From Acidobacteriota bacterium (GTDB taxonomy: Bacteria; Acidobacteriota; UBA890; WLXD01): a stretch of DNA of 64,000 nt. Location: the NCBI GenBank assembly GCA_012103255.1, contig WLXD01000002.1:310001-374000 (forward strand), in the 5' to 3' direction. Under the pieces are notes generated by a model. That model saw nothing but the letters and a program-made list of their open reading frames with translations, ran no database searches and was not told where the DNA came from. Shown here in pieces: positions 1 to 64,000 of the stretch (positions are counted from its first letter, which is position 1; each line of letters opens with the position of its first letter). A program made the position numbers and the translations under genes.

Positions 1-69
1 GATCTCTTCGCGTGGCTTACAACGCATTTCGGACTTTTTATGATTCACCCAGTCAAATAACGGCTTCTA

Positions 70-102
70 ATGTCTTTTACTGACTATTCATGTCTTTTCC
101 TG
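70..102. repeat. Short direct repeat upstream of the lipoprotein gene
   Basis: Two 13-base copies, ATGTCTTTTACTG at 70-82 and ATGTCTTTTCCTG at 90-102, differ at one base and lie 20 bp apart, so both face the same side of the helix. They sit in an AT-richer stretch just ahead of the lipoprotein/CopD/TonB-receptor genes. This is compatible with a tandem operator site, but no known regulator motif is recognised. Confidence 0.4.
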
Positions 103-154
103 TCGCAATCCTGTTGACCCGACCGGATTGCGTCGGCGGCCCACACCGGTCAGC

Positions 155-1432
155 ATGCGCGTCATGAAGAAGCCCATGATCGGAATCGCGTGTTTGATCC
201 TCGGCACGGTTGTCGCCTGCGCGGGTGAAACCGAGGCGCCTGCCGCTCCTGAAACACTCGCGGCGGAAGCCCCGGCTACGCCGACCATCCTGGACAACCC
301 GGCAGCGACCGACAGCACGGTTCCGCATTTGGGCGTCGGTGCGGACGACAGCCTCCTGATGTCATGGCTGGAGGCGGGCGATTCGACAACCCTGCGAGTG
401 GCAAGGCTCGACCCGGCGACCGGCTCGTGGACGGCAGCGGAGTCGGTGTACTCAGCCCCTACCCTGTTCGCCAACTGGGCCGACTTCCCCTCGGTCGTCG
501 AACTGACGGATGGCGCCCTCGTCACGCACTGGCTCGAGTACCTTGCTGAAGGACGGTACGCATACGGAGTGAAGCTGGCGCAACGCGACGCCAACGGCGT
601 CTGGGGCGAACCGTGGCAGCCGCACGAGGACTCCTCGCCCGTGGAGCATGGGTTCGTCTCGCTCGCGGCGGCGGCCGACGGCGGCTATTCGGCGATCTGG
701 CTCGACGGCACCGCCTTCGCCGACGGCAACAACGAGATGAGTGTCCGCGCCCGGCACTACGGCCCGGACGGAGCCGCGGGGAGCGAAGAAATTCTCGATC
801 TCCGCGCCTGCGACTGCTGCCAGACCGGAGCTGCCTATCTTGGCGACAACCTCGTAGTCGTCTACCGGGACCGCTCCCCCGACGAGGTCCGTGACATCTG
901 GACCGTACGCCGCACGGCCGAGGGGTGGAGCGAACCGCAACCCGTCGCGACCGATGGCTGGATGATCCCAGGGTGTCCGGTGAACGGCCCCTCGATTGTT
1001 TCGACAGGAGAAGACGACGGTGCGGTGATCTGGTTTGCGCTCGTCGATCAGGTCCCCGAGGTGAAACTGGCTTTCACACGCGACGGCGGTGCGTCGTTCG
1101 AAGACCCGATCCTGATTGAGCAGGGTTCGGACTCTGCGGCAACTCTGGGCAGGGTGGACGTCGCGTCTACACCCGACGGCACGCTCGTGGCTACCTGGCT
1201 CACCCAGGTCGGAGAGACCGCAGAGATTCGGTACCGCATCATCGAGGAGAACGCCACGCTCAGCGACGTACATGTCCTCGCCACAACAGGCGCCGAACGA
1301 GGTAGCGGCTTCCCCCGCGTCGAAGTGGTTGGGCAGCACGTGTTTTTCGCCTGGACCGACACCCTTGGCGACTCGCCGATGATCCGAACCGCGTCGATGC
1401 CGATCGCAGGGCTACCGGCGGCAAACCAGTAG
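155..1432 (+). CDS. Cys-rich lipoprotein with sialidase-like (BNR/propeller) fold, CDCC motif
   Basis: Probably an exported lipoprotein. From ATG 155 (or ATG 164) the protein opens with MKKPMIGIACLILG and a lipobox ending VVAC, followed by a Pro/Ala-rich linker. The body (roughly residues 50-420) is full of Trp/Asp-rich repeats such as TRDGGASFEDP, the pattern of BNR/sialidase-type propellers. A C-x-C-C cluster (CDCC, bases 809-820) and a later GCPVNGP element are conspicuous in a protein with few other cysteines and could bind a metal. The gene is followed after 12 bp by a CopD-family gene and then a TonB-dependent receptor on the same strand. Sialidase activity is unlikely, since no catalytic sialidase residues are apparent; the fold and the metal-binding idea are inference. 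The in-frame TTG at 128 is less likely as the start because it would place extra charged residues before the signal peptide. Confidence 0.75.
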   Translation: MRVMKKPMIGIACLILGTVVACAGETEAPAAPETLAAEAPATPTILDNPAATDSTVPHLGVGADDSLLMSWLEAGDSTTLRVARLDPATGSWTAAESVYSAPTLFANWADFPSVVELTDGALVTHWLEYLAEGRYAYGVKLAQRDANGVWGEPWQPHEDSSPVEHGFVSLAAAADGGYSAIWLDGTAFADGNNEMSVRARHYGPDGAAGSEEILDLRACDCCQTGAAYLGDNLVVVYRDRSPDEVRDIWTVRRTAEGWSEPQPVATDGWMIPGCPVNGPSIVSTGEDDGAVIWFALVDQVPEVKLAFTRDGGASFEDPILIEQGSDSAATLGRVDVASTPDGTLVATWLTQVGETAEIRYRIIEENATLSDVHVLATTGAERGSGFPRVEVVGQHVFFAWTDTLGDSPMIRTASMPIAGLPAANQ

Positions 1433-1444
1433 CAGGTGCCCGAC

Positions 1445-2329
1445 ATGGACCTCGCGCAGGCTCTCGTACGCCTGATCGGATATCTCGGCGTCTTCGCGCT
1501 GGTGGGAGCTACGGGCCTGGGCGCTCGACTGTGCTCGGACCTCGGCGCGGCTTCCGAGCGGATGCGCGACCGAGCGCTGCACGTAGCAATCTTCGCGGCC
1601 CTGGTACTCATTGCCACGGCTCTGATCACCCTTCTGAACCAGACGTCGATGTTCTTTGGGGACGACGAGGGAGTCAACGCGGAGACGATCCGAACTATCG
1701 CCATGGAAACCGGGTGGGGTGCCGGTTGGCGCGTCCAGTTCGGTGCTGCGACCTTCGCCCTGATGGGAGCACTGCTCATTCGCTCCCGGCGCATGTTCGG
1801 GTGGCCTGTGCTTGGAGTCGGCGCAATAGCGGCTGCAGCTGCCCAGAGCCTCACCGGCCACGCCTTCGAAGGAAGCTGGCTATCGGTGAAGGTGCTGGCC
1901 CAGGCGATCCATGTGGTCGCCGGCTCGCTCTGGATCGGCTCGCTGCTCGTGATTGTTGTCGCTGTAATGCGGCATGAGTCCGACGACGACACGATCGCAA
2001 CCGTCGTCGACCGCTTCTCGCCAATTGCAGTGATCAGCGTCGCTGCGCTCGCTGCCTCGGGAGCATTGAGCAGCTACTTCAACCTGGCCAGTCCAGTCGA
2101 TCTGATCTCCACCGCCTACGGCCGGGTCCTTCTCGCCAAGATTCTGGCGTTCGGTGCAACCGGAGCCCTCGGGTTCACCAACTGGCGCAAGATCCGCCCC
2201 CATCTTGGAACCAAGCCCGGCACAGCAAGACTGCGCCGGGTCGCTGCGGTGGAATTGGCTTTCGCCCTCGCAGTACTCGTTCTCACGACCTACCTCGTGG
2301 TTCTACCGCTGCCGGCCTGGGGCATCTAG
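1445..2329 (+). CDS. CopD-family integral membrane protein
   Basis: A polytopic inner-membrane protein of about 294 residues with roughly eight hydrophobic segments and little soluble sequence. The segment AIHVVAGSLWIGSLLVI and the preceding SLTGHAFEGSW carry the paired histidines and Trp-Ile-Gly pattern typical of the CopD domain, a family linked to copper import or tolerance. ATG 1445 is preferred because AGGT at 1434-1437 is correctly spaced for it; a GTG at 1436 is the alternative. It follows the Cys-rich lipoprotein closely, so the two are probably co-transcribed. Copper as substrate is known for the family but not shown here. Confidence 0.85.
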   Translation: MDLAQALVRLIGYLGVFALVGATGLGARLCSDLGAASERMRDRALHVAIFAALVLIATALITLLNQTSMFFGDDEGVNAETIRTIAMETGWGAGWRVQFGAATFALMGALLIRSRRMFGWPVLGVGAIAAAAAQSLTGHAFEGSWLSVKVLAQAIHVVAGSLWIGSLLVIVVAVMRHESDDDTIATVVDRFSPIAVISVAALAASGALSSYFNLASPVDLISTAYGRVLLAKILAFGATGALGFTNWRKIRPHLGTKPGTARLRRVAAVELAFALAVLVLTTYLVVLPLPAWGI

Positions 2330-2353
2330 AGCGTCCGGATCTGTCGCTATCGG

Positions 2354-2362
2354 TGCCATAAT
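2354..2362 (+). promoter_or_regulatory. Possible extended -10 element before the TonB-receptor gene
   Basis: TG-C-CATAAT matches the TGn extended -10 pattern. It would place transcription start near 2369, about 33 bases ahead of the GTG start at 2402. No good -35 is visible, so this is tentative; the receptor may also be read from the upstream genes. Confidence 0.3.
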
Positions 2363-2401
2363 GGCGCTGCCCCGCCGATCCCCGTTTCCCGCGAGCCCGC
2401 C

Positions 2402-4966
2402 GTGCAGTTCCGACGCCGTACATCGTGGACCGCACTCCTGCTCTTGGCCGCCGTTGGTCTCGCCGGAGTCCGCCCCCTCGGCGCCCAGGAACGCCAACGC
2501 CCGATTAGCCCTCGATTGGGCTCCGTCGGCGGTGCCGTTCTCGAAACCGACGGCACCCCGGTTCCCGGCGTCACGGTGAAACTCGCGGGGCCCGCGCCAC
2601 GCAGCACCGAGCGACACGTAACGGCCGACAGCGAAGGCAAGTTCCGGTTTCGTGAACTTCGACACGGCGACTACCGTCTGCGTGTGGAACTGCCGGGTCT
2701 CCAGGCTCCCGGGTCGGTATCTGTGGTCGTACTCCCAGGCCAGCACATCGAGACCAACGTGGTGCTGAGTCTGTTTGCGTACGAAGTGGCACTGGATGTC
2801 GTGGCCCGGTCGGAGGATGCGCCGCAGACTATCGACACTGACTCCACCGCAGATCGTAGAGAGCTCACGAACCGCGAACTCACGCGTCTGCCATTGCCCG
2901 TGGAACAGGTCCTGGATGCGCTCCCCGTCTTCCCCGGCGTCGTGCGCGGACCGAACGGGTTGATCAGTATCGGAGGCACGCTGCCCACGGATTCTGTATT
3001 CCTCTTTAACGGAGCCGATCTGATGGATCCGTTTACCGGCAGGTATCGCCTGCAGCTGCCGCTGGAGTCAGTCGAAACCATGACGTTGGAGTCAGGCGTC
3101 AGTAGTGCCGATTACGGCGACCGGCTGGGCGGCGTGGTCAACGTCACGACAGCAGAGGCCGGACGCAACTGGGACACCGAGGTTGCCAGTCCGATGCCGC
3201 GACCTTGGATCGAGGACGGACGCTTCAAGGGAATTCGGCGTTTTACGCCGCGCGTACGCATCAGCGGCCCGCTCGCGCCGGACGTGACGATGTCGCAGTC
3301 GGTGGGCTACCGATACGAACGCGAACGGGTCTTCGATACCCCGGACGAACGAGGCGACCACACGATTGTTCAGCAGTGGCAATCGCTCACTCAGTTCGAC
3401 TGGCAGGTCGATGAGCAGAACGACGTCCGATTCATGTTGCTCGGCACGCCTGATCAGGAGTCGGGGGCCGGCCTTTCAGGACTGACGCCTATCGAGTCCA
3501 CGAGTGAAGTCGATCACGGGACGATCGCCCTGGTCGGCAACTACCAGCACCGTTTCGACGCTCGAAGCTTCTTCGACACCACGGTGCAGTTCAATCGACA
3601 GAACGCCGAGGTATCGCCGCGCAACATCTCGGGCGGCTCGTTCGAGATGTTCCCGGACCACAACGATGGCGCGGCATTCAACACGCAGCGCCGCCGCTCT
3701 CTCCACTGGCAGCTCAAGACGGTCTTCAACCGCGTATTGGGCGAAGGCGACGGCACCCACCTTCTCAAGGCCGGCGCCGAGATCCACCAGATGAATCTCG
3801 AGGGTAGCTACGCCAACGCCCCGATCCGAATCTACGACGAGAACGGCAATCTGCGGCGCCTCATCGAGTCGGGAAAGCTGGCGCCCACCTCATCGTCGGT
3901 CGACGATCAGACCGGCAACAAGTGGGAAGCCGCGCTGTTCGTGCAGGATCGCTGGCGCCCGTCCAACAAGTTCTGGATAGATCTCGGCATCCGGGCCTCG
4001 CACGACTCGGCCGTCACCGGTGTTCGACTCGCGCCACGGTTTGGAGCTGCGTGGGACCTCACGGGCGACGGCAGGACCCTGCTGAAAGGCTCGTTCGGCG
4101 TCATGCACCGACGCGTCTATCTCGCCGAACAGTTCTGGGATCTCTTCCCGACCCGCGTCGAGACACGCTGGGATGCCGAGGGCAACGGTGAGCGGGTCTT
4201 CCTCCCGATGCGGCGCCCGCAGAACCTCAGATCGCCGAAGGCCCTGATCTGGAGCGCTTCTGCCACGAGACGACTCGGCTCGCGGCTCACTGCCCACGTC
4301 TCCTACACGGAGCGACACACTCGGGATCAACTGGTTTTCGAGCGCAATCCGCACACTCCCGAGCGGCTGATTCCCGGCATCGAAACTTCGTTCGAGATTC
4401 CGGCGGATGCGGGTATCTTCCTGACTAACAACGGGCGTGGTATCTCCCGGCAGTTCGAACTCACCGCGAACCTGAGAGTGGGACAGCAAGACCAGCTCTT
4501 CGTCTCCTATGTGACCTCGAGCGCGGAGGGACACCTGAACGATTTCTCGCTCGTTGCCTCAGATCAGCCGGAAGCGGTGCTGCGCGATAACTTCCGCACC
4601 GTGATGGCTCACGATGTGCCAAACCGTGTTGTCCTCTGGGGAACGTTCCATCTGCCCTGGGAGATCATCGCTTCGCCGTCCATCGAGTGGCGCAACGGAC
4701 TTCCCTGGAGCAGCCTCGATGTGTACAGGGATTACGCTGCCGATCCGAACGATCGCCGATTCCCGGACTACTTTTCGCCCGACCTGCAGGTCACGAAAGT
4801 GTTCCGCGTCGCGGGGATACCGTTCCGCGCCGGAGTCCTGGTCACCAATTTCATATTCAGGGACAACCCGCGCGACGTGATCTCCGTGGTGAACAGTTCG
4901 CGCTATGGCGAGTTCCTCAACAAGGTGCCGTCCCGCGTCCGGTTCCGGTTCCTGGCAACTTTCTGA
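2402..4966 (+). CDS. TonB-dependent receptor with carboxypeptidase-regulatory domain
   Basis: Outer-membrane receptor for energised uptake of an unknown ligand. It starts at GTG with a signal peptide (hydrophobic TALLLLAAVGLAGV, cleavage near PLGA-QE). Residues about 37-115 form a carboxypeptidase-regulatory-like beta-sandwich (GGAVLETDGTPVPGVTVKL). Residues about 120-240 are the plug (LPVEQVLDALPVFPGVV, then NGADLMDPFTGRY and GVVNVTTAEAG). The rest is a long beta-barrel ending in FRFLATF with a terminal Phe, as is usual for outer-membrane barrels. At 854 residues it is typical of the short OAR/CarboxypepD-type receptors of Acidobacteriota. Its place behind a CopD gene and a Cys-rich lipoprotein suggests metal or metallophore transport, but that is contextual only. 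No TonB box is obvious. Confidence 0.9.
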   Translation: MQFRRRTSWTALLLLAAVGLAGVRPLGAQERQRPISPRLGSVGGAVLETDGTPVPGVTVKLAGPAPRSTERHVTADSEGKFRFRELRHGDYRLRVELPGLQAPGSVSVVVLPGQHIETNVVLSLFAYEVALDVVARSEDAPQTIDTDSTADRRELTNRELTRLPLPVEQVLDALPVFPGVVRGPNGLISIGGTLPTDSVFLFNGADLMDPFTGRYRLQLPLESVETMTLESGVSSADYGDRLGGVVNVTTAEAGRNWDTEVASPMPRPWIEDGRFKGIRRFTPRVRISGPLAPDVTMSQSVGYRYERERVFDTPDERGDHTIVQQWQSLTQFDWQVDEQNDVRFMLLGTPDQESGAGLSGLTPIESTSEVDHGTIALVGNYQHRFDARSFFDTTVQFNRQNAEVSPRNISGGSFEMFPDHNDGAAFNTQRRRSLHWQLKTVFNRVLGEGDGTHLLKAGAEIHQMNLEGSYANAPIRIYDENGNLRRLIESGKLAPTSSSVDDQTGNKWEAALFVQDRWRPSNKFWIDLGIRASHDSAVTGVRLAPRFGAAWDLTGDGRTLLKGSFGVMHRRVYLAEQFWDLFPTRVETRWDAEGNGERVFLPMRRPQNLRSPKALIWSASATRRLGSRLTAHVSYTERHTRDQLVFERNPHTPERLIPGIETSFEIPADAGIFLTNNGRGISRQFELTANLRVGQQDQLFVSYVTSSAEGHLNDFSLVASDQPEAVLRDNFRTVMAHDVPNRVVLWGTFHLPWEIIASPSIEWRNGLPWSSLDVYRDYAADPNDRRFPDYFSPDLQVTKVFRVAGIPFRAGVLVTNFIFRDNPRDVISVVNSSRYGEFLNKVPSRVRFRFLATF

Positions 4967-5017
4967 GCCGGTTATCATCAAGAGGTCCAGCCCTCCCTCT
5001 CTCTTTGGGACAAACAC

Positions 5018-5308
5018 TTGAACGATTCCGACGTGCCGCAGGTGAACCTCAACGAGATCAGCGGACAGCTGGAGATCGACTATCCCGCGCGCTGGATCTA
5101 CAAGGTCATCGGCAACGATGAGCCCTCGGTGCGCGAGGCGGTACTCGAAACGGTGGACGCACCCGACGTCACCATCGAGCTGTCCAATACGAGCCGGTCG
5201 GGCAAGTACATCTCGATCAACGTCGAAGTCACGGTGCAGGACGAAACACAGCGCCAGGGCCTCTACGAGGCGCTGCGGCAGCACCGGGCCGTACGCATGG
5301 TGCTCTAG
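5018..5308 (+). CDS. DUF493 (YbeD-like) small regulatory-fold protein
   Basis: A 96-residue protein matching the DUF493/YbeD family, an ACT-like small fold of unknown exact function. Characteristic elements are the early YPARWIYKVIG segment, a central SRSGKYISINVEVTV strand pair and a C-terminal LYEALRQHRAVRMVL helix-strand. The start is TTG at 5018. The stop is followed two bases later by the phosphoesterase gene, so the two are probably translated from one message. In Enterobacteria YbeD sits by lipoate and cell-wall genes; no such link is seen here. Confidence 0.85.
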   Translation: MNDSDVPQVNLNEISGQLEIDYPARWIYKVIGNDEPSVREAVLETVDAPDVTIELSNTSRSGKYISINVEVTVQDETQRQGLYEALRQHRAVRMVL

Positions 5309-5310
5309 CG

Positions 5311-6078
5311 GTGCGAATAGCGCTGCTGTCCGACGTGCACGCCAATCTGCCGGCGCTCGAAGCTGTTCTCGCGGGCATTGATGCGCTTGGCATTGAGTCC
5401 GTCTACCACCTCGGCGACCTCGTGGGATACGCGCCCTGGCCCAACGAGACCGTACGCCTGATCCGCGAGCGAGCGATCCCCGGCGTGGCCGGCAACTACG
5501 ACTCTACCGTCGCGACCGACCACGATCACTGCGGGTGCAAATACGAGGACGAATACCAGGCCGAGCTGTCACACCAGAGTTTTGAATGGACCTGCGCCAA
5601 CACGGAAGTCGACGCGAAGGCGTTCCTTGGGCAGTTGCCGTTCCGGCTCGATATCCGGCCGGCCGGTGGGCACGGGAGTGGCATGCGGGTTTGCCTGGTG
5701 CACGGCACACCGACGCTAAACACCGTGTATTGGACCGAAGACCGCTCCGATTCCTTCTGCAGGAAGATGGCGGAGCGAGCACGACTGTCGGCAGGCGACC
5801 TGATCGCGTTTGGGCACACCCACAAACCCTGGCACCGCGAACTCGACGGCATTCACTTCGTGAACACGGGCTCCGTGGGGCGTCCGAAAGATGGTGACTC
5901 GCGCGCCGGATACGTCGTGCTCGACCTCTCGACAGACGTGCCTGTCGTGCAATTCCACCGAGTCGACTACGACGTCGACCGGGCCGCAGAGGCAATCACC
6001 GAGAGCACTCTTCCCGATGCTTTCGCGGAGTACCTGCGCACCGGCGGGCAGGCGCTCAGGGCACCAGGCGACGCCTAG
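5311..6078 (+). CDS. Calcineurin-like metallophosphoesterase (YfcE/MJ0936 type)
   Basis: A 255-residue cytosolic phosphodiesterase-like enzyme. Metal-binding motifs appear in the usual order: D-x-H at SDVHAN (D8, H10), GDLVGYAP (D36), GNYD (N62), VHGTP, and GHTHKPW near residue 170, followed by NTGSVGRPKDG. This is the arrangement of the YfcE/Mj0936 class, which hydrolyses phosphodiesters. An insertion with HDHCGCKYEDEY after the GNYD motif carries extra His/Cys residues. The GTG start lies two bases after the DUF493 stop. Its stop overlaps the stop of the convergent antiporter gene through a shared CTAG. The natural substrate cannot be told from sequence. Confidence 0.88.
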   Translation: MRIALLSDVHANLPALEAVLAGIDALGIESVYHLGDLVGYAPWPNETVRLIRERAIPGVAGNYDSTVATDHDHCGCKYEDEYQAELSHQSFEWTCANTEVDAKAFLGQLPFRLDIRPAGGHGSGMRVCLVHGTPTLNTVYWTEDRSDSFCRKMAERARLSAGDLIAFGHTHKPWHRELDGIHFVNTGSVGRPKDGDSRAGYVVLDLSTDVPVVQFHRVDYDVDRAAEAITESTLPDAFAEYLRTGGQALRAPGDA

Positions 6079-8024
6079 GCCGCTTCCTCCACCGGCTGGC
6101 CGACGAAGCGTGCCACGCAGTAGAGGATCCCTGCGCCGCCGAGCATCCCGACCCACCATGGCATGCCGAAGCCGGCCGGTAGAGTGCCTACCAGTACGGC
6201 AACGGCTCCGACAGTTACCGCGTAGGGCAACTGCGTTCTGACGTGCGCGATGTGATCGCAGCCCGACGCCATGGACGAGAGGATCGTCGTGTCGGAGATC
6301 GGGGAGCAATGGTCACCCATCACCGCCCCGGCCAGCACGCACGAGACGGCCGAGTACAGGACGTGCATCCCCGCGGCGGGATCTGGCGTTGCAGAAAGGA
6401 CCGCCCAGACTAGCGGCACCACGAGCGGCATCAGGATCCCCATAGTCGACCAGCTGGAGCCCGTCGCGAACGCTGTCGCGGCGGCCAGCATGAACACGAT
6501 CGACGGCACGAAGCCCGGGTGGAGCCAGTCACCAAGGACCGTCACCAGATACTCGGCCGTGTGCAGCTGCGTTGACACCGCGGCGAGCGACCAGGCGAGC
6601 ACCAGAATGATCATCGCGTAGAACATCGATTTGATGCCGGCGTACCAGGCGTCCACGACCTCGTGAGCCGTGAGGATGCGCTGGCCGACGCTCAATAGCG
6701 CTGCCACCACCGTGGCCAGAATCGAGCCCCACATCAGCCCGAGGTACGAGTCAGAGCTGCCGACGATGTCTCGGAGGTTGTCTCCCGAGCCCGTCACATA
6801 GAGCGAGATCATCACCGTGCCCACCAGCACTGCGATCGGAATGACCGCATTGAAGGCCCGCACCGGCCTGCCCTCTTTGAGCCTCATCTCCTCGGATTCC
6901 GCCCCCGCCGCCTCGTCGACGTCAGCATCGGGGCCAAGCACGTGTCCTGTCGTTCGCGCTCGGCGCTCGGCCGCCAACATCGGTCCGTAGTCACGGCCCA
7001 TGGACGCCAGCGTGAACACCATGAACATCGTCAGGAACGGATAGAAGCTGTACGCCACCGAGTTGAGAAAGATGGAATACGCCGCCTCGTTCAGGTCCGG
7101 TATCCGTGCCACAACGCCATCGATTAGCCCGACTTCGTACCCGATCCACGTGGTAACCAACGCCACGCAGGCCACCGGCGCCGCCGTGCAATCAACGATG
7201 TAGGCGAGTTTCTCTCGCGAGATGCGCAGCCGGTCGGTGACCTGGCGCATCGTGTTGCCGACAACCAGTGTGTTGGCGTAGTCGTCGAAGAAGATCGCAA
7301 CGCCCAGAAGTCCAGCGGAGACTTGCCCGCGACGCGAATTCGTCGCGAGCTTCACAATGTGATTCACCACCCCCTGCATGCCGCCGTTCTTCATGATGAT
7401 GCCGACCGTTCCGCCGACCATGAAGGAGAACAGGAGGATCTGTGCGTAGCTGGTCGTTGTGATCGCTCCGAGCACGTAGATCTGGTACGTGTCGAGCACT
7501 CCACGAAGCAGGGCTGTCGGGCCGAAAGGCGCAACGACGTCGCCGCCAACAGTCACGACCAAGGCTGCTGCGCCAACCCAGAGACCCACGAAGAGCGCCA
7601 CGATGACCTGTTTGAACATCAACGCGATGGCGATCGCGAGCAATGGTGGAACGATCGACAGCCAGGCGGGCAGCACTCGAGCTGTCTGCACCGCCGTCAC
7701 CGCGACGTCGTCCCAGAGCTGCAACTCCGCGGTCCCGGACGACGGAGCCACGACGTCGCGAAACACCGCGATGAAGCCATCACCGTCGGGAAGAACGTCC
7801 GCCGCGTAGTCGACGCTCTGCCCGTCCTGGGTGACTCGGAGCGTCAGCGAACCGAGTCGATCTTCGGGTCCGGCGGCAAACACCTGAACCGGCGTACCCG
7901 TCAGCAGGGCTATCGAGCCCGACGTCAGCTCATAGTCGTCCTGAGCCAGCGCCGACGCAGGCACCAACGCAGCGCCACACACAAGAACAGTCAGCGCGAT
8001 CAGGGTCCGGGATGACCGACGCAC
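6075..8024 (-). CDS. NhaC-family Na+/H+ antiporter with exported N-terminal domain
   Basis: A 649-residue secondary transporter. The membrane part (about residue 120 onward) has many hydrophobic helices and NhaC-type signatures such as FFDDYANTLVVGNTMRQ, YIVDCTAAPVACVALV, TGSSWSTMGILMPLVVPL and AGAVMGDHCSPISDTTIL. These mark the Na+/H+ antiporter NhaC group. Unusually the protein begins with a cleavable-looking signal peptide ending ASALAQ. This is followed by about 90 residues of beta-rich soluble sequence before the first transport helix, so an extracytoplasmic domain is inferred. A charged cytoplasmic loop (DADVDEAAGAESEE) lies in the middle. Sodium export for pH or osmotic balance is the family role. 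It runs convergently to the phosphoesterase and shares four stop-codon bases with it. Confidence 0.88.
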   Translation of the reverse strand: MRRSSRTLIALTVLVCGAALVPASALAQDDYELTSGSIALLTGTPVQVFAAGPEDRLGSLTLRVTQDGQSVDYAADVLPDGDGFIAVFRDVVAPSSGTAELQLWDDVAVTAVQTARVLPAWLSIVPPLLAIAIALMFKQVIVALFVGLWVGAAALVVTVGGDVVAPFGPTALLRGVLDTYQIYVLGAITTTSYAQILLFSFMVGGTVGIIMKNGGMQGVVNHIVKLATNSRRGQVSAGLLGVAIFFDDYANTLVVGNTMRQVTDRLRISREKLAYIVDCTAAPVACVALVTTWIGYEVGLIDGVVARIPDLNEAAYSIFLNSVAYSFYPFLTMFMVFTLASMGRDYGPMLAAERRARTTGHVLGPDADVDEAAGAESEEMRLKEGRPVRAFNAVIPIAVLVGTVMISLYVTGSGDNLRDIVGSSDSYLGLMWGSILATVVAALLSVGQRILTAHEVVDAWYAGIKSMFYAMIILVLAWSLAAVSTQLHTAEYLVTVLGDWLHPGFVPSIVFMLAAATAFATGSSWSTMGILMPLVVPLVWAVLSATPDPAAGMHVLYSAVSCVLAGAVMGDHCSPISDTTILSSMASGCDHIAHVRTQLPYAVTVGAVAVLVGTLPAGFGMPWWVGMLGGAGILYCVARFVGQPVEEAA

Positions 8025-8139
8025 GGAACACAGTGGGCTGGCGATAGCGTTGCTCCGGATTCGACATGGGCTTCGGGACGGCGACTATAGCGCATCCAGT
8101 TCACGCGTTAGCCGGATGCAACCGTGCTGGTGAACGTGC

Positions 8140-8757
8140 CTAGAAGCTGAAAACCAGGGCAGCCGAGAGCTCGAAGTTGTGGACCGTCACGTCCTGGTCG
8201 AGTCCGATCGCCTCGGCGACGGCCGGATCCAACGCGTCGAGCTTGATCGGTGTGATGTGATCGCGGAGGTCACCGCGCACGCCGATTTTTCCGAGGCCAA
8301 TCTTGAGCCCTGCACCGAGGTAGTAGCCCATTCGCCCATACGAGGCCGCGCCATCGATGCCCCAGCCGATTCGGTGATAGCCGATGCCGCCCGCCACGAA
8401 CGGTGCGATGGGACCCGGGAAGATCTTGAGAATGGCGCCTGCCTCGGCATACGTGAAGCGCGCGCTGAACTCGCCCTCGGTATCGGCGAGCACCTTGGAA
8501 CCGACGGTGGCGAGAGTCCCCTCGAACTCTGCGATCAGTGCGCCAATTGAAAAGCGCGCCCCGTAGAACATTCCATCAGCGAAGCCGATCTCTTCCGAAG
8601 GTCCAACAAGCGGAACAGAATCGAGCACATCGTCGCCCAAGAAACGTCCGACCGTGAGGGCAAGTTCCTGCCCGAAGGCGCTCTGCGCCGGCACCAGCAC
8701 TGCCGCGAGCACCAACATTCCGAGGACCCCAGATCGAGCACGCACAGCAAATCCCAT
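8140..8757 (-). CDS. Small outer-membrane beta-barrel-like protein
   Basis: A 205-residue exported protein. The N-terminus is a clear signal peptide (MLVLAAVLVPAQSAFGQ). The mature part alternates short polar turns and amphipathic strands (GARFSIGALIAEFEGTL, FSARFTYAEAGAILKIF, GYYLGAGLKIGLGKIGVRGDLRDHI) and ends in ELSAALVFSF with a terminal Phe. This is the style of eight-stranded outer-membrane barrels. No ligand-binding motif is seen and the role is unknown. It appears to be a single-gene unit between the antiporter and the divergent M28 peptidase. Confidence 0.7.
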   Translation of the reverse strand: MGFAVRARSGVLGMLVLAAVLVPAQSAFGQELALTVGRFLGDDVLDSVPLVGPSEEIGFADGMFYGARFSIGALIAEFEGTLATVGSKVLADTEGEFSARFTYAEAGAILKIFPGPIAPFVAGGIGYHRIGWGIDGAASYGRMGYYLGAGLKIGLGKIGVRGDLRDHITPIKLDALDPAVAEAIGLDQDVTVHNFELSAALVFSF

Positions 8758-8900
8758 CGATCAGTTCTCCCGACCGGATGACCGGTCGCGCCCCCGCGAA
8801 ACTTCGTACACCCCACACCATTGTTGCTGAGTCGGTCTCTGCCCGCTACGACGATCCGCTACATTAGCGCCGAAAACCCGCTCTGCTCGAGGATATCGAT

Positions 8901-10343
8901 ATGTCTCAATCGCGCCGCCGCCTGCTGGCGACCAGCTTCGCGACCTTCATCCTGCTCTTCGCTCAGCAACCTGGTGTCGGTGCGCAGCAAGCTCCGCCAG
9001 CGGTGGATCCTCGGATCTATGACCTCGTAGATGCAGTGTCGGCCGACAGGATCGAGGCCGATATCCGCACGCTCGTCGGGTTCGGCACACGCCACACCAT
9101 GTCCGACACGGAATCAGACACGCGCGGCATCGGCGCAGCGCGGCGCTGGATCAAGGCGCAATACGACGAGATCTCTGCCGCATGTGGCGACTGCCTCGAC
9201 GTGACTTTCCAGAGCTATGTGCAGGAAGGGAACCCGGATTCAAGGATCCCCGTCGACACCGAGATCGTGAATGTCCTCGCTGTGATCCGCGGCTCGGTGC
9301 ATCCGGATCGCTACGTCGTCATGAGTGGCGACATCGACTCACGCGTCTCGAACGGTGGCGACTACGAATCCGACTCGCCCGGCGCCAACGACAACGCCTC
9401 CGGCATGGCGGGGGCGATCGAAGCGGCGCGAGTGCTCGCCGGAATGGAATTCGGCTCGACGGTGGTGCTGGCGGGGCTATCCGGCGAAGAGCAAGGGCTC
9501 TTTGGCGGGCGCCATATGGCGGAGGTCGCACAGGCCGAAGGCTGGACGATCGCTGGCGTGCTCAACAACGACATGATCGGCAATATCGAGGGTGTCGACG
9601 GCGTCATCGAGAACAACACCTTCCGCGTCTTCTCCGAGCCGACTCCAGCCAACGAATCCGATCGAGCGCGAGGCATGCGCCGGTTCGCGGGCGGCGAGGT
9701 CGATGGCAACTCCAGGCAGCTCGCTCGTTACGTGGCGCGCATGACCGATCTGTATCTGACAAACCTGGAGGCGATCATGATCTATCGCCTCGACCGCTTC
9801 GGTCGCGGTGGTCACCATCGTCCGTTCAACGACCTCGGCTTCCCCGGGGTGCGGATCATGGAGACGCACGAAAACTACACGCGCCAGCATCAGGATCTCC
9901 GCACGGAGAATGGCATCGCCTACGGCGACGTCATCGAGGGCGTCAACTTCGACTACGCCCGCAAACTCACCGGGGTCAACGTGGCCTCGCTGGCCGCGTT
10001 GGCGTGGGCGCCTCCAAAGCCGGCCGAAGTCAGCATCGCTGGTGCCGTGCGGCCTTCGACGACGCTCCGCTGGACGGCGGTGGATTCACCGCTGCTGGCC
10101 GGCTACAAGATCTACTGGCGCGACACCACAGCGCCGCAGTGGCAGCGCTCGCGATGGATCGGCGACGGCAACGCCTGCTCCGTCGAAGTCCCTGCCGGCG
10201 ATGCCTGCCGCGAGTTCACTCTCGAGGGCCTCGTGATCGACAACTACCTGTTCGGGGTCGCCGCCGTCGGTCAAGATGGCAATGAAAGCGTCGTGGCGTT
10301 CCCGGGATTGTCACAAGCGCTGTCGCCGTCCCGGCGCCGGTGA
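8901..10343 (+). CDS. Secreted M28-family metallopeptidase with C-terminal Fn3-like domain
   Basis: A 480-residue exported zinc aminopeptidase-type enzyme. Residues 1-29 are a signal peptide. The catalytic domain shows GANDNASG (D164, bridging metal ligand), SGEEQG (E196/E197, general base and ligand), NNDMIGN (Asp ligand) and METHENYTRQHQ near the C-terminal end of the catalytic domain, supplying a His. The first expected ligand, normally His in GHxDS, is Asp here (GDIDS, residues 143-147, codon 9330-9332). Residues about 380-475 resemble a fibronectin type III module (SPLLAGYKIYWRD). Family members release N-terminal amino acids from peptides; substrate is unknown. The next gene begins 10 bases after the stop, so it may be co-transcribed. 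Confidence 0.88.
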   Translation: MSQSRRRLLATSFATFILLFAQQPGVGAQQAPPAVDPRIYDLVDAVSADRIEADIRTLVGFGTRHTMSDTESDTRGIGAARRWIKAQYDEISAACGDCLDVTFQSYVQEGNPDSRIPVDTEIVNVLAVIRGSVHPDRYVVMSGDIDSRVSNGGDYESDSPGANDNASGMAGAIEAARVLAGMEFGSTVVLAGLSGEEQGLFGGRHMAEVAQAEGWTIAGVLNNDMIGNIEGVDGVIENNTFRVFSEPTPANESDRARGMRRFAGGEVDGNSRQLARYVARMTDLYLTNLEAIMIYRLDRFGRGGHHRPFNDLGFPGVRIMETHENYTRQHQDLRTENGIAYGDVIEGVNFDYARKLTGVNVASLAALAWAPPKPAEVSIAGAVRPSTTLRWTAVDSPLLAGYKIYWRDTTAPQWQRSRWIGDGNACSVEVPAGDACREFTLEGLVIDNYLFGVAAVGQDGNESVVAFPGLSQALSPSRRR

Positions 10344-10353
10344 ACCGCGCCTT

Positions 10354-11103
10354 ATGAGTCACCTCGCCGCATATGTAGGTCCGGCGCGCCCAATTGCGGA
10401 CGCGCTGAAGGCGCAGACCGATGCCGCGACTCAGGGGGCAACCGGCGGCGGCGTGGTGTGGTGGCCGGCGGACGAGGAGCTTCCGCTCCGGTGTGTCACG
10501 AGCTCCGATCCTGCCGTCGACGCCAACCTGGCGAGCCTCGCGCCAAGGCTCTCCGGGCAGACGATCATTGCGAGCATCCGGACACCTGGCAAGGGCAAGA
10601 TGCCTGCCGCTGCGTCCCCCTTCGAACTCGATGGCGTGGCGGGCATGCATGAGGGATTCATGGGCCGCTTTCGAGAGGTCACCGCCGCTCGCTGCATCGC
10701 AACGCTACCCGAGGAACTCGTGGGCGCCATCGACGTACTCGACGAATCCAAGGCGATCTTCCTTCTCGCCATCGCTGCGCGCCGCGAGGATCCTGACCTT
10801 TCACTCGCGGACGCTCTCGTCGGAGCGGTCGGCACCGCCGCCCGGATCTGCGCGGATGCGGCAGCCTACTGTTCGCTCAACGTGGTACTCGCCCGGCGTG
10901 ACGAAATTGTCGGCCTTCGCTTTGCGCGAGGTGTGGAGCCCACCGAACTCTGGTACCGGGGAACGGGAGAAACAGCGCCGGGTCTCTGGTTGGCTAACTC
11001 CCCTATGGACGATGAAGACGGTTGGGAGGTCCTTCCGGCCGATCACCTTGTCCGCGTCACCTCCGAAGGCGCCACGGTACGACCAGTGAGAATCGAACGT
11101 TGA
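10354..11103 (+). CDS. Class II glutamine-amidotransferase-like protein lacking catalytic Cys
   Basis: A 249-residue protein with the layout of YafJ/EgtC-type glutamine amidotransferases. The N-terminal LAAYVGP strand, a central ASIRTPGKG...SPFELDGVAGMHEGFM stretch corresponding to the glutamine-binding and oxyanion region, and a late ANSPMDDEDGWEVLP strand all match the family pattern. In active members the start reads M-C, with Cys2 as the nucleophile. Here it reads M-S-H (Ser codon 10357-10359), and the usual His-Asn-Gly is HEG. The ATG at 10354 is the natural start because the conserved sequence begins there. The stop overlaps the next start as TTGA, so the protein is coupled to an FAD-linked dehydrogenase. 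A non-hydrolytic regulatory or structural role, or a changed chemistry, is inferred. Confidence 0.75.
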   Translation: MSHLAAYVGPARPIADALKAQTDAATQGATGGGVVWWPADEELPLRCVTSSDPAVDANLASLAPRLSGQTIIASIRTPGKGKMPAAASPFELDGVAGMHEGFMGRFREVTAARCIATLPEELVGAIDVLDESKAIFLLAIAARREDPDLSLADALVGAVGTAARICADAAAYCSLNVVLARRDEIVGLRFARGVEPTELWYRGTGETAPGLWLANSPMDDEDGWEVLPADHLVRVTSEGATVRPVRIER

Positions 11104-12485
11104 GTTCGCTACCAGAGACACTCCGCGAAACGCTCAGCGGACTCCTCGGCGACCGGTTCACCGACGCCGAAGCGGTGCGTGATCACCACGCAGCTGGCGA
11201 AGGGTGGAACCTTCCGGTCCGTCCCGCTGCAGTCTGTTTCCCGATGAGCACGGAAGAGGTATCAGCGGTCGCGGCAGCGTGCGCTACCGCCGATGTGCCG
11301 ATGGTGCCGTTCGGAGCAGGCTCTTCGCTCGAAGGACACGTCGCACCCACCACGGCCGCCGTTACCGTCGACCTGTCGCGCATGAACGCGATCATTGACG
11401 TCAGCGTCGAGGACCTCGACTGCCACGTGCAGGCTGGCGTCACGCGCGAGCAACTCGAAGGGGCGCTGCGCGACTCAGGCTTGTTCTTCCCGGTCGATCC
11501 GGGGGCCGACGCAACGATTGCCGGCATGGTTGCGACGGGTGCCTCCGGCACAACGACGGTTCGCTATGGGGCCATGCGCGAGAACGTACTTGGCCTCACT
11601 GTCGTACTCGCCGATGGCCGCGTCTTCCACACCGGCGGCCGCGCGCGAAAATCGTCGGCGGGCTACGACCTCACACGCCTGTTCATCGCGTCCGAGGGAA
11701 CACTCGGCTTCATCACGGAGATTCGACTCCGGGTCCGCGGCATTCCCGAGGCAGTCTCAGCCGCGGTGTGTCAGTTCCCATCAGTGGCCGGCGCCGTGGA
11801 ATCGGTCATTGAGGCGATTCAGATCGAATTGCCATTGGCGCGTTCCGAACTTGTGGATGCCGTGCAGATGCAGGCGTTCATCGACCACGAGGGTCTGGTG
11901 GAGTACGAGGCGCAGCCAACGCTGATGCTCGAGTTTCACGGCACGGAGAACGCCGTGCGCGAGCAGGCTGAGCAAATGGCCGAGATCTGCGGCGGACACG
12001 GCGGCACTGGGTTCCGATGGGCGACTCAACAAGAGGACCGCACGCGGCTATGGCGAGCCCGTCATCGGGCCTACTTCGCGGCCATGGCCATGGGTCCGGG
12101 TCGGAAGGCGATGGTCACCGACGCCTGCGTACCGATTTCGCGACTCGCCGAGTGCATCGAGGCCACGCGCGTCGATCTGGATGAATCCGGCCTGATCTCC
12201 CCGATCGTTGGCCACATCGGAGACGGAAATTTCCATTGCCAGATTCTGGTCGACCCCGACGATGAGGCGGAGGTCGGCAGCGCTCGCGCTTTCGTGTCAC
12301 GGCTCGCCGCGCGGGCAATCGCGATGGACGGCACCTGCACGGGTGAGCACGGAGTAGGGCTCAACAAGATCGCCTACGTCGAACGCGAACACGGCGCCGC
12401 GGTTGATGTGATGCGCGCGATCAAACTCGCGCTGGATCCTCAGCGCCTCATGAATCCGGGCAAGGTCCTCCGCTTCGAGGACTAG
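11100..12485 (+). CDS. FAD-linked D-2-hydroxyacid dehydrogenase (GlcD/D-lactate type)
   Basis: A 461-residue flavoenzyme of the FAD_binding_4 plus FAD-oxidase-C class. The N-terminal half holds the FAD site (PFGAGSSLEGHV, then GADATIAGMVATGASGT and the YDLTRLFIASEGTLG segment). The C-terminal half carries HIGDGNFHCQI and the CTGEHGVGLNKI motif with the closing NPGKVLR, as in GlcD and D-lactate dehydrogenases. It oxidises a 2-hydroxyacid to the 2-oxoacid and passes electrons to the respiratory chain; the exact acid is unknown. TTG at 11100 is chosen because conserved sequence begins just after it and it overlaps the previous stop as TTGA. The gene ends tail to tail with an aminotransferase gene through a shared CTAG. 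Confidence 0.87.
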   Translation: MSSLPETLRETLSGLLGDRFTDAEAVRDHHAAGEGWNLPVRPAAVCFPMSTEEVSAVAAACATADVPMVPFGAGSSLEGHVAPTTAAVTVDLSRMNAIIDVSVEDLDCHVQAGVTREQLEGALRDSGLFFPVDPGADATIAGMVATGASGTTTVRYGAMRENVLGLTVVLADGRVFHTGGRARKSSAGYDLTRLFIASEGTLGFITEIRLRVRGIPEAVSAAVCQFPSVAGAVESVIEAIQIELPLARSELVDAVQMQAFIDHEGLVEYEAQPTLMLEFHGTENAVREQAEQMAEICGGHGGTGFRWATQQEDRTRLWRARHRAYFAAMAMGPGRKAMVTDACVPISRLAECIEATRVDLDESGLISPIVGHIGDGNFHCQILVDPDDEAEVGSARAFVSRLAARAIAMDGTCTGEHGVGLNKIAYVEREHGAAVDVMRAIKLALDPQRLMNPGKVLRFED

Positions 12486-13801
12486 TCAGACACCTGCGCG
12501 CAGGCTCGTGCGAGACGCTCCAGCCCCTCGGCGACCTCCGCCTCCGTGATGAGCAACGACGGACCGATACGCAGCACCTGTCCGTGCAGCCCGCCGAGCC
12601 CCACAAGAGCACCCTCTTCGCGAGCCGCACCGAGCAACGCCGCCGCGCGAGCGCCGTCTGGCCTCTTCGACTTCGGGTCCTCGACGATCTCCACTCCGAT
12701 CATCAGGCCCAGGCCGCGCACCTCCCCGATCCATTCATGGCGATCCTGCAACTGCCGCAGACCCTCCATGAACTGCGCACCACGCGCAGTCGCGTTGGCA
12801 GGAGCCTCTTCGCGAGCCAGGACATCGAGCGTGGCGCTGGCGGCAGCCATGCACACCGGATTCCCGCCAAACGTCGAGATCGTTTTCGCGGTCCAGGACG
12901 CCGCTACGTCCGGCGTGGCGATAGTCGCGGCCACGGGATAGCCGTTGGCCACGCCCTTCGCCATGACCATGATGTCGGGTTCCACGTCCCAGTGCTCGAT
13001 GCCGAACCAGTGATCACCGGTCCGGCCAAAGCCCGCCTGCACCTCGTCGATGATCAGTAGCCCGCCGAACGATCGGATCATCTCAGCCGCGCGCTGGAAA
13101 TAGCCACGCGGCGGGACGATGTAGCCGCCCACGCCGAGAATCGTTTCCGCGATGAAGGCAGCCGGCTTCCCTGTCGTGGTCGTGCTGATCACGTCCTCGA
13201 GTTCGCTCATGTAGAAGTCGACGAGCTCCTCCTCGGAGCCGTAGTCAAACGGCGCACGATACGGATAGGGAGCGGACACCTGCGTGATTCCCGCGATCCG
13301 TCGGCCGAGCGGGCGCCACGAGGAAAGCGCCGTCAGATCCTGGGCCAGAGCGCTCCTTCCGGAGTAACCATGGCGCAGGCTCACGATTTCCGAACGACCG
13401 GTGTGGCAGCAGGCCAACGTGATGGCGGTTTCGATGGCCTCGGTTCCGCTGTTGGTGAAGTACGTCTGGCGTAGATCCCCTGGCGTGATCTCGGCGAGCC
13501 GCTCGGCCACGCGCGCCTGCGGCTCGGTTACGTAGAGCGACGACGTGTGGCCGAGTTCGCTCGCCTGCGCCCTCACCGCTTCCGTCACATCGGGATGGCA
13601 GTGGCCAACCGACGTCGTGAGGATGCCGGCGAACAGGTCGAGGTACTCCCGACGGTCGGCGTCACGGAGTCGGACACCGTCGGCTGCAACGGGAATGAGT
13701 GGGTCCGCGTAATAGGTCGACAGGCATGGAAACAGGTAGTCGCGCTGCAGCTGCTTGATGTCGTCGCGCGCCGTGCCGGTCGCGATCTCCACTTCGGTCA
13801 T
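12482..13801 (-). CDS. Class III pyridoxal-phosphate aminotransferase
   Basis: A 439-residue fold-type I transaminase of the class III group (GABA, ornithine, AGXT2-like). The family pattern is clear: TNSGTEAIETAITLA, a central IIDEVQAGFGRTGDHW binding the cofactor ring, and MVMAKGVANGYPVAA containing the Schiff-base lysine, with STFGGNPVCMAAA after it. ATG 13801 is selected because GGAGGG lies five bases upstream; a start at 13840 would add 13 unconserved residues. The amino donor cannot be fixed from sequence; alanine-glyoxylate or omega-amino acid:pyruvate activity is most common for this length. It faces a 2-hydroxyacid dehydrogenase, which could feed the same 2-oxoacid pool, an inference only. 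Confidence 0.88.
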   Translation of the reverse strand: MTEVEIATGTARDDIKQLQRDYLFPCLSTYYADPLIPVAADGVRLRDADRREYLDLFAGILTTSVGHCHPDVTEAVRAQASELGHTSSLYVTEPQARVAERLAEITPGDLRQTYFTNSGTEAIETAITLACCHTGRSEIVSLRHGYSGRSALAQDLTALSSWRPLGRRIAGITQVSAPYPYRAPFDYGSEEELVDFYMSELEDVISTTTTGKPAAFIAETILGVGGYIVPPRGYFQRAAEMIRSFGGLLIIDEVQAGFGRTGDHWFGIEHWDVEPDIMVMAKGVANGYPVAATIATPDVAASWTAKTISTFGGNPVCMAAASATLDVLAREEAPANATARGAQFMEGLRQLQDRHEWIGEVRGLGLMIGVEIVEDPKSKRPDGARAAALLGAAREEGALVGLGGLHGQVLRIGPSLLITEAEVAEGLERLARACAQVSD

Positions 13802-13896
13802 CGATGCCCTCCGGCAGTCCTTGGGTACAGGCGCCATCACATGGAGGGCAAGGGTAGACGGCCAACCAGACGGAGGCGAGTTGCCGGAAGCAATCG

Positions 13897-14457
13897 CTAG
13901 GCGCTAACCGTCCGCGGACGTCTGGATCGGAAGACGAACAAGAGAATGATCAACGCAGCCACGAAAGCGACGACCGGTAGGAAGATCGCGAGCACAGCTC
14001 CCGTGAAGCTAACCGCGTCCTCGCCGGCGCTCAGGAACGGCGTCGCCAACCCTGCTGTGGCGCCAGTCGACACCAAGCGTGTAGTCGCTTTCGCTGCATG
14101 AACGCCACCGGCAACCGACGCGCCCAGGATCACGCCCACAACGGTGGCCGTCACAGGTTCGAGGCTCGTGAGCGGCGAAGCTGCTGCCAGTGCGCCCGCC
14201 ACCGGTCGCGCAAGTGTTCCGACCACATCCAGCGTGTGATCAACAACGGGAATCTTGTCGCCCAACACCTCGAGCACCACGGCCACGCCGAAAACGATGA
14301 GTGCGGCATCAGATGACATCCACGTGAAGCGCTCACCCAGGGCCACGACATCGAACCGAGCGGCGGTTCCGAGAACAAGGAGCGGTAGGAACGCACGGAG
14401 CCCAGCGCTCGCGGCGAGCCCCGTCCCCATCATCGCCTGCCAGATGACTTCCGCCAT
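13897..14457 (-). CDS. DUF4126 membrane protein
   Basis: A 186-residue integral membrane protein with about five hydrophobic helices. The opening GLAASAGLRAFLPLLVLG, the central LEVLGDKIPVVDHTLD and the small-residue helices AGGVHAAKATTRL match the DUF4126 family, whose function is unknown. A strong ribosome site (AGGGAGGAG) precedes the ATG at 14457. The message upstream can form an 8-bp hairpin (arms 14482-14489 and 14496-14503) close to that site. The gene probably follows the amidohydrolase gene upstream on the same strand. Confidence 0.82.
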   Translation of the reverse strand: MAEVIWQAMMGTGLAASAGLRAFLPLLVLGTAARFDVVALGERFTWMSSDAALIVFGVAVVLEVLGDKIPVVDHTLDVVGTLARPVAGALAAASPLTSLEPVTATVVGVILGASVAGGVHAAKATTRLVSTGATAGLATPFLSAGEDAVSFTGAVLAIFLPVVAFVAALIILLFVFRSRRPRTVSA

Positions 14458-14481
14458 GTGTCTCCTCCCTGCTGATGCTTG

Positions 14482-14503
14482 AAAGGACGCAGCAACGTCC
14501 CTT
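14482..14503 (-). other. Small hairpin in the leader of the DUF4126 gene
   Basis: Read on the minus strand, AAGGGACG and CGTCCTTT pair over eight positions (one G-U) around a six-base loop, ending about 12 bases before the AGGGAGGAG ribosome site. No T-tract follows, so it is not a terminator. It could modulate translation or stabilise the message, but no known riboswitch is recognised. Confidence 0.25.
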
Positions 14504-14551
14504 CATTGGGCCACGCCATAACTACGCACGGCGGGCCCGCCTGGTTTCGTG

Positions 14552-15292
14552 CTAGCCGGTCAGACTCGGCGCCCGCTGAAGGCCGTCGGCGATCGCCTCG
14601 CTGATCTCCGACAGAACTTCCGGCGCATCCGCGTACTTCTGATTGATCTCGAGTTCGATTCCGACGAACTGATCGGGCTCATACCGCCGACGCATCGCCG
14701 GCAAAATCCCGTCAGCCGTACCGCTGTAAGGCCGGTTGAACCAGGTGGTGTACTCGGTGGCCTCGTCGAGATGGTCGCGAAGGTCCGCGCACGCTCGGCG
14801 CTCGATTCCCCAGGCGGGATCGTGCAACAGTCCGATATCGTTCCCCCGGACGTTCCCCGCAAGAGCCGGTGTGAACGTATGTACGCATACGTGCACGCAG
14901 CGACCGTGCGCCTCGATCAGCACGTCTGCGGCTTCGATCACGCGATCGCGGTACGGGCGGTAGTAGCGATTGACTCGATCCTGGACCTGAGTGTCACCGA
15001 GTCCATAGTTGAACGGAATCCGGTGCCCATCGGAAACCTGCCGGATCAGCATTCGGTTCCCGACCGTGCGATTCAGGTCGACCACCAGGCGTGAATACTC
15101 GCCTGCAATGAGTTCGGCGTCGAAACGTCTGGCGATCGTCGATGCGATCGGCAGGGCACCGGGATCCCAGGCGATATGACGGGCCAGCAGATCGTCGGGA
15201 AGTTGCAGTTCAGCCGGCAGCGCGTTCGACGCGTGCTCGCACGTCAACCAGAACCTGTTTGGCGAGTTCCCGCACCCTTTGCCCTCCCACAT
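14552..15292 (-). CDS. N-formylglutamate amidohydrolase family protein
   Basis: A roughly 246-residue cytosolic hydrolase. The N-terminal WLTCEHASNALPAEL is the hallmark of the FGase family (CEHASN-x-P), and ARRFDAELIAGEYSRLVVDLNR and EAHGRCVHVCVHTFTP follow in family order. Members remove formyl groups from N-formylglutamate in histidine breakdown or act on related N-acyl amino acids; no other hut gene is in the window, so the substrate is open. The start is uncertain. ATG 15292 fits the family length, while ATG 15325 would leave almost no leader after the TACAAT box at 15345-15340. The gene is divergent from the glycosyltransferase gene. Confidence 0.8.
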   Translation of the reverse strand: MWEGKGCGNSPNRFWLTCEHASNALPAELQLPDDLLARHIAWDPGALPIASTIARRFDAELIAGEYSRLVVDLNRTVGNRMLIRQVSDGHRIPFNYGLGDTQVQDRVNRYYRPYRDRVIEAADVLIEAHGRCVHVCVHTFTPALAGNVRGNDIGLLHDPAWGIERRACADLRDHLDEATEYTTWFNRPYSGTADGILPAMRRRYEPDQFVGIELEINQKYADAPEVLSEISEAIADGLQRAPSLTG

Positions 15293-15339
15293 CGCGCAAC
15301 CGCCGCTCCCCCACGGAACGATCATCGCTACGGTCGGGT

Positions 15340-15345
15340 ATTGTA
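15340..15345 (-). promoter_or_regulatory. Possible -10 box (TACAAT) for the amidohydrolase gene
   Basis: On the minus strand GGCTACAATAC gives a good -10 hexamer in the short gap between two divergent genes. No convincing -35 is seen. It supports the downstream start at 15292. Confidence 0.35.
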
Positions 15346-15369
15346 GCCGCGGCGCCGGGAGGTGGTAGT

Positions 15370-16557
15370 TTGCGGCTGGCAATGGTCATTCAGCGGTTCC
15401 GTCCTAGTTTTGGCGGGCAGGGCGTACAGGTGGAATCGCTGTGCGCGGCGCTTGCCCAGCGCGGCGTTCGATCGACGGTCTTCACGGCGATGCCCGAGAA
15501 AGGGGCGCCTGAGGAAGAACGGTTCGATGGCTACGACGTGCGTCGGATATCAACGGATCTGCGCGGCCAGTGGGGACACTGGCCCTCGTTCGGCGCGCGA
15601 ACCTATCGAGCTCTACGAGCTCACCATCCGGACCTCGTACACGTTCACGGGGTCACCGACGGCCTGTATGGCTCGTGGCTCTACTGTCGACGGGCACAAC
15701 GCCCGCTGGTGTTCGAGATGGCCCTGATGGGGGTCGACGATCCCGACGCCATGGACGCCAATCCGGCTGCGCTCCGTTGGCTCCGCAAGCGCATGTACCG
15801 AGGCGCCGACGCTTACGTGGCGATGTCGCGAGCTTTCGAGCCTAGCTATGCCCGCGCCGGACTTCCGGCTGAACGTTTCCACGTGATCCCTCAGGGGGTC
15901 GACCTCGCTCGATTCACGCCAGCCGACACCGCCACCGCAGCACGCGCCCGACATCAACTCGGATTGGCCGATGTCGGTCTCGTCGTGGCGTTCGTTGGCT
16001 CACTGATAGAGCGCAAGGGCATCGACGTTCTGCTGCGGGCATGGCCCGAAGTACGGCGAAGCTCACCGAGTGCGCAATTGCTCCTTGCCGGTCCGGGCAG
16101 CCCGGACGAGCCCGCGGCCGCAGCAGCGTGGGCCGAGCTGTCCGAGGCCGACCAAGACAGCGTCGTGATGTCCGGCCGCGTCGATGCGATCGAAGTCGCA
16201 TCGCAGGCGGCCGACGTCTTCGCCTTCCCAACCCGACGCGAAGGATTCGGCACGGTGATCGTCGAAGCGATGGCCGCTGGACTGCCATGCGTCGTCGCCG
16301 AGCTCCCTGGCATCACGGATTTCATCTATGCACACCCGGCACCGGGCATCGACGCCGTGGGTGCCCAGACAGACGGCATCGTGGTGCCGCAAGATTCCCC
16401 CGAGGTTCTGGCAAGGACCCTCGGTGGGCTGTTGGCCGATACCAACCTCCGCAGCACGATTGGCGCCGCCGCCCGACAGCGGGCACGTTGGTTTGATATC
16501 GGTGGCATCGCTGACGCCTACGTCGAGCTCTACAGCCAGCTTGGAGGCCAGCCTTGA
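15370..16557 (+). CDS. Glycosyltransferase family 4 (group 1)
   Basis: A 395-residue GT-B glycosyltransferase that would add a sugar to a cell-surface glycan or lipid carrier. The N-terminal half has the acceptor-side loop RFRPSFGGQGVQVESL. The C-terminal half has VVAFVGSLIERKGIDVLLRA and the E-x7-E nucleotide-sugar motif EGFGTVIVEAMAAGLP. TTG at 15370 is chosen because GGGAGGTGG ends about five bases upstream; ATG 15382 is the alternative. The stop overlaps the next start as TTGA, preceded by GGAGG, so it is coupled to a flippase gene. The donor and product are unknown. Confidence 0.88.
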   Translation: MRLAMVIQRFRPSFGGQGVQVESLCAALAQRGVRSTVFTAMPEKGAPEEERFDGYDVRRISTDLRGQWGHWPSFGARTYRALRAHHPDLVHVHGVTDGLYGSWLYCRRAQRPLVFEMALMGVDDPDAMDANPAALRWLRKRMYRGADAYVAMSRAFEPSYARAGLPAERFHVIPQGVDLARFTPADTATAARARHQLGLADVGLVVAFVGSLIERKGIDVLLRAWPEVRRSSPSAQLLLAGPGSPDEPAAAAAWAELSEADQDSVVMSGRVDAIEVASQAADVFAFPTRREGFGTVIVEAMAAGLPCVVAELPGITDFIYAHPAPGIDAVGAQTDGIVVPQDSPEVLARTLGGLLADTNLRSTIGAAARQRARWFDIGGIADAYVELYSQLGGQP

Positions 16558-18095
16558 GCTCCTCGGCGAATCCACCTGGGCCGCTGCTCGAGCGCGCCGC
16601 ACGCTCCGCTTTCTGGAACGCGACGCTACTGCCGCTGATCACCATCTTCAATCTGGTTGCGGCCATCGTCATCCGACGCTATTTCGGACTTCAGTCCGGC
16701 CAATACGACGTGATGTTGGGACTCGTGAACTCCTGGCTGATGTGGAGCGGGCTCGGGTTGCCCGCGGCGATCACGCAGTTTGCGGGTCAACTCGAGGCCG
16801 ACGGCGGCCGCCGGGCACTTCAGGCGTTCTTGGCGCGTATTGCCGGCGCCCGGATCGCGCTCCTGGTGCTGCTCTTGGTCCCGGTCAACCTGTTCGCTGA
16901 GCCACTCGCCCAGCGCTTGGCACTGGGCGACGCCGGCGCGCTACTGATTCATCTCGCGTCAGTATGGGCGTTGTTTCGCGCGGCCAACGATCTCGTCACG
17001 AAGTCGCTGCAGGCGCTACTGCGCCATCTCGCCGCCAACCTGCTGCTCCTCGCTCAGGCAGTCGGCTCCGCCTTCGCGGTCGTGCTCGTGGTCCGGAATG
17101 ATGGCGCCATCTCGACCGTCATTGTGGGACTGATCTGCGTGGCCACTGTGTTGGCCGCCTTGGGGTTCCTTCACGTGCAACGGTCCGTTCGCACCGCGAG
17201 CCCGGCAGACGCGGACGTTGCCTCGGAGATCCCCGCCATCAGGCGCGTGAGTCAGTTCTCGACTTTCATGTACGGCCTGAACTGGCTCCAGTACTTCGCG
17301 TCGCCCGCTTTCGCCAGTCCGGCCATCGCGGCCGTCACGGGACTCGCCGCTCCCGTGGCTCTGTTCAACGTCGGCGTCCAATTGCCTCAGATGGCGATTG
17401 TGCTCGTACTTGCGGGGCTGCAAGGGCTCTATCGACCCCTCTTTTCGCGGCTGGTGAAGGGCGACCCCGCTCAGCTTCGGAACGCGTTCGTTGAGATCAC
17501 GAAACTGCAGTCCCTCGTTCTCCTACCAGCCGGCATGGGACTGGTGGTGATGGCCGACTGGTACATCCCGATCATGTTCGGCGATGAGTACATGGCGGCC
17601 GCTGAACTCACGCGAGTTCTCGCCGTACTCCTCACCTGCGAGGCGCTCTTCAACCTCGGCGGGATCATCCTGACTGCGGATCATCGCTATCGCGCGGTCG
17701 CCTGCGCGGAGAGCGCCCGTCTGGTGGCCGCCGCGGTCTTCGTCTATCTCGCCGCACAGGGCAACCTGGTCGCAGCAGCAGCGGCTTTTGGCGGCGGGCG
17801 AGCGACGGCTTCCGTGCTCGCTTACTGGTCCGGTCGCCAACGCTACGGGCTGCGTTTTCCCATGGCCTTCCTGGCCCGCGCAGCAATGCCAACGCTGGTG
17901 ATGGGGTTGGCGCTATGGCAGATCAGAGGCACTCTGGAGTCCACGCTGGTATCCGCTATCGGCGTCACGCTACTCGGAGCGCTGATCGTCGCGATCTGCA
18001 CAAAGTTGTTCCGAGTACTGGGCCCCGCGGAAATCGACCTGATCGAACGTTCGCGACTCCCGGCGGGCCGCCACCTGGTGCGTTGGCTACGATGA
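16554..18095 (+). CDS. Polysaccharide/oligosaccharide flippase (Wzx-like, MOP superfamily)
   Basis: A 513-residue protein made almost entirely of hydrophobic helices (about 12-14), in the style of Wzx/RfbX flippases. The first helix region (NATLLPLITIFNLVAAIVIRRYFG), a central NWLQYFASPAFASPAIAAVTG segment and a late FGGGRATASVLAYWSGRQRYG support the MOP flippase class. These proteins move lipid-linked glycans across the inner membrane. TTG at 16554 overlaps the glycosyltransferase stop, with GGAGG upstream. The pair likely belongs to a small glycan-export unit whose remaining genes are not here. Confidence 0.82.
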   Translation: MSSSANPPGPLLERAARSAFWNATLLPLITIFNLVAAIVIRRYFGLQSGQYDVMLGLVNSWLMWSGLGLPAAITQFAGQLEADGGRRALQAFLARIAGARIALLVLLLVPVNLFAEPLAQRLALGDAGALLIHLASVWALFRAANDLVTKSLQALLRHLAANLLLLAQAVGSAFAVVLVVRNDGAISTVIVGLICVATVLAALGFLHVQRSVRTASPADADVASEIPAIRRVSQFSTFMYGLNWLQYFASPAFASPAIAAVTGLAAPVALFNVGVQLPQMAIVLVLAGLQGLYRPLFSRLVKGDPAQLRNAFVEITKLQSLVLLPAGMGLVVMADWYIPIMFGDEYMAAAELTRVLAVLLTCEALFNLGGIILTADHRYRAVACAESARLVAAAVFVYLAAQGNLVAAAAAFGGGRATASVLAYWSGRQRYGLRFPMAFLARAAMPTLVMGLALWQIRGTLESTLVSAIGVTLLGALIVAICTKLFRVLGPAEIDLIERSRLPAGRHLVRWLR

Positions 18096-18120
18096 ACGAG
18101 CCAGCAATAGGCCGCCGCCG

Positions 18121-18444
18121 CTAGAGCAGGCGCGCGATCGTCCGGGCGTGCAAACGGACTGCGCCGCTCGTCCCGATCTCGACCTCAGCCGGTTCGCGCA
18201 GCCCCGTATCAAGCGCCGAACCGACCGCGACGAAGGCGGAATCAGGAAGGCGACGCCGCGCATCACGGGTGAGGAAGTGGTAGTAGCCAGGCGCCACGCC
18301 TACTTCCACTTCGAATCCATCTCCGCCCTTCTCGGCACTGATCGTGTAGCGACTCGGCGTGAACATCGGGTCGCTATCGAGCGCCTGCACGACGCGGAGC
18401 TGAAAAGTGTCGCCTTCCGGCGTGGTGTGCTCGTGAGCGTTCAT
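18121..18444 (-). CDS. Unknown 107-residue cytosolic protein
   Basis: Not recognised. The sequence is soluble and mixed alpha/beta, with GFEVEVGVAPGYYHFLTRDARRRLP as its most distinctive part and no signal peptide or cysteines. It begins with ATG at 18444, overlapping the stop of the carboxymuconolactone-decarboxylase-like gene as ATGA, so it is translated with that gene. It is probably the last gene of a ligA-led group. Confidence 0.65.
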   Translation of the reverse strand: MNAHEHTTPEGDTFQLRVVQALDSDPMFTPSRYTISAEKGGDGFEVEVGVAPGYYHFLTRDARRRLPDSAFVAVGSALDTGLREPAEVEIGTSGAVRLHARTIARLL

Positions 18445-18764
18445 TCGCTGTCCTCTGCTTCAAGTACGTCCTGGACCCATGCGAGTCCGCGCATCATGTT
18501 TGGAAAACCAAGAGTCGTTGTGGCCATCAGCACAGCATGAACAATCTCGTCGTGTGATGCGCCTGCCGCGAGCGCCTTGCGGGTATGCGACCGAGTAGCG
18601 CCCGACGTGCCCGCCCCGATCGAGATCCCGAGCTTAACCAGTTCGGCCGTCTTCGGATCGAGCGGCCCCGCTTCCTTGCAGGCTTTCGCAAGATCCTGGT
18701 AGGCCGCGCCGACGTCTGGATAGCGTTCGATGAACCGCGTGTAGAACTTCGGAATGCCGCCCAT
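18441..18764 (-). CDS. Carboxymuconolactone-decarboxylase-fold protein without redox Cys pair
   Basis: A 107-residue all-helical protein of the CMD/AhpD superfamily. The central helix reads GAGTSGATRSHTRKALAAGASHDEI. In peroxidase-type members this place carries C-x-x-C, here replaced by Thr/Ser/Ala residues, while the His of SHTRKAL is kept. This variant without cysteines is widespread and its chemistry is unclear. It starts three bases after the ligA stop and overlaps the following small gene as ATGA, pointing to one transcript with ligA. Confidence 0.8.
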   Translation of the reverse strand: MGGIPKFYTRFIERYPDVGAAYQDLAKACKEAGPLDPKTAELVKLGISIGAGTSGATRSHTRKALAAGASHDEIVHAVLMATTTLGFPNMMRGLAWVQDVLEAEDSE

Positions 18765-18767
18765 GAC

Positions 18768-20909
<2,142 letters not shown>

Positions 20910-20974
20910 TTATGCACCACGCCGCGGGCCTCGCCGCCGCTAGCCTGACCTTCGTCGACAACGCATCGGATGCC

Positions 20975-21874
20975 ATGAAGCCACACGATCTGCCCTACCC
21001 GATTACCGACATCCACGTCCATATTCAGCCCTGGGCGCAGCTGCATCCCCAGACGCGCGACGTCATGGCTGCACGGCGCGACAACTACGAAGAGCTGCAG
21101 GAAATGATGCTCGGCCCCAAGGCTGTTCTGGATGCCATGGATGAAGCCGGGGTGGATCGCATCGGGATGATCAATTACGTAGCCACCGAACTCATGGGAT
21201 TCACCGACGCCGTGAATCCATGGTGCGGCAAGGTTGCCGAAGCGGCTCCGGAGCGACTGATCGCATTCGGCGGACTCGACCCGCGCGACCCGAAGGTCAT
21301 CGGCGACCCCGAAGGGGCGGTTGACGAGGCGATCGATGAGCACGGCCTGCGCGGCCTCAAGATCCATCCTCCGCATCAGGAGTTCCGTGCAAACTCCTAT
21401 CGTCCCGGCGCCGGCGATGAGCATCTGCCGGCTCTCGCGGGCATTTACCAACGCTGCGCAGAGCGCGGCATGCCTGTGATGATCCACACTGGCACCTCCA
21501 TCTTCCCCGGTGCGCGAAGCAGGTTTGGCGATCCGCTCGAGTGCGATGACATCGGCATCGACTTCCCCGATCTGGTCCAGATCCTGGCCCACGCCGGGCG
21601 ACCTTTCTGGTGTGAGCAGGCGCTGTTCGTGGCGCGGCGTCACCCCAACCTCTACGTCGATCTGTCCGGGATTCCGCCGAGCCGACTGCTGCACTACCTG
21701 CCGGGACTGCAGCGCATCGCCCACAAGTGCCTCTGGGGCACCGACTGGCCTGGTCCCGGGGTTCCCAGCCTCGGCGGCAACCTCCAGCAGTACCTCGACC
21801 TCGGGCTCGACGAAGCCGTCTACCGGCTGACTCTGAACGAGGTGCCGGAACAGCTCTTCCCGCGCTCCGCTTGA
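20975..21874 (+). CDS. Amidohydrolase-2 family metal-dependent hydrolase (ACMSD-like)
   Basis: A roughly 299-residue TIM-barrel hydrolase or decarboxylase. The metal-binding TDIHVHI opens the barrel. It is followed by GLKIHPPHQEF, MIHTGTS, LAHAGRPFW and the closing GTDWPGPGVP, which supply the further His/Asp ligands in the order seen in Amidohydro_2 proteins such as ACMSD and related decarboxylases. ATG 20975 is preferred because conserved sequence starts immediately after it; a GTG at 20906 would add 23 residues without family resemblance. The gene is divergent from ligA. The substrate is unknown. Confidence 0.82.
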   Translation: MKPHDLPYPITDIHVHIQPWAQLHPQTRDVMAARRDNYEELQEMMLGPKAVLDAMDEAGVDRIGMINYVATELMGFTDAVNPWCGKVAEAAPERLIAFGGLDPRDPKVIGDPEGAVDEAIDEHGLRGLKIHPPHQEFRANSYRPGAGDEHLPALAGIYQRCAERGMPVMIHTGTSIFPGARSRFGDPLECDDIGIDFPDLVQILAHAGRPFWCEQALFVARRHPNLYVDLSGIPPSRLLHYLPGLQRIAHKCLWGTDWPGPGVPSLGGNLQQYLDLGLDEAVYRLTLNEVPEQLFPRSA

Positions 21875-21982
21875 GCTGACTGTTCGTCGATAGATCTCCT
21901 CGTATCGGATCGTTCTGCGGGCTCCACTTTAAATAGGATGATAGAATCCGAATATCGAACGGCTGAACCCCAGGAGGAAGCC

Positions 21983-22879
21983 ATGAAGATCGATCGGATC
22001 CTCTGCCCAGTAGATTTCAGCGAAACGAGCGCTACGGGCGTCAAGACCGCAACCTCAATTGCGACCGAGTACGGCGGGGAGTTGGTGCTCATGCACGTGC
22101 TCAACTTCCCGTTCGCGCAAATCGAGGCGCTACCCCCCGGTTTCGATGTCGAGGCGTACTACCAACAGATGGCCGAAACGGCCGACGTGCAATTGGCGGA
22201 GATGGTCGACTCCCACGCCGCCGACTACATGTCCGTGCAGACGCGTGTGGAACGCGGGGTTCCGTACCGCGAGATCGCCCGGGTCGCCGAGGAAGGTGGC
22301 TTCGATCTGATCGTCGTGCCGACCCACGCGCGACGTGGTTTACCTCGGGCGCTCCTCGGCAGCACAACGGATCGCGTGGTCCGGATGGCGAATTGCCCGG
22401 TGCTGTCCGTACACACCGATGATGCGCCGGCATTCAAGCCGGAGACGATCCTGTGTGGCACCGACTTTTCGGAGTCCGCAGAAGAAGCTCTAGCGGCGGC
22501 CTGCGCCCTGGCCAAGCAGTATCAGGCCAAGCTCGTACTGCTCCACGTGGTCACGTTGTGGGACTACGACCCTGGCAACCCGTCCTGGCGGTTCCCTGCT
22601 CTGCCCGACGAGTACGTCGCTTCGGTAGCGGCGGGACCACAGGCCCAACTCGAAGACCTGCGGACCGCCTGTGAGCTCGAAGTCGAGACGATGCTGCTGC
22701 GCGGCTACGACGCTGCCGCCGACATCGTGCGCGTCGCGGGTGATGTCGGTGCCGACCTCGTGGTGCTGGGAACGCACGGGCACACCGGTCTGACTCACGC
22801 GTTGGTCGGGAGCGTCGCAGGGAAGGTTGTGCGCGACTTCGAGGGCCCGGTACTGACCGTGCGGCACGAGGCCAGCTAG
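21983..22879 (+). CDS. Tandem-domain universal stress protein
   Basis: A 298-residue cytosolic protein made of two UspA domains (about 1-140 and 145-295). Each ends in the ATP-binding pattern G-x2-G-x9-G-S/T: THARRGLPRALLGSTTDRVV in the first and GTHGHTGLTHALVGSVAGKV in the second. Both also have the opening ILCPVDFSE / ILCGTDFSE strand with Asp. Such proteins bind ATP and are induced by stress or growth arrest. ATG 21983 follows a perfect AGGAGG, which decides the start over the in-frame ATG at 21938. The gene stands alone. Confidence 0.93.
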   Translation: MKIDRILCPVDFSETSATGVKTATSIATEYGGELVLMHVLNFPFAQIEALPPGFDVEAYYQQMAETADVQLAEMVDSHAADYMSVQTRVERGVPYREIARVAEEGGFDLIVVPTHARRGLPRALLGSTTDRVVRMANCPVLSVHTDDAPAFKPETILCGTDFSESAEEALAAACALAKQYQAKLVLLHVVTLWDYDPGNPSWRFPALPDEYVASVAAGPQAQLEDLRTACELEVETMLLRGYDAAADIVRVAGDVGADLVVLGTHGHTGLTHALVGSVAGKVVRDFEGPVLTVRHEAS

Positions 22880-22962
22880 CGCGACCAGGTAGGGGCTTCG
22901 CAACCCGCGGAGCCCCGCCACATCCCTCGGCCATAAAGTGCCCTGGTGGTCTGCGTATCCCT

Positions 22963-22971
22963 TGCTACAAT
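22963..22971 (+). promoter_or_regulatory. Possible extended -10 promoter element
   Basis: TTGCTACAAT contains TG-C-TACAAT, a good extended -10, about 70 bases before the GTG start of the CmpX-like gene. No clear -35 is present, as is common with this promoter class. Confidence 0.4.
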
Positions 22972-23043
22972 CGGGCGCGGGGTCGGGCCCGGGTAGGCAA
23001 CCCGCCCCGCCGAATCCCCTTTCCGTGCAGGGAGTAACTGGAC

Positions 23044-24540
23044 GTGCAAGACACCATGGCCCGTATCACCGAAATGCTCGGCAGCAACCTGCCGGGTCTT
23101 CTGGCGGCGCTCGGCGTACTGATTGTTGGATGGCTGGCCTCGTTCGTGATCGCCGCGGTCGTTCGCAGCCTCATGAAGCGGACGCAACTCGACGACCGGC
23201 TGGCGCTGTGGCTGGGCGACGACGACACGTTGCCGCATGACACCTTCGAGCGCTGGATTCCGAAGGTCGTGCAGTACGTCGTGCTGCTGTTCGTGCTGGT
23301 GGCCTTCCTGCAGACGCTCGGGCTCACCGTCGTCACCGAGCCGCTCAATCGTCTTCTCGGCGAGATCATGGAATTCGCGCCGCGTGTCGGCGGCGCCGCG
23401 GTTCTACTGATCGCCGCATGGATTATCGGCACGGTGCTGCGACTCGCCGTGACCCGGATTCTGCAGGCGTCCAACTTCGAAGAGCGTCTCGGTTCCGCAG
23501 CAGCGCTCGATACGGAGCGCCGCGTCTCGATCTCGAAGACCCTGGGCGACGCGGTCTACTGGCTGATCTTCCTGATCTTCCTGCCGGCCGTTCTCGATAC
23601 GCTCGCTCTGCAGGGACTCCTCGAGCCTGTGCAGTCGATGATGGATCAGGTTCTTGGCTTCCTGCCGAACCTGTTCGCCGCAGCCGTGATCGCAGGTGTG
23701 GGCTGGTTTATTGCTCGCATCCTGCAGCAGATCACCTCGAACCTGCTGGCGGCCCTCGGTGTCGATCAACTGAGTGAGAGCGTCGGCCTGACCGCCGTGC
23801 TCGGCAAGCAGCGCCTCAGCGGTGTCGTCGGACTGGTGGTCTACGTTCTGATCCTGATCCCAGTGCTGGTAGCCGGCCTCAACGCCCTCCAGTTGGACGC
23901 AATCACCCAGCCTGCCAGCAACATGCTGGATGCGATTCTGGCGGCCATCCCGCTGGTCTTCGCAGCAGCCCTGCTGTTGGTCATCGCCTACGTGGTGGGC
24001 CGCGTGGTCGGAGGACTGATCGCCAATCTTCTAGGCAGCATCGGTTTCGACCGGGTGCTCGCCCTCTTCGGTATCACCGACGAGGAGGAGACGACCAGTA
24101 GCCCGTCCGACATCGCCGGCTATCTGGTGCAGGTCGCGATCATCCTGTTCGCGTCCGTCGAAGCATCGCGCCTCCTCGGATTCGCGGTACTTGCCGAGCT
24201 CGTCGCGCAGTTCCTCGTCTTCGCCGGGCAGGTGCTGCTCGGTCTGGTGATCTTTGCGGTGGGTCTCTATCTCGCCAACCTTGCCGCGCGCGTCATCAAC
24301 TCGAGCGGCAACGATCAGGCCAAGCTGCTCTCCATGGCCGCCCGCGTATCGATCATGGTGCTCGCCGGCACGATGGCTCTGAGTCAGATGAACCTGGCTT
24401 CCGACATCATCAACCTGGCCTTCGGTATCGTGCTCGGGTCCATCGCGCTGTCACTGGCGCTCGCCTTCGGCATCGGCGGCCGCGAAGTTGCCGCTCGCCA
24501 ACTCGAGGAATGGAAGAGGAAGTGGGACGGCACCAACTAG
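23044..24540 (+). CDS. CmpX-like mechanosensitive-channel-related membrane protein
   Basis: A 498-residue inner-membrane protein built from repeats of a conserved transmembrane-helix unit. About ten helices occur in similar blocks, for example LLIAAWIIGTVLRLAVTRIL, AVIAGVGWFIARILQQITSNLL and LVIAYVVGRVVGGLIANLLG. This is the conserved TM-helix family seen in CmpX of Pseudomonas and related MscS-associated proteins. The C-terminal FGIGGREVAARQLEEWKRKW resembles the end of the MscS pore helix region, but no MscS beta domain follows. Gating by membrane tension is suggested for the family, not shown. Start is GTG 23044 (ATG 23056 possible). The next gene begins inside its 3' end. Confidence 0.82.
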   Translation: MQDTMARITEMLGSNLPGLLAALGVLIVGWLASFVIAAVVRSLMKRTQLDDRLALWLGDDDTLPHDTFERWIPKVVQYVVLLFVLVAFLQTLGLTVVTEPLNRLLGEIMEFAPRVGGAAVLLIAAWIIGTVLRLAVTRILQASNFEERLGSAAALDTERRVSISKTLGDAVYWLIFLIFLPAVLDTLALQGLLEPVQSMMDQVLGFLPNLFAAAVIAGVGWFIARILQQITSNLLAALGVDQLSESVGLTAVLGKQRLSGVVGLVVYVLILIPVLVAGLNALQLDAITQPASNMLDAILAAIPLVFAAALLLVIAYVVGRVVGGLIANLLGSIGFDRVLALFGITDEEETTSSPSDIAGYLVQVAIILFASVEASRLLGFAVLAELVAQFLVFAGQVLLGLVIFAVGLYLANLAARVINSSGNDQAKLLSMAARVSIMVLAGTMALSQMNLASDIINLAFGIVLGSIALSLALAFGIGGREVAARQLEEWKRKWDGTN

Positions 24541-25853
24541 TCGTACTTGCCGCGGTCGTCGTTGCGGCGGGCTGCGCAGGAACTCCTGCACAGCCCGCCT
24601 CGACTCCTGCCGCGCCCCCCGTTTCGGCCGCGGCCTCTGACACCGAGCTCACGGCGGCTGAGGCGCTCGCAGCCGCGCATGCTCAGGTACGGGTCTCCGG
24701 CCTGGATGAACGTCAATTCCAGCCCGAGCACTACTGGGAGCTGATGACGCCTATCCTCGAGGCGGCTCCCGACCGTTTCAAGGTCGCGGAAATCGGTCGG
24801 AGCATCGAGGATCGGCCGATCCGCCGCATCGACTTCGGGCGTGGCGAAACAACGGCGCTGCTGTGGTCGCAGATGCATGGCAACGAGTCGACTGCGTCGC
24901 GGACGTTGATGGACCTCATCGCCTACTTTGAAAGCCACCCTGACGACCCACGCGTGGCGCGCATCGAACGCGAGCTACATGTCACCTTCGTCCCGGTTCT
25001 CAATCCGGACGGCGCAGCGCGGTTTGTGCGGCACAACGCGGTTGGCATCGACGTCAATCGGGACGCCAAGCAGCTCGCTACCCCCGAGGCTCGCGCACTG
25101 AAGGCGGTGCGCGACGAACTCGATGCTCGGTGGGGCTTCAATCTGCACGACCAGAACGTGCGCACTCGACTGGGCTCGACGGGGCGTGACGTGCGTATCG
25201 CTCTGCTGGCTCCGCCGCCGGACCATGGCGCCACGAGCCCTGCGAATGCCGCTGCCCGCCAGATGTGCTCCTACCTGGCCGAGACCCTCGAACCGATCGT
25301 CGGCGACCAGATCGCCCGGTACAACGAGAGTTTCAACCCACGAGCGTTCGGCGACTTGATGACGCGCTGGGGCACTTCGGTTGTCCTCATCGAGTCGGGT
25401 GGCGAGCTGGCAGACCCGCACAAGGAGCGGCTCCGGACGGCGAACTTCGTGGCCATCATCTCGGCCCTCGACGCGATTGCCACCGGACGCTGGGAGCACT
25501 CGTCCCCTACCCGCTACCTGAATCTGCCGCTCAACGCTCCCTGGGTCTACGACCTGCTCGTTCGCGGTGCATCGATCGCGCTTCCGGGCCGTGAGCCGGT
25601 TCGCGCCGACTTCGCGGTCAACTTCGACGATACGCTGGCTGAGACAGGTGGCTCGGTGGCCGAAGTTGGCGACCTGGAAGAGGTGCCGTCGCTGCGCGAA
25701 ATCGATGCCACCGGACTGTACTTCGTACCCGACCCGCGCAGCCTGGGCCCGGAACTGGGCCCATATCTGCGCATCGGAGCGGATGCCCGTGGGGTGATCT
25801 CGCGCGATCCCGAGGGTCGCGACGTTGTCCACAGACTCGGCGGTTCCTACTAG
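24510..25853 (+). CDS. M14-family zinc carboxypeptidase, lipoprotein
   Basis: An exported peptidase of about 447 residues. The N-terminus (LVVLAAVVVAAGCAG) ends in a lipobox, so it is probably lipid-anchored. The catalytic domain shows MHGNESTASR (His and Glu zinc ligands), VPVLNPDGA, NRDAKQL, FNLHDQN (third ligand His) and the LIESGGELAD stretch bearing the catalytic Glu. Family members trim C-terminal residues or cell-wall peptides; the substrate is unknown. The last 250 residues have no clear motif. The start overlaps the CmpX-like gene by 31 bases; GTG 24522 is an alternative start with a shorter basic region. Co-transcription is likely. Confidence 0.85.
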   Translation: MEEEVGRHQLVVLAAVVVAAGCAGTPAQPASTPAAPPVSAAASDTELTAAEALAAAHAQVRVSGLDERQFQPEHYWELMTPILEAAPDRFKVAEIGRSIEDRPIRRIDFGRGETTALLWSQMHGNESTASRTLMDLIAYFESHPDDPRVARIERELHVTFVPVLNPDGAARFVRHNAVGIDVNRDAKQLATPEARALKAVRDELDARWGFNLHDQNVRTRLGSTGRDVRIALLAPPPDHGATSPANAAARQMCSYLAETLEPIVGDQIARYNESFNPRAFGDLMTRWGTSVVLIESGGELADPHKERLRTANFVAIISALDAIATGRWEHSSPTRYLNLPLNAPWVYDLLVRGASIALPGREPVRADFAVNFDDTLAETGGSVAEVGDLEEVPSLREIDATGLYFVPDPRSLGPELGPYLRIGADARGVISRDPEGRDVVHRLGGSY

Positions 25854-25874
25854 CTCGGCTGCCGCGCTCCCGCG

Positions 25875-27269
25875 CTAGAGTTCGAAGCTACTGCCCAGTT
25901 CCGGCACCACCGCGTTCGTACCGCGCTCCTCCAGCGTCTTCGCCAGAGCGCCCGCCGCGTCCGGGTCACCGTGCACAACGAAGGTATGCTGCGGATTGCC
26001 CCCCAAACCGTCGTACCAATCGAGCAGCGCGCTGCGGTCGGCGTGCGCCGAGAAACCCGGAATCTGCTCGATCCGAGCCCGTACGTCGAACGTGTCGCCA
26101 TGGATCCGTACGGGACTCGTGCCGTTCTGAATCACGCGACCCAGCGAGCCGCGAGCCTGATAGCCAACGAAGAGCACGGTGCTGCGCGGATTGCCGATCT
26201 CGTGCTTGAGGTGGTGCTTGATCCGTCCCGCTGTGCACATCCCCGAAGCCGAAATGATCACGCTCGGAACCCGAGAGGCGTTGATCGCCTTGGAGTCCTC
26301 AACGCGAGTGACCAGGCGCAGGCCGGGAAACTCCATGGGCGCGTCGCCCGAGCAGTACAGCCTCCGTGCCTCCTTCGCATAGGCGTCAGGGAACTTCGTG
26401 AACACTTCCGTTGCCTCGACGGCCATCGGCGAGTCCACAAACACCGGGACGCCGCTCAACCGTCCAGACTCGACCAGATCATTCAGGCGCGCGAGCATCT
26501 CCTGGGTCCGCCCAACGGCGAAGGAGGGAATCACCACCTTGCCGCCGCGCTCCACGGTGTCGCGCACGATCTCGTAGAGGAGTTCGGTTCGATCCTCGGT
26601 GTCGTCGCGCTCGCGATCGCCGTAGGTCGACTCGATCAGGAGCACCTCGGGGCACTCAACACGGTCAGGCCGGGCGAGCAGACGGGCGCCCTCGACCCCG
26701 AGATCGCCAGAGAACGTCACGTGTCGACACTCGTCGCCGTCTTCGAGTTCGAGCTCAACAATCGCCGCGCCCAGAATGTGGCCGGCCATGATGAATCGGA
26801 GACGCCCGAGGCCGTCGAGCGCCCTCCACCGGTCGAAGTCCACCGCGACGAACTGATCGAGAACCTGCAGGGCCTCTGCGCGCGTGTAGAGCGGCTTCAC
26901 ATGGCTGGCGTCCTTGCCCTTCTTGCGGAGTCGCTTGATAGTCCAGCGCGCGTCCTCTTCCTGAATGTGGCCGGAGTCGCTGAGCAGGATCCGCACCAAC
27001 TCGATGGTCGCCGGCGTCGCATAGATGGGGCCCTTGTATCCGGCCTTGCGCAACACCGGCAAGCGGCCGCAATGATCGATATGAGCATGCGACAGCACCA
27101 CGGCATCCAGCGTGGTGGCATCGAAGCCGAACGGCTCGCGATTGCGCTCGTGGCGTTCCTTCCCGCCCTGGATCATTCCGCAATCGAGTAGCACCCGGCC
27201 CGCGGATGTTTCGACCAGATGACATGAACCGGTTACTTCGCTCGCGGCCCCGTGAAACGAAATCTGCAT
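25875..27269 (-). CDS. Metallo-beta-lactamase/beta-CASP RNase (RNA-specificity domain)
   Basis: A 464-residue cytosolic nuclease-like protein. The MBL core has SHAHIDHCG, MAGHILGA, SGDLG and further His residues near the C-terminus (GFSAHAD, VVHGDP). Between them lies the beta-CASP insertion (ESTYGDRERDD, VIPSFAVGRTQEML, VFVDSPMAVEATEVF, IISASGMCTAGRIKHHL). This is the arrangement of bacterial and archaeal RNA-processing beta-CASP enzymes, comparable to CPSF-like proteins. An endo- or exo-RNase role is inferred. ATG 27269 is a good start, with TG-A-TACCAT about 40 bases upstream as a possible promoter. The gene is divergent from nicotinate phosphoribosyltransferase. Confidence 0.9.
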   Translation of the reverse strand: MQISFHGAASEVTGSCHLVETSAGRVLLDCGMIQGGKERHERNREPFGFDATTLDAVVLSHAHIDHCGRLPVLRKAGYKGPIYATPATIELVRILLSDSGHIQEEDARWTIKRLRKKGKDASHVKPLYTRAEALQVLDQFVAVDFDRWRALDGLGRLRFIMAGHILGAAIVELELEDGDECRHVTFSGDLGVEGARLLARPDRVECPEVLLIESTYGDRERDDTEDRTELLYEIVRDTVERGGKVVIPSFAVGRTQEMLARLNDLVESGRLSGVPVFVDSPMAVEATEVFTKFPDAYAKEARRLYCSGDAPMEFPGLRLVTRVEDSKAINASRVPSVIISASGMCTAGRIKHHLKHEIGNPRSTVLFVGYQARGSLGRVIQNGTSPVRIHGDTFDVRARIEQIPGFSAHADRSALLDWYDGLGGNPQHTFVVHGDPDAAGALAKTLEERGTNAVVPELGSSFEL

Positions 27270-27365
27270 GAATTCTCGCGTAGTGGATTGGTGAGGCGCC
27301 GCATGGTATCACCGCTCCATGCGGCTCCGACGGTGCTGCACGGTGTTCACTGTGGGGAGGTGGGT

Positions 27366-28727
27366 TTGCGGCATGGCCTGATCACGCTCGAGCGCATGGG
27401 TCTCTCGACCGACCTTTACGAGCTCACCATGGCCCAGGCGTTCCTGGAAGCGGGAATCGCTGATCGCACGGCGACGTTCGACCTGTCGATTCGCTCACTT
27501 CCGCACACGCGCGGCTACCTCGTGACGGCCGGACTCGAACAGGCGCTCGCCTATCTACGCGACTTCCGGTGCTGGCCGGAAGCACTCGACTACCTGGAAC
27601 GGTCAGGGCACTTCAAACCCGAGTTCATCGATTTCCTCGGGTCTCTACGCTTCACGGGTTCAGTGGACGCCGTGCCCGAGGGCACGGTGTACTTCCCTCC
27701 GGGTCCGCTCCTGCGAATCACCGCGCCCATCATCGAAGCCCAGATCATCGAGACCTATCTGCTCACGACGATTACCTACCAAACGATGATCGCTTCGAAG
27801 GCGGCCCGAGTTGTCGATGCGGCCGACGGCAGGGCGGTGATCGATTTCTCGCCGCGACGCGATCATGGTCCCCAGGCGGGTTTGCTCGCAGCTCGCGCCG
27901 CTTACGTCGGCGGCTGCATCGGCACTTCCAACGTTCTGGCCAACGAACGGTTCGGCATTCCCATCTACGGCACCATGGCCCACTCCTTCGTCATGTTCCA
28001 TCGTGACGAGGAGGAGGCTTTCCGCAAGTTCGCAGCCTCGTATCCCGGGGACCCCACGCTGCTTATCGACACATTCGACACCATCGAAGGGGCTCGGATC
28101 GCTGCCAGGGTGGCCGCCGACCTTCCCGAGGGGCGCAAACTTGCCGCGGTGCGGATCGACTCCGGTGACCTCCTGACCCTCTCTGGCGCGGTGCGTGAGG
28201 TGCTCGACGCCGGCGGTTGCCACGACACCCAGGTACTCGCCAGCGGCGACCTCGATGAGTACAAGATCGAGGGGCTCCTGCGAGAAGGCGCCGCCCTCGA
28301 CGGCTTCGGAGTAGGAACGCAGCTGGGCACCTCCGGTGATTCACCGTCGCTCTCGAGCACCTACAAGCTTGTGGCCTGCGACGATGCTGACGGCCGAGAA
28401 ACCCCGGTCATCAAGCTGAGCGCAGCGAAGATCTCGCTGCCGGGGCGCAAGCAGATCTGGCGCGACTACGACGCCGACGGACAACCAGCGGGCGACACAG
28501 TTGCCCTGGCCGACGAGCAACGCGACGGCACGCCGCTGCTCGAGCCCTGCATGCGCGACGGCGCGCTCGTGGCCTCGATGCCCGAACTGGGGGAGATCCG
28601 TGAGCGCGCACGGGCGCAGCGCGTCGGGCTGCCAGACGAGATCCGCCGGCTGAGTGAACCCGCGCAGTACCCGGTTGCCAACTCGCAGAAGCTCGACGAC
28701 CTCATCGCCCAACTCCGCCATCGATAG
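27366..28727 (+). CDS. pncB: Nicotinate phosphoribosyltransferase
   Basis: First step of NAD salvage from nicotinate, forming nicotinate mononucleotide from PRPP with ATP. Key family features are STDLYELTMAQAFLEAG at the start, IDFSPRRDHGPQAGLLAARAAYVGG, GTMAHSFVMFH (catalytic His region), LIDTFDT, VRIDSGDLLTLS and FGVGTQLGTS. TTG 27366 follows GGGGAGG closely and is the favoured start; ATG 27396, just before the conserved sequence, is the alternative. At about 453 residues it is normal. It is divergent from the beta-CASP nuclease. Confidence 0.92.
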   Translation: MRHGLITLERMGLSTDLYELTMAQAFLEAGIADRTATFDLSIRSLPHTRGYLVTAGLEQALAYLRDFRCWPEALDYLERSGHFKPEFIDFLGSLRFTGSVDAVPEGTVYFPPGPLLRITAPIIEAQIIETYLLTTITYQTMIASKAARVVDAADGRAVIDFSPRRDHGPQAGLLAARAAYVGGCIGTSNVLANERFGIPIYGTMAHSFVMFHRDEEEAFRKFAASYPGDPTLLIDTFDTIEGARIAARVAADLPEGRKLAAVRIDSGDLLTLSGAVREVLDAGGCHDTQVLASGDLDEYKIEGLLREGAALDGFGVGTQLGTSGDSPSLSSTYKLVACDDADGRETPVIKLSAAKISLPGRKQIWRDYDADGQPAGDTVALADEQRDGTPLLEPCMRDGALVASMPELGEIRERARAQRVGLPDEIRRLSEPAQYPVANSQKLDDLIAQLRHR

Positions 28728-28879
28728 AGCCTCGCGAAGGCCAAACGCAGCGGGTCTCGTGAGACGGGGTGTTTGTGGCCGATTCGACTAGGGATTACGA
28801 TCTTCCTTGATCGACGCGCCGCCCCCCCGCGCGGGCTACTTTCGCCGACGCCTCGCAACCAACCGAGCACCTCACACGC

Positions 28880-30016
28880 ATGACCAAGACCGACGCGCCC
28901 GCCCAGACATCCGGCCTCGCTGGCGTGATCGCCGGCAAATCGTCGATTGGTTTCATCGACGGCAAGCAGGGCATCCTGCGCTACCGCGGCTACGACATCC
29001 ACGAGCTCGCAGAGAAGTCCTCCTTCGAGGAGACCGTCTTTCTGCTGTGGAACGGTGAGCTGCCGAGCCGCGCCGAGCTGGCCGACTTCACGACTTTCCT
29101 CGCATCGCAGCGCGAAGTTCCGGCGCCGATCCTCGAATTCATCCAGAACGCGCCCTCCGATGCGAACCCGATGGGTCTCCTGCGTACCGCCGTCTCGGCC
29201 CTCGGGCAGTACGACGCCGACGCAGAGGACATGTCCGATGCCGCCAACAAGCGCAAGGCAGGTCGACTCACGGCTCAGCTCGCAACGCTTGTTGCGGCGA
29301 TCGAGCGCTGCCGCCAGGGACTCGAGCCCGTAGCACCCGACGCCGCGCTCGGCCATGCCGCCAACTACCTCTTTATGCTCCGCGGCGAACGCCCCGACGC
29401 AACCGAGTCGCGCGCGCTAGACGTTTGCCTGGTGCTGCATGCGGACCACGGTTTCAACGCCTCCACGTTCTCCGCCAAGGTCACATCAGCCACCCTCTCG
29501 GACATGCACTCAGCAATCACCTCGGCGGTTGCCACGCTGAAGGGCCCGCTGCATGGCGGCGCCAACCAGCGCGTGCGCGAAATGCTCGACGACATCGGAT
29601 CGGCCGATCGTGTGCCGGAATGGGTCGAGTCGAAGCTCGCCAAGAAAGAGCGCATCATGGGTTTCGGCCATCGGGTCTACAAGGTTGAAGACCCGCGGGC
29701 GCGCCATCTGCGCGCTGGCGCCGAGGCGCTGAGCGACAAGGGCAATCCTGCGCTTCTCGACATCTCCTCACGTCTCGTCGACGTGGTGAACGAGGCAAAG
29801 GGGCTTCAGGTCAACGTCGACTTCTGGTCGGCCAGCCTCTACTCCTATCTCGGCCTCGATCCGCTGAGCTTCCCGGCCATCTTCGCGCTCTCGCGGATCT
29901 CCGGCTGGACGACTCACGTGATGGAGCAATACGCGGACAACAAGCTGATTCGTCCGCGCGCCGAGTACGTTGGGCCAGGTCCGCGCGAATACGTGGCGGT
30001 AGACGACCGCGCCTGA
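28880..30016 (+). CDS. Citrate synthase (short type; methylcitrate synthase possible)
   Basis: A 378-residue enzyme joining oxaloacetate and acetyl-CoA (or propionyl-CoA). It has the standard set: GKQGILRYRGYDIHELAEK at the N-terminus, HADHGFNASTF with the substrate-binding His, GPLHGGANQ and GFGHRVYK with the second catalytic His, and NVDFWSASLY with the catalytic Asp. The short length and lack of an N-terminal extension are typical of the homodimeric Gram-positive/archaeal-type enzymes, a group that includes 2-methylcitrate synthases. No prp genes are adjacent, so citrate synthase is preferred. The gene appears to be monocistronic. Confidence 0.92.
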   Translation: MTKTDAPAQTSGLAGVIAGKSSIGFIDGKQGILRYRGYDIHELAEKSSFEETVFLLWNGELPSRAELADFTTFLASQREVPAPILEFIQNAPSDANPMGLLRTAVSALGQYDADAEDMSDAANKRKAGRLTAQLATLVAAIERCRQGLEPVAPDAALGHAANYLFMLRGERPDATESRALDVCLVLHADHGFNASTFSAKVTSATLSDMHSAITSAVATLKGPLHGGANQRVREMLDDIGSADRVPEWVESKLAKKERIMGFGHRVYKVEDPRARHLRAGAEALSDKGNPALLDISSRLVDVVNEAKGLQVNVDFWSASLYSYLGLDPLSFPAIFALSRISGWTTHVMEQYADNKLIRPRAEYVGPGPREYVAVDDRA

Positions 30017-30198
30017 CCGACAACTGTCGGCCGGGAGCGTTCCGGTCGCCGCAGGTCATGGCCGGCCAGGTTCATTCGGGCTAAGCTGTCTCTCAGGGGT
30101 TGTGGGTGTCGACTTTTTCGGCCCAGCCCCGTCCTATCTTTGAGTACATCCGCGTCCAGCGGACGAGAAGCTAGTGAGTCCCCAGGAGGATCGACGTG

Positions 30199-31839
30199 AT
30201 GAGCATCTGGAAGAAATCGGCGCGCCTTGCCGCACCGCTCGTTCTGGTAGCTAGCGGCCTCGTGCTAGGTCTGGCAGTTGGCGGCGGCCAAACTGCGATC
30301 GGTACCGAGCCGCAGCAGACGAGCAACGCAGCCATGGCCTCCGATTCGCGGCTGGCCGACATGGTTCCGCAAGCGGCGTTCGTTGACGTCGCCGACAACG
30401 TCGGCCCCGCGGTGGTCTTCATCCAGGCCACGCGACCGCGCGAGGGCGCAGCCGCACAGGGCCAGGACAGCCGCTTCCAGGATTTCTTCCAGGACTTCTT
30501 CGGTCGTGATCCCGAGCAAGCACCTGAAGGCGCAGAGCCCGAGGAAGACTTCAACTTCCAGGACCAAGCTCAGAGTCAAGGCTCCGGCGTGCTCATCAGC
30601 GCCGACGGCTACATCCTCACCAACGCCCACGTCATTGCCGAGCTGGACATCCGCGACCGCGAGATGGACCTGGCAACGGCCGTTCAGGTAACGCTTCAGG
30701 ACGACAGGCTCTACGACGCCGAGATCGTTGGAGCCGACCTCGGCACCGACATCGCGCTGCTGAAGATCAATGGCCGACGCCTACCGTTCGCCGAACTGGG
30801 CGACTCCGATGCACTCCGCGTCGGCGAATGGGTCATGGCCATCGGTGCACCGTTCGGCCTACAGAACACGGTTTCTGCCGGCATCGTTTCGGCGATCGGG
30901 CGCGCGAACCTAGCCGGCATGATCACGCCCTATCAGGACTTCGTGCAGACCGATGCCGCCATCAACCCGGGCAACTCTGGCGGTCCGCTGGTGAACCTGC
31001 GTGGCGAGATCATCGGCATCAACACGGCGATCGCCACGGGTGGCGGATTCAACCCGAGCTTCAATGGCGTCGGCTTCGCCGTGCCGGTGAACATGGTGCG
31101 ACGCGTAGCCGACCATCTGCGCGACCACGGGCGCGTGCTGCGCGGTTACCTCGGCGTGAGCGTTCAGGGCCTGAGCCGCGATGACCGCGAGGCGTTCGAT
31201 CTCGGCCGCCGCGATGGCGCCATCATTAGCACCGTGAACGACGGTGGGCCCGCCGATCAAGCTGGCATCCAAGAAGCCGACATCGTGATCGGAGTTGATG
31301 GCGAGGCTCTCGAGAACCGCCAAGACTTCTTGCAGCGCATCGCCGAGCATGGACCGGGCGACGAAGTCGAACTCGAAGTTGTTCGGTTCGGTGACGCCGA
31401 TGGCAGCAATCAGTTGACCATTACCGTGACGCTCAGCGAGAGGCCGCCAGAGGCCGAAGTTCTGGCGGATCAGTACACCGACAACCGTCAGCCGGCCCGT
31501 AGCGAGCCCGAGGGAAGCGATCCCGAGGACTTCACATCCGACAGCGCGCTGTCGCTCGGCATCCGAGTGACGGAGTTGACTGATGAGATCCGTCGCCGGC
31601 TGGAGATCGACGAAGCTATCGACGGCGTGGTGGTCACTGACGTGGCTGAGGCAAGCCCGGCGGCTCAGGCCGGCATCCAGCCCGGCGACGTGATCCGACG
31701 CGTGCGCACCAACATCGAGTCGGTTCGCGACTTCGATGAGCAGTTCGCTGAGTTCGGCCCGGGTGATGCCGTGCCGCTGCGCGTCTACTCGTTGCGGGGA
31801 CAAGCGAGCACCTTCCTGGCGCTGCGTATCCCGCGCTAG
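30199..31839 (+). CDS. HtrA/DegQ-type periplasmic serine protease with two PDZ domains
   Basis: Degrades or refolds damaged envelope proteins. The N-terminus has one hydrophobic segment (LAAPLVLVASGLVLGLAVGG), serving as signal peptide or anchor. The protease domain carries the catalytic triad at LTNAHVI (His, about residue 145), GTDIALLK (Asp, about 185) and NPGNSGGP (Ser, about 261). Two PDZ domains follow (about 320-410 and 450-545), with GVVVTDVAEASPAAQAGIQP in the second. A Phe/Asp-rich loop (FQDFFQDFFGRDP) matches the LA loop of Do proteases. AGGAGG lies nine bases before ATG 30199 (GTG 30196 is equally possible). A strong terminator follows at 31880. Confidence 0.95.
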   Translation: MSIWKKSARLAAPLVLVASGLVLGLAVGGGQTAIGTEPQQTSNAAMASDSRLADMVPQAAFVDVADNVGPAVVFIQATRPREGAAAQGQDSRFQDFFQDFFGRDPEQAPEGAEPEEDFNFQDQAQSQGSGVLISADGYILTNAHVIAELDIRDREMDLATAVQVTLQDDRLYDAEIVGADLGTDIALLKINGRRLPFAELGDSDALRVGEWVMAIGAPFGLQNTVSAGIVSAIGRANLAGMITPYQDFVQTDAAINPGNSGGPLVNLRGEIIGINTAIATGGGFNPSFNGVGFAVPVNMVRRVADHLRDHGRVLRGYLGVSVQGLSRDDREAFDLGRRDGAIISTVNDGGPADQAGIQEADIVIGVDGEALENRQDFLQRIAEHGPGDEVELEVVRFGDADGSNQLTITVTLSERPPEAEVLADQYTDNRQPARSEPEGSDPEDFTSDSALSLGIRVTELTDEIRRRLEIDEAIDGVVVTDVAEASPAAQAGIQPGDVIRRVRTNIESVRDFDEQFAEFGPGDAVPLRVYSLRGQASTFLALRIPR

Positions 31840-31879
31840 ATCCCCGGCTGGCTCTGGGGCCAGGCCGCAAGAGAACAAA

Positions 31880-31916
31880 AAAGCGGGCCACCGACACCGA
31901 GTCGGTGGCCCGCTTT
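31880..31916. terminator. Bidirectional intrinsic terminator
   Basis: A perfect 16-bp stem (31880-31895 with 31901-31916) around the 5-base loop ACCGA, flanked by six As on the left and CTTTCTTT on the right. It therefore suits both the protease gene on the plus strand and the HTH gene arriving from the right on the minus strand. Confidence 0.92.
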
Positions 31917-32028
31917 CTTTCCGTTCGATCTCGGCCCGCGCGTGAGGGGTGGTATAGGAGGCAACTGGCGACCCCGCCTTTGCGGCGGTGCTCCTTCGCG
32001 CGCTCGGCCTTCGATCAGCAGAAGGTAC

Positions 32029-32301
32029 CTACCAGCGGTTTACCGCTTCGGCGAGACCTTCCTCGTGCTCATCGAACGCAACGTCGCCGCCGGCATCGAG
32101 GAACTCCTCGAGCGCGGAGAGCCGGAACCGCCACTGCCGCCCTACACGGGTGGCCGGGATACGGCCGGCTTTCGCCATTCGATAAACGGTGGACTTGTTG
32201 ATGCGGAGCATGTCCGCCACGTCCTCGACTGTCATGAACTCACCGAGGTTGCCGCCGCCCAGGGGCGAGGTGTTTCGGTCGTTCTGGTGCTCATTCGTCA
32301 T
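32029..32301 (-). CDS. Excisionase-type helix-turn-helix DNA-binding protein
   Basis: A 90-residue protein with a single HTH_17/MerR-like domain (about residues 22-70): FMTVEDVADMLRINKSTVYRMAKAGRIPATRVGRQWRF, ending in an acidic tail (DVAFDEHEEGL). These proteins bind DNA through a short winged helix and are often named excisionase family even when no phage is present. ATG 32301 is chosen because AGGAGG lies seven bases upstream. An ATG at 32325, overlapping the preceding stop as ATGA, is possible and would add eight residues. It is co-transcribed behind a c-di-GMP enzyme. No integrase is nearby, so a transcription factor role is more likely than excision. Confidence 0.85.
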   Translation of the reverse strand: MTNEHQNDRNTSPLGGGNLGEFMTVEDVADMLRINKSTVYRMAKAGRIPATRVGRQWRFRLSALEEFLDAGGDVAFDEHEEGLAEAVNRW

Positions 32302-32321
32302 ACGGGTCTGCCTCCTATCGG

Positions 32322-34694
32322 TCATCCCGTGCCATGGCGCTGGACGTCCACAGCTGGAGCATCGGCATCGGCGACGTCGCTAGCAACGACGGTGACCATG
32401 TCGAGGAATACGCGCGCCAGACGCGGATTCCAGTCGGTCCCGATGCCCTGTTCGATCAGCCTACGAGCGCGATGTGGCTCCATAGCCGGTCGTTGCGCTC
32501 GCGGGGAGGTGAGAGCGTTGTAGACGTCGCAGATCCCGACGATCTGCGAGGCCAAAGGAATCTGTTCGCCGGTGAGTTGCGACGGGTAGCCGCGTCCATC
32601 CCAGCGCTCGTGCGTGTGACGGACCACGTCTGCAACCTGTCGCAAACCCGGGAGCGCAGAGAGAATCGCGGCGCCCTCTACCGGAACCCGCTGAACCATC
32701 TCTCGCTCGTGCGCATCGAGCGCGCCGTCTTTCGTCAGCACCTCGGCCGGCAGTTTGATCTTGCCAACATCGTGCAGATAGCCGGCCAGCTCGGTGAGGT
32801 GCACATGATCGTCCGCCATGCCGACGGCGGAGGCCAGGTCGCGACTGAGTTCGGCGACCTGGGCCGAGTGTTCTTTGCTATGCGGATCTTGGACCTCGAC
32901 CGAAGACATGAGCGCAGCGACGGATTCCTTCACAACCGGCGCCTGCAATCCGAGGATCGTGCGCTTGCGGAGTTCCGTGAGGTTCTCCGTAAATGTCTCC
33001 ATGACGTTCGGCACGATGCGACGGGTCTGCACCTGCACGACCGCGTCGTAGACCTCGTTCTGATCCTGATCCGTCTGCGCCTGGCGCACGCGGTGCCCAC
33101 CACCGCCTTTGGCCAGGTACATCGCCTGATCCGCGGCCTCGAGCAGTTCCTCGCCGTTGTCCGCGTGTTGTGGGAAAGCCGCGACCCCAATGGATGCGCG
33201 AAGGTCGAAAGGAGCGTCCCACTCGAGACGTGTGAGGGCGTTGAGCATCGTGTTGAGCTGCGCCACCGTGTCGTCGAGCGGAGTGCGTACCAACGCGACG
33301 AACTCGTCGCCGCCGTAGCGACACATCGCCAGGGACTCGGGCAATGCCTGTCGGAGTCGCTGGCCCATCTCCACGATGCCGCGGTTGCCCGCGATGTGAC
33401 CGTGCTGGTCGTTGATCTGCTTCAGGTTGTCCATATCGACGACCACAAGCGTGTACGGCGTCTTCTGCAACAACTCGGGCGACTGCAGCACCGAGTGCAT
33501 CTCGTCGGTGAACGCCTGGAAGTTGAGCAGGCCGGTCAGGCCGTCCACACGGCTCTGAACTCGCAGCTGTTCGAGCAGATCACGTCCGCGGATGAAGGAG
33601 GCCGTCATCAGGGCAGACGCCCAGCAAAAGTCCTGCTCCTCATCGTCAAAGCCCCGCTTGGCGTCACGATCGCGCAGGTAGAAGGCGCCGAAGACCTTCT
33701 CACCGGCCTTGATCGGCACCACGAGGAAGCTGCTAAAGGCATGCGTGTCAGGCAAGAAGGTCCGGATTCGCTGCCAGAGTTCCGGCGGATCGTTCGGGCG
33801 TACCTGCGTGATCTCGCCGTTCGCCAGTGTCTCCTGAAGCTCGGGGTACTCGTCCACGGAGAGCGGCCGAACCTCGACGGCGTCATCATCGCCGCTCGCA
33901 GCGACATAGCCGGTGTTGCCGTCCTGGGCAAACACGACCAACGAACAACGATCCACGCCGACACCCTTCTGCACGCGCTTGCTGATCTCGTAGAGCACGT
34001 CCGTATCGGAGGCAGCGGAACCAACCAGGCCCAGGCGACCGATTTCGGAGAGCGCGCGGAGCCGGTACTTGTCGCGAGCGAGTGTCTTGGCATGGAACGC
34101 CACAGACTTCATGCGTTCTTCGGCGCTACTGGCGCGCTTGCGCTGTCGCTTGGACTCATCGGCGACAACGGAGAAGAGCAGCCCGGCGGTTAGCAAGAAC
34201 GACAGCCGAATCAGAAGGTCAGGCGAACGGAAGAGTTCGATCCCGACGCTCTGATAAAGGAACCCGCCGTACACGCCGGTGACCACCATGCTGTAGACGC
34301 CAGCGGGCAGCGTGCCGTGACTGAACGCGGCGAAAGTGACAACCGCGACGAAGGCGAGGAAGAAATCGGTCGTAGGGTTCTCGACCAGGTACATGGCCCC
34401 AGTGACGATGCCGATATCCATCAGCGTGATGGCGGCTCGAACTGGCGCCGTGGGTCCCTGGCGCAACGCTACGTGGCTCACTGCGGTGATCATCAAAGCC
34501 AGGCCCACAAAGGCCTGCTTCATCATCACGTCGAACGAAGACGCCGTGTGGAACAGCACGACATACGCGACAACAAGCGCAAGCGTCCACCGCCCAACGA
34601 GCAGGGGTGTTGCGGCCGTTTTCGACACCACGGGTGGAGCTTCGAGGTCTCCTACTCCGGAAGTGCGCGTTCGTTGCTGTGCCTGCCAACTCAT
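32322..34694 (-). CDS. Membrane GGDEF plus HD-GYP dual c-di-GMP enzyme with GAF domain
   Basis: A 790-residue protein that may both make and break cyclic di-GMP. Residues 30-180 hold five or six membrane helices, 205-375 a GAF-type sensor (VDRCSLVVFAQD, FLVVPIKAGEKVFGAFYLRDRD), 380-540 a GGDEF domain with intact RYGGDEF (461-465), and 585-775 an HD-GYP domain with YLHDVGKIKLP and HTHERWDGRGYP. The usual inhibitory RxxD site just before GGDEF reads PESL, so product inhibition is probably absent. The HD motif and GYP signature are complete, so hydrolysis to GMP or pGpG is plausible. An HTH protein follows with stop/start overlap, possibly an effector. Confidence 0.93.
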   Translation of the reverse strand: MSWQAQQRTRTSGVGDLEAPPVVSKTAATPLLVGRWTLALVVAYVVLFHTASSFDVMMKQAFVGLALMITAVSHVALRQGPTAPVRAAITLMDIGIVTGAMYLVENPTTDFFLAFVAVVTFAAFSHGTLPAGVYSMVVTGVYGGFLYQSVGIELFRSPDLLIRLSFLLTAGLLFSVVADESKRQRKRASSAEERMKSVAFHAKTLARDKYRLRALSEIGRLGLVGSAASDTDVLYEISKRVQKGVGVDRCSLVVFAQDGNTGYVAASGDDDAVEVRPLSVDEYPELQETLANGEITQVRPNDPPELWQRIRTFLPDTHAFSSFLVVPIKAGEKVFGAFYLRDRDAKRGFDDEEQDFCWASALMTASFIRGRDLLEQLRVQSRVDGLTGLLNFQAFTDEMHSVLQSPELLQKTPYTLVVVDMDNLKQINDQHGHIAGNRGIVEMGQRLRQALPESLAMCRYGGDEFVALVRTPLDDTVAQLNTMLNALTRLEWDAPFDLRASIGVAAFPQHADNGEELLEAADQAMYLAKGGGGHRVRQAQTDQDQNEVYDAVVQVQTRRIVPNVMETFTENLTELRKRTILGLQAPVVKESVAALMSSVEVQDPHSKEHSAQVAELSRDLASAVGMADDHVHLTELAGYLHDVGKIKLPAEVLTKDGALDAHEREMVQRVPVEGAAILSALPGLRQVADVVRHTHERWDGRGYPSQLTGEQIPLASQIVGICDVYNALTSPRAQRPAMEPHRARRLIEQGIGTDWNPRLARVFLDMVTVVASDVADADAPAVDVQRHGTG

Positions 34695-34993
34695 GCGGCG
34701 GCCCTTTCCTTCGGTAGCGTAGGGGCAAAACGTTCTCTGTCATTGAAATGTAGTTAAACCCGCTTACGCGAGCAACCTTAATCGATAATTGCCTATTCAT
34801 CGCTTAGATGACTAATACTGTGTATCCATAGGCAAAAATGCGCAAATCACGATGTCCTAGTCGGCGGTTTGGACGCTCGGGCGAGTGCCAGGACACTGTT
34901 GGCCGAACATGGCCGCGGCTGGCGGATCGTTTGGAGGCGCGCGTGCTCAAGCCGTTCTCAAGACACGTGACGCGGAGCCGCTTCAAGAAAAAA
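34695..34993. other. Gene-free AT-richer spacer
   Basis: No gene is supported. Bases 34735-34860 are notably AT-rich compared with the surroundings and probably contain the promoter of the GGDEF/HD-GYP gene on the minus strand, but no convincing -35/-10 pair was found. The remainder up to the terminator at 34994 shows nothing recognisable. Confidence 0.4.
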
Positions 34994-35021
34994 GGGGCTC
35001 TGGGATGATCCCCAGAGCCCC
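34994..35021 (-). terminator. Intrinsic terminator of the HTH-like regulator gene
   Basis: A perfect 11-bp GC-rich stem (34994-35004 with 35011-35021) with loop ATGATC. On the minus strand it is followed by a run of six Ts, placing it about 60 bases beyond the stop of the gene starting at 35537. Confidence 0.92.
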
Positions 35022-35078
35022 AAAACCGAAGGAGCCGGCCCCCGAACCGAAACCTCCGGTAACGTCTGTACGTGCGCG

Positions 35079-35537
35079 CTAGCCGCCGAACTCCCCGCCA
35101 TAGGCAGCCGGGATCCGACGCTCGAGCGGCGGGCCACCGCCGTCACCAGGCGCAGGTGTCGGCAAAGGAGACACGCGCGAGCGCGCGAAGCGCACCTCGC
35201 GCTCATAGCGCTGAATGGAATCGATCGAGTTCATCACGTCGTCAGGGCTGAGCCCGTGACTCGTCATCCACCAATCGAGCTTGTCTGCGAACTCCGCCCG
35301 TGCCAGGTCGGCTTCGGTGCACCCCAAACGGAGCAATTTCCTGCGTCGTTCCGGTGACGGATGAGTATGTCGATTCAAATACTCCGACAGCGCATGTGTC
35401 GGCATGTCGAGCCACCCCGCAACGTCGTACTGACGCCACCCCTCAGCGTCCATCTTGGCCAGTACGAATCCGCGAAGATATCGCGCAAAGAAGCCGAATC
35501 GGTATCGCGCCCTGGGTTTACCCTCAACTGTAGCCAC
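35079..35537 (-). CDS. Possible helix-turn-helix protein of unknown family
   Basis: A 152-residue soluble protein, not firmly recognised. Residues about 10-60 read RFGFFARYLRGFVLAKMDAEGWRQYDVAGWLDMPTHALSEYLNRHTHPSP, which has the spacing of an XRE-type helix-turn-helix (YDVAGWLDMPTHALSEYL as the two helices). The C-terminus is Pro/Gly-rich and ends in GGEFGG. GTG 35537 is chosen because AAAGGA lies about 12 bases upstream and the domain starts soon after. A strong terminator follows, so it is expressed on its own. A DNA-binding role is inferred from the helix pattern only. Confidence 0.6.
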   Translation of the reverse strand: MATVEGKPRARYRFGFFARYLRGFVLAKMDAEGWRQYDVAGWLDMPTHALSEYLNRHTHPSPERRRKLLRLGCTEADLARAEFADKLDWWMTSHGLSPDDVMNSIDSIQRYEREVRFARSRVSPLPTPAPGDGGGPPLERRIPAAYGGEFGG

Positions 35538-35849
35538 GTTCTTGGCGGTCCTTTCTAGGGGATTGGAAGCGCCCCGCCGTGCCACATCACGCCCGCTTGC
35601 CCACACGCGACGTCGAACGACGGTTTGTACTCACGTGTAAAGCAACGCGCGTGCCAGTTTCCGTACCGAGACGGAGCCGCGCCAGGCCACCCCCTACAAA
35701 AGCGCAACATCCAAAGGCACTTAGGCGCTATGTCAAAGTACCGTCAACGCTGTTGATCGGGAGGCCAGTCCAATCCGATGACCTGACGCTCCAACGAGTC
35801 CGGTCGGTTGAACTGCATCCCCAGGATATTGGATCGCCAGGGATGTCGA
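35538..35849. promoter_or_regulatory. Long upstream region of the HTH-like gene
   Basis: Contains no supported gene. On the minus strand a perfect -35 hexamer TTGACA lies at 35736-35731, but the -10 at 17 bp (TGGATG) is weak. If used, the leader would be about 160 bases. No riboswitch or tRNA fold was recognised. Confidence 0.3.
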
Positions 35850-38561
35850 TCAGTCCGAATTCAGCGTCTCGACCGGATGCACGTGCGTGGCCCGAATTCC
35901 GGGCGTAAGGCTCGCCAGGATCCCCACCACCATCATCAAGGCCGCCGCGCTGACGAGGGTGACCGGATCGGTCGAGCCGACTCCGTAGAGGAACCCCGAC
36001 AAGACGTCCGCGAGCGCCACTGCGCCTGCTAGCCCGAGAACGATACCTGCGGCGGTGAGACCCAGCGCTCGGAACAGCACCGACTGCAATAGGTCCGACG
36101 GACGAGCTCCCAGTGCCAGCCTCGCACCGATCTCGCGGCGCTGCCTGGCGACCGACTCGTAGAGAAGCCCGAACAGGCCGGCTGCCGACAGCAGCAAGGC
36201 CAGTCCGGCGAAGCTTCCCGAAAGGAGACTCTGGAACCTACGGCCCGCGAGCGACTCGCCGAACAAGTCCACCGTTGTCCTGAGGTCCGAGATAGGAATC
36301 CGCGCATCGAGTTCGCCCATGATGCGTCGGAAAGCGCCTGCCGTCGCCTCCTCGGCACCGGGAGCGCCAACCACGATGATCTCCCCTTCATGAAACAGGC
36401 CGGCGGCGTAGAAATCGGCCACCGGTGCCACATCGAGGCCGTTGCGACGTAGATCGGCAACTACACCAATCACCTCGTTCCACTCGCGATCCGGTGTCAG
36501 TACGTCTCCCCAGACGAAACGCTTGCCGACGGCGCTCTCCCCCGGCCAGAACGTGCGCGCCGCGGTTTCGTTGATCACAAACTGCCGCGCGGGCGACTCG
36601 CCCGGCAGGTCGCTGAGCGTGAGCGCTCGGCCTTCGAGAAGCGTCGCGCCTGCCGTGGCGAAGAACCCGGGAAACACGTTCTCGCCTGTGGTGGGCGGAC
36701 GCGGTGTGTCCTCGGGTGCGAGCCCCTCGACGCTGAGACTCATGTCTGGAATGCGGAACGCAAGCAAGCTACCGATTGCCCCGGCGCTTTCGATTCCCGG
36801 CTCGCTGGAGAGTCGCTGAAAGAGTTCGGAGTAGAACGTCGACAGTTCGGGCCGCTCGTAGCGATCCCGCGGCACATTGATGCGCCCGATCACGGCACCG
36901 TCCATGGCCACTCCCGGTGCCTCGTCCGCAGCGCGAGCCAGACTCTGCAGCAGGAGCGCGGCTCCCGACACGAGAACCATCGCCAGCGCCACCTCGGCGA
37001 TGACCAGAGCACCGCGCGTACGATGTCCGCCGTGGGTAGCCCCACGTGAGCCTTCCCTCAAAGCCGCTGCAGCGTCCGCGCGCGCGGCACTCCACGCCGG
37101 AAGCAGTGAGAAACCAAGCCCTAGCGTCACCGTTCCCAGCCACGCCGCTGCGAGCACCATCGGGTCGATCCCCACTTGATCGAGTCGAGGCAAGTCCGCG
37201 GGAGCCACCGCAATCAGGGCTCGTAGGACCCCGAGGCTCAAGCCGGCACCGAGCACACCCGCCGCTGCCGCAACCAACCCGATCTCTGCGGCCTGCTGGC
37301 GCGCCAGCCTCCAGCCGCCGGCACCGATCGCCGCACGAATGGCGAGCTCGCGCGATCGCGTTGCGCTCCTTGCCAAGGCGAGATGGGCCACGTTTGCGGC
37401 CGCAATCAACAGAACAAAGAACGTGCCGCCAAACAGAAGCCACAGCGCCTGCGGCAAACTGTCACCGGTGACGTGCCGCAGCAACGGCACGACGCGCACA
37501 CCCATGTTCGTGTTCGTGTCGGGATACTCGGTCTCGAGTTGGCGGGCCACAGCATTCATGTCGCGCTGGGCGACATCGAAACTCACGCCGTCGCGCAGTC
37601 GGCCGAGCACGACGAAGTAGTCCATGCCGCGACTGAACTCTCGCTCAGGCCAGCCTGTGTCCAGACTGTGCGGCAGCCAGACCGCCGTATCCGCGAACGG
37701 ATACCTGAATCCGGACGGCATCACGCCGATCACCTCATGCGCTCGGTCATCTAGCATGATCGTCGAGCCAAGAGCGTCCGGGTCCGCGGCGAGTTCCTGG
37801 CGCCAGAATCCATCGGAAACGACAACCACCGCAGCTGCTGCCAGCTCTTCTTCAACGTTGAAGTTTCGCCCAAGCCGTGGCTGAACCCCGAGCACGTCGA
37901 AGAAATTCTGCGTCACCGGGGATGTCTCGATACGACGCGGATCCTGGTTTCCGCTCAGTGTCAGGGATGTGAACTCTGGGCGTACGTACATCGCCAAGTC
38001 GTCGAAGCTGCTATTCCGTTCTTGCCAGTCTCCCCAGTTCAGGTAAGACGTGCCGTCGGGCAGCTCGCGCTGGGTCTCCCAGGTCCAGAGCACCGCGAGT
38101 TCCTCGGGCGCCTCGTAGGGCAGCGGTCGAAGGGCCACGCTATGCAGCAGGGTGAACACGCCAGTGCTCCCCCCCACCCCGAGGGCCAAAATGGTGATCG
38201 CGGCCGCCGTGAACATCGGCGCGGCGAGAAGGGAGCGGAATGCAGCTCGAACGTCGTCGCGGATTGTGGACAAGCTGGTAGCGCCTCCGTCACGGCGCGC
38301 GGGAATTGAGCCGGGCAAGAAAGAACCGCGGCGAAGCCGGAATGCGGCTCCGGTCGCGTCGCGGAAGGAACGAATCCAGAATCGGAATAGGGGGCCGCTT
38401 CCAGCAGCACGAGCGTCAGCGCTCTGCCGAAGGAATACCGACTCCGCCTCGGCCGCGTAGCGCCGCACTACACCGGGCGGATAGGTGGCCCAGACACGGC
38501 GCAGCAGCGTGGCCATGAGCCTGGTGGCCAGCGGCGCTTCGGAGATGCTGTTCGCCCTCAT
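35850..38561 (-). CDS. ADOP-type ABC transporter permease (FtsX/MacB superfamily)
   Basis: A 903-residue permease of the acidobacterial duplicated orphan permease class. A cytosolic N-terminal region of about 90 residues leads to a first helix in DDVRAAFRSLLAAPMFTAAAITILALGVGGSTGVF and a large periplasmic MacB_PCD domain. A three-helix FtsX block with LARSATRSRELAIRAAIGAG follows, then a second periplasmic domain and a final FtsX block with SVARQRREIGARLALGARPSDLL. No ATPase is adjacent, as is usual for these proteins. The start overlaps the stop of a PadR-type regulator gene as ATGA. The substrate is unknown; export or mechanotransmission is inferred from MacB. Confidence 0.9.
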   Translation of the reverse strand: MRANSISEAPLATRLMATLLRRVWATYPPGVVRRYAAEAESVFLRQSADARAAGSGPLFRFWIRSFRDATGAAFRLRRGSFLPGSIPARRDGGATSLSTIRDDVRAAFRSLLAAPMFTAAAITILALGVGGSTGVFTLLHSVALRPLPYEAPEELAVLWTWETQRELPDGTSYLNWGDWQERNSSFDDLAMYVRPEFTSLTLSGNQDPRRIETSPVTQNFFDVLGVQPRLGRNFNVEEELAAAAVVVVSDGFWRQELAADPDALGSTIMLDDRAHEVIGVMPSGFRYPFADTAVWLPHSLDTGWPEREFSRGMDYFVVLGRLRDGVSFDVAQRDMNAVARQLETEYPDTNTNMGVRVVPLLRHVTGDSLPQALWLLFGGTFFVLLIAAANVAHLALARSATRSRELAIRAAIGAGGWRLARQQAAEIGLVAAAAGVLGAGLSLGVLRALIAVAPADLPRLDQVGIDPMVLAAAWLGTVTLGLGFSLLPAWSAARADAAAALREGSRGATHGGHRTRGALVIAEVALAMVLVSGAALLLQSLARAADEAPGVAMDGAVIGRINVPRDRYERPELSTFYSELFQRLSSEPGIESAGAIGSLLAFRIPDMSLSVEGLAPEDTPRPPTTGENVFPGFFATAGATLLEGRALTLSDLPGESPARQFVINETAARTFWPGESAVGKRFVWGDVLTPDREWNEVIGVVADLRRNGLDVAPVADFYAAGLFHEGEIIVVGAPGAEEATAGAFRRIMGELDARIPISDLRTTVDLFGESLAGRRFQSLLSGSFAGLALLLSAAGLFGLLYESVARQRREIGARLALGARPSDLLQSVLFRALGLTAAGIVLGLAGAVALADVLSGFLYGVGSTDPVTLVSAAALMMVVGILASLTPGIRATHVHPVETLNSD

Positions 38562-38908
38562 CGACCGCTCTTGAGAGCAGCAACCGAGCGCGCCACGGCA
38601 AGGTCGCGGCCCAGGCGCTCGACCTCCTGCCGGAGCAGATCCACGCCGGCGTCGCTGAGTTCGCAGAAACGCTGGCCACGCCCATCCGCCTCTTCAGCGG
38701 GAGGATCGATCTCTGCCGTGAGCGATGCTGCCGCAAGCCGATGCAGGTTCTCGTAGAGAGTGGCCGGGCTGAGAGTGACGGCGCCGTTCGAGTTTTCCGC
38801 CACCTGCTGCGTAATCTGGTAGCCGTTGAGGGCTCCATCACCCAGGGCGAGCAGGATATGGAAAACGGCCGGCCCGAGAGGCGGGTCCGTGGCGCGCGGT
38901 CGCGGCAT
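38558..38908 (-). CDS. PadR-family transcriptional regulator
   Basis: A 116-residue winged-helix regulator. LGPAVFHILLALGDGALNGYQITQQVAENSNGAVTLSPATLYENLHRLAAASL is the PadR winged helix, followed by QRFCELSDAGVDLLRQEVERL as the C-terminal dimerisation helix. Its stop overlaps the start of the ADOP permease gene (ATGA). It probably represses its own operon through the palindromes at 38936-38961. Confidence 0.9.
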   Translation of the reverse strand: MPRPRATDPPLGPAVFHILLALGDGALNGYQITQQVAENSNGAVTLSPATLYENLHRLAAASLTAEIDPPAEEADGRGQRFCELSDAGVDLLRQEVERLGRDLAVARSVAALKSGR

Positions 38909-38935
38909 CGCGTTGAGCTCCTGTGAGTGAACCTA

Positions 38936-38961
38936 TCGTTTTACGACTGATCGTGAAACGA
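38936..38961. promoter_or_regulatory. Paired TCGT-N3-ACGA palindromes (likely PadR operator)
   Basis: TCGTTTTACGA at 38936-38946 and TCGTGAAACGA at 38951-38961, starting 15 bp apart, are also near inverted repeats of each other. They lie 28-53 bases upstream of the PadR start codon, where a repressor would block the promoter. Assignment to this PadR is inference. Confidence 0.6.
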
Positions 38962-39019
38962 GACTAGCACACACAAATCAACATCGTCACGGAACCGGGA
39001 TGCTCGGCGCGGTAGCGCC

Positions 39020-40225
39020 TCAGTCGTAGCGTAGAGCTTCGATCGGATCGAGCTTGGAGGCTCGCCGCGCCGGGTAGAAACCGAACACGATACCGATGGC
39101 TGCGGAGAAACCGAACGCCAGCATCACCGAATCGGGCGACACGAGCATCGACCAGCCGAACCGAGTGCCGAGTTGTTCAGAGGCCAGGTAGCCGATCGCA
39201 ATGCCCAGCGCACCACCCATGCAACTCAGGGTGACCGCCTCGATCAAGAACTGAAGCTGAATGGCGCTCTTGCGTGCGCCGATGCTCTTGCGGATACCGA
39301 TCTCGCGGGTCCGCTCGGTGACCGAGACCAGCATGATGTTCATGATGCCGATACCGCCGACGACGAGCGAGATGCCAGCAATTCCAGCGAGCAGCAAGGT
39401 AAACGTCTGGTTGGCGTCCTGCATTACCGACAGGAACTCGGTCTGCCGGGAGATCGAGAAGTCGTTCTCCACACCCGGACGCAGGCGATGCTGCCTTCTT
39501 AGCACGCTCTCGATCTCCGCCATCGCCATCGTGACGTGATCTTCGGACAGAGCCTCAACCGTCATCGATGAGATCAGATCGCTGCCGAACAGCCGGCGTT
39601 GGGCCGATGCGAGGGGCACGATCACGATGTTGTCGCGCGAGAAGAACGACGAGCCGCCTTTCTCCGGCAGCGTCCCGATGACCTCGAACGACAGCCCGTT
39701 CAGTCGGATCTGCTCGCCAATCGGGTCGATGTGCGCCGGAAACAGGTTGTCCTTCACTTCCATCCCGATCACGGCCAGGCGGCGGGCGCCTTCCTGTTCG
39801 GTCTCGGTGAAGAAGCGTCCCGACTCGAGCTGCCAGTTGTTCATCTCGAGATAGCCGGGCCACGTACCCAGCACCGAGGTGCTCGAGCCAGACTGATTCT
39901 TGTATTCCAGCTGCGCGTTCTGCGACAGCTCCGGAATCACCCGGCCGATCGAGGTGCTGTTCTCGATGAGCTCATGCACGTCCTCGATCTTCATCTTCGC
40001 GCCGCGACTCGAACGGCCCCAACCCTGACCCGAGCGAACGGACAGATTGTTGGCGCCCAGCCGCTCGAGCTGCGAGTTCACCGAGGCCTGCGCCCCCTCG
40101 CCGAGAGCGACCATCGTGATCACCGCCCCGACGCCGATGATGACGCCAAGCATGGTGAGAATGGAGCGCAGCAAGTTGGCGCGCAGCGACTGCAGAGCTA
40201 CCGCAAGAATTTCGAAAAAGAGCAT
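39020..40225 (-). CDS. MacB-type ABC transporter permease without ATPase domain
   Basis: A 401-residue permease with four membrane helices. An N-terminal helix (LRSILTMLGVIIGVGAVITMVALGEGA) leads into a periplasmic MacB_PCD domain of about 220 residues. Three C-terminal helices follow with VTERTREIGIRKSIGARKSAI, the loop contacting the nucleotide-binding subunit. It ends SKLDPIEALRYD, typical of the family. In MacAB-type efflux the ATPase and a MacA adaptor are needed; no ATPase is in the window and the only adaptor is at 48860-50509. Upstream lies a GTAAA-N5-GTAAA box shared with that adaptor gene. Confidence 0.9.
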   Translation of the reverse strand: MLFFEILAVALQSLRANLLRSILTMLGVIIGVGAVITMVALGEGAQASVNSQLERLGANNLSVRSGQGWGRSSRGAKMKIEDVHELIENSTSIGRVIPELSQNAQLEYKNQSGSSTSVLGTWPGYLEMNNWQLESGRFFTETEQEGARRLAVIGMEVKDNLFPAHIDPIGEQIRLNGLSFEVIGTLPEKGGSSFFSRDNIVIVPLASAQRRLFGSDLISSMTVEALSEDHVTMAMAEIESVLRRQHRLRPGVENDFSISRQTEFLSVMQDANQTFTLLLAGIAGISLVVGGIGIMNIMLVSVTERTREIGIRKSIGARKSAIQLQFLIEAVTLSCMGGALGIAIGYLASEQLGTRFGWSMLVSPDSVMLAFGFSAAIGIVFGFYPARRASKLDPIEALRYD

Positions 40226-40271
40226 ACTTCAAGCGTGCCGCGCGCACCTACGCCCGAGCAAGCTCCTGGGC

Positions 40272-40286
40272 GTAAAGAGTTGTAAA
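40272..40286. promoter_or_regulatory. GTAAA-N5-GTAAA box upstream of the MacB-type gene
   Basis: GTAAAGAGTTGTAAA is identical to a site ahead of the MacA-type gene at 50586-50600 and matches the CpxR response-regulator consensus of Enterobacteria. It ends 47 bases before the start codon at 40225. On the gene's strand both sites are followed at the same 9-base distance by CTTG, then 18-19 bases later by GGCACGCT. Confidence 0.6.
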
Positions 40287-40333
40287 CAACGCCCAACCAG
40301 CCCGGCGCTGCGAACCAACGTTTCCAACCGGTG

Positions 40334-41059
40334 TCACTCCCGAGACCACGGGACCCGGTGGGCCTCGATGAACTCTGTGGTCTGCCACTCCCCTGCTTCG
40401 TTCTGCACATCGCGGCGCCAGAGCCAGCGGTCCCGCTCGATGCCGAAGAACACGATTCGGTCGGTTGGGCCCTCGTAACCCGGATCCTCCTCGCGCGTCA
40501 TCACGATCTCATCTCCTACTTGCCGAGCGGTGAAGAGGCCATTGTTGCGCCCACCGCCGACCCCGGCGCCGGTGATGTAGGCGACGAACCAGTCCTCTGT
40601 GTCCGAGCGAAATACCCGCAACTGGGTCAGGGCGAACGTTCGATCGATCTCCGAGGTGGGCGGCAGATCAGTGCGGTGCTGAACCCAGAGGTCCTGCACG
40701 CCAAAACCGTCGATGACATAGCGCCACGCCCAGGCTGCGTTCCAGCAGCAATACCACTCCCCCTGAAAGAACGAATGCTGTTCGACATACCAGAGACCAG
40801 CGAGCTGCCCGAACTGCCTCGTCTCCAGAGGCGCGTCCGGGTGAGCCATGCCGAATGACACGCGTCCCGGATAGCGGAACTCCCGCGCTTCGGGATAGCG
40901 ACTCAATAGTTCGTCGAGGTCCTGCTGCACGGCCTCCGCGGCGCGACGCCCGGCGACGATCTGGGAGTCCGGCGGCTCCTTGTCGTACACCTGGGCGTGC
41001 GCCGCGTCGGCATGAGCAACAAGAACGGTGAGCAGAATCCAAAGCGCGATTCGGCGCAT
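40334..41059 (-). CDS. Exported lipocalin-like protein of unknown function
   Basis: A 241-residue protein with a signal peptide (LWILLTVLVAHADAAHAQ). The mature part contains FGQLAGLWYVEQHSFFQGEW and RYVIDGFGVQDLW, which recall the W-rich strands of DUF1579-type lipocalin-like domains, and a CC pair in WYCCW. The similarity is weak and the function is not assigned. It is divergent from a PadR-type gene and shares with it the promoter region holding three palindromes, so both may answer to the same regulator. Confidence 0.6.
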   Translation of the reverse strand: MRRIALWILLTVLVAHADAAHAQVYDKEPPDSQIVAGRRAAEAVQQDLDELLSRYPEAREFRYPGRVSFGMAHPDAPLETRQFGQLAGLWYVEQHSFFQGEWYCCWNAAWAWRYVIDGFGVQDLWVQHRTDLPPTSEIDRTFALTQLRVFRSDTEDWFVAYITGAGVGGGRNNGLFTARQVGDEIVMTREEDPGYEGPTDRIVFFGIERDRWLWRRDVQNEAGEWQTTEFIEAHRVPWSRE

Positions 41060-41083
41060 GAGCAGGGCTCCGGGGAATCAGAG

Positions 41084-41140
41084 TAGCTTTGCTAACAATT
41101 GAACGCTAGCATTGCTAACATGATTTCGATAGCATCGCTA
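41084..41140. promoter_or_regulatory. Three TAGC-N3-GCTA palindromes at 23-bp steps
   Basis: TAGCTTTGCTA (41084-41094), TAGCATTGCTA (41107-41117) and TAGCATCGCTA (41130-41140) begin exactly 23 bp apart. They lie between the divergent lipocalin-like gene and the PadR-type gene, ending about 60 bases before the latter's ATG. The array is a strong candidate operator for the adjacent PadR protein. Confidence 0.75.
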
Positions 41141-41198
41141 TCAAATCGATCCTGGCGAGCCTGCTGTGCTCGCCGATCCTCCCCCGGCAGGCGGCAAC

Positions 41199-41534
41199 AT
41201 GGGCGACAAAGACAACCTCGGGCAACTCGAGCACCTGGTGCTTCTTGCGGTCCTTCACCTCGACGACCAGGCCTACGCTGTGCCGGTGGTGGACCAGATC
41301 CGCGAACGTACTGGCCGCAAGGTGGCACGCGCGCAGGTCTACATCGCCCTGCGACGGCTCGAGCGTCATGGTGTGGTGAGCTCCAAGCTCAGCGAGCCCG
41401 TTGCCGAACGAGGTGGCCGCCCGCGACGCTACTTCAGGGTCGAGCCCACGGGCTTGGCCCTGCTGCGAGACTCGCGCCGCTCAATCGACCAGATGTGGGC
41501 AGGCCTCGAAGGCCTCATTGAGGAGCAGTCATGA
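41199..41534 (+). CDS. PadR-family transcriptional regulator
   Basis: A 111-residue winged-helix protein. NLGQLEHLVLLAVLHLDDQAYAVPVVDQIRERTGRKVARAQVYIALRRLERHGVV is the PadR DNA-binding unit, with GRPRRYFRVEPTGLALLRDSRR as wing and final helix. ATG 41199 is the start giving family length; a GTG at 41166 is less likely. The stop overlaps the ADOP permease start as ATGA. Three regularly spaced palindromes lie just upstream. Confidence 0.9.
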   Translation: MGDKDNLGQLEHLVLLAVLHLDDQAYAVPVVDQIRERTGRKVARAQVYIALRRLERHGVVSSKLSEPVAERGGRPRRYFRVEPTGLALLRDSRRSIDQMWAGLEGLIEEQS

Positions 41535-44149
41535 GCCGTCGCCCTCCGCGCCTCGCCGTCTGGCTCCTGGAGCGACTCCTGCCGGCCGAACTTCGAGCCG
41601 ACGTCGTCGGCGACCTGGTCGAGGTCTACGAAGCAGGCAACGATGCCGCCGGCGGCAAGCGCAGCTCGCTGTGGTTCTGGGCGCAGGCGCTACGACTCGG
41701 CTTCGCCTACCGCCGCGATGACCGTCGCTCGTTGCTGGGCACGCTGTTGCAGGATCTGCGCGACGCTGTCCGCAGCGTTCTCCGGTCACCCGGCTACGCC
41801 CTTGCCTGCGGAGTGATCCTCGCGCTCGGGCTCGGAGCGGTTGCGACGATCTATGCCGTGGCCGACGCCGTGTTGCTGCGTCCGCTCGCGTACCCCGACC
41901 CCGAGCAACTCGTGGCCATCTGGGGCCGCTACGACAACGAGCAACTAGACCGACTCCCGCTCACAGCTTGGGACGTGGCTCATCTGCGTGACAACGCCGA
42001 GACGCTGCAGGACGTGGGCGCCCTGTTTCAAGGGAACACCACCATCACGGGCGACGGCGAGGCCGAAGAGGTGGGTTTCGGCTGGTTCACCTACAACATG
42101 CTGCCCCTGATGGGGGTCGAACCGATTCTTGGCCGCGGCCTCACACCCGATGACGCCCGCCAGCTTGTGGTGATCATGGAACAGGGGCTGTGGGAGCGGC
42201 GTTTCGCTGCCGACCCCGACATCGTGGGTAAGACCGTGACGCTCGCGCAGCAGACCTGGGAAGTGATCGGCGTGTTGCCGGATCAGCCCCGCCTGCTCAT
42301 GCCCAGTCGCTCCCGGTTGCCGGCTCGCACCGAGCTGTGGTCGATGGTCAACATTCCCGACAACCCCGAGAAATCGGGAGCCTGGAACCGCCTGGTGGGT
42401 CGCCTTGCTCCGGGTGCCACGGTGGAGCAGGCGCGCGCGGAGCTGGAGGCATTGGCCGCTGCCGAGCGCGAGACCACGCCGCAACGGGCCGACGTTGGCT
42501 TCGGCTACGAGGTGTATCCGCTGATCGATGACTTCAACGCGGAAGTGGCACCCATGGTCCGCATGGTGCTCGGCGCCGGCGTGACGCTACTCCTCATCAC
42601 GGCCACCAATCTGGCCGGTCTGATGCTGCTGTGGGGTGAGCGTCGTGGCCGCGAAATCGCTGTCCGCATGGCGCTCGGCAGCGGCCGGGCGCGGCTGTTC
42701 CGCCACGTGCTGCTGGGCGGCATGTTGATCGGACTTCTCGGATTCGTCGGCGCCATAGCGCTGGCCTCCAGCTGGATCTCGATCCTGCCCACGCTGAATC
42801 TCCCCGACCTGCCTCGCATGAACACCGTGGCGCTCGACCCGCGCACCATCGGTGTAACTCTCGTGATCGCGCTTGGTTGCGGCGCGCTGTTTGCGCTCCC
42901 AACCGCTCTGCGCAGCACGCGGCGCGGCGTCGAGTCTTCCCTCCGTTCGAGCACGAACGCCGTGACGAGACGACTGCGTAGCGCGACGTTTCTCGTTGCG
43001 GGCGAGATCGCCCTTGCCGTGATTCTGCTGGTCGGCGCCTCTCTGCTCGTCCGGACCATGGCCAACATCACGCAGGTGGATCCCGGTTTCGACGCGGGCG
43101 GCACGCTCACGTTCCGCACCACGATGCCCTTTGCCGACCTCTTTGCCGAGCGTGAAGCCTACTTCCAGCTCCAACGGGAACTGGATACCGCACTTGCTGA
43201 ACTTCCAGGAGTTGTCGGCGCTGGCGCAACGCAGATGCTGCCGCTCGCCGGCGGACTCTCGACCGGCCCGTACTCGGCTGAGATTGCCGCTGACCTCGAC
43301 GAATCCGGCGCACCTCAGGCCGACTACCGGGTTGCCTCGCCAGGCTTCCTGGAGGCGATCGGCGCTCGCCTCGTCGAGGGTCGCTACCAGACCTGGGACG
43401 ATCCGGCGGATGCCGTCGTGATCGACTCCGTGCTGGCCCAAACGCTGTGGCCTGGCGAGTCGGCCGTTGGCAAGCAGCTCGGTGCGGCCCCACTCGGCGG
43501 CGAGGAAGGCTCGCAGCAGGTTGTTGGCGTCGTGCAGCACCTGCGCCATGACTCACTCGTGGCGGATGGACGACCGACGGTGTTCTTCTCACTCGCTCAT
43601 ACGCCGCGCGGCTACTTGACCATGGCCGTGAGGACGGCCGGCGACCCGGCCAGTCTGCTCCCCGCCGTTCGGGCCAAGCTGGCCGAGGTACACCCGGATC
43701 TACCGATCGGCCGGGTACGCGTGATGAGCGACTGGGTTGCCGCGGCGAGCGTCGAGCAGCGCACTGCAACCTGGCTCCTCGGCGGCTTTGCTCTCATGGC
43801 CGTGCTCCTCGTAGGGATTGGGCTCTATTCCCTGCTCGGATTCGAGGTGCGACTCCAGTCACGCGAAATGGGGCTTCGACTCGCCCTCGGCGCCGAACCC
43901 GGACGGGTCATCCGTACTGTGGTGCGCCGCGCCGCGCTCGTGGCAGTCGCAGGGCTCGCCCTCGGGGCCGTGCTTGCCGTCCCGGCAACTCGCGCCGTGA
44001 GCAACCTTCTCTTCAACGTGGAACGCCTCGACCCGTGGGCATGGACGGGAATGCTCGCCGGCCTGGCCGTGTTAACGCTCCTCGCCAGCGCGATTCCCGC
44101 ACGGCGAGCCGCCGCTGTTGATCCCGTGGAGGTTCTCCGCACCGATTAG
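41531..44149 (+). CDS. ADOP-type ABC transporter permease (FtsX/MacB superfamily)
   Basis: An 872-residue permease with the same plan as the one at 35850. It has a cytosolic N-terminus with ADVVGDLVEVYEAGNDAAG, and a first helix after LRDAVRSVLRSPGYALACGVILALGLGAVATIYAV. Two periplasmic domains follow, and two FtsX blocks with LLWGERRGREIAVRMALGSG and LGFEVRLQSREMGLRLALGAE. It ends VDPVEVLRTD. It is translationally coupled to its PadR regulator by ATGA. No ATPase gene adjoins. The substrate is unknown. Confidence 0.9.
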   Translation: MSRRPPRLAVWLLERLLPAELRADVVGDLVEVYEAGNDAAGGKRSSLWFWAQALRLGFAYRRDDRRSLLGTLLQDLRDAVRSVLRSPGYALACGVILALGLGAVATIYAVADAVLLRPLAYPDPEQLVAIWGRYDNEQLDRLPLTAWDVAHLRDNAETLQDVGALFQGNTTITGDGEAEEVGFGWFTYNMLPLMGVEPILGRGLTPDDARQLVVIMEQGLWERRFAADPDIVGKTVTLAQQTWEVIGVLPDQPRLLMPSRSRLPARTELWSMVNIPDNPEKSGAWNRLVGRLAPGATVEQARAELEALAAAERETTPQRADVGFGYEVYPLIDDFNAEVAPMVRMVLGAGVTLLLITATNLAGLMLLWGERRGREIAVRMALGSGRARLFRHVLLGGMLIGLLGFVGAIALASSWISILPTLNLPDLPRMNTVALDPRTIGVTLVIALGCGALFALPTALRSTRRGVESSLRSSTNAVTRRLRSATFLVAGEIALAVILLVGASLLVRTMANITQVDPGFDAGGTLTFRTTMPFADLFAEREAYFQLQRELDTALAELPGVVGAGATQMLPLAGGLSTGPYSAEIAADLDESGAPQADYRVASPGFLEAIGARLVEGRYQTWDDPADAVVIDSVLAQTLWPGESAVGKQLGAAPLGGEEGSQQVVGVVQHLRHDSLVADGRPTVFFSLAHTPRGYLTMAVRTAGDPASLLPAVRAKLAEVHPDLPIGRVRVMSDWVAAASVEQRTATWLLGGFALMAVLLVGIGLYSLLGFEVRLQSREMGLRLALGAEPGRVIRTVVRRAALVAVAGLALGAVLAVPATRAVSNLLFNVERLDPWAWTGMLAGLAVLTLLASAIPARRAAAVDPVEVLRTD

Positions 44150-44176
44150 AGGAACTGCGGGTGCCGGCGGCTGCAG

Positions 44177-46840
44177 CTACTCGTTGTCAGCGAGCCACGC
44201 GTCGATGTCGGCGACGATCTCTAGTTCAGCGCCTTCGACAGCGGCCGCCACTTCGCGGGCCTGGCGCGCGAAACCGAACGCTTCGCTACGGCTCCCGTCG
44301 CTGGCAACAAGTGCCTTCGCCAGCAGGAACAGATCGCCTGAAACGTCTTGCGCCAGGGCGTTGTCAGAGGCCTGCCAGGCGGCGGATGATCGTCGCAAGT
44401 AGGGCACCGCATCCTCGTAGCGACCCGCCTCGAACAACGCGCGCCCGGTGCCTGACACCGAGAAGATCCGGTAGAAGTGATCCTCCGGGACATACAGGGC
44501 AAAAATGCGATCCGCTTCCGCAAAGTCGAGGATCGCCTGTTCCGGGTCCACCAGGACATTGGCGAAGCCGAGATTGACGACACTCTGAGCCACCATGAAT
44601 CCGTCAGGGCCGAACACCTGCTGCCGCATCTCGAGCGCTTCCTCGTGGTACGGCAACGCCGACTCTCCGTCGAGCATTTCGATGTAGGCGGCACCGATGT
44701 TGGAGATCGCCATCGCCGTCTGATGATGTGGGCCGAGTTCGCGCCGCAGAATCGTTGCCGCCCGCCGGAACAAATCCTGCGCCTCCTGATATCGCCCCGC
44801 GCTGTACTGGGTCGTGCCGAGATTACTCAACGACTTGCCGATCTCGACGTGATCGGCACCGTACACCTCGGTGCGCAGACGCAGCGCCTCGTTGTGCGCG
44901 GCGAATGCTTCCTCGAGGCGCCCCGACTGCTGCAGTCCCGCGCCCCGATTGTTGTAGTACTCGGCGCGCACATACGGGCCGGCATCGGCGGCGGCGATCG
45001 CTGCTTCGGCCAATGCAGCCCAGCGGTCGGCAGCTTCGGCGTTGCCGCGATCGTTGCCGTCGAGCCAGACGAGCAGGTTGAGCGCCCGAATGACGTACTC
45101 CTCATGATGCCCTTCCTCAGCGGCCGTCCATGCTGCGAACAGCGAGGCCTCGGCCGCGTCGAACTCGCCGAGATAGTCCTGCAGGTCACCAACCAGATGC
45201 CAGGCTTCAGCCGCCAGCGGTGCGTAGTCGAACGCGTCGGCCGACACCGCCAACTCCTCGGCGAGCGGCAACGCTTCGCCGGGGCCTGCGCTATCTCCAA
45301 CCACGCGCACCTCGCCCAGCCGTGTCTCCAGCGATTCGAGCTCTGCCAGACGCCCGGGTTCCTGGGGCCGCGCTACCGCGGCGGTGAGGAGGGCCGTATC
45401 GGCACACACGGCGAGAGGCTCGAGGCCCAGCACGGTGTCCGCCGCCCGCGCCAAAGCCGCCGGGTCGCCACCCGCGAGGGTGTTCACAACCGCCTGCAAC
45501 TCCCCGCGGCGTCGATTGAGACAGGTTGTGCGCAGGTCGAGCAGTGCCGGTGACTGCTCGCCTCGGATATTCGTGGCCGCGCACGAGTCCCCGCGCATTG
45601 TGGCCCAGCCATCGGCGTAGCGGTCGAGCGCCCCTTCAACGCGTGCGAATTCCTCGGGCTCGAGCCCGGCGTTGGCGAACGTGGCGCGAAGTTCCCCGGC
45701 GCGGTCCGCATCCCAGATCCCGATCAACTGCGAAACACTATCTGCGCAGAGCGCAGCCGCCGGCTGCAGCCACAACCAACCGGCCACAAGCAGGGCGCCA
45801 CCCGCGGCTGCGGCAATCCACAGATTCGTTGTGGTGGTTGCCGGCTCATCGACCAACTCGTCGAGCAGGGCATCCATCGATTCGAAGCGTTCGCCCGGGT
45901 CAATCGACAGGCTGCGTTCGAGCGCGCGCGCCAGCCCACCCGCCAATGGCGGCTGGTCGGGAGCCACTGGCGGCTGCCCGGCCTCGTAGGTCTGGGCCAT
46001 CGAGGCCAGATCGTTGCCGGAGAACGGTTTGTGGCCATATATCGCCTCCCAAACCGACGCGGCGAAGGCAAACTGGTCGGAACGCGGCCCGAAGCGGCGA
46101 TGCAGCACCTGCTCGGGCGCAATGTAGCCAGGAGTCCCGCTGATGTGGGCATCTCCCGCACCTTCCTCGGTGGCGCGTGCCAGCCCGAAGTCCACCACCT
46201 GGGGCACGCCATCCGCGTCGACGATCACGTTGTCGGGCTTGAAGTCGCGATGCACCAGGCCAGCCCGATGCGCCGCCGCCAGCCCCCTACCCGCCTCGAT
46301 GTAGACGGCGACAATCTCGTCGGTGGTGCGGCCTTCCGACCAGGCACGAAGCGGCGTGCCATCGACAAACTCCATCGCCACGAATACCCGGCCCTCGTGG
46401 GTGCCCACATCGTGCACTCCGACCACGTTGGGGTGGGCTAGCTGGGCGAGAGCACGGGCCTCGCGCAACAGGCGATCCTGGTCGTCGGCACCGGTTGCAT
46501 GCAGGAGCTTCACCGCCACGCGGCGGTCGAGCTGCGAGTCGTAGGCGGAGTACACCGACCCCATGCCGCCTGAGCCGACGTGATCGAGCACGGCGTAGCG
46601 ACCCAGCTCCTGGCCCGGATCCAGGGGGCGACCCTCCACAACCTCGAAGATGCGATCCCACACGGGGCCCACGAGGCCGCCACCCGTGCGCAGCGTGAAC
46701 TCGGGATCAGACCCGGCAACCACCATCAGAGCCCAGGTAACTCTCTCGAGCGCCTCGGCGTCTTCGCTGAACGCCTCTTGCAGCGCCTGAGACCGGTGCG
46801 GATCAGTGAGCGCGCGGAGCAAGGTGCGAATGCGATCCAT
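44177..46840 (-). CDS. Ser/Thr protein kinase with membrane anchor and TPR sensor region
   Basis: An 887-residue kinase. Residues 81-335 form a complete catalytic domain: glycine loop GSGGMGSVY, K111, HRDFKPDN (D199, N204), DFGLA (D217) and GTPGYIAPEQ. A membrane helix spans about 340-358, so the kinase faces the cytosol. Residues about 500-880 are TPR-type repeats (for example YNNRGAGLQQSGRLEEAFAAHNEALRLR), presumably in the periplasm. A short helical region precedes the kinase. The gene starts three bases after the stop of an ECF-like sigma gene. This sigma/kinase pairing is common in Acidobacteriota and Planctomycetes, where the kinase may control the sigma factor. The ligand of the TPR part is unknown. 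Confidence 0.93.
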   Translation of the reverse strand: MDRIRTLLRALTDPHRSQALQEAFSEDAEALERVTWALMVVAGSDPEFTLRTGGGLVGPVWDRIFEVVEGRPLDPGQELGRYAVLDHVGSGGMGSVYSAYDSQLDRRVAVKLLHATGADDQDRLLREARALAQLAHPNVVGVHDVGTHEGRVFVAMEFVDGTPLRAWSEGRTTDEIVAVYIEAGRGLAAAHRAGLVHRDFKPDNVIVDADGVPQVVDFGLARATEEGAGDAHISGTPGYIAPEQVLHRRFGPRSDQFAFAASVWEAIYGHKPFSGNDLASMAQTYEAGQPPVAPDQPPLAGGLARALERSLSIDPGERFESMDALLDELVDEPATTTTNLWIAAAAGGALLVAGWLWLQPAAALCADSVSQLIGIWDADRAGELRATFANAGLEPEEFARVEGALDRYADGWATMRGDSCAATNIRGEQSPALLDLRTTCLNRRRGELQAVVNTLAGGDPAALARAADTVLGLEPLAVCADTALLTAAVARPQEPGRLAELESLETRLGEVRVVGDSAGPGEALPLAEELAVSADAFDYAPLAAEAWHLVGDLQDYLGEFDAAEASLFAAWTAAEEGHHEEYVIRALNLLVWLDGNDRGNAEAADRWAALAEAAIAAADAGPYVRAEYYNNRGAGLQQSGRLEEAFAAHNEALRLRTEVYGADHVEIGKSLSNLGTTQYSAGRYQEAQDLFRRAATILRRELGPHHQTAMAISNIGAAYIEMLDGESALPYHEEALEMRQQVFGPDGFMVAQSVVNLGFANVLVDPEQAILDFAEADRIFALYVPEDHFYRIFSVSGTGRALFEAGRYEDAVPYLRRSSAAWQASDNALAQDVSGDLFLLAKALVASDGSRSEAFGFARQAREVAAAVEGAELEIVADIDAWLADNE

Positions 46841-46843
46841 CGG

Positions 46844-47407
46844 CTATCCCGCCAGCATCGCTTTGAGGGTCTTCTTGCCGCCGCGCCACTCACGCTCGAC
46901 CGTTGAGACCGACACGTCGAGTGCCGTTGCCGTCTCCTCGGTGGTTATGCCGGCGAAGTAGCGGCACTCCACCACGCGCGCTGTTCGTGGAGACTCTCTC
47001 TCAAGCTCCTCGAGCGCCGTATCAACCGACACCACCGTGCTCAGCTCGTCAGTGGCCGCCATGTGTCGATCGGAAAGGTCCGTGCGCACGCGGTCGCCGC
47101 CACGCTTCTGGCGCAGTTGCCCGCGTGCGTAGTCCACGGCGATGTGGCGCATCGCCTGAGCGGAGGCCGCCAGGAAGTGTGTGCGGTCTTTCCACTCGCA
47201 CTCGCCTCCGGCCAACTTCACATAGGCCTCGTTCACCAGGGCCGTTGTGTTCATCGTGGCCCCAGGACTCCGCCTCCAACGTCGCGCGAGCACGCGCAGC
47301 TCCGCATGAAGAACGTCCACGAGTCGATCAAACGCCGCGGGATCGCCCGCGCGGTGGGCCTCGAGAAGCGCGGTGACCTGAGTTGCCGGATGGGGCTCGC
47401 TGGGCAT
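46844..47407 (-). CDS. ECF-like RNA polymerase sigma factor (Sigma70_ECF type)
   Basis: A 187-residue sigma factor. Region 2 runs through FDRLVDVLHAELRVLARRWRRS and HFLAASAQAMRHIAVDYARGQ, and region 4 is VVECRYFAGITTEETATALDVSVSTVEREW. The conserved NTTALVNEAYVKLA stretch is typical of the Sigma70_ECF subgroup of Planctomycetes and Acidobacteriota. ATG 47407 gives the expected N-terminus. No anti-sigma gene is beside it; the Ser/Thr kinase directly downstream is the likely control partner. Confidence 0.92.
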   Translation of the reverse strand: MPSEPHPATQVTALLEAHRAGDPAAFDRLVDVLHAELRVLARRWRRSPGATMNTTALVNEAYVKLAGGECEWKDRTHFLAASAQAMRHIAVDYARGQLRQKRGGDRVRTDLSDRHMAATDELSTVVSVDTALEELERESPRTARVVECRYFAGITTEETATALDVSVSTVEREWRGGKKTLKAMLAG

Positions 47408-47495
47408 GCGCCGGATTCTAGCGCGACGAAGGGGCTGCGACGTAGGGGCTGGGGCCATGCGGTTCTTTGTTTTGGCGCGGCCGCTCCGCTCGCAA

Positions 47496-48695
47496 CTACC
47501 GGATATACGGCGCGATCATCCGACGCCGTTCGACGCGCCACTCCTCGGTTGCCGTGTCCAGAGTGGGCACGAAAACATGGTCTCCGCGCGCAGCGCTCCA
47601 GCTGTCGTTCGGAATCATGCCGGCGAAGATCCGCTCTCCGGTCGGTGAGTAGACGTCCACGGGCAACTCGGCGGGCGGGTTCCGCACATCGGAGTCCACA
47701 TAGGGATAGACGTACAAGCGCCCTGCCCCATCCACATTCAGCGCCCGGAGGGCCGGGAGGAACTCGGGGAGATTGAGTTCGCTACGAGCCACATCGGGCA
47801 TTCTGTCGCGAACCCGCGTGAGTAGTCGATCGACAATGGTTTCCGGAACAGGCTCGGGCTGCGCGGCAGCGCGGAGCGCCCACTCGGGTTCGCCGTCGGG
47901 CCCGAACGCGAGCACCTGGTACTCGCTCGACCGCGTGAGGAAGAATCCGCCGCCCGGGCGAGCGACAACCGCGGGCGACGCGATCGGGTTGTCCGAGTAG
48001 TAGCTCATCAGGCCGTCGCGCTTGACGGTGTACTGGTTGTTCATGTCCACGTCGAGCAGCGGATCGCCGAGATCACCGGCCGCCGATACGACTGCAACGC
48101 GGCTGCGCATGGAGCTCGGATCGGGATTGTCCCCCGCCGTGCCGTAGGTCCAGGCTAGCCATGAGCCGTCCGGGCGCCCATGGAGCAACTGAAAAATCCA
48201 CGGTGGCGCCTGCAGATCACCCGCGTGCTCAAGCTCCGCCGTCCACGTGCTAATACGCATGTTCGTGCCATCAAGCACATGCAAATCACCGGACGGCCCC
48301 ACCAGAACCGACCGCGGCGCCTGAAACTCCCCCGGGCCCTGGCCCTGACGCCCCAGCGTGGCGATCGGAGCCCCGTCGGAGCCAAAAACGCGCACGTGGT
48401 TGTCGCCAGTGTCGGCAACGAAGATCCGCCCGTTCGGCGCTACATCGATCGAGCCCACGCGGTAGAAGCCATCTTCGCTGTCCTCGCCGAGCACGAGGTC
48501 CACGTCGTAGGAAATCGCATTCCCCTGCCGCATCTCATCTTCTACGGGAGCGTAGTTGTGCACCAGGAGCCCTTCGGGCACATCCAGTTCCCAGGCACGC
48601 TGCGGAACCGGCGCCTCGCCGCCACATGCGGACAGGCCCAGTGCCAGGCCAGCGATCCGTAACCCGCAAGATCGCCACGAACCGGGTGCGCGCAT
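47496..48695 (-). CDS. 6-bladed beta-propeller lipoprotein (NHL-type)
   Basis: A 399-residue exported protein. The N-terminus ends in the lipobox LGLSACGG. The body has repeated NHL/6-bladed propeller blades such as GSIDVAPNGRIFVADTGDNHVRVFGSDGAPI and GQGPGEFQAPRSVLVGPSGDLHVLD. Propellers of this type act as protein- or glycan-binding surfaces; no catalytic residue is seen. The end reads RGDHVFVPTLDTATEEWR, closely resembling the decayed fragment at 61571-61660. Its role is unknown. Confidence 0.82.
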   Translation of the reverse strand: MRAPGSWRSCGLRIAGLALGLSACGGEAPVPQRAWELDVPEGLLVHNYAPVEDEMRQGNAISYDVDLVLGEDSEDGFYRVGSIDVAPNGRIFVADTGDNHVRVFGSDGAPIATLGRQGQGPGEFQAPRSVLVGPSGDLHVLDGTNMRISTWTAELEHAGDLQAPPWIFQLLHGRPDGSWLAWTYGTAGDNPDPSSMRSRVAVVSAAGDLGDPLLDVDMNNQYTVKRDGLMSYYSDNPIASPAVVARPGGGFFLTRSSEYQVLAFGPDGEPEWALRAAAQPEPVPETIVDRLLTRVRDRMPDVARSELNLPEFLPALRALNVDGAGRLYVYPYVDSDVRNPPAELPVDVYSPTGERIFAGMIPNDSWSAARGDHVFVPTLDTATEEWRVERRRMIAPYIR

Positions 48696-48775
48696 AGGTC
48701 AATCTCCGTCTGTCATGCAGGTGGATCGGGCCATTGTCCCCGACAAACCCCTGCCGCATCCAGATTGCGACGACA

Positions 48776-48810
48776 AAGGCCCGACCCGGAATCGCTCCTG
48801 GTCGGGCCTT
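48776..48810 (-). terminator. Likely terminator of the MacA-type adaptor gene
   Basis: An 11-bp GC-rich stem (48776-48786 with 48800-48810) around a 13-base loop, 50-85 bases beyond the adaptor's stop. The T-tract on the minus strand is short (TTTG), so efficiency may be moderate. Confidence 0.6.
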
Positions 48811-48859
48811 CGCCGTGTCGTCGGCTTCGGGGGGCCGGATCTAATTCTAGAGTCTAGTT

Positions 48860-50509
48860 CTAGGTTCCTGGCAGCCTGCTGAAGCGGCTGAAGCGATCGC
48901 GCATTGCCTGCTGCGACATCAGCAATGAGGTGGACGGGAGGATCACTACCTCGTCTCCATCCTGCAGGCCCGAGATGACTTCCGTGAATTCCCAGTCCTG
49001 CACGCCGATCATGATCTGGCGGGCAACCATCTGGTTGTTGGCGTCCATCACAAACACGATCGCGGCTTCGCGTCGGCCGATTCCGAAGGAGTCCATACCG
49101 GTGGCCGTGCCACCACCACCGCCTCGGCCACCGCCGCCCTGGCCGCCGCCAGCGAAGCGCGCGCGCATCTGCTGGGTGAAGCGGTCGCGGGATTCCTTGG
49201 TGAAGCCGTTCATGTATTCCTCACGCTCTTCACGGCTCATGCCGCGCAGCTTCGTGAAGTCGATGTCTTCGTTCGAGAGTTCGCCCTCGCCGTCTTCACC
49301 TTCGGCATCGTCAGCCTCGCCCTCAGCTCCGGCTTCACCCTCAGCGGCTTCGCCTTCCTGAGCACCAGCTTCCTGATCCGGTCGGCCAGGCCGCTCGCCG
49401 TCACCACCGCCGGCTGCACGGCCACCACCGGGGCGTCCGCCGCCGGGTCGGCCCGCATTGGCGGCCATCGCCTCGCCACCCACGGCTCCGGCGCCAGTGG
49501 GCTGTGCGGCAAGAGCATCACGATCGAAGGGCAACCCGAGAAGGTTCGCCACGGTGCCGGCATCGCCCATGCTTTTCACTGCCTCATTGGGCACCGCGAG
49601 CACCTGGGGGCGCCGGTGAATAATCACTTCCACATCGGCGTTCATGCCGGGCAACAGCAGGCCCTCGGCGTTGTCGATCATGGTGAGCACGGGGAACGTG
49701 GTCACTTGCTGGCTCAGCACCGCCTGCGGCTCGATCTTCACCACCTGGCCGCGGAACTCGCGGCTCGGGTAGGCCTCCACCGTGATGTTCACGGGCAGGC
49801 CGGCCTTCACCTGGCCGATGTCGATCTCGTCCACCAAGGTGCGCACCTCGAGAGTAGAGAGGTCCGCCATGTCGACGAGCGTCGTGCCGCCCTGCACCGA
49901 GCTGGTGGAGGACTGAATAATCGTGCCGATCTCGACCGTCTTGGCGATAATCGTGCCGGCGGTGGCAGCGCGCACGGTGGCATCGTCGAGACGTTCCTGA
50001 CGAATCCTGACGTCGGCTTCGGCACGCAGCAGCTGGCTCTGGGCCGTTGTGAAGTTCTGCTCGGCGGTGTCGAGGTCGCGGAACGACACCAGATCCTGCG
50101 CGTGCAGGTCCTTGGTGCGGTCGTAGTCGCGCTCGGCCACCGAAAGGCGCGTCTGCGCCGAGTTGAGGTCGGCGTCGGCCTGCGCAAGCTCCTCTTCGAG
50201 TGTCTCGGTGTCGACCTGAGCAATGAGATCGCCCACGGCCACCACGTCGCCCAGATCAACGGGCATCTCGAGAATCTCGCCGGCCGCCTTGCTCTTCACC
50301 TGCACGATGCGCACAGGTTGGAGGGTGCCGGTGGCGGATACGGACACCGTGATGTCACGCACGGAGATGGCGCGGGTGGGCACCTCGCCCACGCTCGCTT
50401 CTTCTTCGGCCGCCTGCTGGGCCTGGTAGTAGCCGTAGCCATACCAGGCGCCGCCCGCGAGCACGGCGATCACCACGAGTCGTTTCAGTGCCTGAACGGC
50501 CTTCTTCAC
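48860..50509 (-). CDS. MacA/HlyD-type periplasmic adaptor with Gly/acid-rich insertion
   Basis: A 549-residue adaptor linking an inner-membrane pump to an outer-membrane channel. Residues 1-28 hold the membrane anchor. VRIVQVKSKAAGEILEMPV begins the biotinyl-lipoyl domain, a coiled coil spans about 100-180 (EELAQADADLNSAQTRLSVAE), and beta-barrel strands follow to about 315. Residues about 315-480 are an unusual low-complexity insert (RPGGGRPGGGRAAGGG, then EGEAAEGEAGAEGEADDAEG, then GGGQGGGGRGGGGG). It is followed by the membrane-proximal domain (IMIGVQDWEFTEVISGLQDGDEVVI). No permease or ATPase is beside it; the only MacB-type gene is 9 kb away and shares its upstream GTAAA box. Alone here, it may work with that permease. 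Confidence 0.9.
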   Translation of the reverse strand: MKKAVQALKRLVVIAVLAGGAWYGYGYYQAQQAAEEEASVGEVPTRAISVRDITVSVSATGTLQPVRIVQVKSKAAGEILEMPVDLGDVVAVGDLIAQVDTETLEEELAQADADLNSAQTRLSVAERDYDRTKDLHAQDLVSFRDLDTAEQNFTTAQSQLLRAEADVRIRQERLDDATVRAATAGTIIAKTVEIGTIIQSSTSSVQGGTTLVDMADLSTLEVRTLVDEIDIGQVKAGLPVNITVEAYPSREFRGQVVKIEPQAVLSQQVTTFPVLTMIDNAEGLLLPGMNADVEVIIHRRPQVLAVPNEAVKSMGDAGTVANLLGLPFDRDALAAQPTGAGAVGGEAMAANAGRPGGGRPGGGRAAGGGDGERPGRPDQEAGAQEGEAAEGEAGAEGEADDAEGEDGEGELSNEDIDFTKLRGMSREEREEYMNGFTKESRDRFTQQMRARFAGGGQGGGGRGGGGGTATGMDSFGIGRREAAIVFVMDANNQMVARQIMIGVQDWEFTEVISGLQDGDEVVILPSTSLLMSQQAMRDRFSRFSRLPGT

Positions 50510-50585
50510 GCTAGAACCCTCAACCGGTGTGTAGACCTATGGATCTAGCGTGCCCGGCGGACCCGAGGGGTACAAGCGCGGGAGG

Positions 50586-50600
50586 GTAAAGAGTTGTAAA
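50586..50600. promoter_or_regulatory. GTAAA-N5-GTAAA box upstream of the MacA-type gene
   Basis: Identical over 15 bases to the site at 40272-40286, ending 77 bases before the start codon at 50509. The downstream CTTG and GGCACGCT elements recur at nearly the same spacing. A CpxR-like regulator is a possible binder, by motif only. Confidence 0.6.
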
Positions 50601-50609
50601 GGGCCGGGC

Positions 50610-53120
50610 CTACGATCCCGCCGACCCGTACCAAACGAGCCCCGCCCATCGGTGATAAGCACCCGGATAGCGATTCCTCAACTCTGCACGCATGCTCGCC
50701 CAGGTGGTCGACGAAGGGATTGTTTCATTCGACGAATACATCAACTCCGCCACCTCTGCCGCAGTCTGATCGTCGATTGCCCAGAGGGTCCCAGCGACAG
50801 CCCGGCCACCGGCTGAAAGGAAGGCGTCGGCGATGCTACGGCCAAGTTGGGGCGTCGCGCCACCGGTCTCGGCCGGCCGGCCGGTATGGCATCCGAGGAG
50901 CACTACGACGGTGCCCGGAAGATCTAGTCCTCCCAAGTAGTCGCTATCCAACAGAACCCCTCGCGCAAAGGTGAGGCCGGCTGTCCCCGCCACCGTTCCG
51001 CGCCATGTGTGGCCGCCGAAGTGGAGCACAGAAGCGCTTGGTGCCATCTCGCGGAACGCGGCGACGGTCGCTTTGGGCCCAAGGATGCGTGCCGTCGGCC
51101 CCATGGCTGCCGCCTCCGCGCGCGCGTCCCGACCAGCGCGCGGAATGAACGCCACGCGTGACCCGGTTCGCGATGGGTAGTTCGCCGCTCTTGCGTGTCC
51201 CAGAGAGAGAGCTCGGGCGACAATCAATCCATCAACATGATCCTCGAAGACCGCCTCGAACGGCACCGCCACCATCACGGAATTGGGAACGACGATCAGG
51301 CGTACCGGCACCGATACCGACCCACGAAAGAGTTCCGCGCCTAGTACTTCTCGGAACAGGTGGCCGCTCGCTCGGGCTATCTGTGCCGCCGAACCGCGCG
51401 TTGCGACTAACGATGAATACCTCAGCAGGAGAGCTCGTGCCTCGCTTGACGACATCGCCGAGACGCCCTCGACGCTAGCCAGGCTAGATCGGTACCACCA
51501 ACGCAGCTCGGCGCCGAAATCACCGAATACCAACACGCCCACATCTTCAGGGAGCCCCGCCTGGATGGACGCAATCTCCCCGATCGACGAAGCTCCGCCT
51601 CGCCCCTTCTCCAGCGCCAACAACGCATCATCGGGCCGCCCTCGCTCAGCGTTCCATTCCGCGAGGGCGCTGTAGCTGATTTCCACTCCTGTCGGCGGCC
51701 GTTCCGAAGTTGTATTCCGAGCGGTCCAACCGTCCACGCGTTCGGCTGCCTCTAACTCCGAGAGATAGACCGAACCGAGCACCTCCGTGCCGTCCGCGGC
51801 TGTCTGCTCTCGATGGACTGCCGTCGTTGCCCCCAGACTCCGCGCCAGCAACCGCACATCCTGTGGCAACGTCGCAGGTCGGTTCTCGAAGACGAGTCGC
51901 TCGATTCGCGATAGAGCTCGCGTCGAATCCCCTCGATGGACCGCAGCGCGCGCAAGAGCGGCTTCAACCCGGAGCCTCGTCGAGTCGGTAGTCTCCAACT
52001 GCGACGCTTCCTCCAACGCCGAGCTAGTAGTCGCGTGGTGGCCGCGCGCACGAGCACCGATCGAGAAGAGAACGAGACTCCTGGCCAGCGCCTCATCATC
52101 CTTGAGACGCCGCGCCCCGGAAACCGCCCGTTCAATCAACCTGTCGAAATGCGCCCAAGCACCTGCCGCAGCCAAGATGGGGACGATTCTGTCGGAGAGT
52201 TCGACCGCTGACGCGGGATCACCGCTGACAACACTGGACGCTAACCTCCGAGCACCGGCCAGGGCCTCGCCTACCTTCCCATCGCGCCACTGCGCCGCGA
52301 CCGCACGCGATTCGCACTCAGCTCGCGAGCGAGTCAAGATCGCGGGTACGTCCTTACACGGGAGTAGCGCTTCGACGCCGATCCGAGTGTCGAGATCCGC
52401 CAACTGCCCGATTGCTCTCACCAGCCCGCGAGCCGCGTCTCGCCCTCCAGCGGAGCGAGCCGCTTCGGCAACGAGCCACTTCGCATCAGCACTGCCACCG
52501 GGGCGGGACTCGATCGCCGCCATCAAGAGCAGCGAAAATGTGCGCGCGGTAGAGTCCCGAACACGCACCGACTCCGCAAACAGCCGTCGTACGGCTCTCG
52601 ATCCCGCCCGCGGATTGACGGCGGCTAGCAACACCATTGCCCTGAATTGGTGTGAACGTCCGTGCTGTGTCAATTCGACTCGGCGAACGGCGTCGAATAT
52701 TTTCGCCCAAAGTGCCGGCCGAACCGCTCCGTAACTACGCATCTGTTCGGCAGCGGCGATGGTCGCCGCGACATCCGACGGTGCCCCGGTCGGCGGAGAA
52801 GCTTGGTACAGGTACGCGATCTCGGCCGCAGCGATTCGGGCGTCGACGCCGTGCAAGAGGGGAACGACCGCAGCGAACTCCCGCCCCCGGGCGGTGGGCA
52901 GGCACCGCCAGTTTGCCATGTAGACAACGTCACCTTGACCGCATGTCGATGACGCCAAGCGAACGGCCGAGCGCCATTCAGGACGCGTTGGCGGGTGCCT
53001 TGCGGCGGAAACGAGCACGACAGCAACCACGAACAGACCGAGGCGCTTCCTCAACGGAGCACGGGGCGAGGCCCACTGCCTGCTAGTGGCTTGTCTCCGG
53101 CCCAGGCGGTCACTGACCAA
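50610..53120 (-). CDS. CHAT-domain caspase-like protease, membrane-anchored or exported
   Basis: An 836-residue protein. A hydrophobic segment near the N-terminus (LGLFVVAVVLVSAA) suggests export or anchoring. The middle (about 80-520) is helical and repeat-like. The last 300 residues are a CHAT domain: strands SVPVRLIVVPNSVMVAVPFEAVF, then VLHFGGHTW with H704 and VVVLLGCHTGRP with C744, the expected His/Cys dyad of caspase-like peptidases. The start is TTG 53120, 65 bases after the stop of a small membrane protein gene, itself overlapping a sigma factor gene. The three appear to form one operon. Substrate is unknown; the small membrane protein is a natural candidate. Confidence 0.85.
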   Translation of the reverse strand: MVSDRLGRRQATSRQWASPRAPLRKRLGLFVVAVVLVSAARHPPTRPEWRSAVRLASSTCGQGDVVYMANWRCLPTARGREFAAVVPLLHGVDARIAAAEIAYLYQASPPTGAPSDVAATIAAAEQMRSYGAVRPALWAKIFDAVRRVELTQHGRSHQFRAMVLLAAVNPRAGSRAVRRLFAESVRVRDSTARTFSLLLMAAIESRPGGSADAKWLVAEAARSAGGRDAARGLVRAIGQLADLDTRIGVEALLPCKDVPAILTRSRAECESRAVAAQWRDGKVGEALAGARRLASSVVSGDPASAVELSDRIVPILAAAGAWAHFDRLIERAVSGARRLKDDEALARSLVLFSIGARARGHHATTSSALEEASQLETTDSTRLRVEAALARAAVHRGDSTRALSRIERLVFENRPATLPQDVRLLARSLGATTAVHREQTAADGTEVLGSVYLSELEAAERVDGWTARNTTSERPPTGVEISYSALAEWNAERGRPDDALLALEKGRGGASSIGEIASIQAGLPEDVGVLVFGDFGAELRWWYRSSLASVEGVSAMSSSEARALLLRYSSLVATRGSAAQIARASGHLFREVLGAELFRGSVSVPVRLIVVPNSVMVAVPFEAVFEDHVDGLIVARALSLGHARAANYPSRTGSRVAFIPRAGRDARAEAAAMGPTARILGPKATVAAFREMAPSASVLHFGGHTWRGTVAGTAGLTFARGVLLDSDYLGGLDLPGTVVVLLGCHTGRPAETGGATPQLGRSIADAFLSAGGRAVAGTLWAIDDQTAAEVAELMYSSNETIPSSTTWASMRAELRNRYPGAYHRWAGLVWYGSAGS

Positions 53121-53185
53121 ACCAGTTCACCGGAAACGTCTGAGATCGCCGGAATCTCGAGCGACGATTCATCGGCCGATACAGT

Positions 53186-53536
53186 TCAACTGAATACCAG
53201 CTGAGCATCGAGCGTCCAGACCTCAACAGAATAGTGGGTCGCTCTGGCGAACAGTGTCCATCGGACCACAGGCGTTCCAAGTGTCTCCAGCCGAGCCGTC
53301 AACGAATCCGACATGCCGCGCTGGCCTACGTCTGGACCGATCGCACGAGGCCGAAGACCGACACCGACGGAGAGGATGGCAAACACAGCTACCAACGCGA
53401 CACCCGCTACACCCCTCCTTGCCGAAGGCTCCCGGCGCACCGGGTGCTCGAAGATCTCGTCGGCCATGGTCTGAAGGTACGCGTCCAGCGATCGCAACTC
53501 GGCGCGAACCACATCGTCGCTAGGACTTGCCGGCAA
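53186..53536 (-). CDS. Small single-pass membrane protein, candidate anti-sigma factor
   Basis: A 116-residue protein with an N-terminal cytosolic helix region (DDVVRAELRSLDAYLQTMADEIF), one membrane helix at about 43-60 (VAGVALVAVFAILSVGVG) and a short outer domain. It starts at TTG 53536 (or GTG 53512), overlapping the end of the sigma gene, and precedes the CHAT protease gene. No zinc-binding anti-sigma motif (HxxxCxxC) is present. Size, topology and position suggest an anti-sigma or a protease-cleaved tether, which is inference from context. Confidence 0.7.
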   Translation of the reverse strand: MPASPSDDVVRAELRSLDAYLQTMADEIFEHPVRREPSARRGVAGVALVAVFAILSVGVGLRPRAIGPDVGQRGMSDSLTARLETLGTPVVRWTLFARATHYSVEVWTLDAQLVFS

Positions 53537-54374
53537 TTCGGTCCTCCAGGTCGGCAGGCGAGAATCCCTCGCACACCAAAGAGTCGCGCAGGGCCGCTAG
53601 TCCGCGAGATTGAATCTCGTACACGCGTTTGTACGGTTGGATACCAAGACGTTCTGCCACGCGACGAGCCGTCCAACCTCGGCGATACCGCATCTCAAGG
53701 ACGGCCCGCGTCGTACCGGGCAGTCTCGCGACCGCCGTCCTGAGCGCGTCGACCAGGGCGCCACCGTCCAGCTCCGCTTCTGGTCTTGGCTCAGCATCGG
53801 CGAACTGAAACCGGGGACCGTCGTGACCGTCCCTAGCACCTACCGACTCCTCACGGGATTGGCGCGCTAGGACTCGCCAACGTTGATCGGGCGAGAGCTG
53901 CGCTTCGACCTCACCGACTAGTCTCTCGACTTCAGAGCGTGTTCGCCCACGCCCCTCACAGCGAAGCAACCCTAGGATCTGTTCGACCGTAAACCCATGC
54001 CAGTATCGGTACTTGAAAACCTCCGCGTGGGTCGCGGAGAGACGCTCGATGGTCCGGTACAGCCGACGACGTCCACGATGGGTCCTAATCCACTCTCGAC
54101 AGAGGTTTAGCGTCACCGTGGCCAGCCAGGTGGTGAAACGGCACTCCCGGCCGCCCGTCTCTCCACGGAATTGGCGCAACCTGCGACAGTCATCGGCAAG
54201 GAGCCGCGCGCATACGTGCGCATACATGTCCATCCGCTCGTCGACATCTGCCGTGAAGCGTCGCACGCATCCCAGAATGAACCCGGAATACTCAACGAGG
54301 AATTGCTCCCGATTGTCGGCCAGCGCGAGGACATCGACTTGGCTCAAACCGACGGGTGAGGCCTCGTCCACCAA
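53520..54374 (-). CDS. ECF-type sigma factor with long inter-domain region
   Basis: A 284-residue sigma-70 family protein. Region 2 lies at about 20-105 (FLVEYSGFILGCVRRFTADVDERMDMYAHV and FTTWLATVTLNLCREWIRTHRGRRRL) and region 4 at about 215-275 (LPGTTRAVLEMRYRRGWTARRVAERLGI). The linker of about 100 residues between them is far longer than in ordinary ECF factors (usually 20-60). TTG 54374 is chosen because GAGGAGG lies six bases upstream; GTG 54371 is next. It is followed by an overlapping small membrane protein gene and a CHAT protease gene, probably its control partners. Confidence 0.83.
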   Translation of the reverse strand: MVDEASPVGLSQVDVLALADNREQFLVEYSGFILGCVRRFTADVDERMDMYAHVCARLLADDCRRLRQFRGETGGRECRFTTWLATVTLNLCREWIRTHRGRRRLYRTIERLSATHAEVFKYRYWHGFTVEQILGLLRCEGRGRTRSEVERLVGEVEAQLSPDQRWRVLARQSREESVGARDGHDGPRFQFADAEPRPEAELDGGALVDALRTAVARLPGTTRAVLEMRYRRGWTARRVAERLGIQPYKRVYEIQSRGLAALRDSLVCEGFSPADLEDRIAGKS

Positions 54375-54893
54375 GTTGTCCCTCCTCTTCCGTGTCGATT
54401 GCCTATGTCTACCTGCTACTAGAGACGGCCGCGCGAACCGCCTTTTCAATGGACTAAACCTCGATCCGAGGACGTTTTCGTAAATTCGAAGCCACGCCCC
54501 GGGCCGATGCGGCCTCAACGCCCCATTCTGTGCCCGTTTCCCCCGTACGGGGCCAGCTCCCCGTGCACAGGTGCGGCGCCGCGCCAGCAATCCCAGCGTG
54601 CATACAGATCTAGACGGACTTGTCCGCGGGTTGGGAGGGGACGCCAGGCTCGGCTAGCCCCCTAGCCGCCGATCCACGTCGTCTCCGAGCACGACCAACA
54701 GCTTTACCAGCGCGTCGATCGACTTGCCCGACTGCTTCTTCGGACTCAGCTTGGATCAACGCGTATTGGCTGCAGATCAGCCGCACGTTCCGAGGCCGGA
54801 CATGCTGCTTGCGAGGTCGGCGGATCTGGATCTGCGCTCCCGGAGTCGAGGTTGTCCAACAACTGGCCCGCCGTCTGAAATTCCCGCTTCGTG
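54375..54893. other. Gene-free region between the sigma and VWA genes
   Basis: No gene is supported. A CCTCG-ATC-CGAGG palindrome at 54459-54471, about 85 bases upstream of the sigma start, is a possible operator. The rest, including the stretch next to the VWA gene, shows no recognisable element. A minus-strand reading at about 54746-54934 has a faint likeness to the VWA proteins, too weak to annotate. Confidence 0.35.
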
Positions 54894-56780
54894 TCAGGGG
54901 GTCCGAATCGCCGCCTCGAGCTCTTCGACGGCAACTCGAAGCACCGTTGCGCGTTGGCGTTCGTCCATCACATCGCGCAACTCGAAACGGGCCTCCGCGA
55001 GCTTGCGGTTGTCGGCGTCGCGGAGGACGAGCTTGCCGCGGGCCTCTATCGCAGCCCCTCGGCGGCGGACGCGGTCGAGATCGAGTTCCACGCTCAGCTC
55101 ATAGGCGTCCGGGGAAGTCGCGACTGCGAACGTTGAAGACCTCCAGATCGCGTCATAGGTCGCGGTTAGCAGCGCCGGGAATGCCGTCGTCTGTGCCAGC
55201 AGGTCGTCAGCGCCGCGAGCGCTCAGCCACACGCGCGGCAGTGCCGTCTGCGGCAACGGCTCCAGGGTGCGCGGCGAGACCTCCTGCAATCGGTTCACCA
55301 GTTCTTCCACGTCTGCGCCTGCTTCGCGCGCGGCCAGCGCATGCTCCCACGCCGCTTCGGGGTCCCTGAGGTCCAGCAACAGGTTCGCCAGCCTCTGCCG
55401 GAGCCCCGGCAACCACGGATCGAGGTCGGCGGCACGAGCAAGATCGCCGGCCGCATCTTCGAGCCGCCCGAGGCGCTGCAGGGCAAGCCCTCGCCCGTAG
55501 TGCGCAGGACCCAGATCACGGGCGCTCGCGGTTGCGCGCTCGAACGTAGAGAGCGCCGCCTCATTCTCTTGAGCCGCTAGCTGGCGGAAGCCTCTGCGCG
55601 CTGTTTCGACGGCCATACTGGTTGTGCGCGCCGAGCCCCCGTATCCGCGAGAGGGCGCGAGAACCTCGTGGTCGGGCCTTGCCACGGTGACCTCGACCTC
55701 GCGCTCAATCAGCGGGTCCGCGCCTGTCGTGCCCGCCGGAACATAGCCGATCACGTAGTGGGCGCGTAGCGCGCCTGTTAGACGCGCCAACGCTTTCCGC
55801 ACTTGCGGATGATCTGGTGCACCGGGCCGGCCTCGGAACACGGCCCCACCGGTGAACTCGGTCAGGCGGTCGAACGCTCGAAGGGTCGCGTACAGCCGAG
55901 CGCCGGACGACGAACCCGGCTCGGCAGCCAGAATGAAGTAGGGAACCGCTACGCCCCAGGCCGACAGCATCGCATCTTCGAGCGAACTGTAGCTCCTGTG
56001 GTCGTCGCCATCCGTCACCAACACGATGCGTTCTGGGATCCCGGTCGCCAACCGTTCCTCCAGAGCGTCGAGCTCGCATCTCCCCATCGTCGGCACCGGT
56101 TGGTTGGCTTTGCCCCTACGCTGGTGCCCGAACCAATCCAGCGCCCGCTCGGCATCCCGCACCTGCTCGGAGGCGGTCGCGCTCGGGGGCAGGCCACGGG
56201 CCAGTCTCCGTTCCTGGAGCTGATCCGAGGCCGCGATGATCGCGTCGAAGATAGCCTCGTTTGAGAGAAGTGGCAGAGTCGCGAGGGATTCGCGCAAGAA
56301 TGGGTCCCCAGGGTGCCCCCAGATGCCTCCGAGCACCCCCTCCCCGCGGAAAGGCATGAGGAGCACGCAACTCCCGGGATGGAGGCTGTCCAACAACTCA
56401 CCCGCCATCTCGCGCATGGGCCAGAGGTTCATGCTGCCGCTCGCGTCTACCGCGACAACCAGTTCGCCTGGCTCCCAAACCGGCGGAACGAAAACCGAGA
56501 TCGGCCTCACTTCGCCGTCCTCGATAACCCGAAAGTCCTCCACGGTGAGATCGGTAGCGGGCATGTTGTCCGTGAGGACCATCACATGGATGACAACCAA
56601 CTCCGAGGTGGTGCCGAACGTTGGTCGTTCCTGCGCAACGCAGGGTAGCGAGACTGCAAGAGTCGCAAGAGCCGCACCCCCTAGTGCCGTCGCCAACCTG
56701 TTTTGGGACCATGGTCCCCACATCGCGCTGCCCGCGCTAGGTTGACTGCCTGCCGCCTCTTCCTGTCGGATGTCCTTCAT
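54894..56780 (-). CDS. Exported VWFA-domain protein with TPR-like C-terminus (copy 1)
   Basis: A 628-residue protein of the VWFA-related acidobacterial class. The signal peptide ends near SLPCVAQ. The VWA fold begins with ERPTFGTTSELVVIHVMVLTD and holds an intact metal-ion site DASGSMN (D112, S114, S116). The second half is TPR-like (FERATASARDLGPAHYGRGLALQRLGRLEDAAGDLARAADL), then a unique region. The gene is followed upstream by a close paralogue in tandem. VWA proteins bind partner proteins through the metal site. Function and ligand are unknown. ATG 56780 (or 56723, giving a neater signal peptide) is the start. Confidence 0.88.
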   Translation of the reverse strand: MKDIRQEEAAGSQPSAGSAMWGPWSQNRLATALGGAALATLAVSLPCVAQERPTFGTTSELVVIHVMVLTDNMPATDLTVEDFRVIEDGEVRPISVFVPPVWEPGELVVAVDASGSMNLWPMREMAGELLDSLHPGSCVLLMPFRGEGVLGGIWGHPGDPFLRESLATLPLLSNEAIFDAIIAASDQLQERRLARGLPPSATASEQVRDAERALDWFGHQRRGKANQPVPTMGRCELDALEERLATGIPERIVLVTDGDDHRSYSSLEDAMLSAWGVAVPYFILAAEPGSSSGARLYATLRAFDRLTEFTGGAVFRGRPGAPDHPQVRKALARLTGALRAHYVIGYVPAGTTGADPLIEREVEVTVARPDHEVLAPSRGYGGSARTTSMAVETARRGFRQLAAQENEAALSTFERATASARDLGPAHYGRGLALQRLGRLEDAAGDLARAADLDPWLPGLRQRLANLLLDLRDPEAAWEHALAAREAGADVEELVNRLQEVSPRTLEPLPQTALPRVWLSARGADDLLAQTTAFPALLTATYDAIWRSSTFAVATSPDAYELSVELDLDRVRRRGAAIEARGKLVLRDADNRKLAEARFELRDVMDERQRATVLRVAVEELEAAIRTP

Positions 56781-56912
56781 GCCCGGCTCGGTCCGTAGGG
56801 GCGGAATAGAGCGATCTACACGGTACGCAACCGGCTAGTCGCTTCGTTTACGACGAAAGATCCTCTCCGGCTTGGTGCCGCGATCGCGGACGCTGCCGTT
56901 CCCGCCCGCGGG

Positions 56913-58730
56913 TCAGGCCGTCCGGATCGCCGCTTCGATCTCTTCGACGGCACCGTGAAGCACCGATGTGCGGTGGTCCTCGTCCATCGCGTCGCGCAAC
57001 TCGAAGCGGACCTCTGCGAGTTTGCGGCTGTCATTGCCACGCAGTACCAACCTGCCGCGGACCGAAATGCCCTCTCCTCTACGGCGGACGCCGTCGACCT
57101 CGAGAACGAGGGTCCAATCCGAATCTTCCGGAGCCGTGGCCGGGGTGAGAGCCGGCGAGTGCCAGACCGCGTCGGTCACGGTGGTCACAAGGGCAGGCAA
57201 CACCGCTGCCTGCGCCTCCAGGTTACGACCGCCACGCAAATCCAGGCTTAGCCAAACACGTGGTGGTCCGACCCGCTCGAGTGGCTCTAGCGTCCGCGGG
57301 GCCACGGCCTGCAATCGCTCGACCAGGTCGGAGACATCCATTCCCGCACCACGAGCGCCGAGCACGTGGTCCCAGGCAGCTTCAGGGTCGCCCAGCGCGA
57401 GCGCCAACTCGGCCAATCGCACGTGAAGTCCCGGCAACCAGGGATCCAGGGCTACGGCGCGAGACAGCGGAGCCAACGCCTCCTCGTCGCGGCCCAGGCG
57501 CTGCAGCGCGATTCCCTGCCCATGGTAGGCGGGCCCTAGTTCTGGATCGGTTGCGATGGCGCGTCCAAACGTAGCGATCGCAGCGGCGTCGCGCCCTGCC
57601 GTGAGTTCGCGGTAGCCCCGGCGCGCGATTTCCACGGCCGCGCCCGTGGTGCGGGCAGCCCCGCCGTAACCGCGAGACGGCGCCAATACCTCATGGTCGG
57701 GCCTCACAACGGTGACTTCGATCTTGCGTTCAATCAACGGATCATCGCCTGCCTTGCGGGCCGGAACGTAGCCGATTACATAGTGCGCCCGCATGGCGCC
57801 GATCAGGCGCAGCAAAGCTTCCTGTACGCGTGGATGGTCTGGTGCGCTCGGCCGCCCCCGAAACACGGCCCCGCCTGTGAACTCCGTGAGCCGGTCGAAC
57901 GCTCGAAGGGTCGCGTACAGCCGAGCGCCGGACGACGAACCCGGCTCGGCCGCCAGAATGAAGAACGGCACCGCGGCGCCCCAGGCCGTCAGCATGGCAT
58001 CTTCGAGCGAGTTGTAGCTCGTGCTGTCGTCGCCGTCGGTGACCAGCACGATGCGTTCCCGGATGCCGGTCGCGGACCGCTCTTCGAGATGGTCGAGCTC
58101 GCAGCTCCCCATCGTGGGCACCGGTTGGCTGGCTTCGCCCACCCGCTGCGGCCCGAAACGATCGAGGGCCCGCTCGGCATCCGGCACCTCCTCGGACGCG
58201 GCTGTGTTCGGGGGCAGCCCGCGGGCCAGTCTCCGCTGCTGGAGTTGTTCCGAGGCCGCAATGATCCCATCGAAGATCGCGTCGTCTCCGTCCCTGAGCT
58301 GCAACGCCGCGAGGCCCTCGCGCAACAAAGGGTCCCCAGGGTGCCCCCAGATGCCTCCAAGCACCTGTTCACGGAAAGGCATGAGGAGCACGCAACTCCC
58401 GGGATGGAGGCTGTCTAACAACTGGCCAACCATCTCGCGCATGGGCCAGCGGTTCATGCTGCCGCTCGCGTCGAGCGCGACAACCAACTCGCCTGGCTCC
58501 CAGACCGGCGGGACAAAGACCGAGATCGGCCGTTCCTCGTCGTCCTCGAGGACACGAAAGTCCTCCACGGTGAGATCGGTAGCGGGCATGTTGTCCGTGA
58601 GGACCATCACATGGATGACAACCAGCTCTGACGTGGTGCCGAACGTTGGTCGTTCCTGCGCCTCGGAGGAAAGTGCCGCGAGCAGGACTCCCAGCGCGGC
58701 CGCCGCGATCACCTTCGTACGTCCAGTCAC
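56913..58730 (-). CDS. Exported VWFA-domain protein with TPR-like C-terminus (copy 2)
   Basis: A 605-residue paralogue of the neighbouring gene. Signal peptide VIAAAALGVLLAALSSEAQ, then the same VWA domain with DASGSMN at about 90-96 and the same TPR-like tail (GQGIALQRLGRDEEALAPLSRAVALD). It differs from copy 1 mainly in the last 150 residues, which may give different binding properties. The start ATG 58730 fits the signal peptide. It lies 132 bases upstream of copy 1 on the same strand, so a common transcript is likely. Confidence 0.88.
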   Translation of the reverse strand: MTGRTKVIAAAALGVLLAALSSEAQERPTFGTTSELVVIHVMVLTDNMPATDLTVEDFRVLEDDEERPISVFVPPVWEPGELVVALDASGSMNRWPMREMVGQLLDSLHPGSCVLLMPFREQVLGGIWGHPGDPLLREGLAALQLRDGDDAIFDGIIAASEQLQQRRLARGLPPNTAASEEVPDAERALDRFGPQRVGEASQPVPTMGSCELDHLEERSATGIRERIVLVTDGDDSTSYNSLEDAMLTAWGAAVPFFILAAEPGSSSGARLYATLRAFDRLTEFTGGAVFRGRPSAPDHPRVQEALLRLIGAMRAHYVIGYVPARKAGDDPLIERKIEVTVVRPDHEVLAPSRGYGGAARTTGAAVEIARRGYRELTAGRDAAAIATFGRAIATDPELGPAYHGQGIALQRLGRDEEALAPLSRAVALDPWLPGLHVRLAELALALGDPEAAWDHVLGARGAGMDVSDLVERLQAVAPRTLEPLERVGPPRVWLSLDLRGGRNLEAQAAVLPALVTTVTDAVWHSPALTPATAPEDSDWTLVLEVDGVRRRGEGISVRGRLVLRGNDSRKLAEVRFELRDAMDEDHRTSVLHGAVEEIEAAIRTA

Positions 58731-58950
58731 GAGTTCGGGACCTCACACCGCTGATCCTTGCCCCGCGGCAACCACCGCACTTGCACCTGCCCTCCTAGCG
58801 CGCCAGAGCCCGCGCCGCTGTAGCGATCGACTCGACATCCTAGGCTCTCAGCTGTCCGAATCGGACGTATGCGACTAACCGGTCTTCGCCCACCAGACGC
58901 TCGACCTACCAAACCCCCGGGTTGCACCGTTTCCGACGAACGCACGGGTG
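58731..58950. other. Upstream region of VWA copy 2
   Basis: No gene is supported. It likely contains the VWA promoter on the minus strand, but no convincing hexamers were found. It borders the decayed fragment at 58951. Confidence 0.35.
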
Positions 58951-59023
58951 GGACCCACCGTGCCCCCTGGCACCGTTCTGGTAGGTACCACGGGACGGCT
59001 GACTTTCAGCAACCAGCCCACGG
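58951..59023 (+). pseudogene. Fragment copy of the membrane protein gene at 60704-61555
   Basis: These 73 bases match 60881-60953 at 67 positions (6 differences, no gap). The copied part encodes the stretch PTVPPGTVLVGTTG in the same frame, then runs to a TAG at 59038. Only an internal piece of the gene is kept, so this is a remnant of a duplication that was mostly lost. It ends 14 bases from the stop of the propeller gene. Confidence 0.85.
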
Positions 59024-59036
59024 GCGGGCCAGCGAC

Positions 59037-60287
59037 CTAGTACGGCAGTTTCAGGCGGTACTTCACCACCTGGTACTCCCCCAGGTTCGGTTCGCGTGTC
59101 ACCGAGTAGACGTATTCGCCCTGCGAAGCGATCCAGCCGCCCACTTCGCCCACCGCCCCCTCGACCGTGCCGGAGTACAACAACTCGCCGGCCGGCGAGT
59201 ACACGTCAACGGGCACCGCGGCCGCGTCCGGGCCGACGGTCGGGAACACATAGATCCTCCCGGCGGAGTCGAACACCACCGGCAGTACGTTGCGGCTCAG
59301 GGCCTCATGATGCGTCGGCCACGGCAGATCTGCCTCGAGAAACGCCTCCGTATCGGCATCACGCAGGAAGGCGGCTTCCTCATCGCGCTCCGCTGGCGTC
59401 ACGGCCGGCGCCTGCCAGTCCTGGGCAACCAGGGTGAGTTCGTGCTGGCCCTGCGCGTCGATACAAATCACCTCATACGACTCATCAACCGATCCGCAGA
59501 CTCTCCCGCTCTCGCTCACCTCCCAGCGCGGGATAGCAAACCCGAGGAAGCTTCGTCTCAGAGCGCGGCCGCGGATCACGTTGCCGTCGGGTCGCGCCGG
59601 CTTGAACAATGTCAGAGGCACGTGTCGCTCGTCGCGACGGATCTCGGCGATCTGCTCGCCGGAGGGTGCGAAGACAACCAGTCGCTGGCCGTGAGCGGGC
59701 GTGGTGGCACGCGGGTCGTCGGGCGTGCGAGGCACGTACGACATATGCGCGAGCAAGTTGCCGTCGAGCGTTTCGGAGAGACGCAACACGCGATCGGTGG
59801 CTGTCCATTCTGTCTCCAGCGTGGTCGAGGACACGAACTTGCCGTTTGGGCGCCAGCGGTGCAAGCGAAGCGGTCGACTGTCGACCACGACGATGTCGTG
59901 GCCCAACATGCTGATGGCCGTGGGCGACTTGAGATCGCCGGGCCCCTCGCCACCCTCGCCGAACCGGCGCAGAAGTTGGCCGTCAGGGCTGAAGGAATGC
60001 ACCGTCTTGCGCCCGATGTCGAGAACGAACAACGCACCGTCTGGAGTCACGGCGAGCCCACCCTGCGTCGACACCCAGTGCAGCACCTGATCGGGATCCT
60101 CGGTCGACCCGCCGATCGACACCACGAGTTCCAACTGGATCGGTTCTGCCTGAAGTCGCGCCGGGGCGCTCGCCGCGAAGGGCTCTACCTCCTTTGCGAC
60201 GGGCAACTGCTCGCTAGAGGCAGCGCCCGCGAAGAAGGGTACGGCAGCAACTAGCAGTCCCGCAGCGCCGATCTGCCTTGCTGTCAC
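59037..60287 (-). CDS. Exported 6-bladed beta-propeller protein
   Basis: A 416-residue protein with an N-terminal signal sequence (QIGAAGLLVAAVPFFAGAASS). Propeller blades include GGLAVTPDGALFVLDIGRKTVHSFSPDGQLL, FGEGGEGPGDLKSPTAISML and VFDSAGRIYVFPTVG; the end is GEYVYSVTREPNLGEYQVV followed by KYRLKLPY. GTG 60287 is chosen because GGGGGG precedes it and the signal peptide begins there. It is related to the lipoprotein at 47496 but has no lipobox. Partner and role are unknown. Confidence 0.8.
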   Translation of the reverse strand: MTARQIGAAGLLVAAVPFFAGAASSEQLPVAKEVEPFAASAPARLQAEPIQLELVVSIGGSTEDPDQVLHWVSTQGGLAVTPDGALFVLDIGRKTVHSFSPDGQLLRRFGEGGEGPGDLKSPTAISMLGHDIVVVDSRPLRLHRWRPNGKFVSSTTLETEWTATDRVLRLSETLDGNLLAHMSYVPRTPDDPRATTPAHGQRLVVFAPSGEQIAEIRRDERHVPLTLFKPARPDGNVIRGRALRRSFLGFAIPRWEVSESGRVCGSVDESYEVICIDAQGQHELTLVAQDWQAPAVTPAERDEEAAFLRDADTEAFLEADLPWPTHHEALSRNVLPVVFDSAGRIYVFPTVGPDAAAVPVDVYSPAGELLYSGTVEGAVGEVGGWIASQGEYVYSVTREPNLGEYQVVKYRLKLPY

Positions 60288-60703
60288 GATCCCCCCCGGT
60301 AGCAGTTGCTCGGCTGGGCACGACACCACCCTCGCTGATGTCGATTCGCACTGCGACGAGGTTCGTCGCTGGGTCGTTGGGATCACTCTTGTCCTCTGGC
60401 TGGCCGTCCATTCGGACGGGTAGGCGGGCGCGCTACGGGGGTGTGCAGAAACGAACCGTTCTCACGTCCATTTTGCGAATCCAGACAATTTACCAACTGG
60501 CGCGACATGAGCCCCCAATGGTGTCCCCGCGTGCCGGCCAGACGGCTGGTTCTGGACTCGATTGGCCAGTAGCGGCTGTCGGTGCCGGGCGCAGCAGAGT
60601 CCCGTCCATTCACTTCCGCATAGAAAAGTCACACCGGTGTCACGCCGCCCGCCGAAACGCCAGTATTGGAGGCGTCTTGACACAACTCGTGGGGCTTTAA
60701 CGC
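60288..60703. other. Divergent intergenic region
   Basis: No gene is supported in these 416 bases between the divergent propeller and membrane protein genes. An AT-richer stretch at 60460-60500 may hold promoter elements, but none can be named with confidence. Confidence 0.35.
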
Positions 60704-61555
60704 GTGAAGGGTACGCTTCGCGACGTCGGTATCTCGTTGCTTGGTGCAGCGGCTGCCGGCTCGCTGATTCTCGGCCTGACACGACTCTTCCACCCCCTGG
60801 GAACCCAGGATCTGGTGGCGATATGGGTCGTGGGCATCGCCGTGGTGTGCGTTTACCCGCTACTGGTCCGCTCTGAGACCGGCCCTACCGTGCCCCCTGG
60901 CACCGTTCTGGTAGGCACCACGGGACTGCTGATATTCAGCAACCAGCCCACGGATTTCCTTGTGGTACCGGCCTGTCTGGCCCTGGCTCTGTTGTCGCTT
61001 CGCACCCTGCCTGTGCTGGCCCCCATGCAAGCCCCACTTGTCGTGGCCGCCGCAGGTGCGTTGATCGACCTCACCGGAGGCATCTTCTGGATCACCAACC
61101 AACCACTGCTCAAGGAGCTTTCGTGGTGGTGCACGGCAGCAGGAGGTGGGCTCGTATTTGCGGGCCTCGGCCTTGCAGCCGGAAGGGCCACCGCCACGCG
61201 TCGTAGACCATTGGTGAACCTGGCTCTAGCCTTTGCCGCCCTGGGGGTGGCGGGCGGCTGGATGGCTGAAGCCATCTGGGAGCTCATTGCGCGCGTGTTC
61301 CTACCCTACAGGGACGCGTATGTGGCCACGGCGTTTCCCCAAGCGCCGTGGATTGGCACGTTCACGGGTGCGAGCTACATCATCGCCGCGGTCGGCATGA
61401 TGCTGCTGATGTACTCGGCCAAGTGGCCGTTCAAGCACAAGCTCGAAGCGGTGGACGGTGGAATGACCGACAACGCGATGCGCGATCTCCGCGCCGAATG
61501 GAGCGCGTCGGACGCCGAATCGAGTCGCCCGGCTGCCCGGAAGCGCGGCGCCTAG
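60704..61555 (+). CDS. Polytopic membrane protein of unknown function
   Basis: A 283-residue protein with about eight hydrophobic helices (for example ISLLGAAAAGSLILGL, LVAIWVVGIAVVCVYPLLV, LVFAGLGLAAGRATATRRR, IIAAVGMMLLMYSAKWPF) and a basic/acidic cytosolic tail rich in Ala. It is not recognised as any family. GTG 60704 is the start that precedes the first helix. A 73-base fragment of its middle is repeated at 58951, and a decayed propeller fragment lies 16 bases downstream. Confidence 0.72.
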   Translation: MKGTLRDVGISLLGAAAAGSLILGLTRLFHPLGTQDLVAIWVVGIAVVCVYPLLVRSETGPTVPPGTVLVGTTGLLIFSNQPTDFLVVPACLALALLSLRTLPVLAPMQAPLVVAAAGALIDLTGGIFWITNQPLLKELSWWCTAAGGGLVFAGLGLAAGRATATRRRPLVNLALAFAALGVAGGWMAEAIWELIARVFLPYRDAYVATAFPQAPWIGTFTGASYIIAAVGMMLLMYSAKWPFKHKLEAVDGGMTDNAMRDLRAEWSASDAESSRPAARKRGA

Positions 61556-61570
61556 CCGCCCTGGCTCACC

Positions 61571-61660
61571 GCCCGGCAGTCGATACCGGGTAGCGACGTA
61601 CTCGCTGGTCGTCGTATCAAGCTCCACCGGTAGGACATAGTCGCCATGCGCCGCGTGCCC
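61571..61660 (-). pseudogene. Decayed C-terminal fragment of a beta-propeller gene
   Basis: Read on the minus strand, this stretch gives HGDYVLPVELDTTTSEYV then ATRYRL. It resembles the ends of the two intact propeller proteins (RGDHVFVPTLDTATEEWR at 47.5 kb; GEYVYSVTREPNLGEYQVV then KYRL at 59.0 kb). No blade sequence, stop or start accompanies it. It is taken as a remnant, lying tail to tail with the membrane protein gene. Confidence 0.65.
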
Positions 61661-61704
61661 GCGGTCGAGAGACACTGGCGACAGTTGCACCCCAACATCG
61701 GATA

Positions 61705-61741
61705 TGTATACAGTCGGTCTATCCCTACTCCTAATAGGGAT
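61705..61741. promoter_or_regulatory. Palindromes upstream of the third PadR gene
   Basis: TGTATACA at 61705-61712 and the inverted repeat ATCCCTA / TAGGGAT (61721-61727 and 61735-61741, 7-base spacer) lie 40-76 bases before the PadR start. Either may be the regulator's operator. They differ from the palindromes of the other two PadR genes. Confidence 0.5.
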
Positions 61742-61780
61742 GATGGAATACACGAGTTCAAACGTAGGCGGGTAGCGAGA

Positions 61781-62107
61781 ATGCGCAGTCTCTTCACGGG
61801 CACGCTCAACATGCTTGTCTTGAGCGCCCTGGCGGTGGAGCCCATGCATGGCTACGCGATTGGTCGCTGGATTCGCGACTCGAGCGCAGGCGAACTGGGC
61901 GTAGAGGAAGGTCAACTGTACCCAGCTCTGCAACGCCTCCGAGGCCGCGGCTGGGTCACGGCCGAGTGGGGTACCACCGACACAGGCCGGCGCGCGAAGT
62001 TCTACCGCCTGACGCCGCGGGGTGAACAGCACCTCGATACGCAGGTAGCCAAGTGGCGCCGCTACGCCTCGGCGGTGCTCGGGATCCTCGACTCCAACGG
62101 CGGCTGA
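61781..62107 (+). CDS. PadR-family transcriptional regulator
   Basis: A 108-residue winged-helix regulator. GTLNMLVLSALAVEPMHGYAIGRWIRDSSAGELGVEEGQLYPALQRLRGRGWVTAEWG is the PadR domain, followed by GRRAKFYRLTPRGEQHL. ATG 61781 gives the standard N-terminus. The ADOP permease gene starts two bases after its stop. It is the third such pair in the window. Confidence 0.92.
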   Translation: MRSLFTGTLNMLVLSALAVEPMHGYAIGRWIRDSSAGELGVEEGQLYPALQRLRGRGWVTAEWGTTDTGRRAKFYRLTPRGEQHLDTQVAKWRRYASAVLGILDSNGG

Positions 62108-62109
62108 GG

Positions 62110-64000
62110 ATGGCCGACCGACGCTTCTCAGAGTTCCCGTCGCCCACACGAAAGGGACGCGCCGCCGCCCGCGCTGAGCGCGAAGCGCAGGCGGAAGTGC
62201 AGCTGCATCTCGAACTACGCGTTCAAGAGTTGATCCAGAGTGGCCACTCGCGTGACCAGGCCGAGGCGCTTGCCCGCGAACAATTTGGCGATCCCCGAGC
62301 GGTCTGTCGTGACGTTGGCCGCATCGCGGCCCTTGACGCGCGCCGCACCCAACGAGAAGAACTCATGTTGAACCTCGTCTCTGACCTACGGGTCACGCTT
62401 CGCAAGTTTGCGCGCCGCCCGGGCTTCGTTGCCGCAACGGTATTGACGCTTGCCCTGGGCATCGGCGCCAATTCGGCGATCTTCAGCGTCGTGCACGGCA
62501 TCCTGTTGCAGCCGCTGCCATACCCCGAGGCCGATCGACTGGTTCGGCTATTCGAAGAGAGCCCGCGGGTCAGCATGTTTCCGGTGGCGCCGGGCAACTA
62601 CCTGGAGTACCGCCGAGAAAACGGGGTGTTCGACAACATCGCGATCTTCACGCGCGACGATCTTCAGTTGAGCGATGGCGATCCGGCGGTGCGGCTCACC
62701 GCCCTGCGCGTCTCCGCCGGCTACTTCGAGACACTCGGCTACCAGCCGGCCCTCGGGCGAACCTTCACAACCCAAGATGAACTGGCCGGCAACTCCCGCC
62801 GTATCGTGATTTCCGACCGTGTCTGGCGTGAACGCTTCGATGCCGATCCGGGCGTGGTGGGTCGCGACGTTTCCATCTCGGGCGAGGCATACGAAGTGCT
62901 CGGGGTCATGCCGCCGAGCGTCCAGCACGTTGGCGGGAGCTATCGCAGCACGCCCCACGGCGAGACCGTCGACGCCTGGTGGCCTCTCACGCTCGAGGAA
63001 GGCCGCGCTCCTCGCAACGCCCACTACACCAACGGTATCGGCCGCCTGCGGAGCGGCGTGGAGGTTGGCATCGCGCAGCAATCGATGGCTGCGCTGTCTC
63101 AGCGACTGTCGGACGACTACCCCGAAACCAATACCGACTGGACGGTCACGCTGGTTCCGCTACGCGATGAGATCCTCGGCACAACTGCGCCCCTGCTCTG
63201 GACGCTGCTGGGCGCGGCGGGATTCGTGCTGCTCATTGCCTGCGCGAACGTAGCCAACCTTATGCTCGCTGGCGCTACGGGCCAGAGACGCGAAGTAGCG
63301 ATCCGAGGATCCTTGGGCGCGAGCCGAGGCCGCATCGGGCGCCTGCTCCTAACGGAGGCGCTCGTCCTGGCGTCTGCCGGGGGCGCTGCGGGCCTCTTCC
63401 TCGGCTGGGCCGGAACGCGCGCTCTGCTGACCGCGGCTCCCGAGGGGCTACCGCGGCTTCACGAGATCGGGCTTCACCCGCCCGTCTTGTTCTTCACCTT
63501 GGTGGTAACACTCGCCACCGGCCTGGTGTTTGGCATAGCTCCCGCGTTGCGCGCGGTGCAGACCGACATCATGGACACCCTGCGCAACGAAGGTACGGCC
63601 GCAACGAGTTCTCGGCAGGCCGGAGGGGTGCGCAAGTTCCTAGTGGTCCTGGAGACCGCGCTCGCGTTCGCACTCATGGTCGGGGCGGGGCTGTTTCTCA
63701 GGAGCTTCCTTACGATCGTGGCGATCGAGCCTGGATTCGCTGAACACGGCACGCTGACCGCTAGCTTTGCCCTTCCGTCGACGCGGTACGGCGAGCTCGC
63801 GCAACAGGATGCGTTCTATCGGGATCTCGATACGCGCCTACGCGGAATGCCGGGCGTGCTCGACGTTGGTATCGGAAGCGACCTTCCCTGGACCGGCTAC
63901 GACGAAAACTCCAACTTTGGCATCGTCGGTTTCGAACAACCGGAAGACATGCGGCTGCTGGCCCGCTACCACTTCCGTGGACCGGGGACCTTTGCTGCAA
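62110..64000 (+). CDS. ADOP-type ABC transporter permease, cut by window end
   Basis: The first 630 codons of a permease that runs off the end of the window. The N-terminal RAEREAQAEVQLHLELRVQELIQSG is the cytosolic motif of PadR-linked ADOP proteins. The first helix lies in FVAATVLTLALGIGANSAIFSVVHGILL, followed by a periplasmic MacB_PCD domain. The first FtsX block has MLAGATGQRREVAIRGSLGASRGRIGRLL, and the start of the second periplasmic domain follows. It begins two bases after its PadR gene. No ATPase is seen within the window. Confidence 0.9.
   Translation, partial: MADRRFSEFPSPTRKGRAAARAEREAQAEVQLHLELRVQELIQSGHSRDQAEALAREQFGDPRAVCRDVGRIAALDARRTQREELMLNLVSDLRVTLRKFARRPGFVAATVLTLALGIGANSAIFSVVHGILLQPLPYPEADRLVRLFEESPRVSMFPVAPGNYLEYRRENGVFDNIAIFTRDDLQLSDGDPAVRLTALRVSAGYFETLGYQPALGRTFTTQDELAGNSRRIVISDRVWRERFDADPGVVGRDVSISGEAYEVLGVMPPSVQHVGGSYRSTPHGETVDAWWPLTLEEGRAPRNAHYTNGIGRLRSGVEVGIAQQSMAALSQRLSDDYPETNTDWTVTLVPLRDEILGTTAPLLWTLLGAAGFVLLIACANVANLMLAGATGQRREVAIRGSLGASRGRIGRLLLTEALVLASAGGAAGLFLGWAGTRALLTAAPEGLPRLHEIGLHPPVLFFTLVVTLATGLVFGIAPALRAVQTDIMDTLRNEGTAATSSRQAGGVRKFLVVLETALAFALMVGAGLFLRSFLTIVAIEPGFAEHGTLTASFALPSTRYGELAQQDAFYRDLDTRLRGMPGVLDVGIGSDLPWTGYDENSNFGIVGFEQPEDMRLLARYHFRGPGTFAA

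Follow-up and report, generated by a model that had tools for sequence, protein, structure and literature searches.

Can a CHAT protein control a sigma factor where no CRISPR system is at hand, and from which side of the membrane would it do so? This question is raised by a 64,000-nucleotide stretch of Acidobacteriota DNA (hereafter the window), on the minus strand of which a sigma factor gene is followed by an ORF for a one-helix membrane protein, the two overlapping by 17 bp, and then by a CHAT gene. A first-pass annotation had read the locus as a new, CRISPR-free counterpart of Craspase, in which CHAT directly frees the sigma factor from a membrane-tethered inhibitor. The three genes it described are real, with domain matches for the sigma factor and CHAT, and the evidence collected here leads us to a different arrangement. 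We give roughly even chances to the reading that the locus is a transmembrane signalling operon, related to the CHAT-bearing anti-sigma factor DdvA but split into separate genes.

The sigma factor and its interrupted membrane partner

The features of the locus are as follows.

48860..50509, minus strand: HlyD-type membrane fusion protein (PF16576), likewise the next gene in genome G003 and the same neighbour in locus L005
50610..53054, minus strand: exported or membrane-anchored TPR-CHAT protein, 814 aa (836 from TTG 53120); PF12770, E=1.2e-13
50889..50891, minus strand: catalytic Cys codon, C722 (C744 in the first-pass numbering), invariant in alignment A3
51009..51011, minus strand: catalytic His codon, H682 (formerly H704), invariant in alignment A3
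52998..53042, minus strand: hydrophobic N-terminal signal/anchor segment of CHAT, such a segment being present in 14/14 aligned CHAT proteins
53051..53185, minus strand: 44 codons and a stop that complete the anti-sigma frame and encode the second half of its Fn3-like domain (translation, alignment)
53186..53188, minus strand: premature in-frame TGA, inside the Fn3-like domain (translation)
53186..53536, minus strand: membrane anti-sigma-like ORF as it stands, 116 aa, ending at the premature TGA (translation, family profile)
53360..53410, minus strand: single transmembrane helix, residues 43-59 (hydropathy 2.7, positively charged N-terminal flank)
53520..54374, minus strand: sigma-70 family (ECF-like) sigma factor, 283-284 aa; TIGR02937, E=1.1e-21
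53568..53765, minus strand: C-terminal sigma region 4, residues ~203-268; PF08281, E=2.4e-11, model pLDDT ~90
53898..54056, minus strand: second, degenerate sigma-4-like domain, residues ~106-158; PF08281, E=1.4e-4 for the segment alone
54072..54314, minus strand: sigma region 2, residues ~20-100; PF04542, E=4.5e-4, conserved in alignment A5

The sigma factor, which starts at TTG 54374 or GTG 54371 and has an orthologue of 58-61% identity in the same-genus genome G003, belongs to the ECF/sigma-70 family, with regions 2 and 4 both present and an extra sigma-4-like domain in between. Its ECF-like identity was thus correctly recognized at first pass, but the linker noted for its length contains this second domain, for which AlphaFold2 predicted helices. 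In profile-profile comparison, the middle segment matched the C-terminal sigma-4 domain with a probability of 94% (E=1e-7) and sigma-2 with only 2%; sigma region 3 was rejected as its identity, since the comparison favours sigma-4. A search for an ECF-type promoter upstream of nine sigma genes returned a single isolated match, and no motif common to them. Upstream of the sigma gene, the window and G003 share an 11-bp element (E=0.042), at differing distances.

The membrane protein had been described as a 116-residue single-pass protein; the single helix and the overlap with the sigma gene stand, but the length is not natural. Judging from its translation, the protein is a longer anti-sigma relative (~161 codons) that an in-frame TGA interrupts; the part beyond this codon can be aligned with intact relatives, and a profile search passes through the window's own frame with '1 TGA'. 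The N-terminal part of the family profile matched the anti-sigma proteins RslA (5.9e-6), DdvA (2.4e-4), and RsiW (2.8e-4), as well as ChrR, and its C-terminal part matched Fn3 (tenascin-R, 5.4e-4). The features of zinc-binding anti-sigma (ZAS) proteins found are a single transmembrane helix, gene overlap with the sigma factor, and homology to anti-sigma domains, although the match to solved domains is owed mainly to zinc-bearing family members. Because the HxxxCxxC zinc motif of the other aligned members is absent from the window and G003 proteins, sigma binding by these two tails is unproven; we infer that the window's zinc-less tail would nonetheless bind its sigma factor.

Because of the premature stop, only half of the outer domain would be made in this genome, and the switch may be altered or broken, unless the stop is a sequence error. 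A reading that we consider possible, if somewhat unlikely, is that the switch is decaying here, the stop ruining the outer domain and leaving the sigma factor free or the operon silent, or else that the stop is such an error. In favour of this reading, the TGA lies in frame within the Fn3-like domain and the gene is intact in the sister genome G003; against decay, the sigma and CHAT genes are intact, and identity to G003 after the stop (12/40 residues) resembles that before it (15/56), which makes long-standing decay unlikely. Decay in this one genome is, moreover, compatible with a split DdvA-like operon as a statement about the family.

Linkage, fusions, and catalytic residues of the CHAT protein

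As CHAT alone, used as a query of the named genome collection, found no relatives, these were gathered with the sigma profile. Conservation of the sigma/membrane protein/CHAT linkage had been set beforehand as a test, and the outcome was favourable: a CHAT gene adjoins a sigma gene of the window type in 10/14 Acidobacteriota genomes, nine of them having co-directional sigma/membrane anti-sigma/CHAT operons with overlapping or closely spaced genes and one a divergent arrangement. None was found beside the sigma gene in the other four, in two of which the contig ends. When loci were instead sampled by CHAT score alone, a sigma/zinc-finger-anti-sigma pair lay within 1.5 kb of CHAT in 13/60, and such a pair occurred anywhere in the locus in 14/60, compared with 2/39 control regions (p=0.023). 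The sigma/anti-sigma/CHAT gene order therefore exceeds chance. The linked cases of this sample are mostly convergent rather than co-transcribed, and in the phylum sample most CHAT genes lack a neighbouring sigma gene; CHAT proteins were found in 183 of the 297 Acidobacteriota genomes searched.

In at least ten further loci (for example, L169 and L202), mostly beside a sigma gene, a zf-HC2 zinc finger, one transmembrane helix, TPRs, and CHAT are encoded on one ORF, such that the single helix separates the zinc finger from CHAT. In the CHAT tree, the split forms are nested among the fused ones.

The CHAT domain of the window scored 51.6 bits against a family cut-off of 24, and the start of the protein is most likely 53054 rather than 53120, as the TTGA there also holds the stop codon of the full anti-sigma frame. 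The claim of an intact catalytic dyad was borne out: H682 and C722 are invariant in 14 aligned relatives, and the dyad is intact in 11/11 CHAT proteins from operonic loci, as in every one of the 89 scorable CHAT proteins of the sample. We infer only from these residues that the window protein would be catalytically active. Four fused relatives (L203, L204, L207, and L210) keep the CHAT fold and have lost both catalytic residues, so not every version needs catalysis. These proteins, and the covalent joining of CHAT to the anti-sigma domain in fused forms generally, favour an alternative in which CHAT senses or co-represses without proteolysis: by binding a ligand, or else the Fn3-like domain, the periplasmic TPR-CHAT protein would switch the conformation of the anti-sigma protein, and no cleavage would occur. 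We judge this unlikely, given how consistently the dyad is kept in the window, the operonic loci, and the wider sample.

Less probable again is that CHAT is an output of the system, the sigma/anti-sigma pair controlling expression of an exported CHAT protease with some other cell-surface target. In many loci CHAT is indeed convergent or divergent to the pair, as a regulon gene might be; however, such a role fits poorly with anti-sigma-CHAT fusions in ten or more loci, with split forms nesting among fused ones, and with the failure to find a shared promoter motif.

A structure model of the CHAT protein, of medium confidence (pLDDT 68), was compared with known folds using Foldseek, giving Csx29 (8eey_B, E=6.7e-13) as the best match, along with separase and DdvA (E=4.8e-10). 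From the N-terminal export/anchor segment and the topology of the fusions, CHAT probably faces the periplasm, which would put it out of reach of the sigma-binding side, unlike Craspase acting on Csx30; a membrane-anchored cytoplasmic CHAT was rejected on the same two grounds. The Craspase-like direct switch proposed at first pass, in which a cytoplasmic CHAT cuts the inhibitor on the side of the membrane where the sigma factor lies, is accordingly very improbable, for although Csx29 is the best fold match and cleaves the sigma inhibitor Csx30 in Craspase (PMC10028731), all 14 aligned CHAT proteins have an N-terminal export/anchor segment, the fusions have one helix separating the zinc finger from CHAT, and the genome lacks Cas1 and the neighbours examined any cas gene.

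Proposed mechanism and known systems

The most likely mechanism is that a periplasmic TPR-CHAT protein cleaves the anti-sigma outer domain and a site-2 protease then releases the sigma factor. The sigma factor would be held by the short cytoplasmic tail of the one-helix protein, with the Fn3-like domain as its outer part, and the exported or inner-membrane-anchored TPR-CHAT protein would act on the outer side. A signal, presumably sensed by the TPRs, would activate CHAT to cleave, or otherwise act on, the Fn3-like domain; an RseP-type site-2 protease could then clear the stub and free the sigma factor. An M50 site-2 protease is encoded in the genome. More tentatively, exported CHAT may constitute a new site-1 protease class for regulated intramembrane proteolysis (RIP) across Acidobacteriota, cleaving the outer domains of sigma inhibitors in trans in split operons or in cis in fusions, with the split or fused state changing repeatedly.

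RIP-controlled zinc anti-sigma systems (RseA/DegS/RseP, RsiW) resemble the operon in that the anti-sigma protein crosses the membrane once and carries a sensory domain on the outside, and in the presence of an M50 site-2 protease; their site-1 protease is DegS or PrsW, whereas the candidate here is a CHAT cysteine protease. Craspase of type III-E CRISPR (Csx29, Csx30, CASP-sigma) shares the TPR-CHAT fold with its His/Cys dyad (best match 8eey), and its CHAT protein is likewise paired with a sigma factor and an inhibitor. However, Craspase requires Cas7-11 and RNA, whereas no cas domain was found among ten locus proteins scanned and no Cas1 in the genome; its inhibitor is Csx30, whereas the candidate here is a one-helix, anti-sigma-type membrane protein with CHAT probably periplasmic.

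The closest precedent is instead DdvA (8rot), a solved CHAT-bearing transmembrane anti-sigma factor. The DdvS/DdvA system of Myxococcus xanthus (PDB 8rot, 8rw5, and 8rlz; DdvA features are taken from PDB titles and other papers) also combines a sigma factor, a membrane anti-sigma factor, and TPR-CHAT; both the CHAT fold and the anti-sigma family profile match DdvA, and its zinc finger-TM-CHAT order recurs in the Acidobacteriota fusions. DdvA carries anti-sigma and CHAT parts on one polypeptide, whereas the window has two separate genes, an anti-sigma protein whose outer domain is Fn3-like and which lacks the zinc motif, and, unlike DdvS, a sigma factor with a second sigma-4-like domain. DdvS has an antiphage island under its control (PMC12288465); no CRISPR locus turned up near the window genes, and PADLOC gave no defence-system match for the sigma factor, CHAT, or a fusion. 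ECF54 sigma factors, too, have CHAT genes nearby, for whose products a proteolytic mode of action has been put forward before (PMC8999054), but ECF54 is described as having no anti-sigma factor (PMC8999054), whereas the window has an anti-sigma relative between sigma factor and CHAT. The layout, CRISPR-free as far as its neighbourhood shows, is not wholly new, being preceded by DdvA (8rot) and the ECF54 proposal (PMC8999054); relative to DdvS/DdvA, inhibitor and CHAT are placed on separate genes.

For the Acidobacteriota, these links give a subset of their abundant CHAT proteins a connection to sigma factors, made by anti-sigma proteins in split and in fused form, and with it a testable role as proteases or sensors of envelope signals that switch transcription. 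The interrupted inhibitor gene of the window and the fusions without the dyad offer natural tests of the need for cleavage. Such a role would also join Craspase, DdvA, and separase-type proteases to a broader use of this module that does not depend on CRISPR.

Composition of the three-gene locus

The locus had been proposed in the first-pass annotation to be a Craspase-like switch built from a sigma factor, a 116-residue membrane protein, and a CHAT protease. Pfam and NCBIfam searches confirmed the identities of the sigma factor and the CHAT protein:

53520-54374, minus strand: sigma-70/ECF-type gene (Pfam, NCBIfam)
53186-53536, minus strand: one-helix membrane ORF, overlapping the sigma gene by 17 bp
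Start most likely 53054, minus strand: CHAT protein of 814 residues (Pfam, NCBIfam), following the membrane ORF

The catalytic residues assigned earlier, H704 and C744, are correct; they correspond to H682 and C722 in the 814-residue product and are invariant across 14 aligned relatives. A hydrophobic signal or anchor segment opens all 14 of the aligned CHAT proteins. The structural model of the window protein (pLDDT 68) matches Csx29, the CHAT protein of Craspase (E=6.7e-13), as well as separase and DdvA (E=4.8e-10), a transmembrane anti-sigma factor of Myxococcus xanthus that the PDB lists as a CHAT domain-containing protein.

The membrane protein, previously taken to be 116 residues long, is a longer protein cut short. 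Translation continues in frame for 44 codons beyond the TGA at 53186-53188, and the stop of this full frame overlaps a TTG codon, making 53054 the most likely CHAT start. In a same-genus sister genome (G003), the gene order is as in the window and the membrane protein is intact at 175 residues; the continuation matches it as closely as the stretch ahead of the TGA does (12/40 versus 15/56 identities). An independent profile search also read the window frame through one TGA, and it is this alignment and read-through that establish the truncation. The premature TGA is either a real stop or a sequence error in the window assembly.

In the phylum's other families, relatives of the membrane protein combine an N-terminal HxxxCxxC zinc motif with a single membrane helix and, at the C-terminus, a domain bearing Fn3-like motifs. 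The N-terminal end of the family profile matches the solved anti-sigma domains of RslA, DdvA, RsiW, and ChrR, and its C-terminal end matches Fn3 domains. This zinc motif is gone from the window and G003 proteins, which retain a tail of ~40-50 residues ahead of the helix; judged from sequence, they are relatives of anti-sigma factors and putative sigma binders.

The long linker reported between sigma regions 2 and 4 holds a second, degenerate sigma-4 domain. The Pfam sigma-4 model matches this segment alone (E=1.4e-4), and profile-profile comparison pairs it with the C-terminal sigma-4 domain (94% probability, E=1e-7) versus 2% for sigma-2. The same layout recurs in aligned sigma factors from other operons; the AlphaFold2 model of the window protein is of medium confidence (pLDDT 73, pTM 0.35).

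Directly upstream of the sigma gene lie two closely similar tandem proteins with TPR matches (54894-56780 and 56913-58730, the second with a weak VWA match), probably a tandem duplication. At 44177-47458, a further ECF sigma gene (PF07638) directly precedes a Ser/Thr kinase-TPR gene.

Linkage across Acidobacteriota

The sigma profile matched 14 of the 297 Acidobacteriota genomes searched. CHAT adjoins the sigma gene in 10 of these 14, bearing out the conserved linkage sought in the first-pass annotation: nine are three-gene operons read in one direction, their genes overlapping slightly or separated by short gaps, and one is divergent. Contig ends intervene in two of the four remaining genomes. 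Both catalytic residues are kept in all CHAT proteins of operonic loci (11/11).

CHAT genes abound in the phylum (183/297 genomes, often in several copies), and the majority of those sampled lack a sigma neighbor. Among 60 loci picked by CHAT score list alone, a sample leaning to high-scoring CHAT genes, 13 had a sigma/zinc-finger-anti-sigma pair within 1.5 kb of CHAT. Such a pair occurred anywhere in the locus in 14/60 cases versus 2/39 control regions taken from other parts of mostly the same genomes (p=0.023). The linked cases were mostly convergent, not one operon. G003 also contains a second sigma/zinc-finger membrane protein pair (L005:487-7931), with a CHAT lipoprotein ~2.6 kb off and two opposite-strand genes between; this lipoprotein sits within the fused clade of the CHAT tree.

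Anti-sigma-CHAT fusions and topology

One control region yielded an accidental find (L169:6227-10488), wherein a sigma gene overlaps a single gene encoding zf-HC2, a TM helix, TPRs, and CHAT in 1128 residues. A targeted search recovered at least nine further loci with such fusions, and, of the fused proteins scanned, four scored above the Pfam cut-offs for zf-HC2 as well as for CHAT. Split genes (L213, L217) are nested among fused ones in the CHAT tree, in which many nodes are weakly supported. Because only a cytoplasmic zinc-finger domain could contact the sigma factor, and a single helix lies between it and CHAT, a location of CHAT outside the cytoplasm is strongly implied for the fusions. 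In four fused members (L203, L204, L207, whose start is uncertain, and L210), the catalytic His and Cys are both gone, which suggests a role for CHAT that does not involve proteolysis; such members keep alive the alternative that CHAT is a non-proteolytic sensor.

Relation to known systems and proposed switch

Craspase includes a CHAT protease that cuts an inhibitor of a sigma factor (PMC10028731). Inactivation of the anti-sigma factor DdvA, by a signal not yet identified, activates its sigma factor DdvS (PMC4374960), and an antiphage island is under DdvS control (PMC12288465). Proteolytic action, without an anti-sigma factor, has been proposed for CHAT genes near ECF54 sigma factors (PMC8999054). 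Set against these systems, the window operon is thus a split form of the DdvA-like layout; its parts are not one polypeptide, so it is not a DdvA-type member, nor is it a Craspase. A search of the source genome gave no Cas1. We found no description of sigma/anti-sigma/CHAT operons in Acidobacteriota in the literature searched, which took in a minority of subscription papers.

The loci establish or strongly imply the gene associations and topology of a proposed switch, for which we infer binding, cleavage, signal, and regulon. An M50 (site-2 protease) gene is present in the source genome. The operon is best read as an envelope-signal switch, wherein a probably periplasmic TPR-CHAT protein would act on the anti-sigma protein's outer domain, with sigma release then completed by a site-2 protease.
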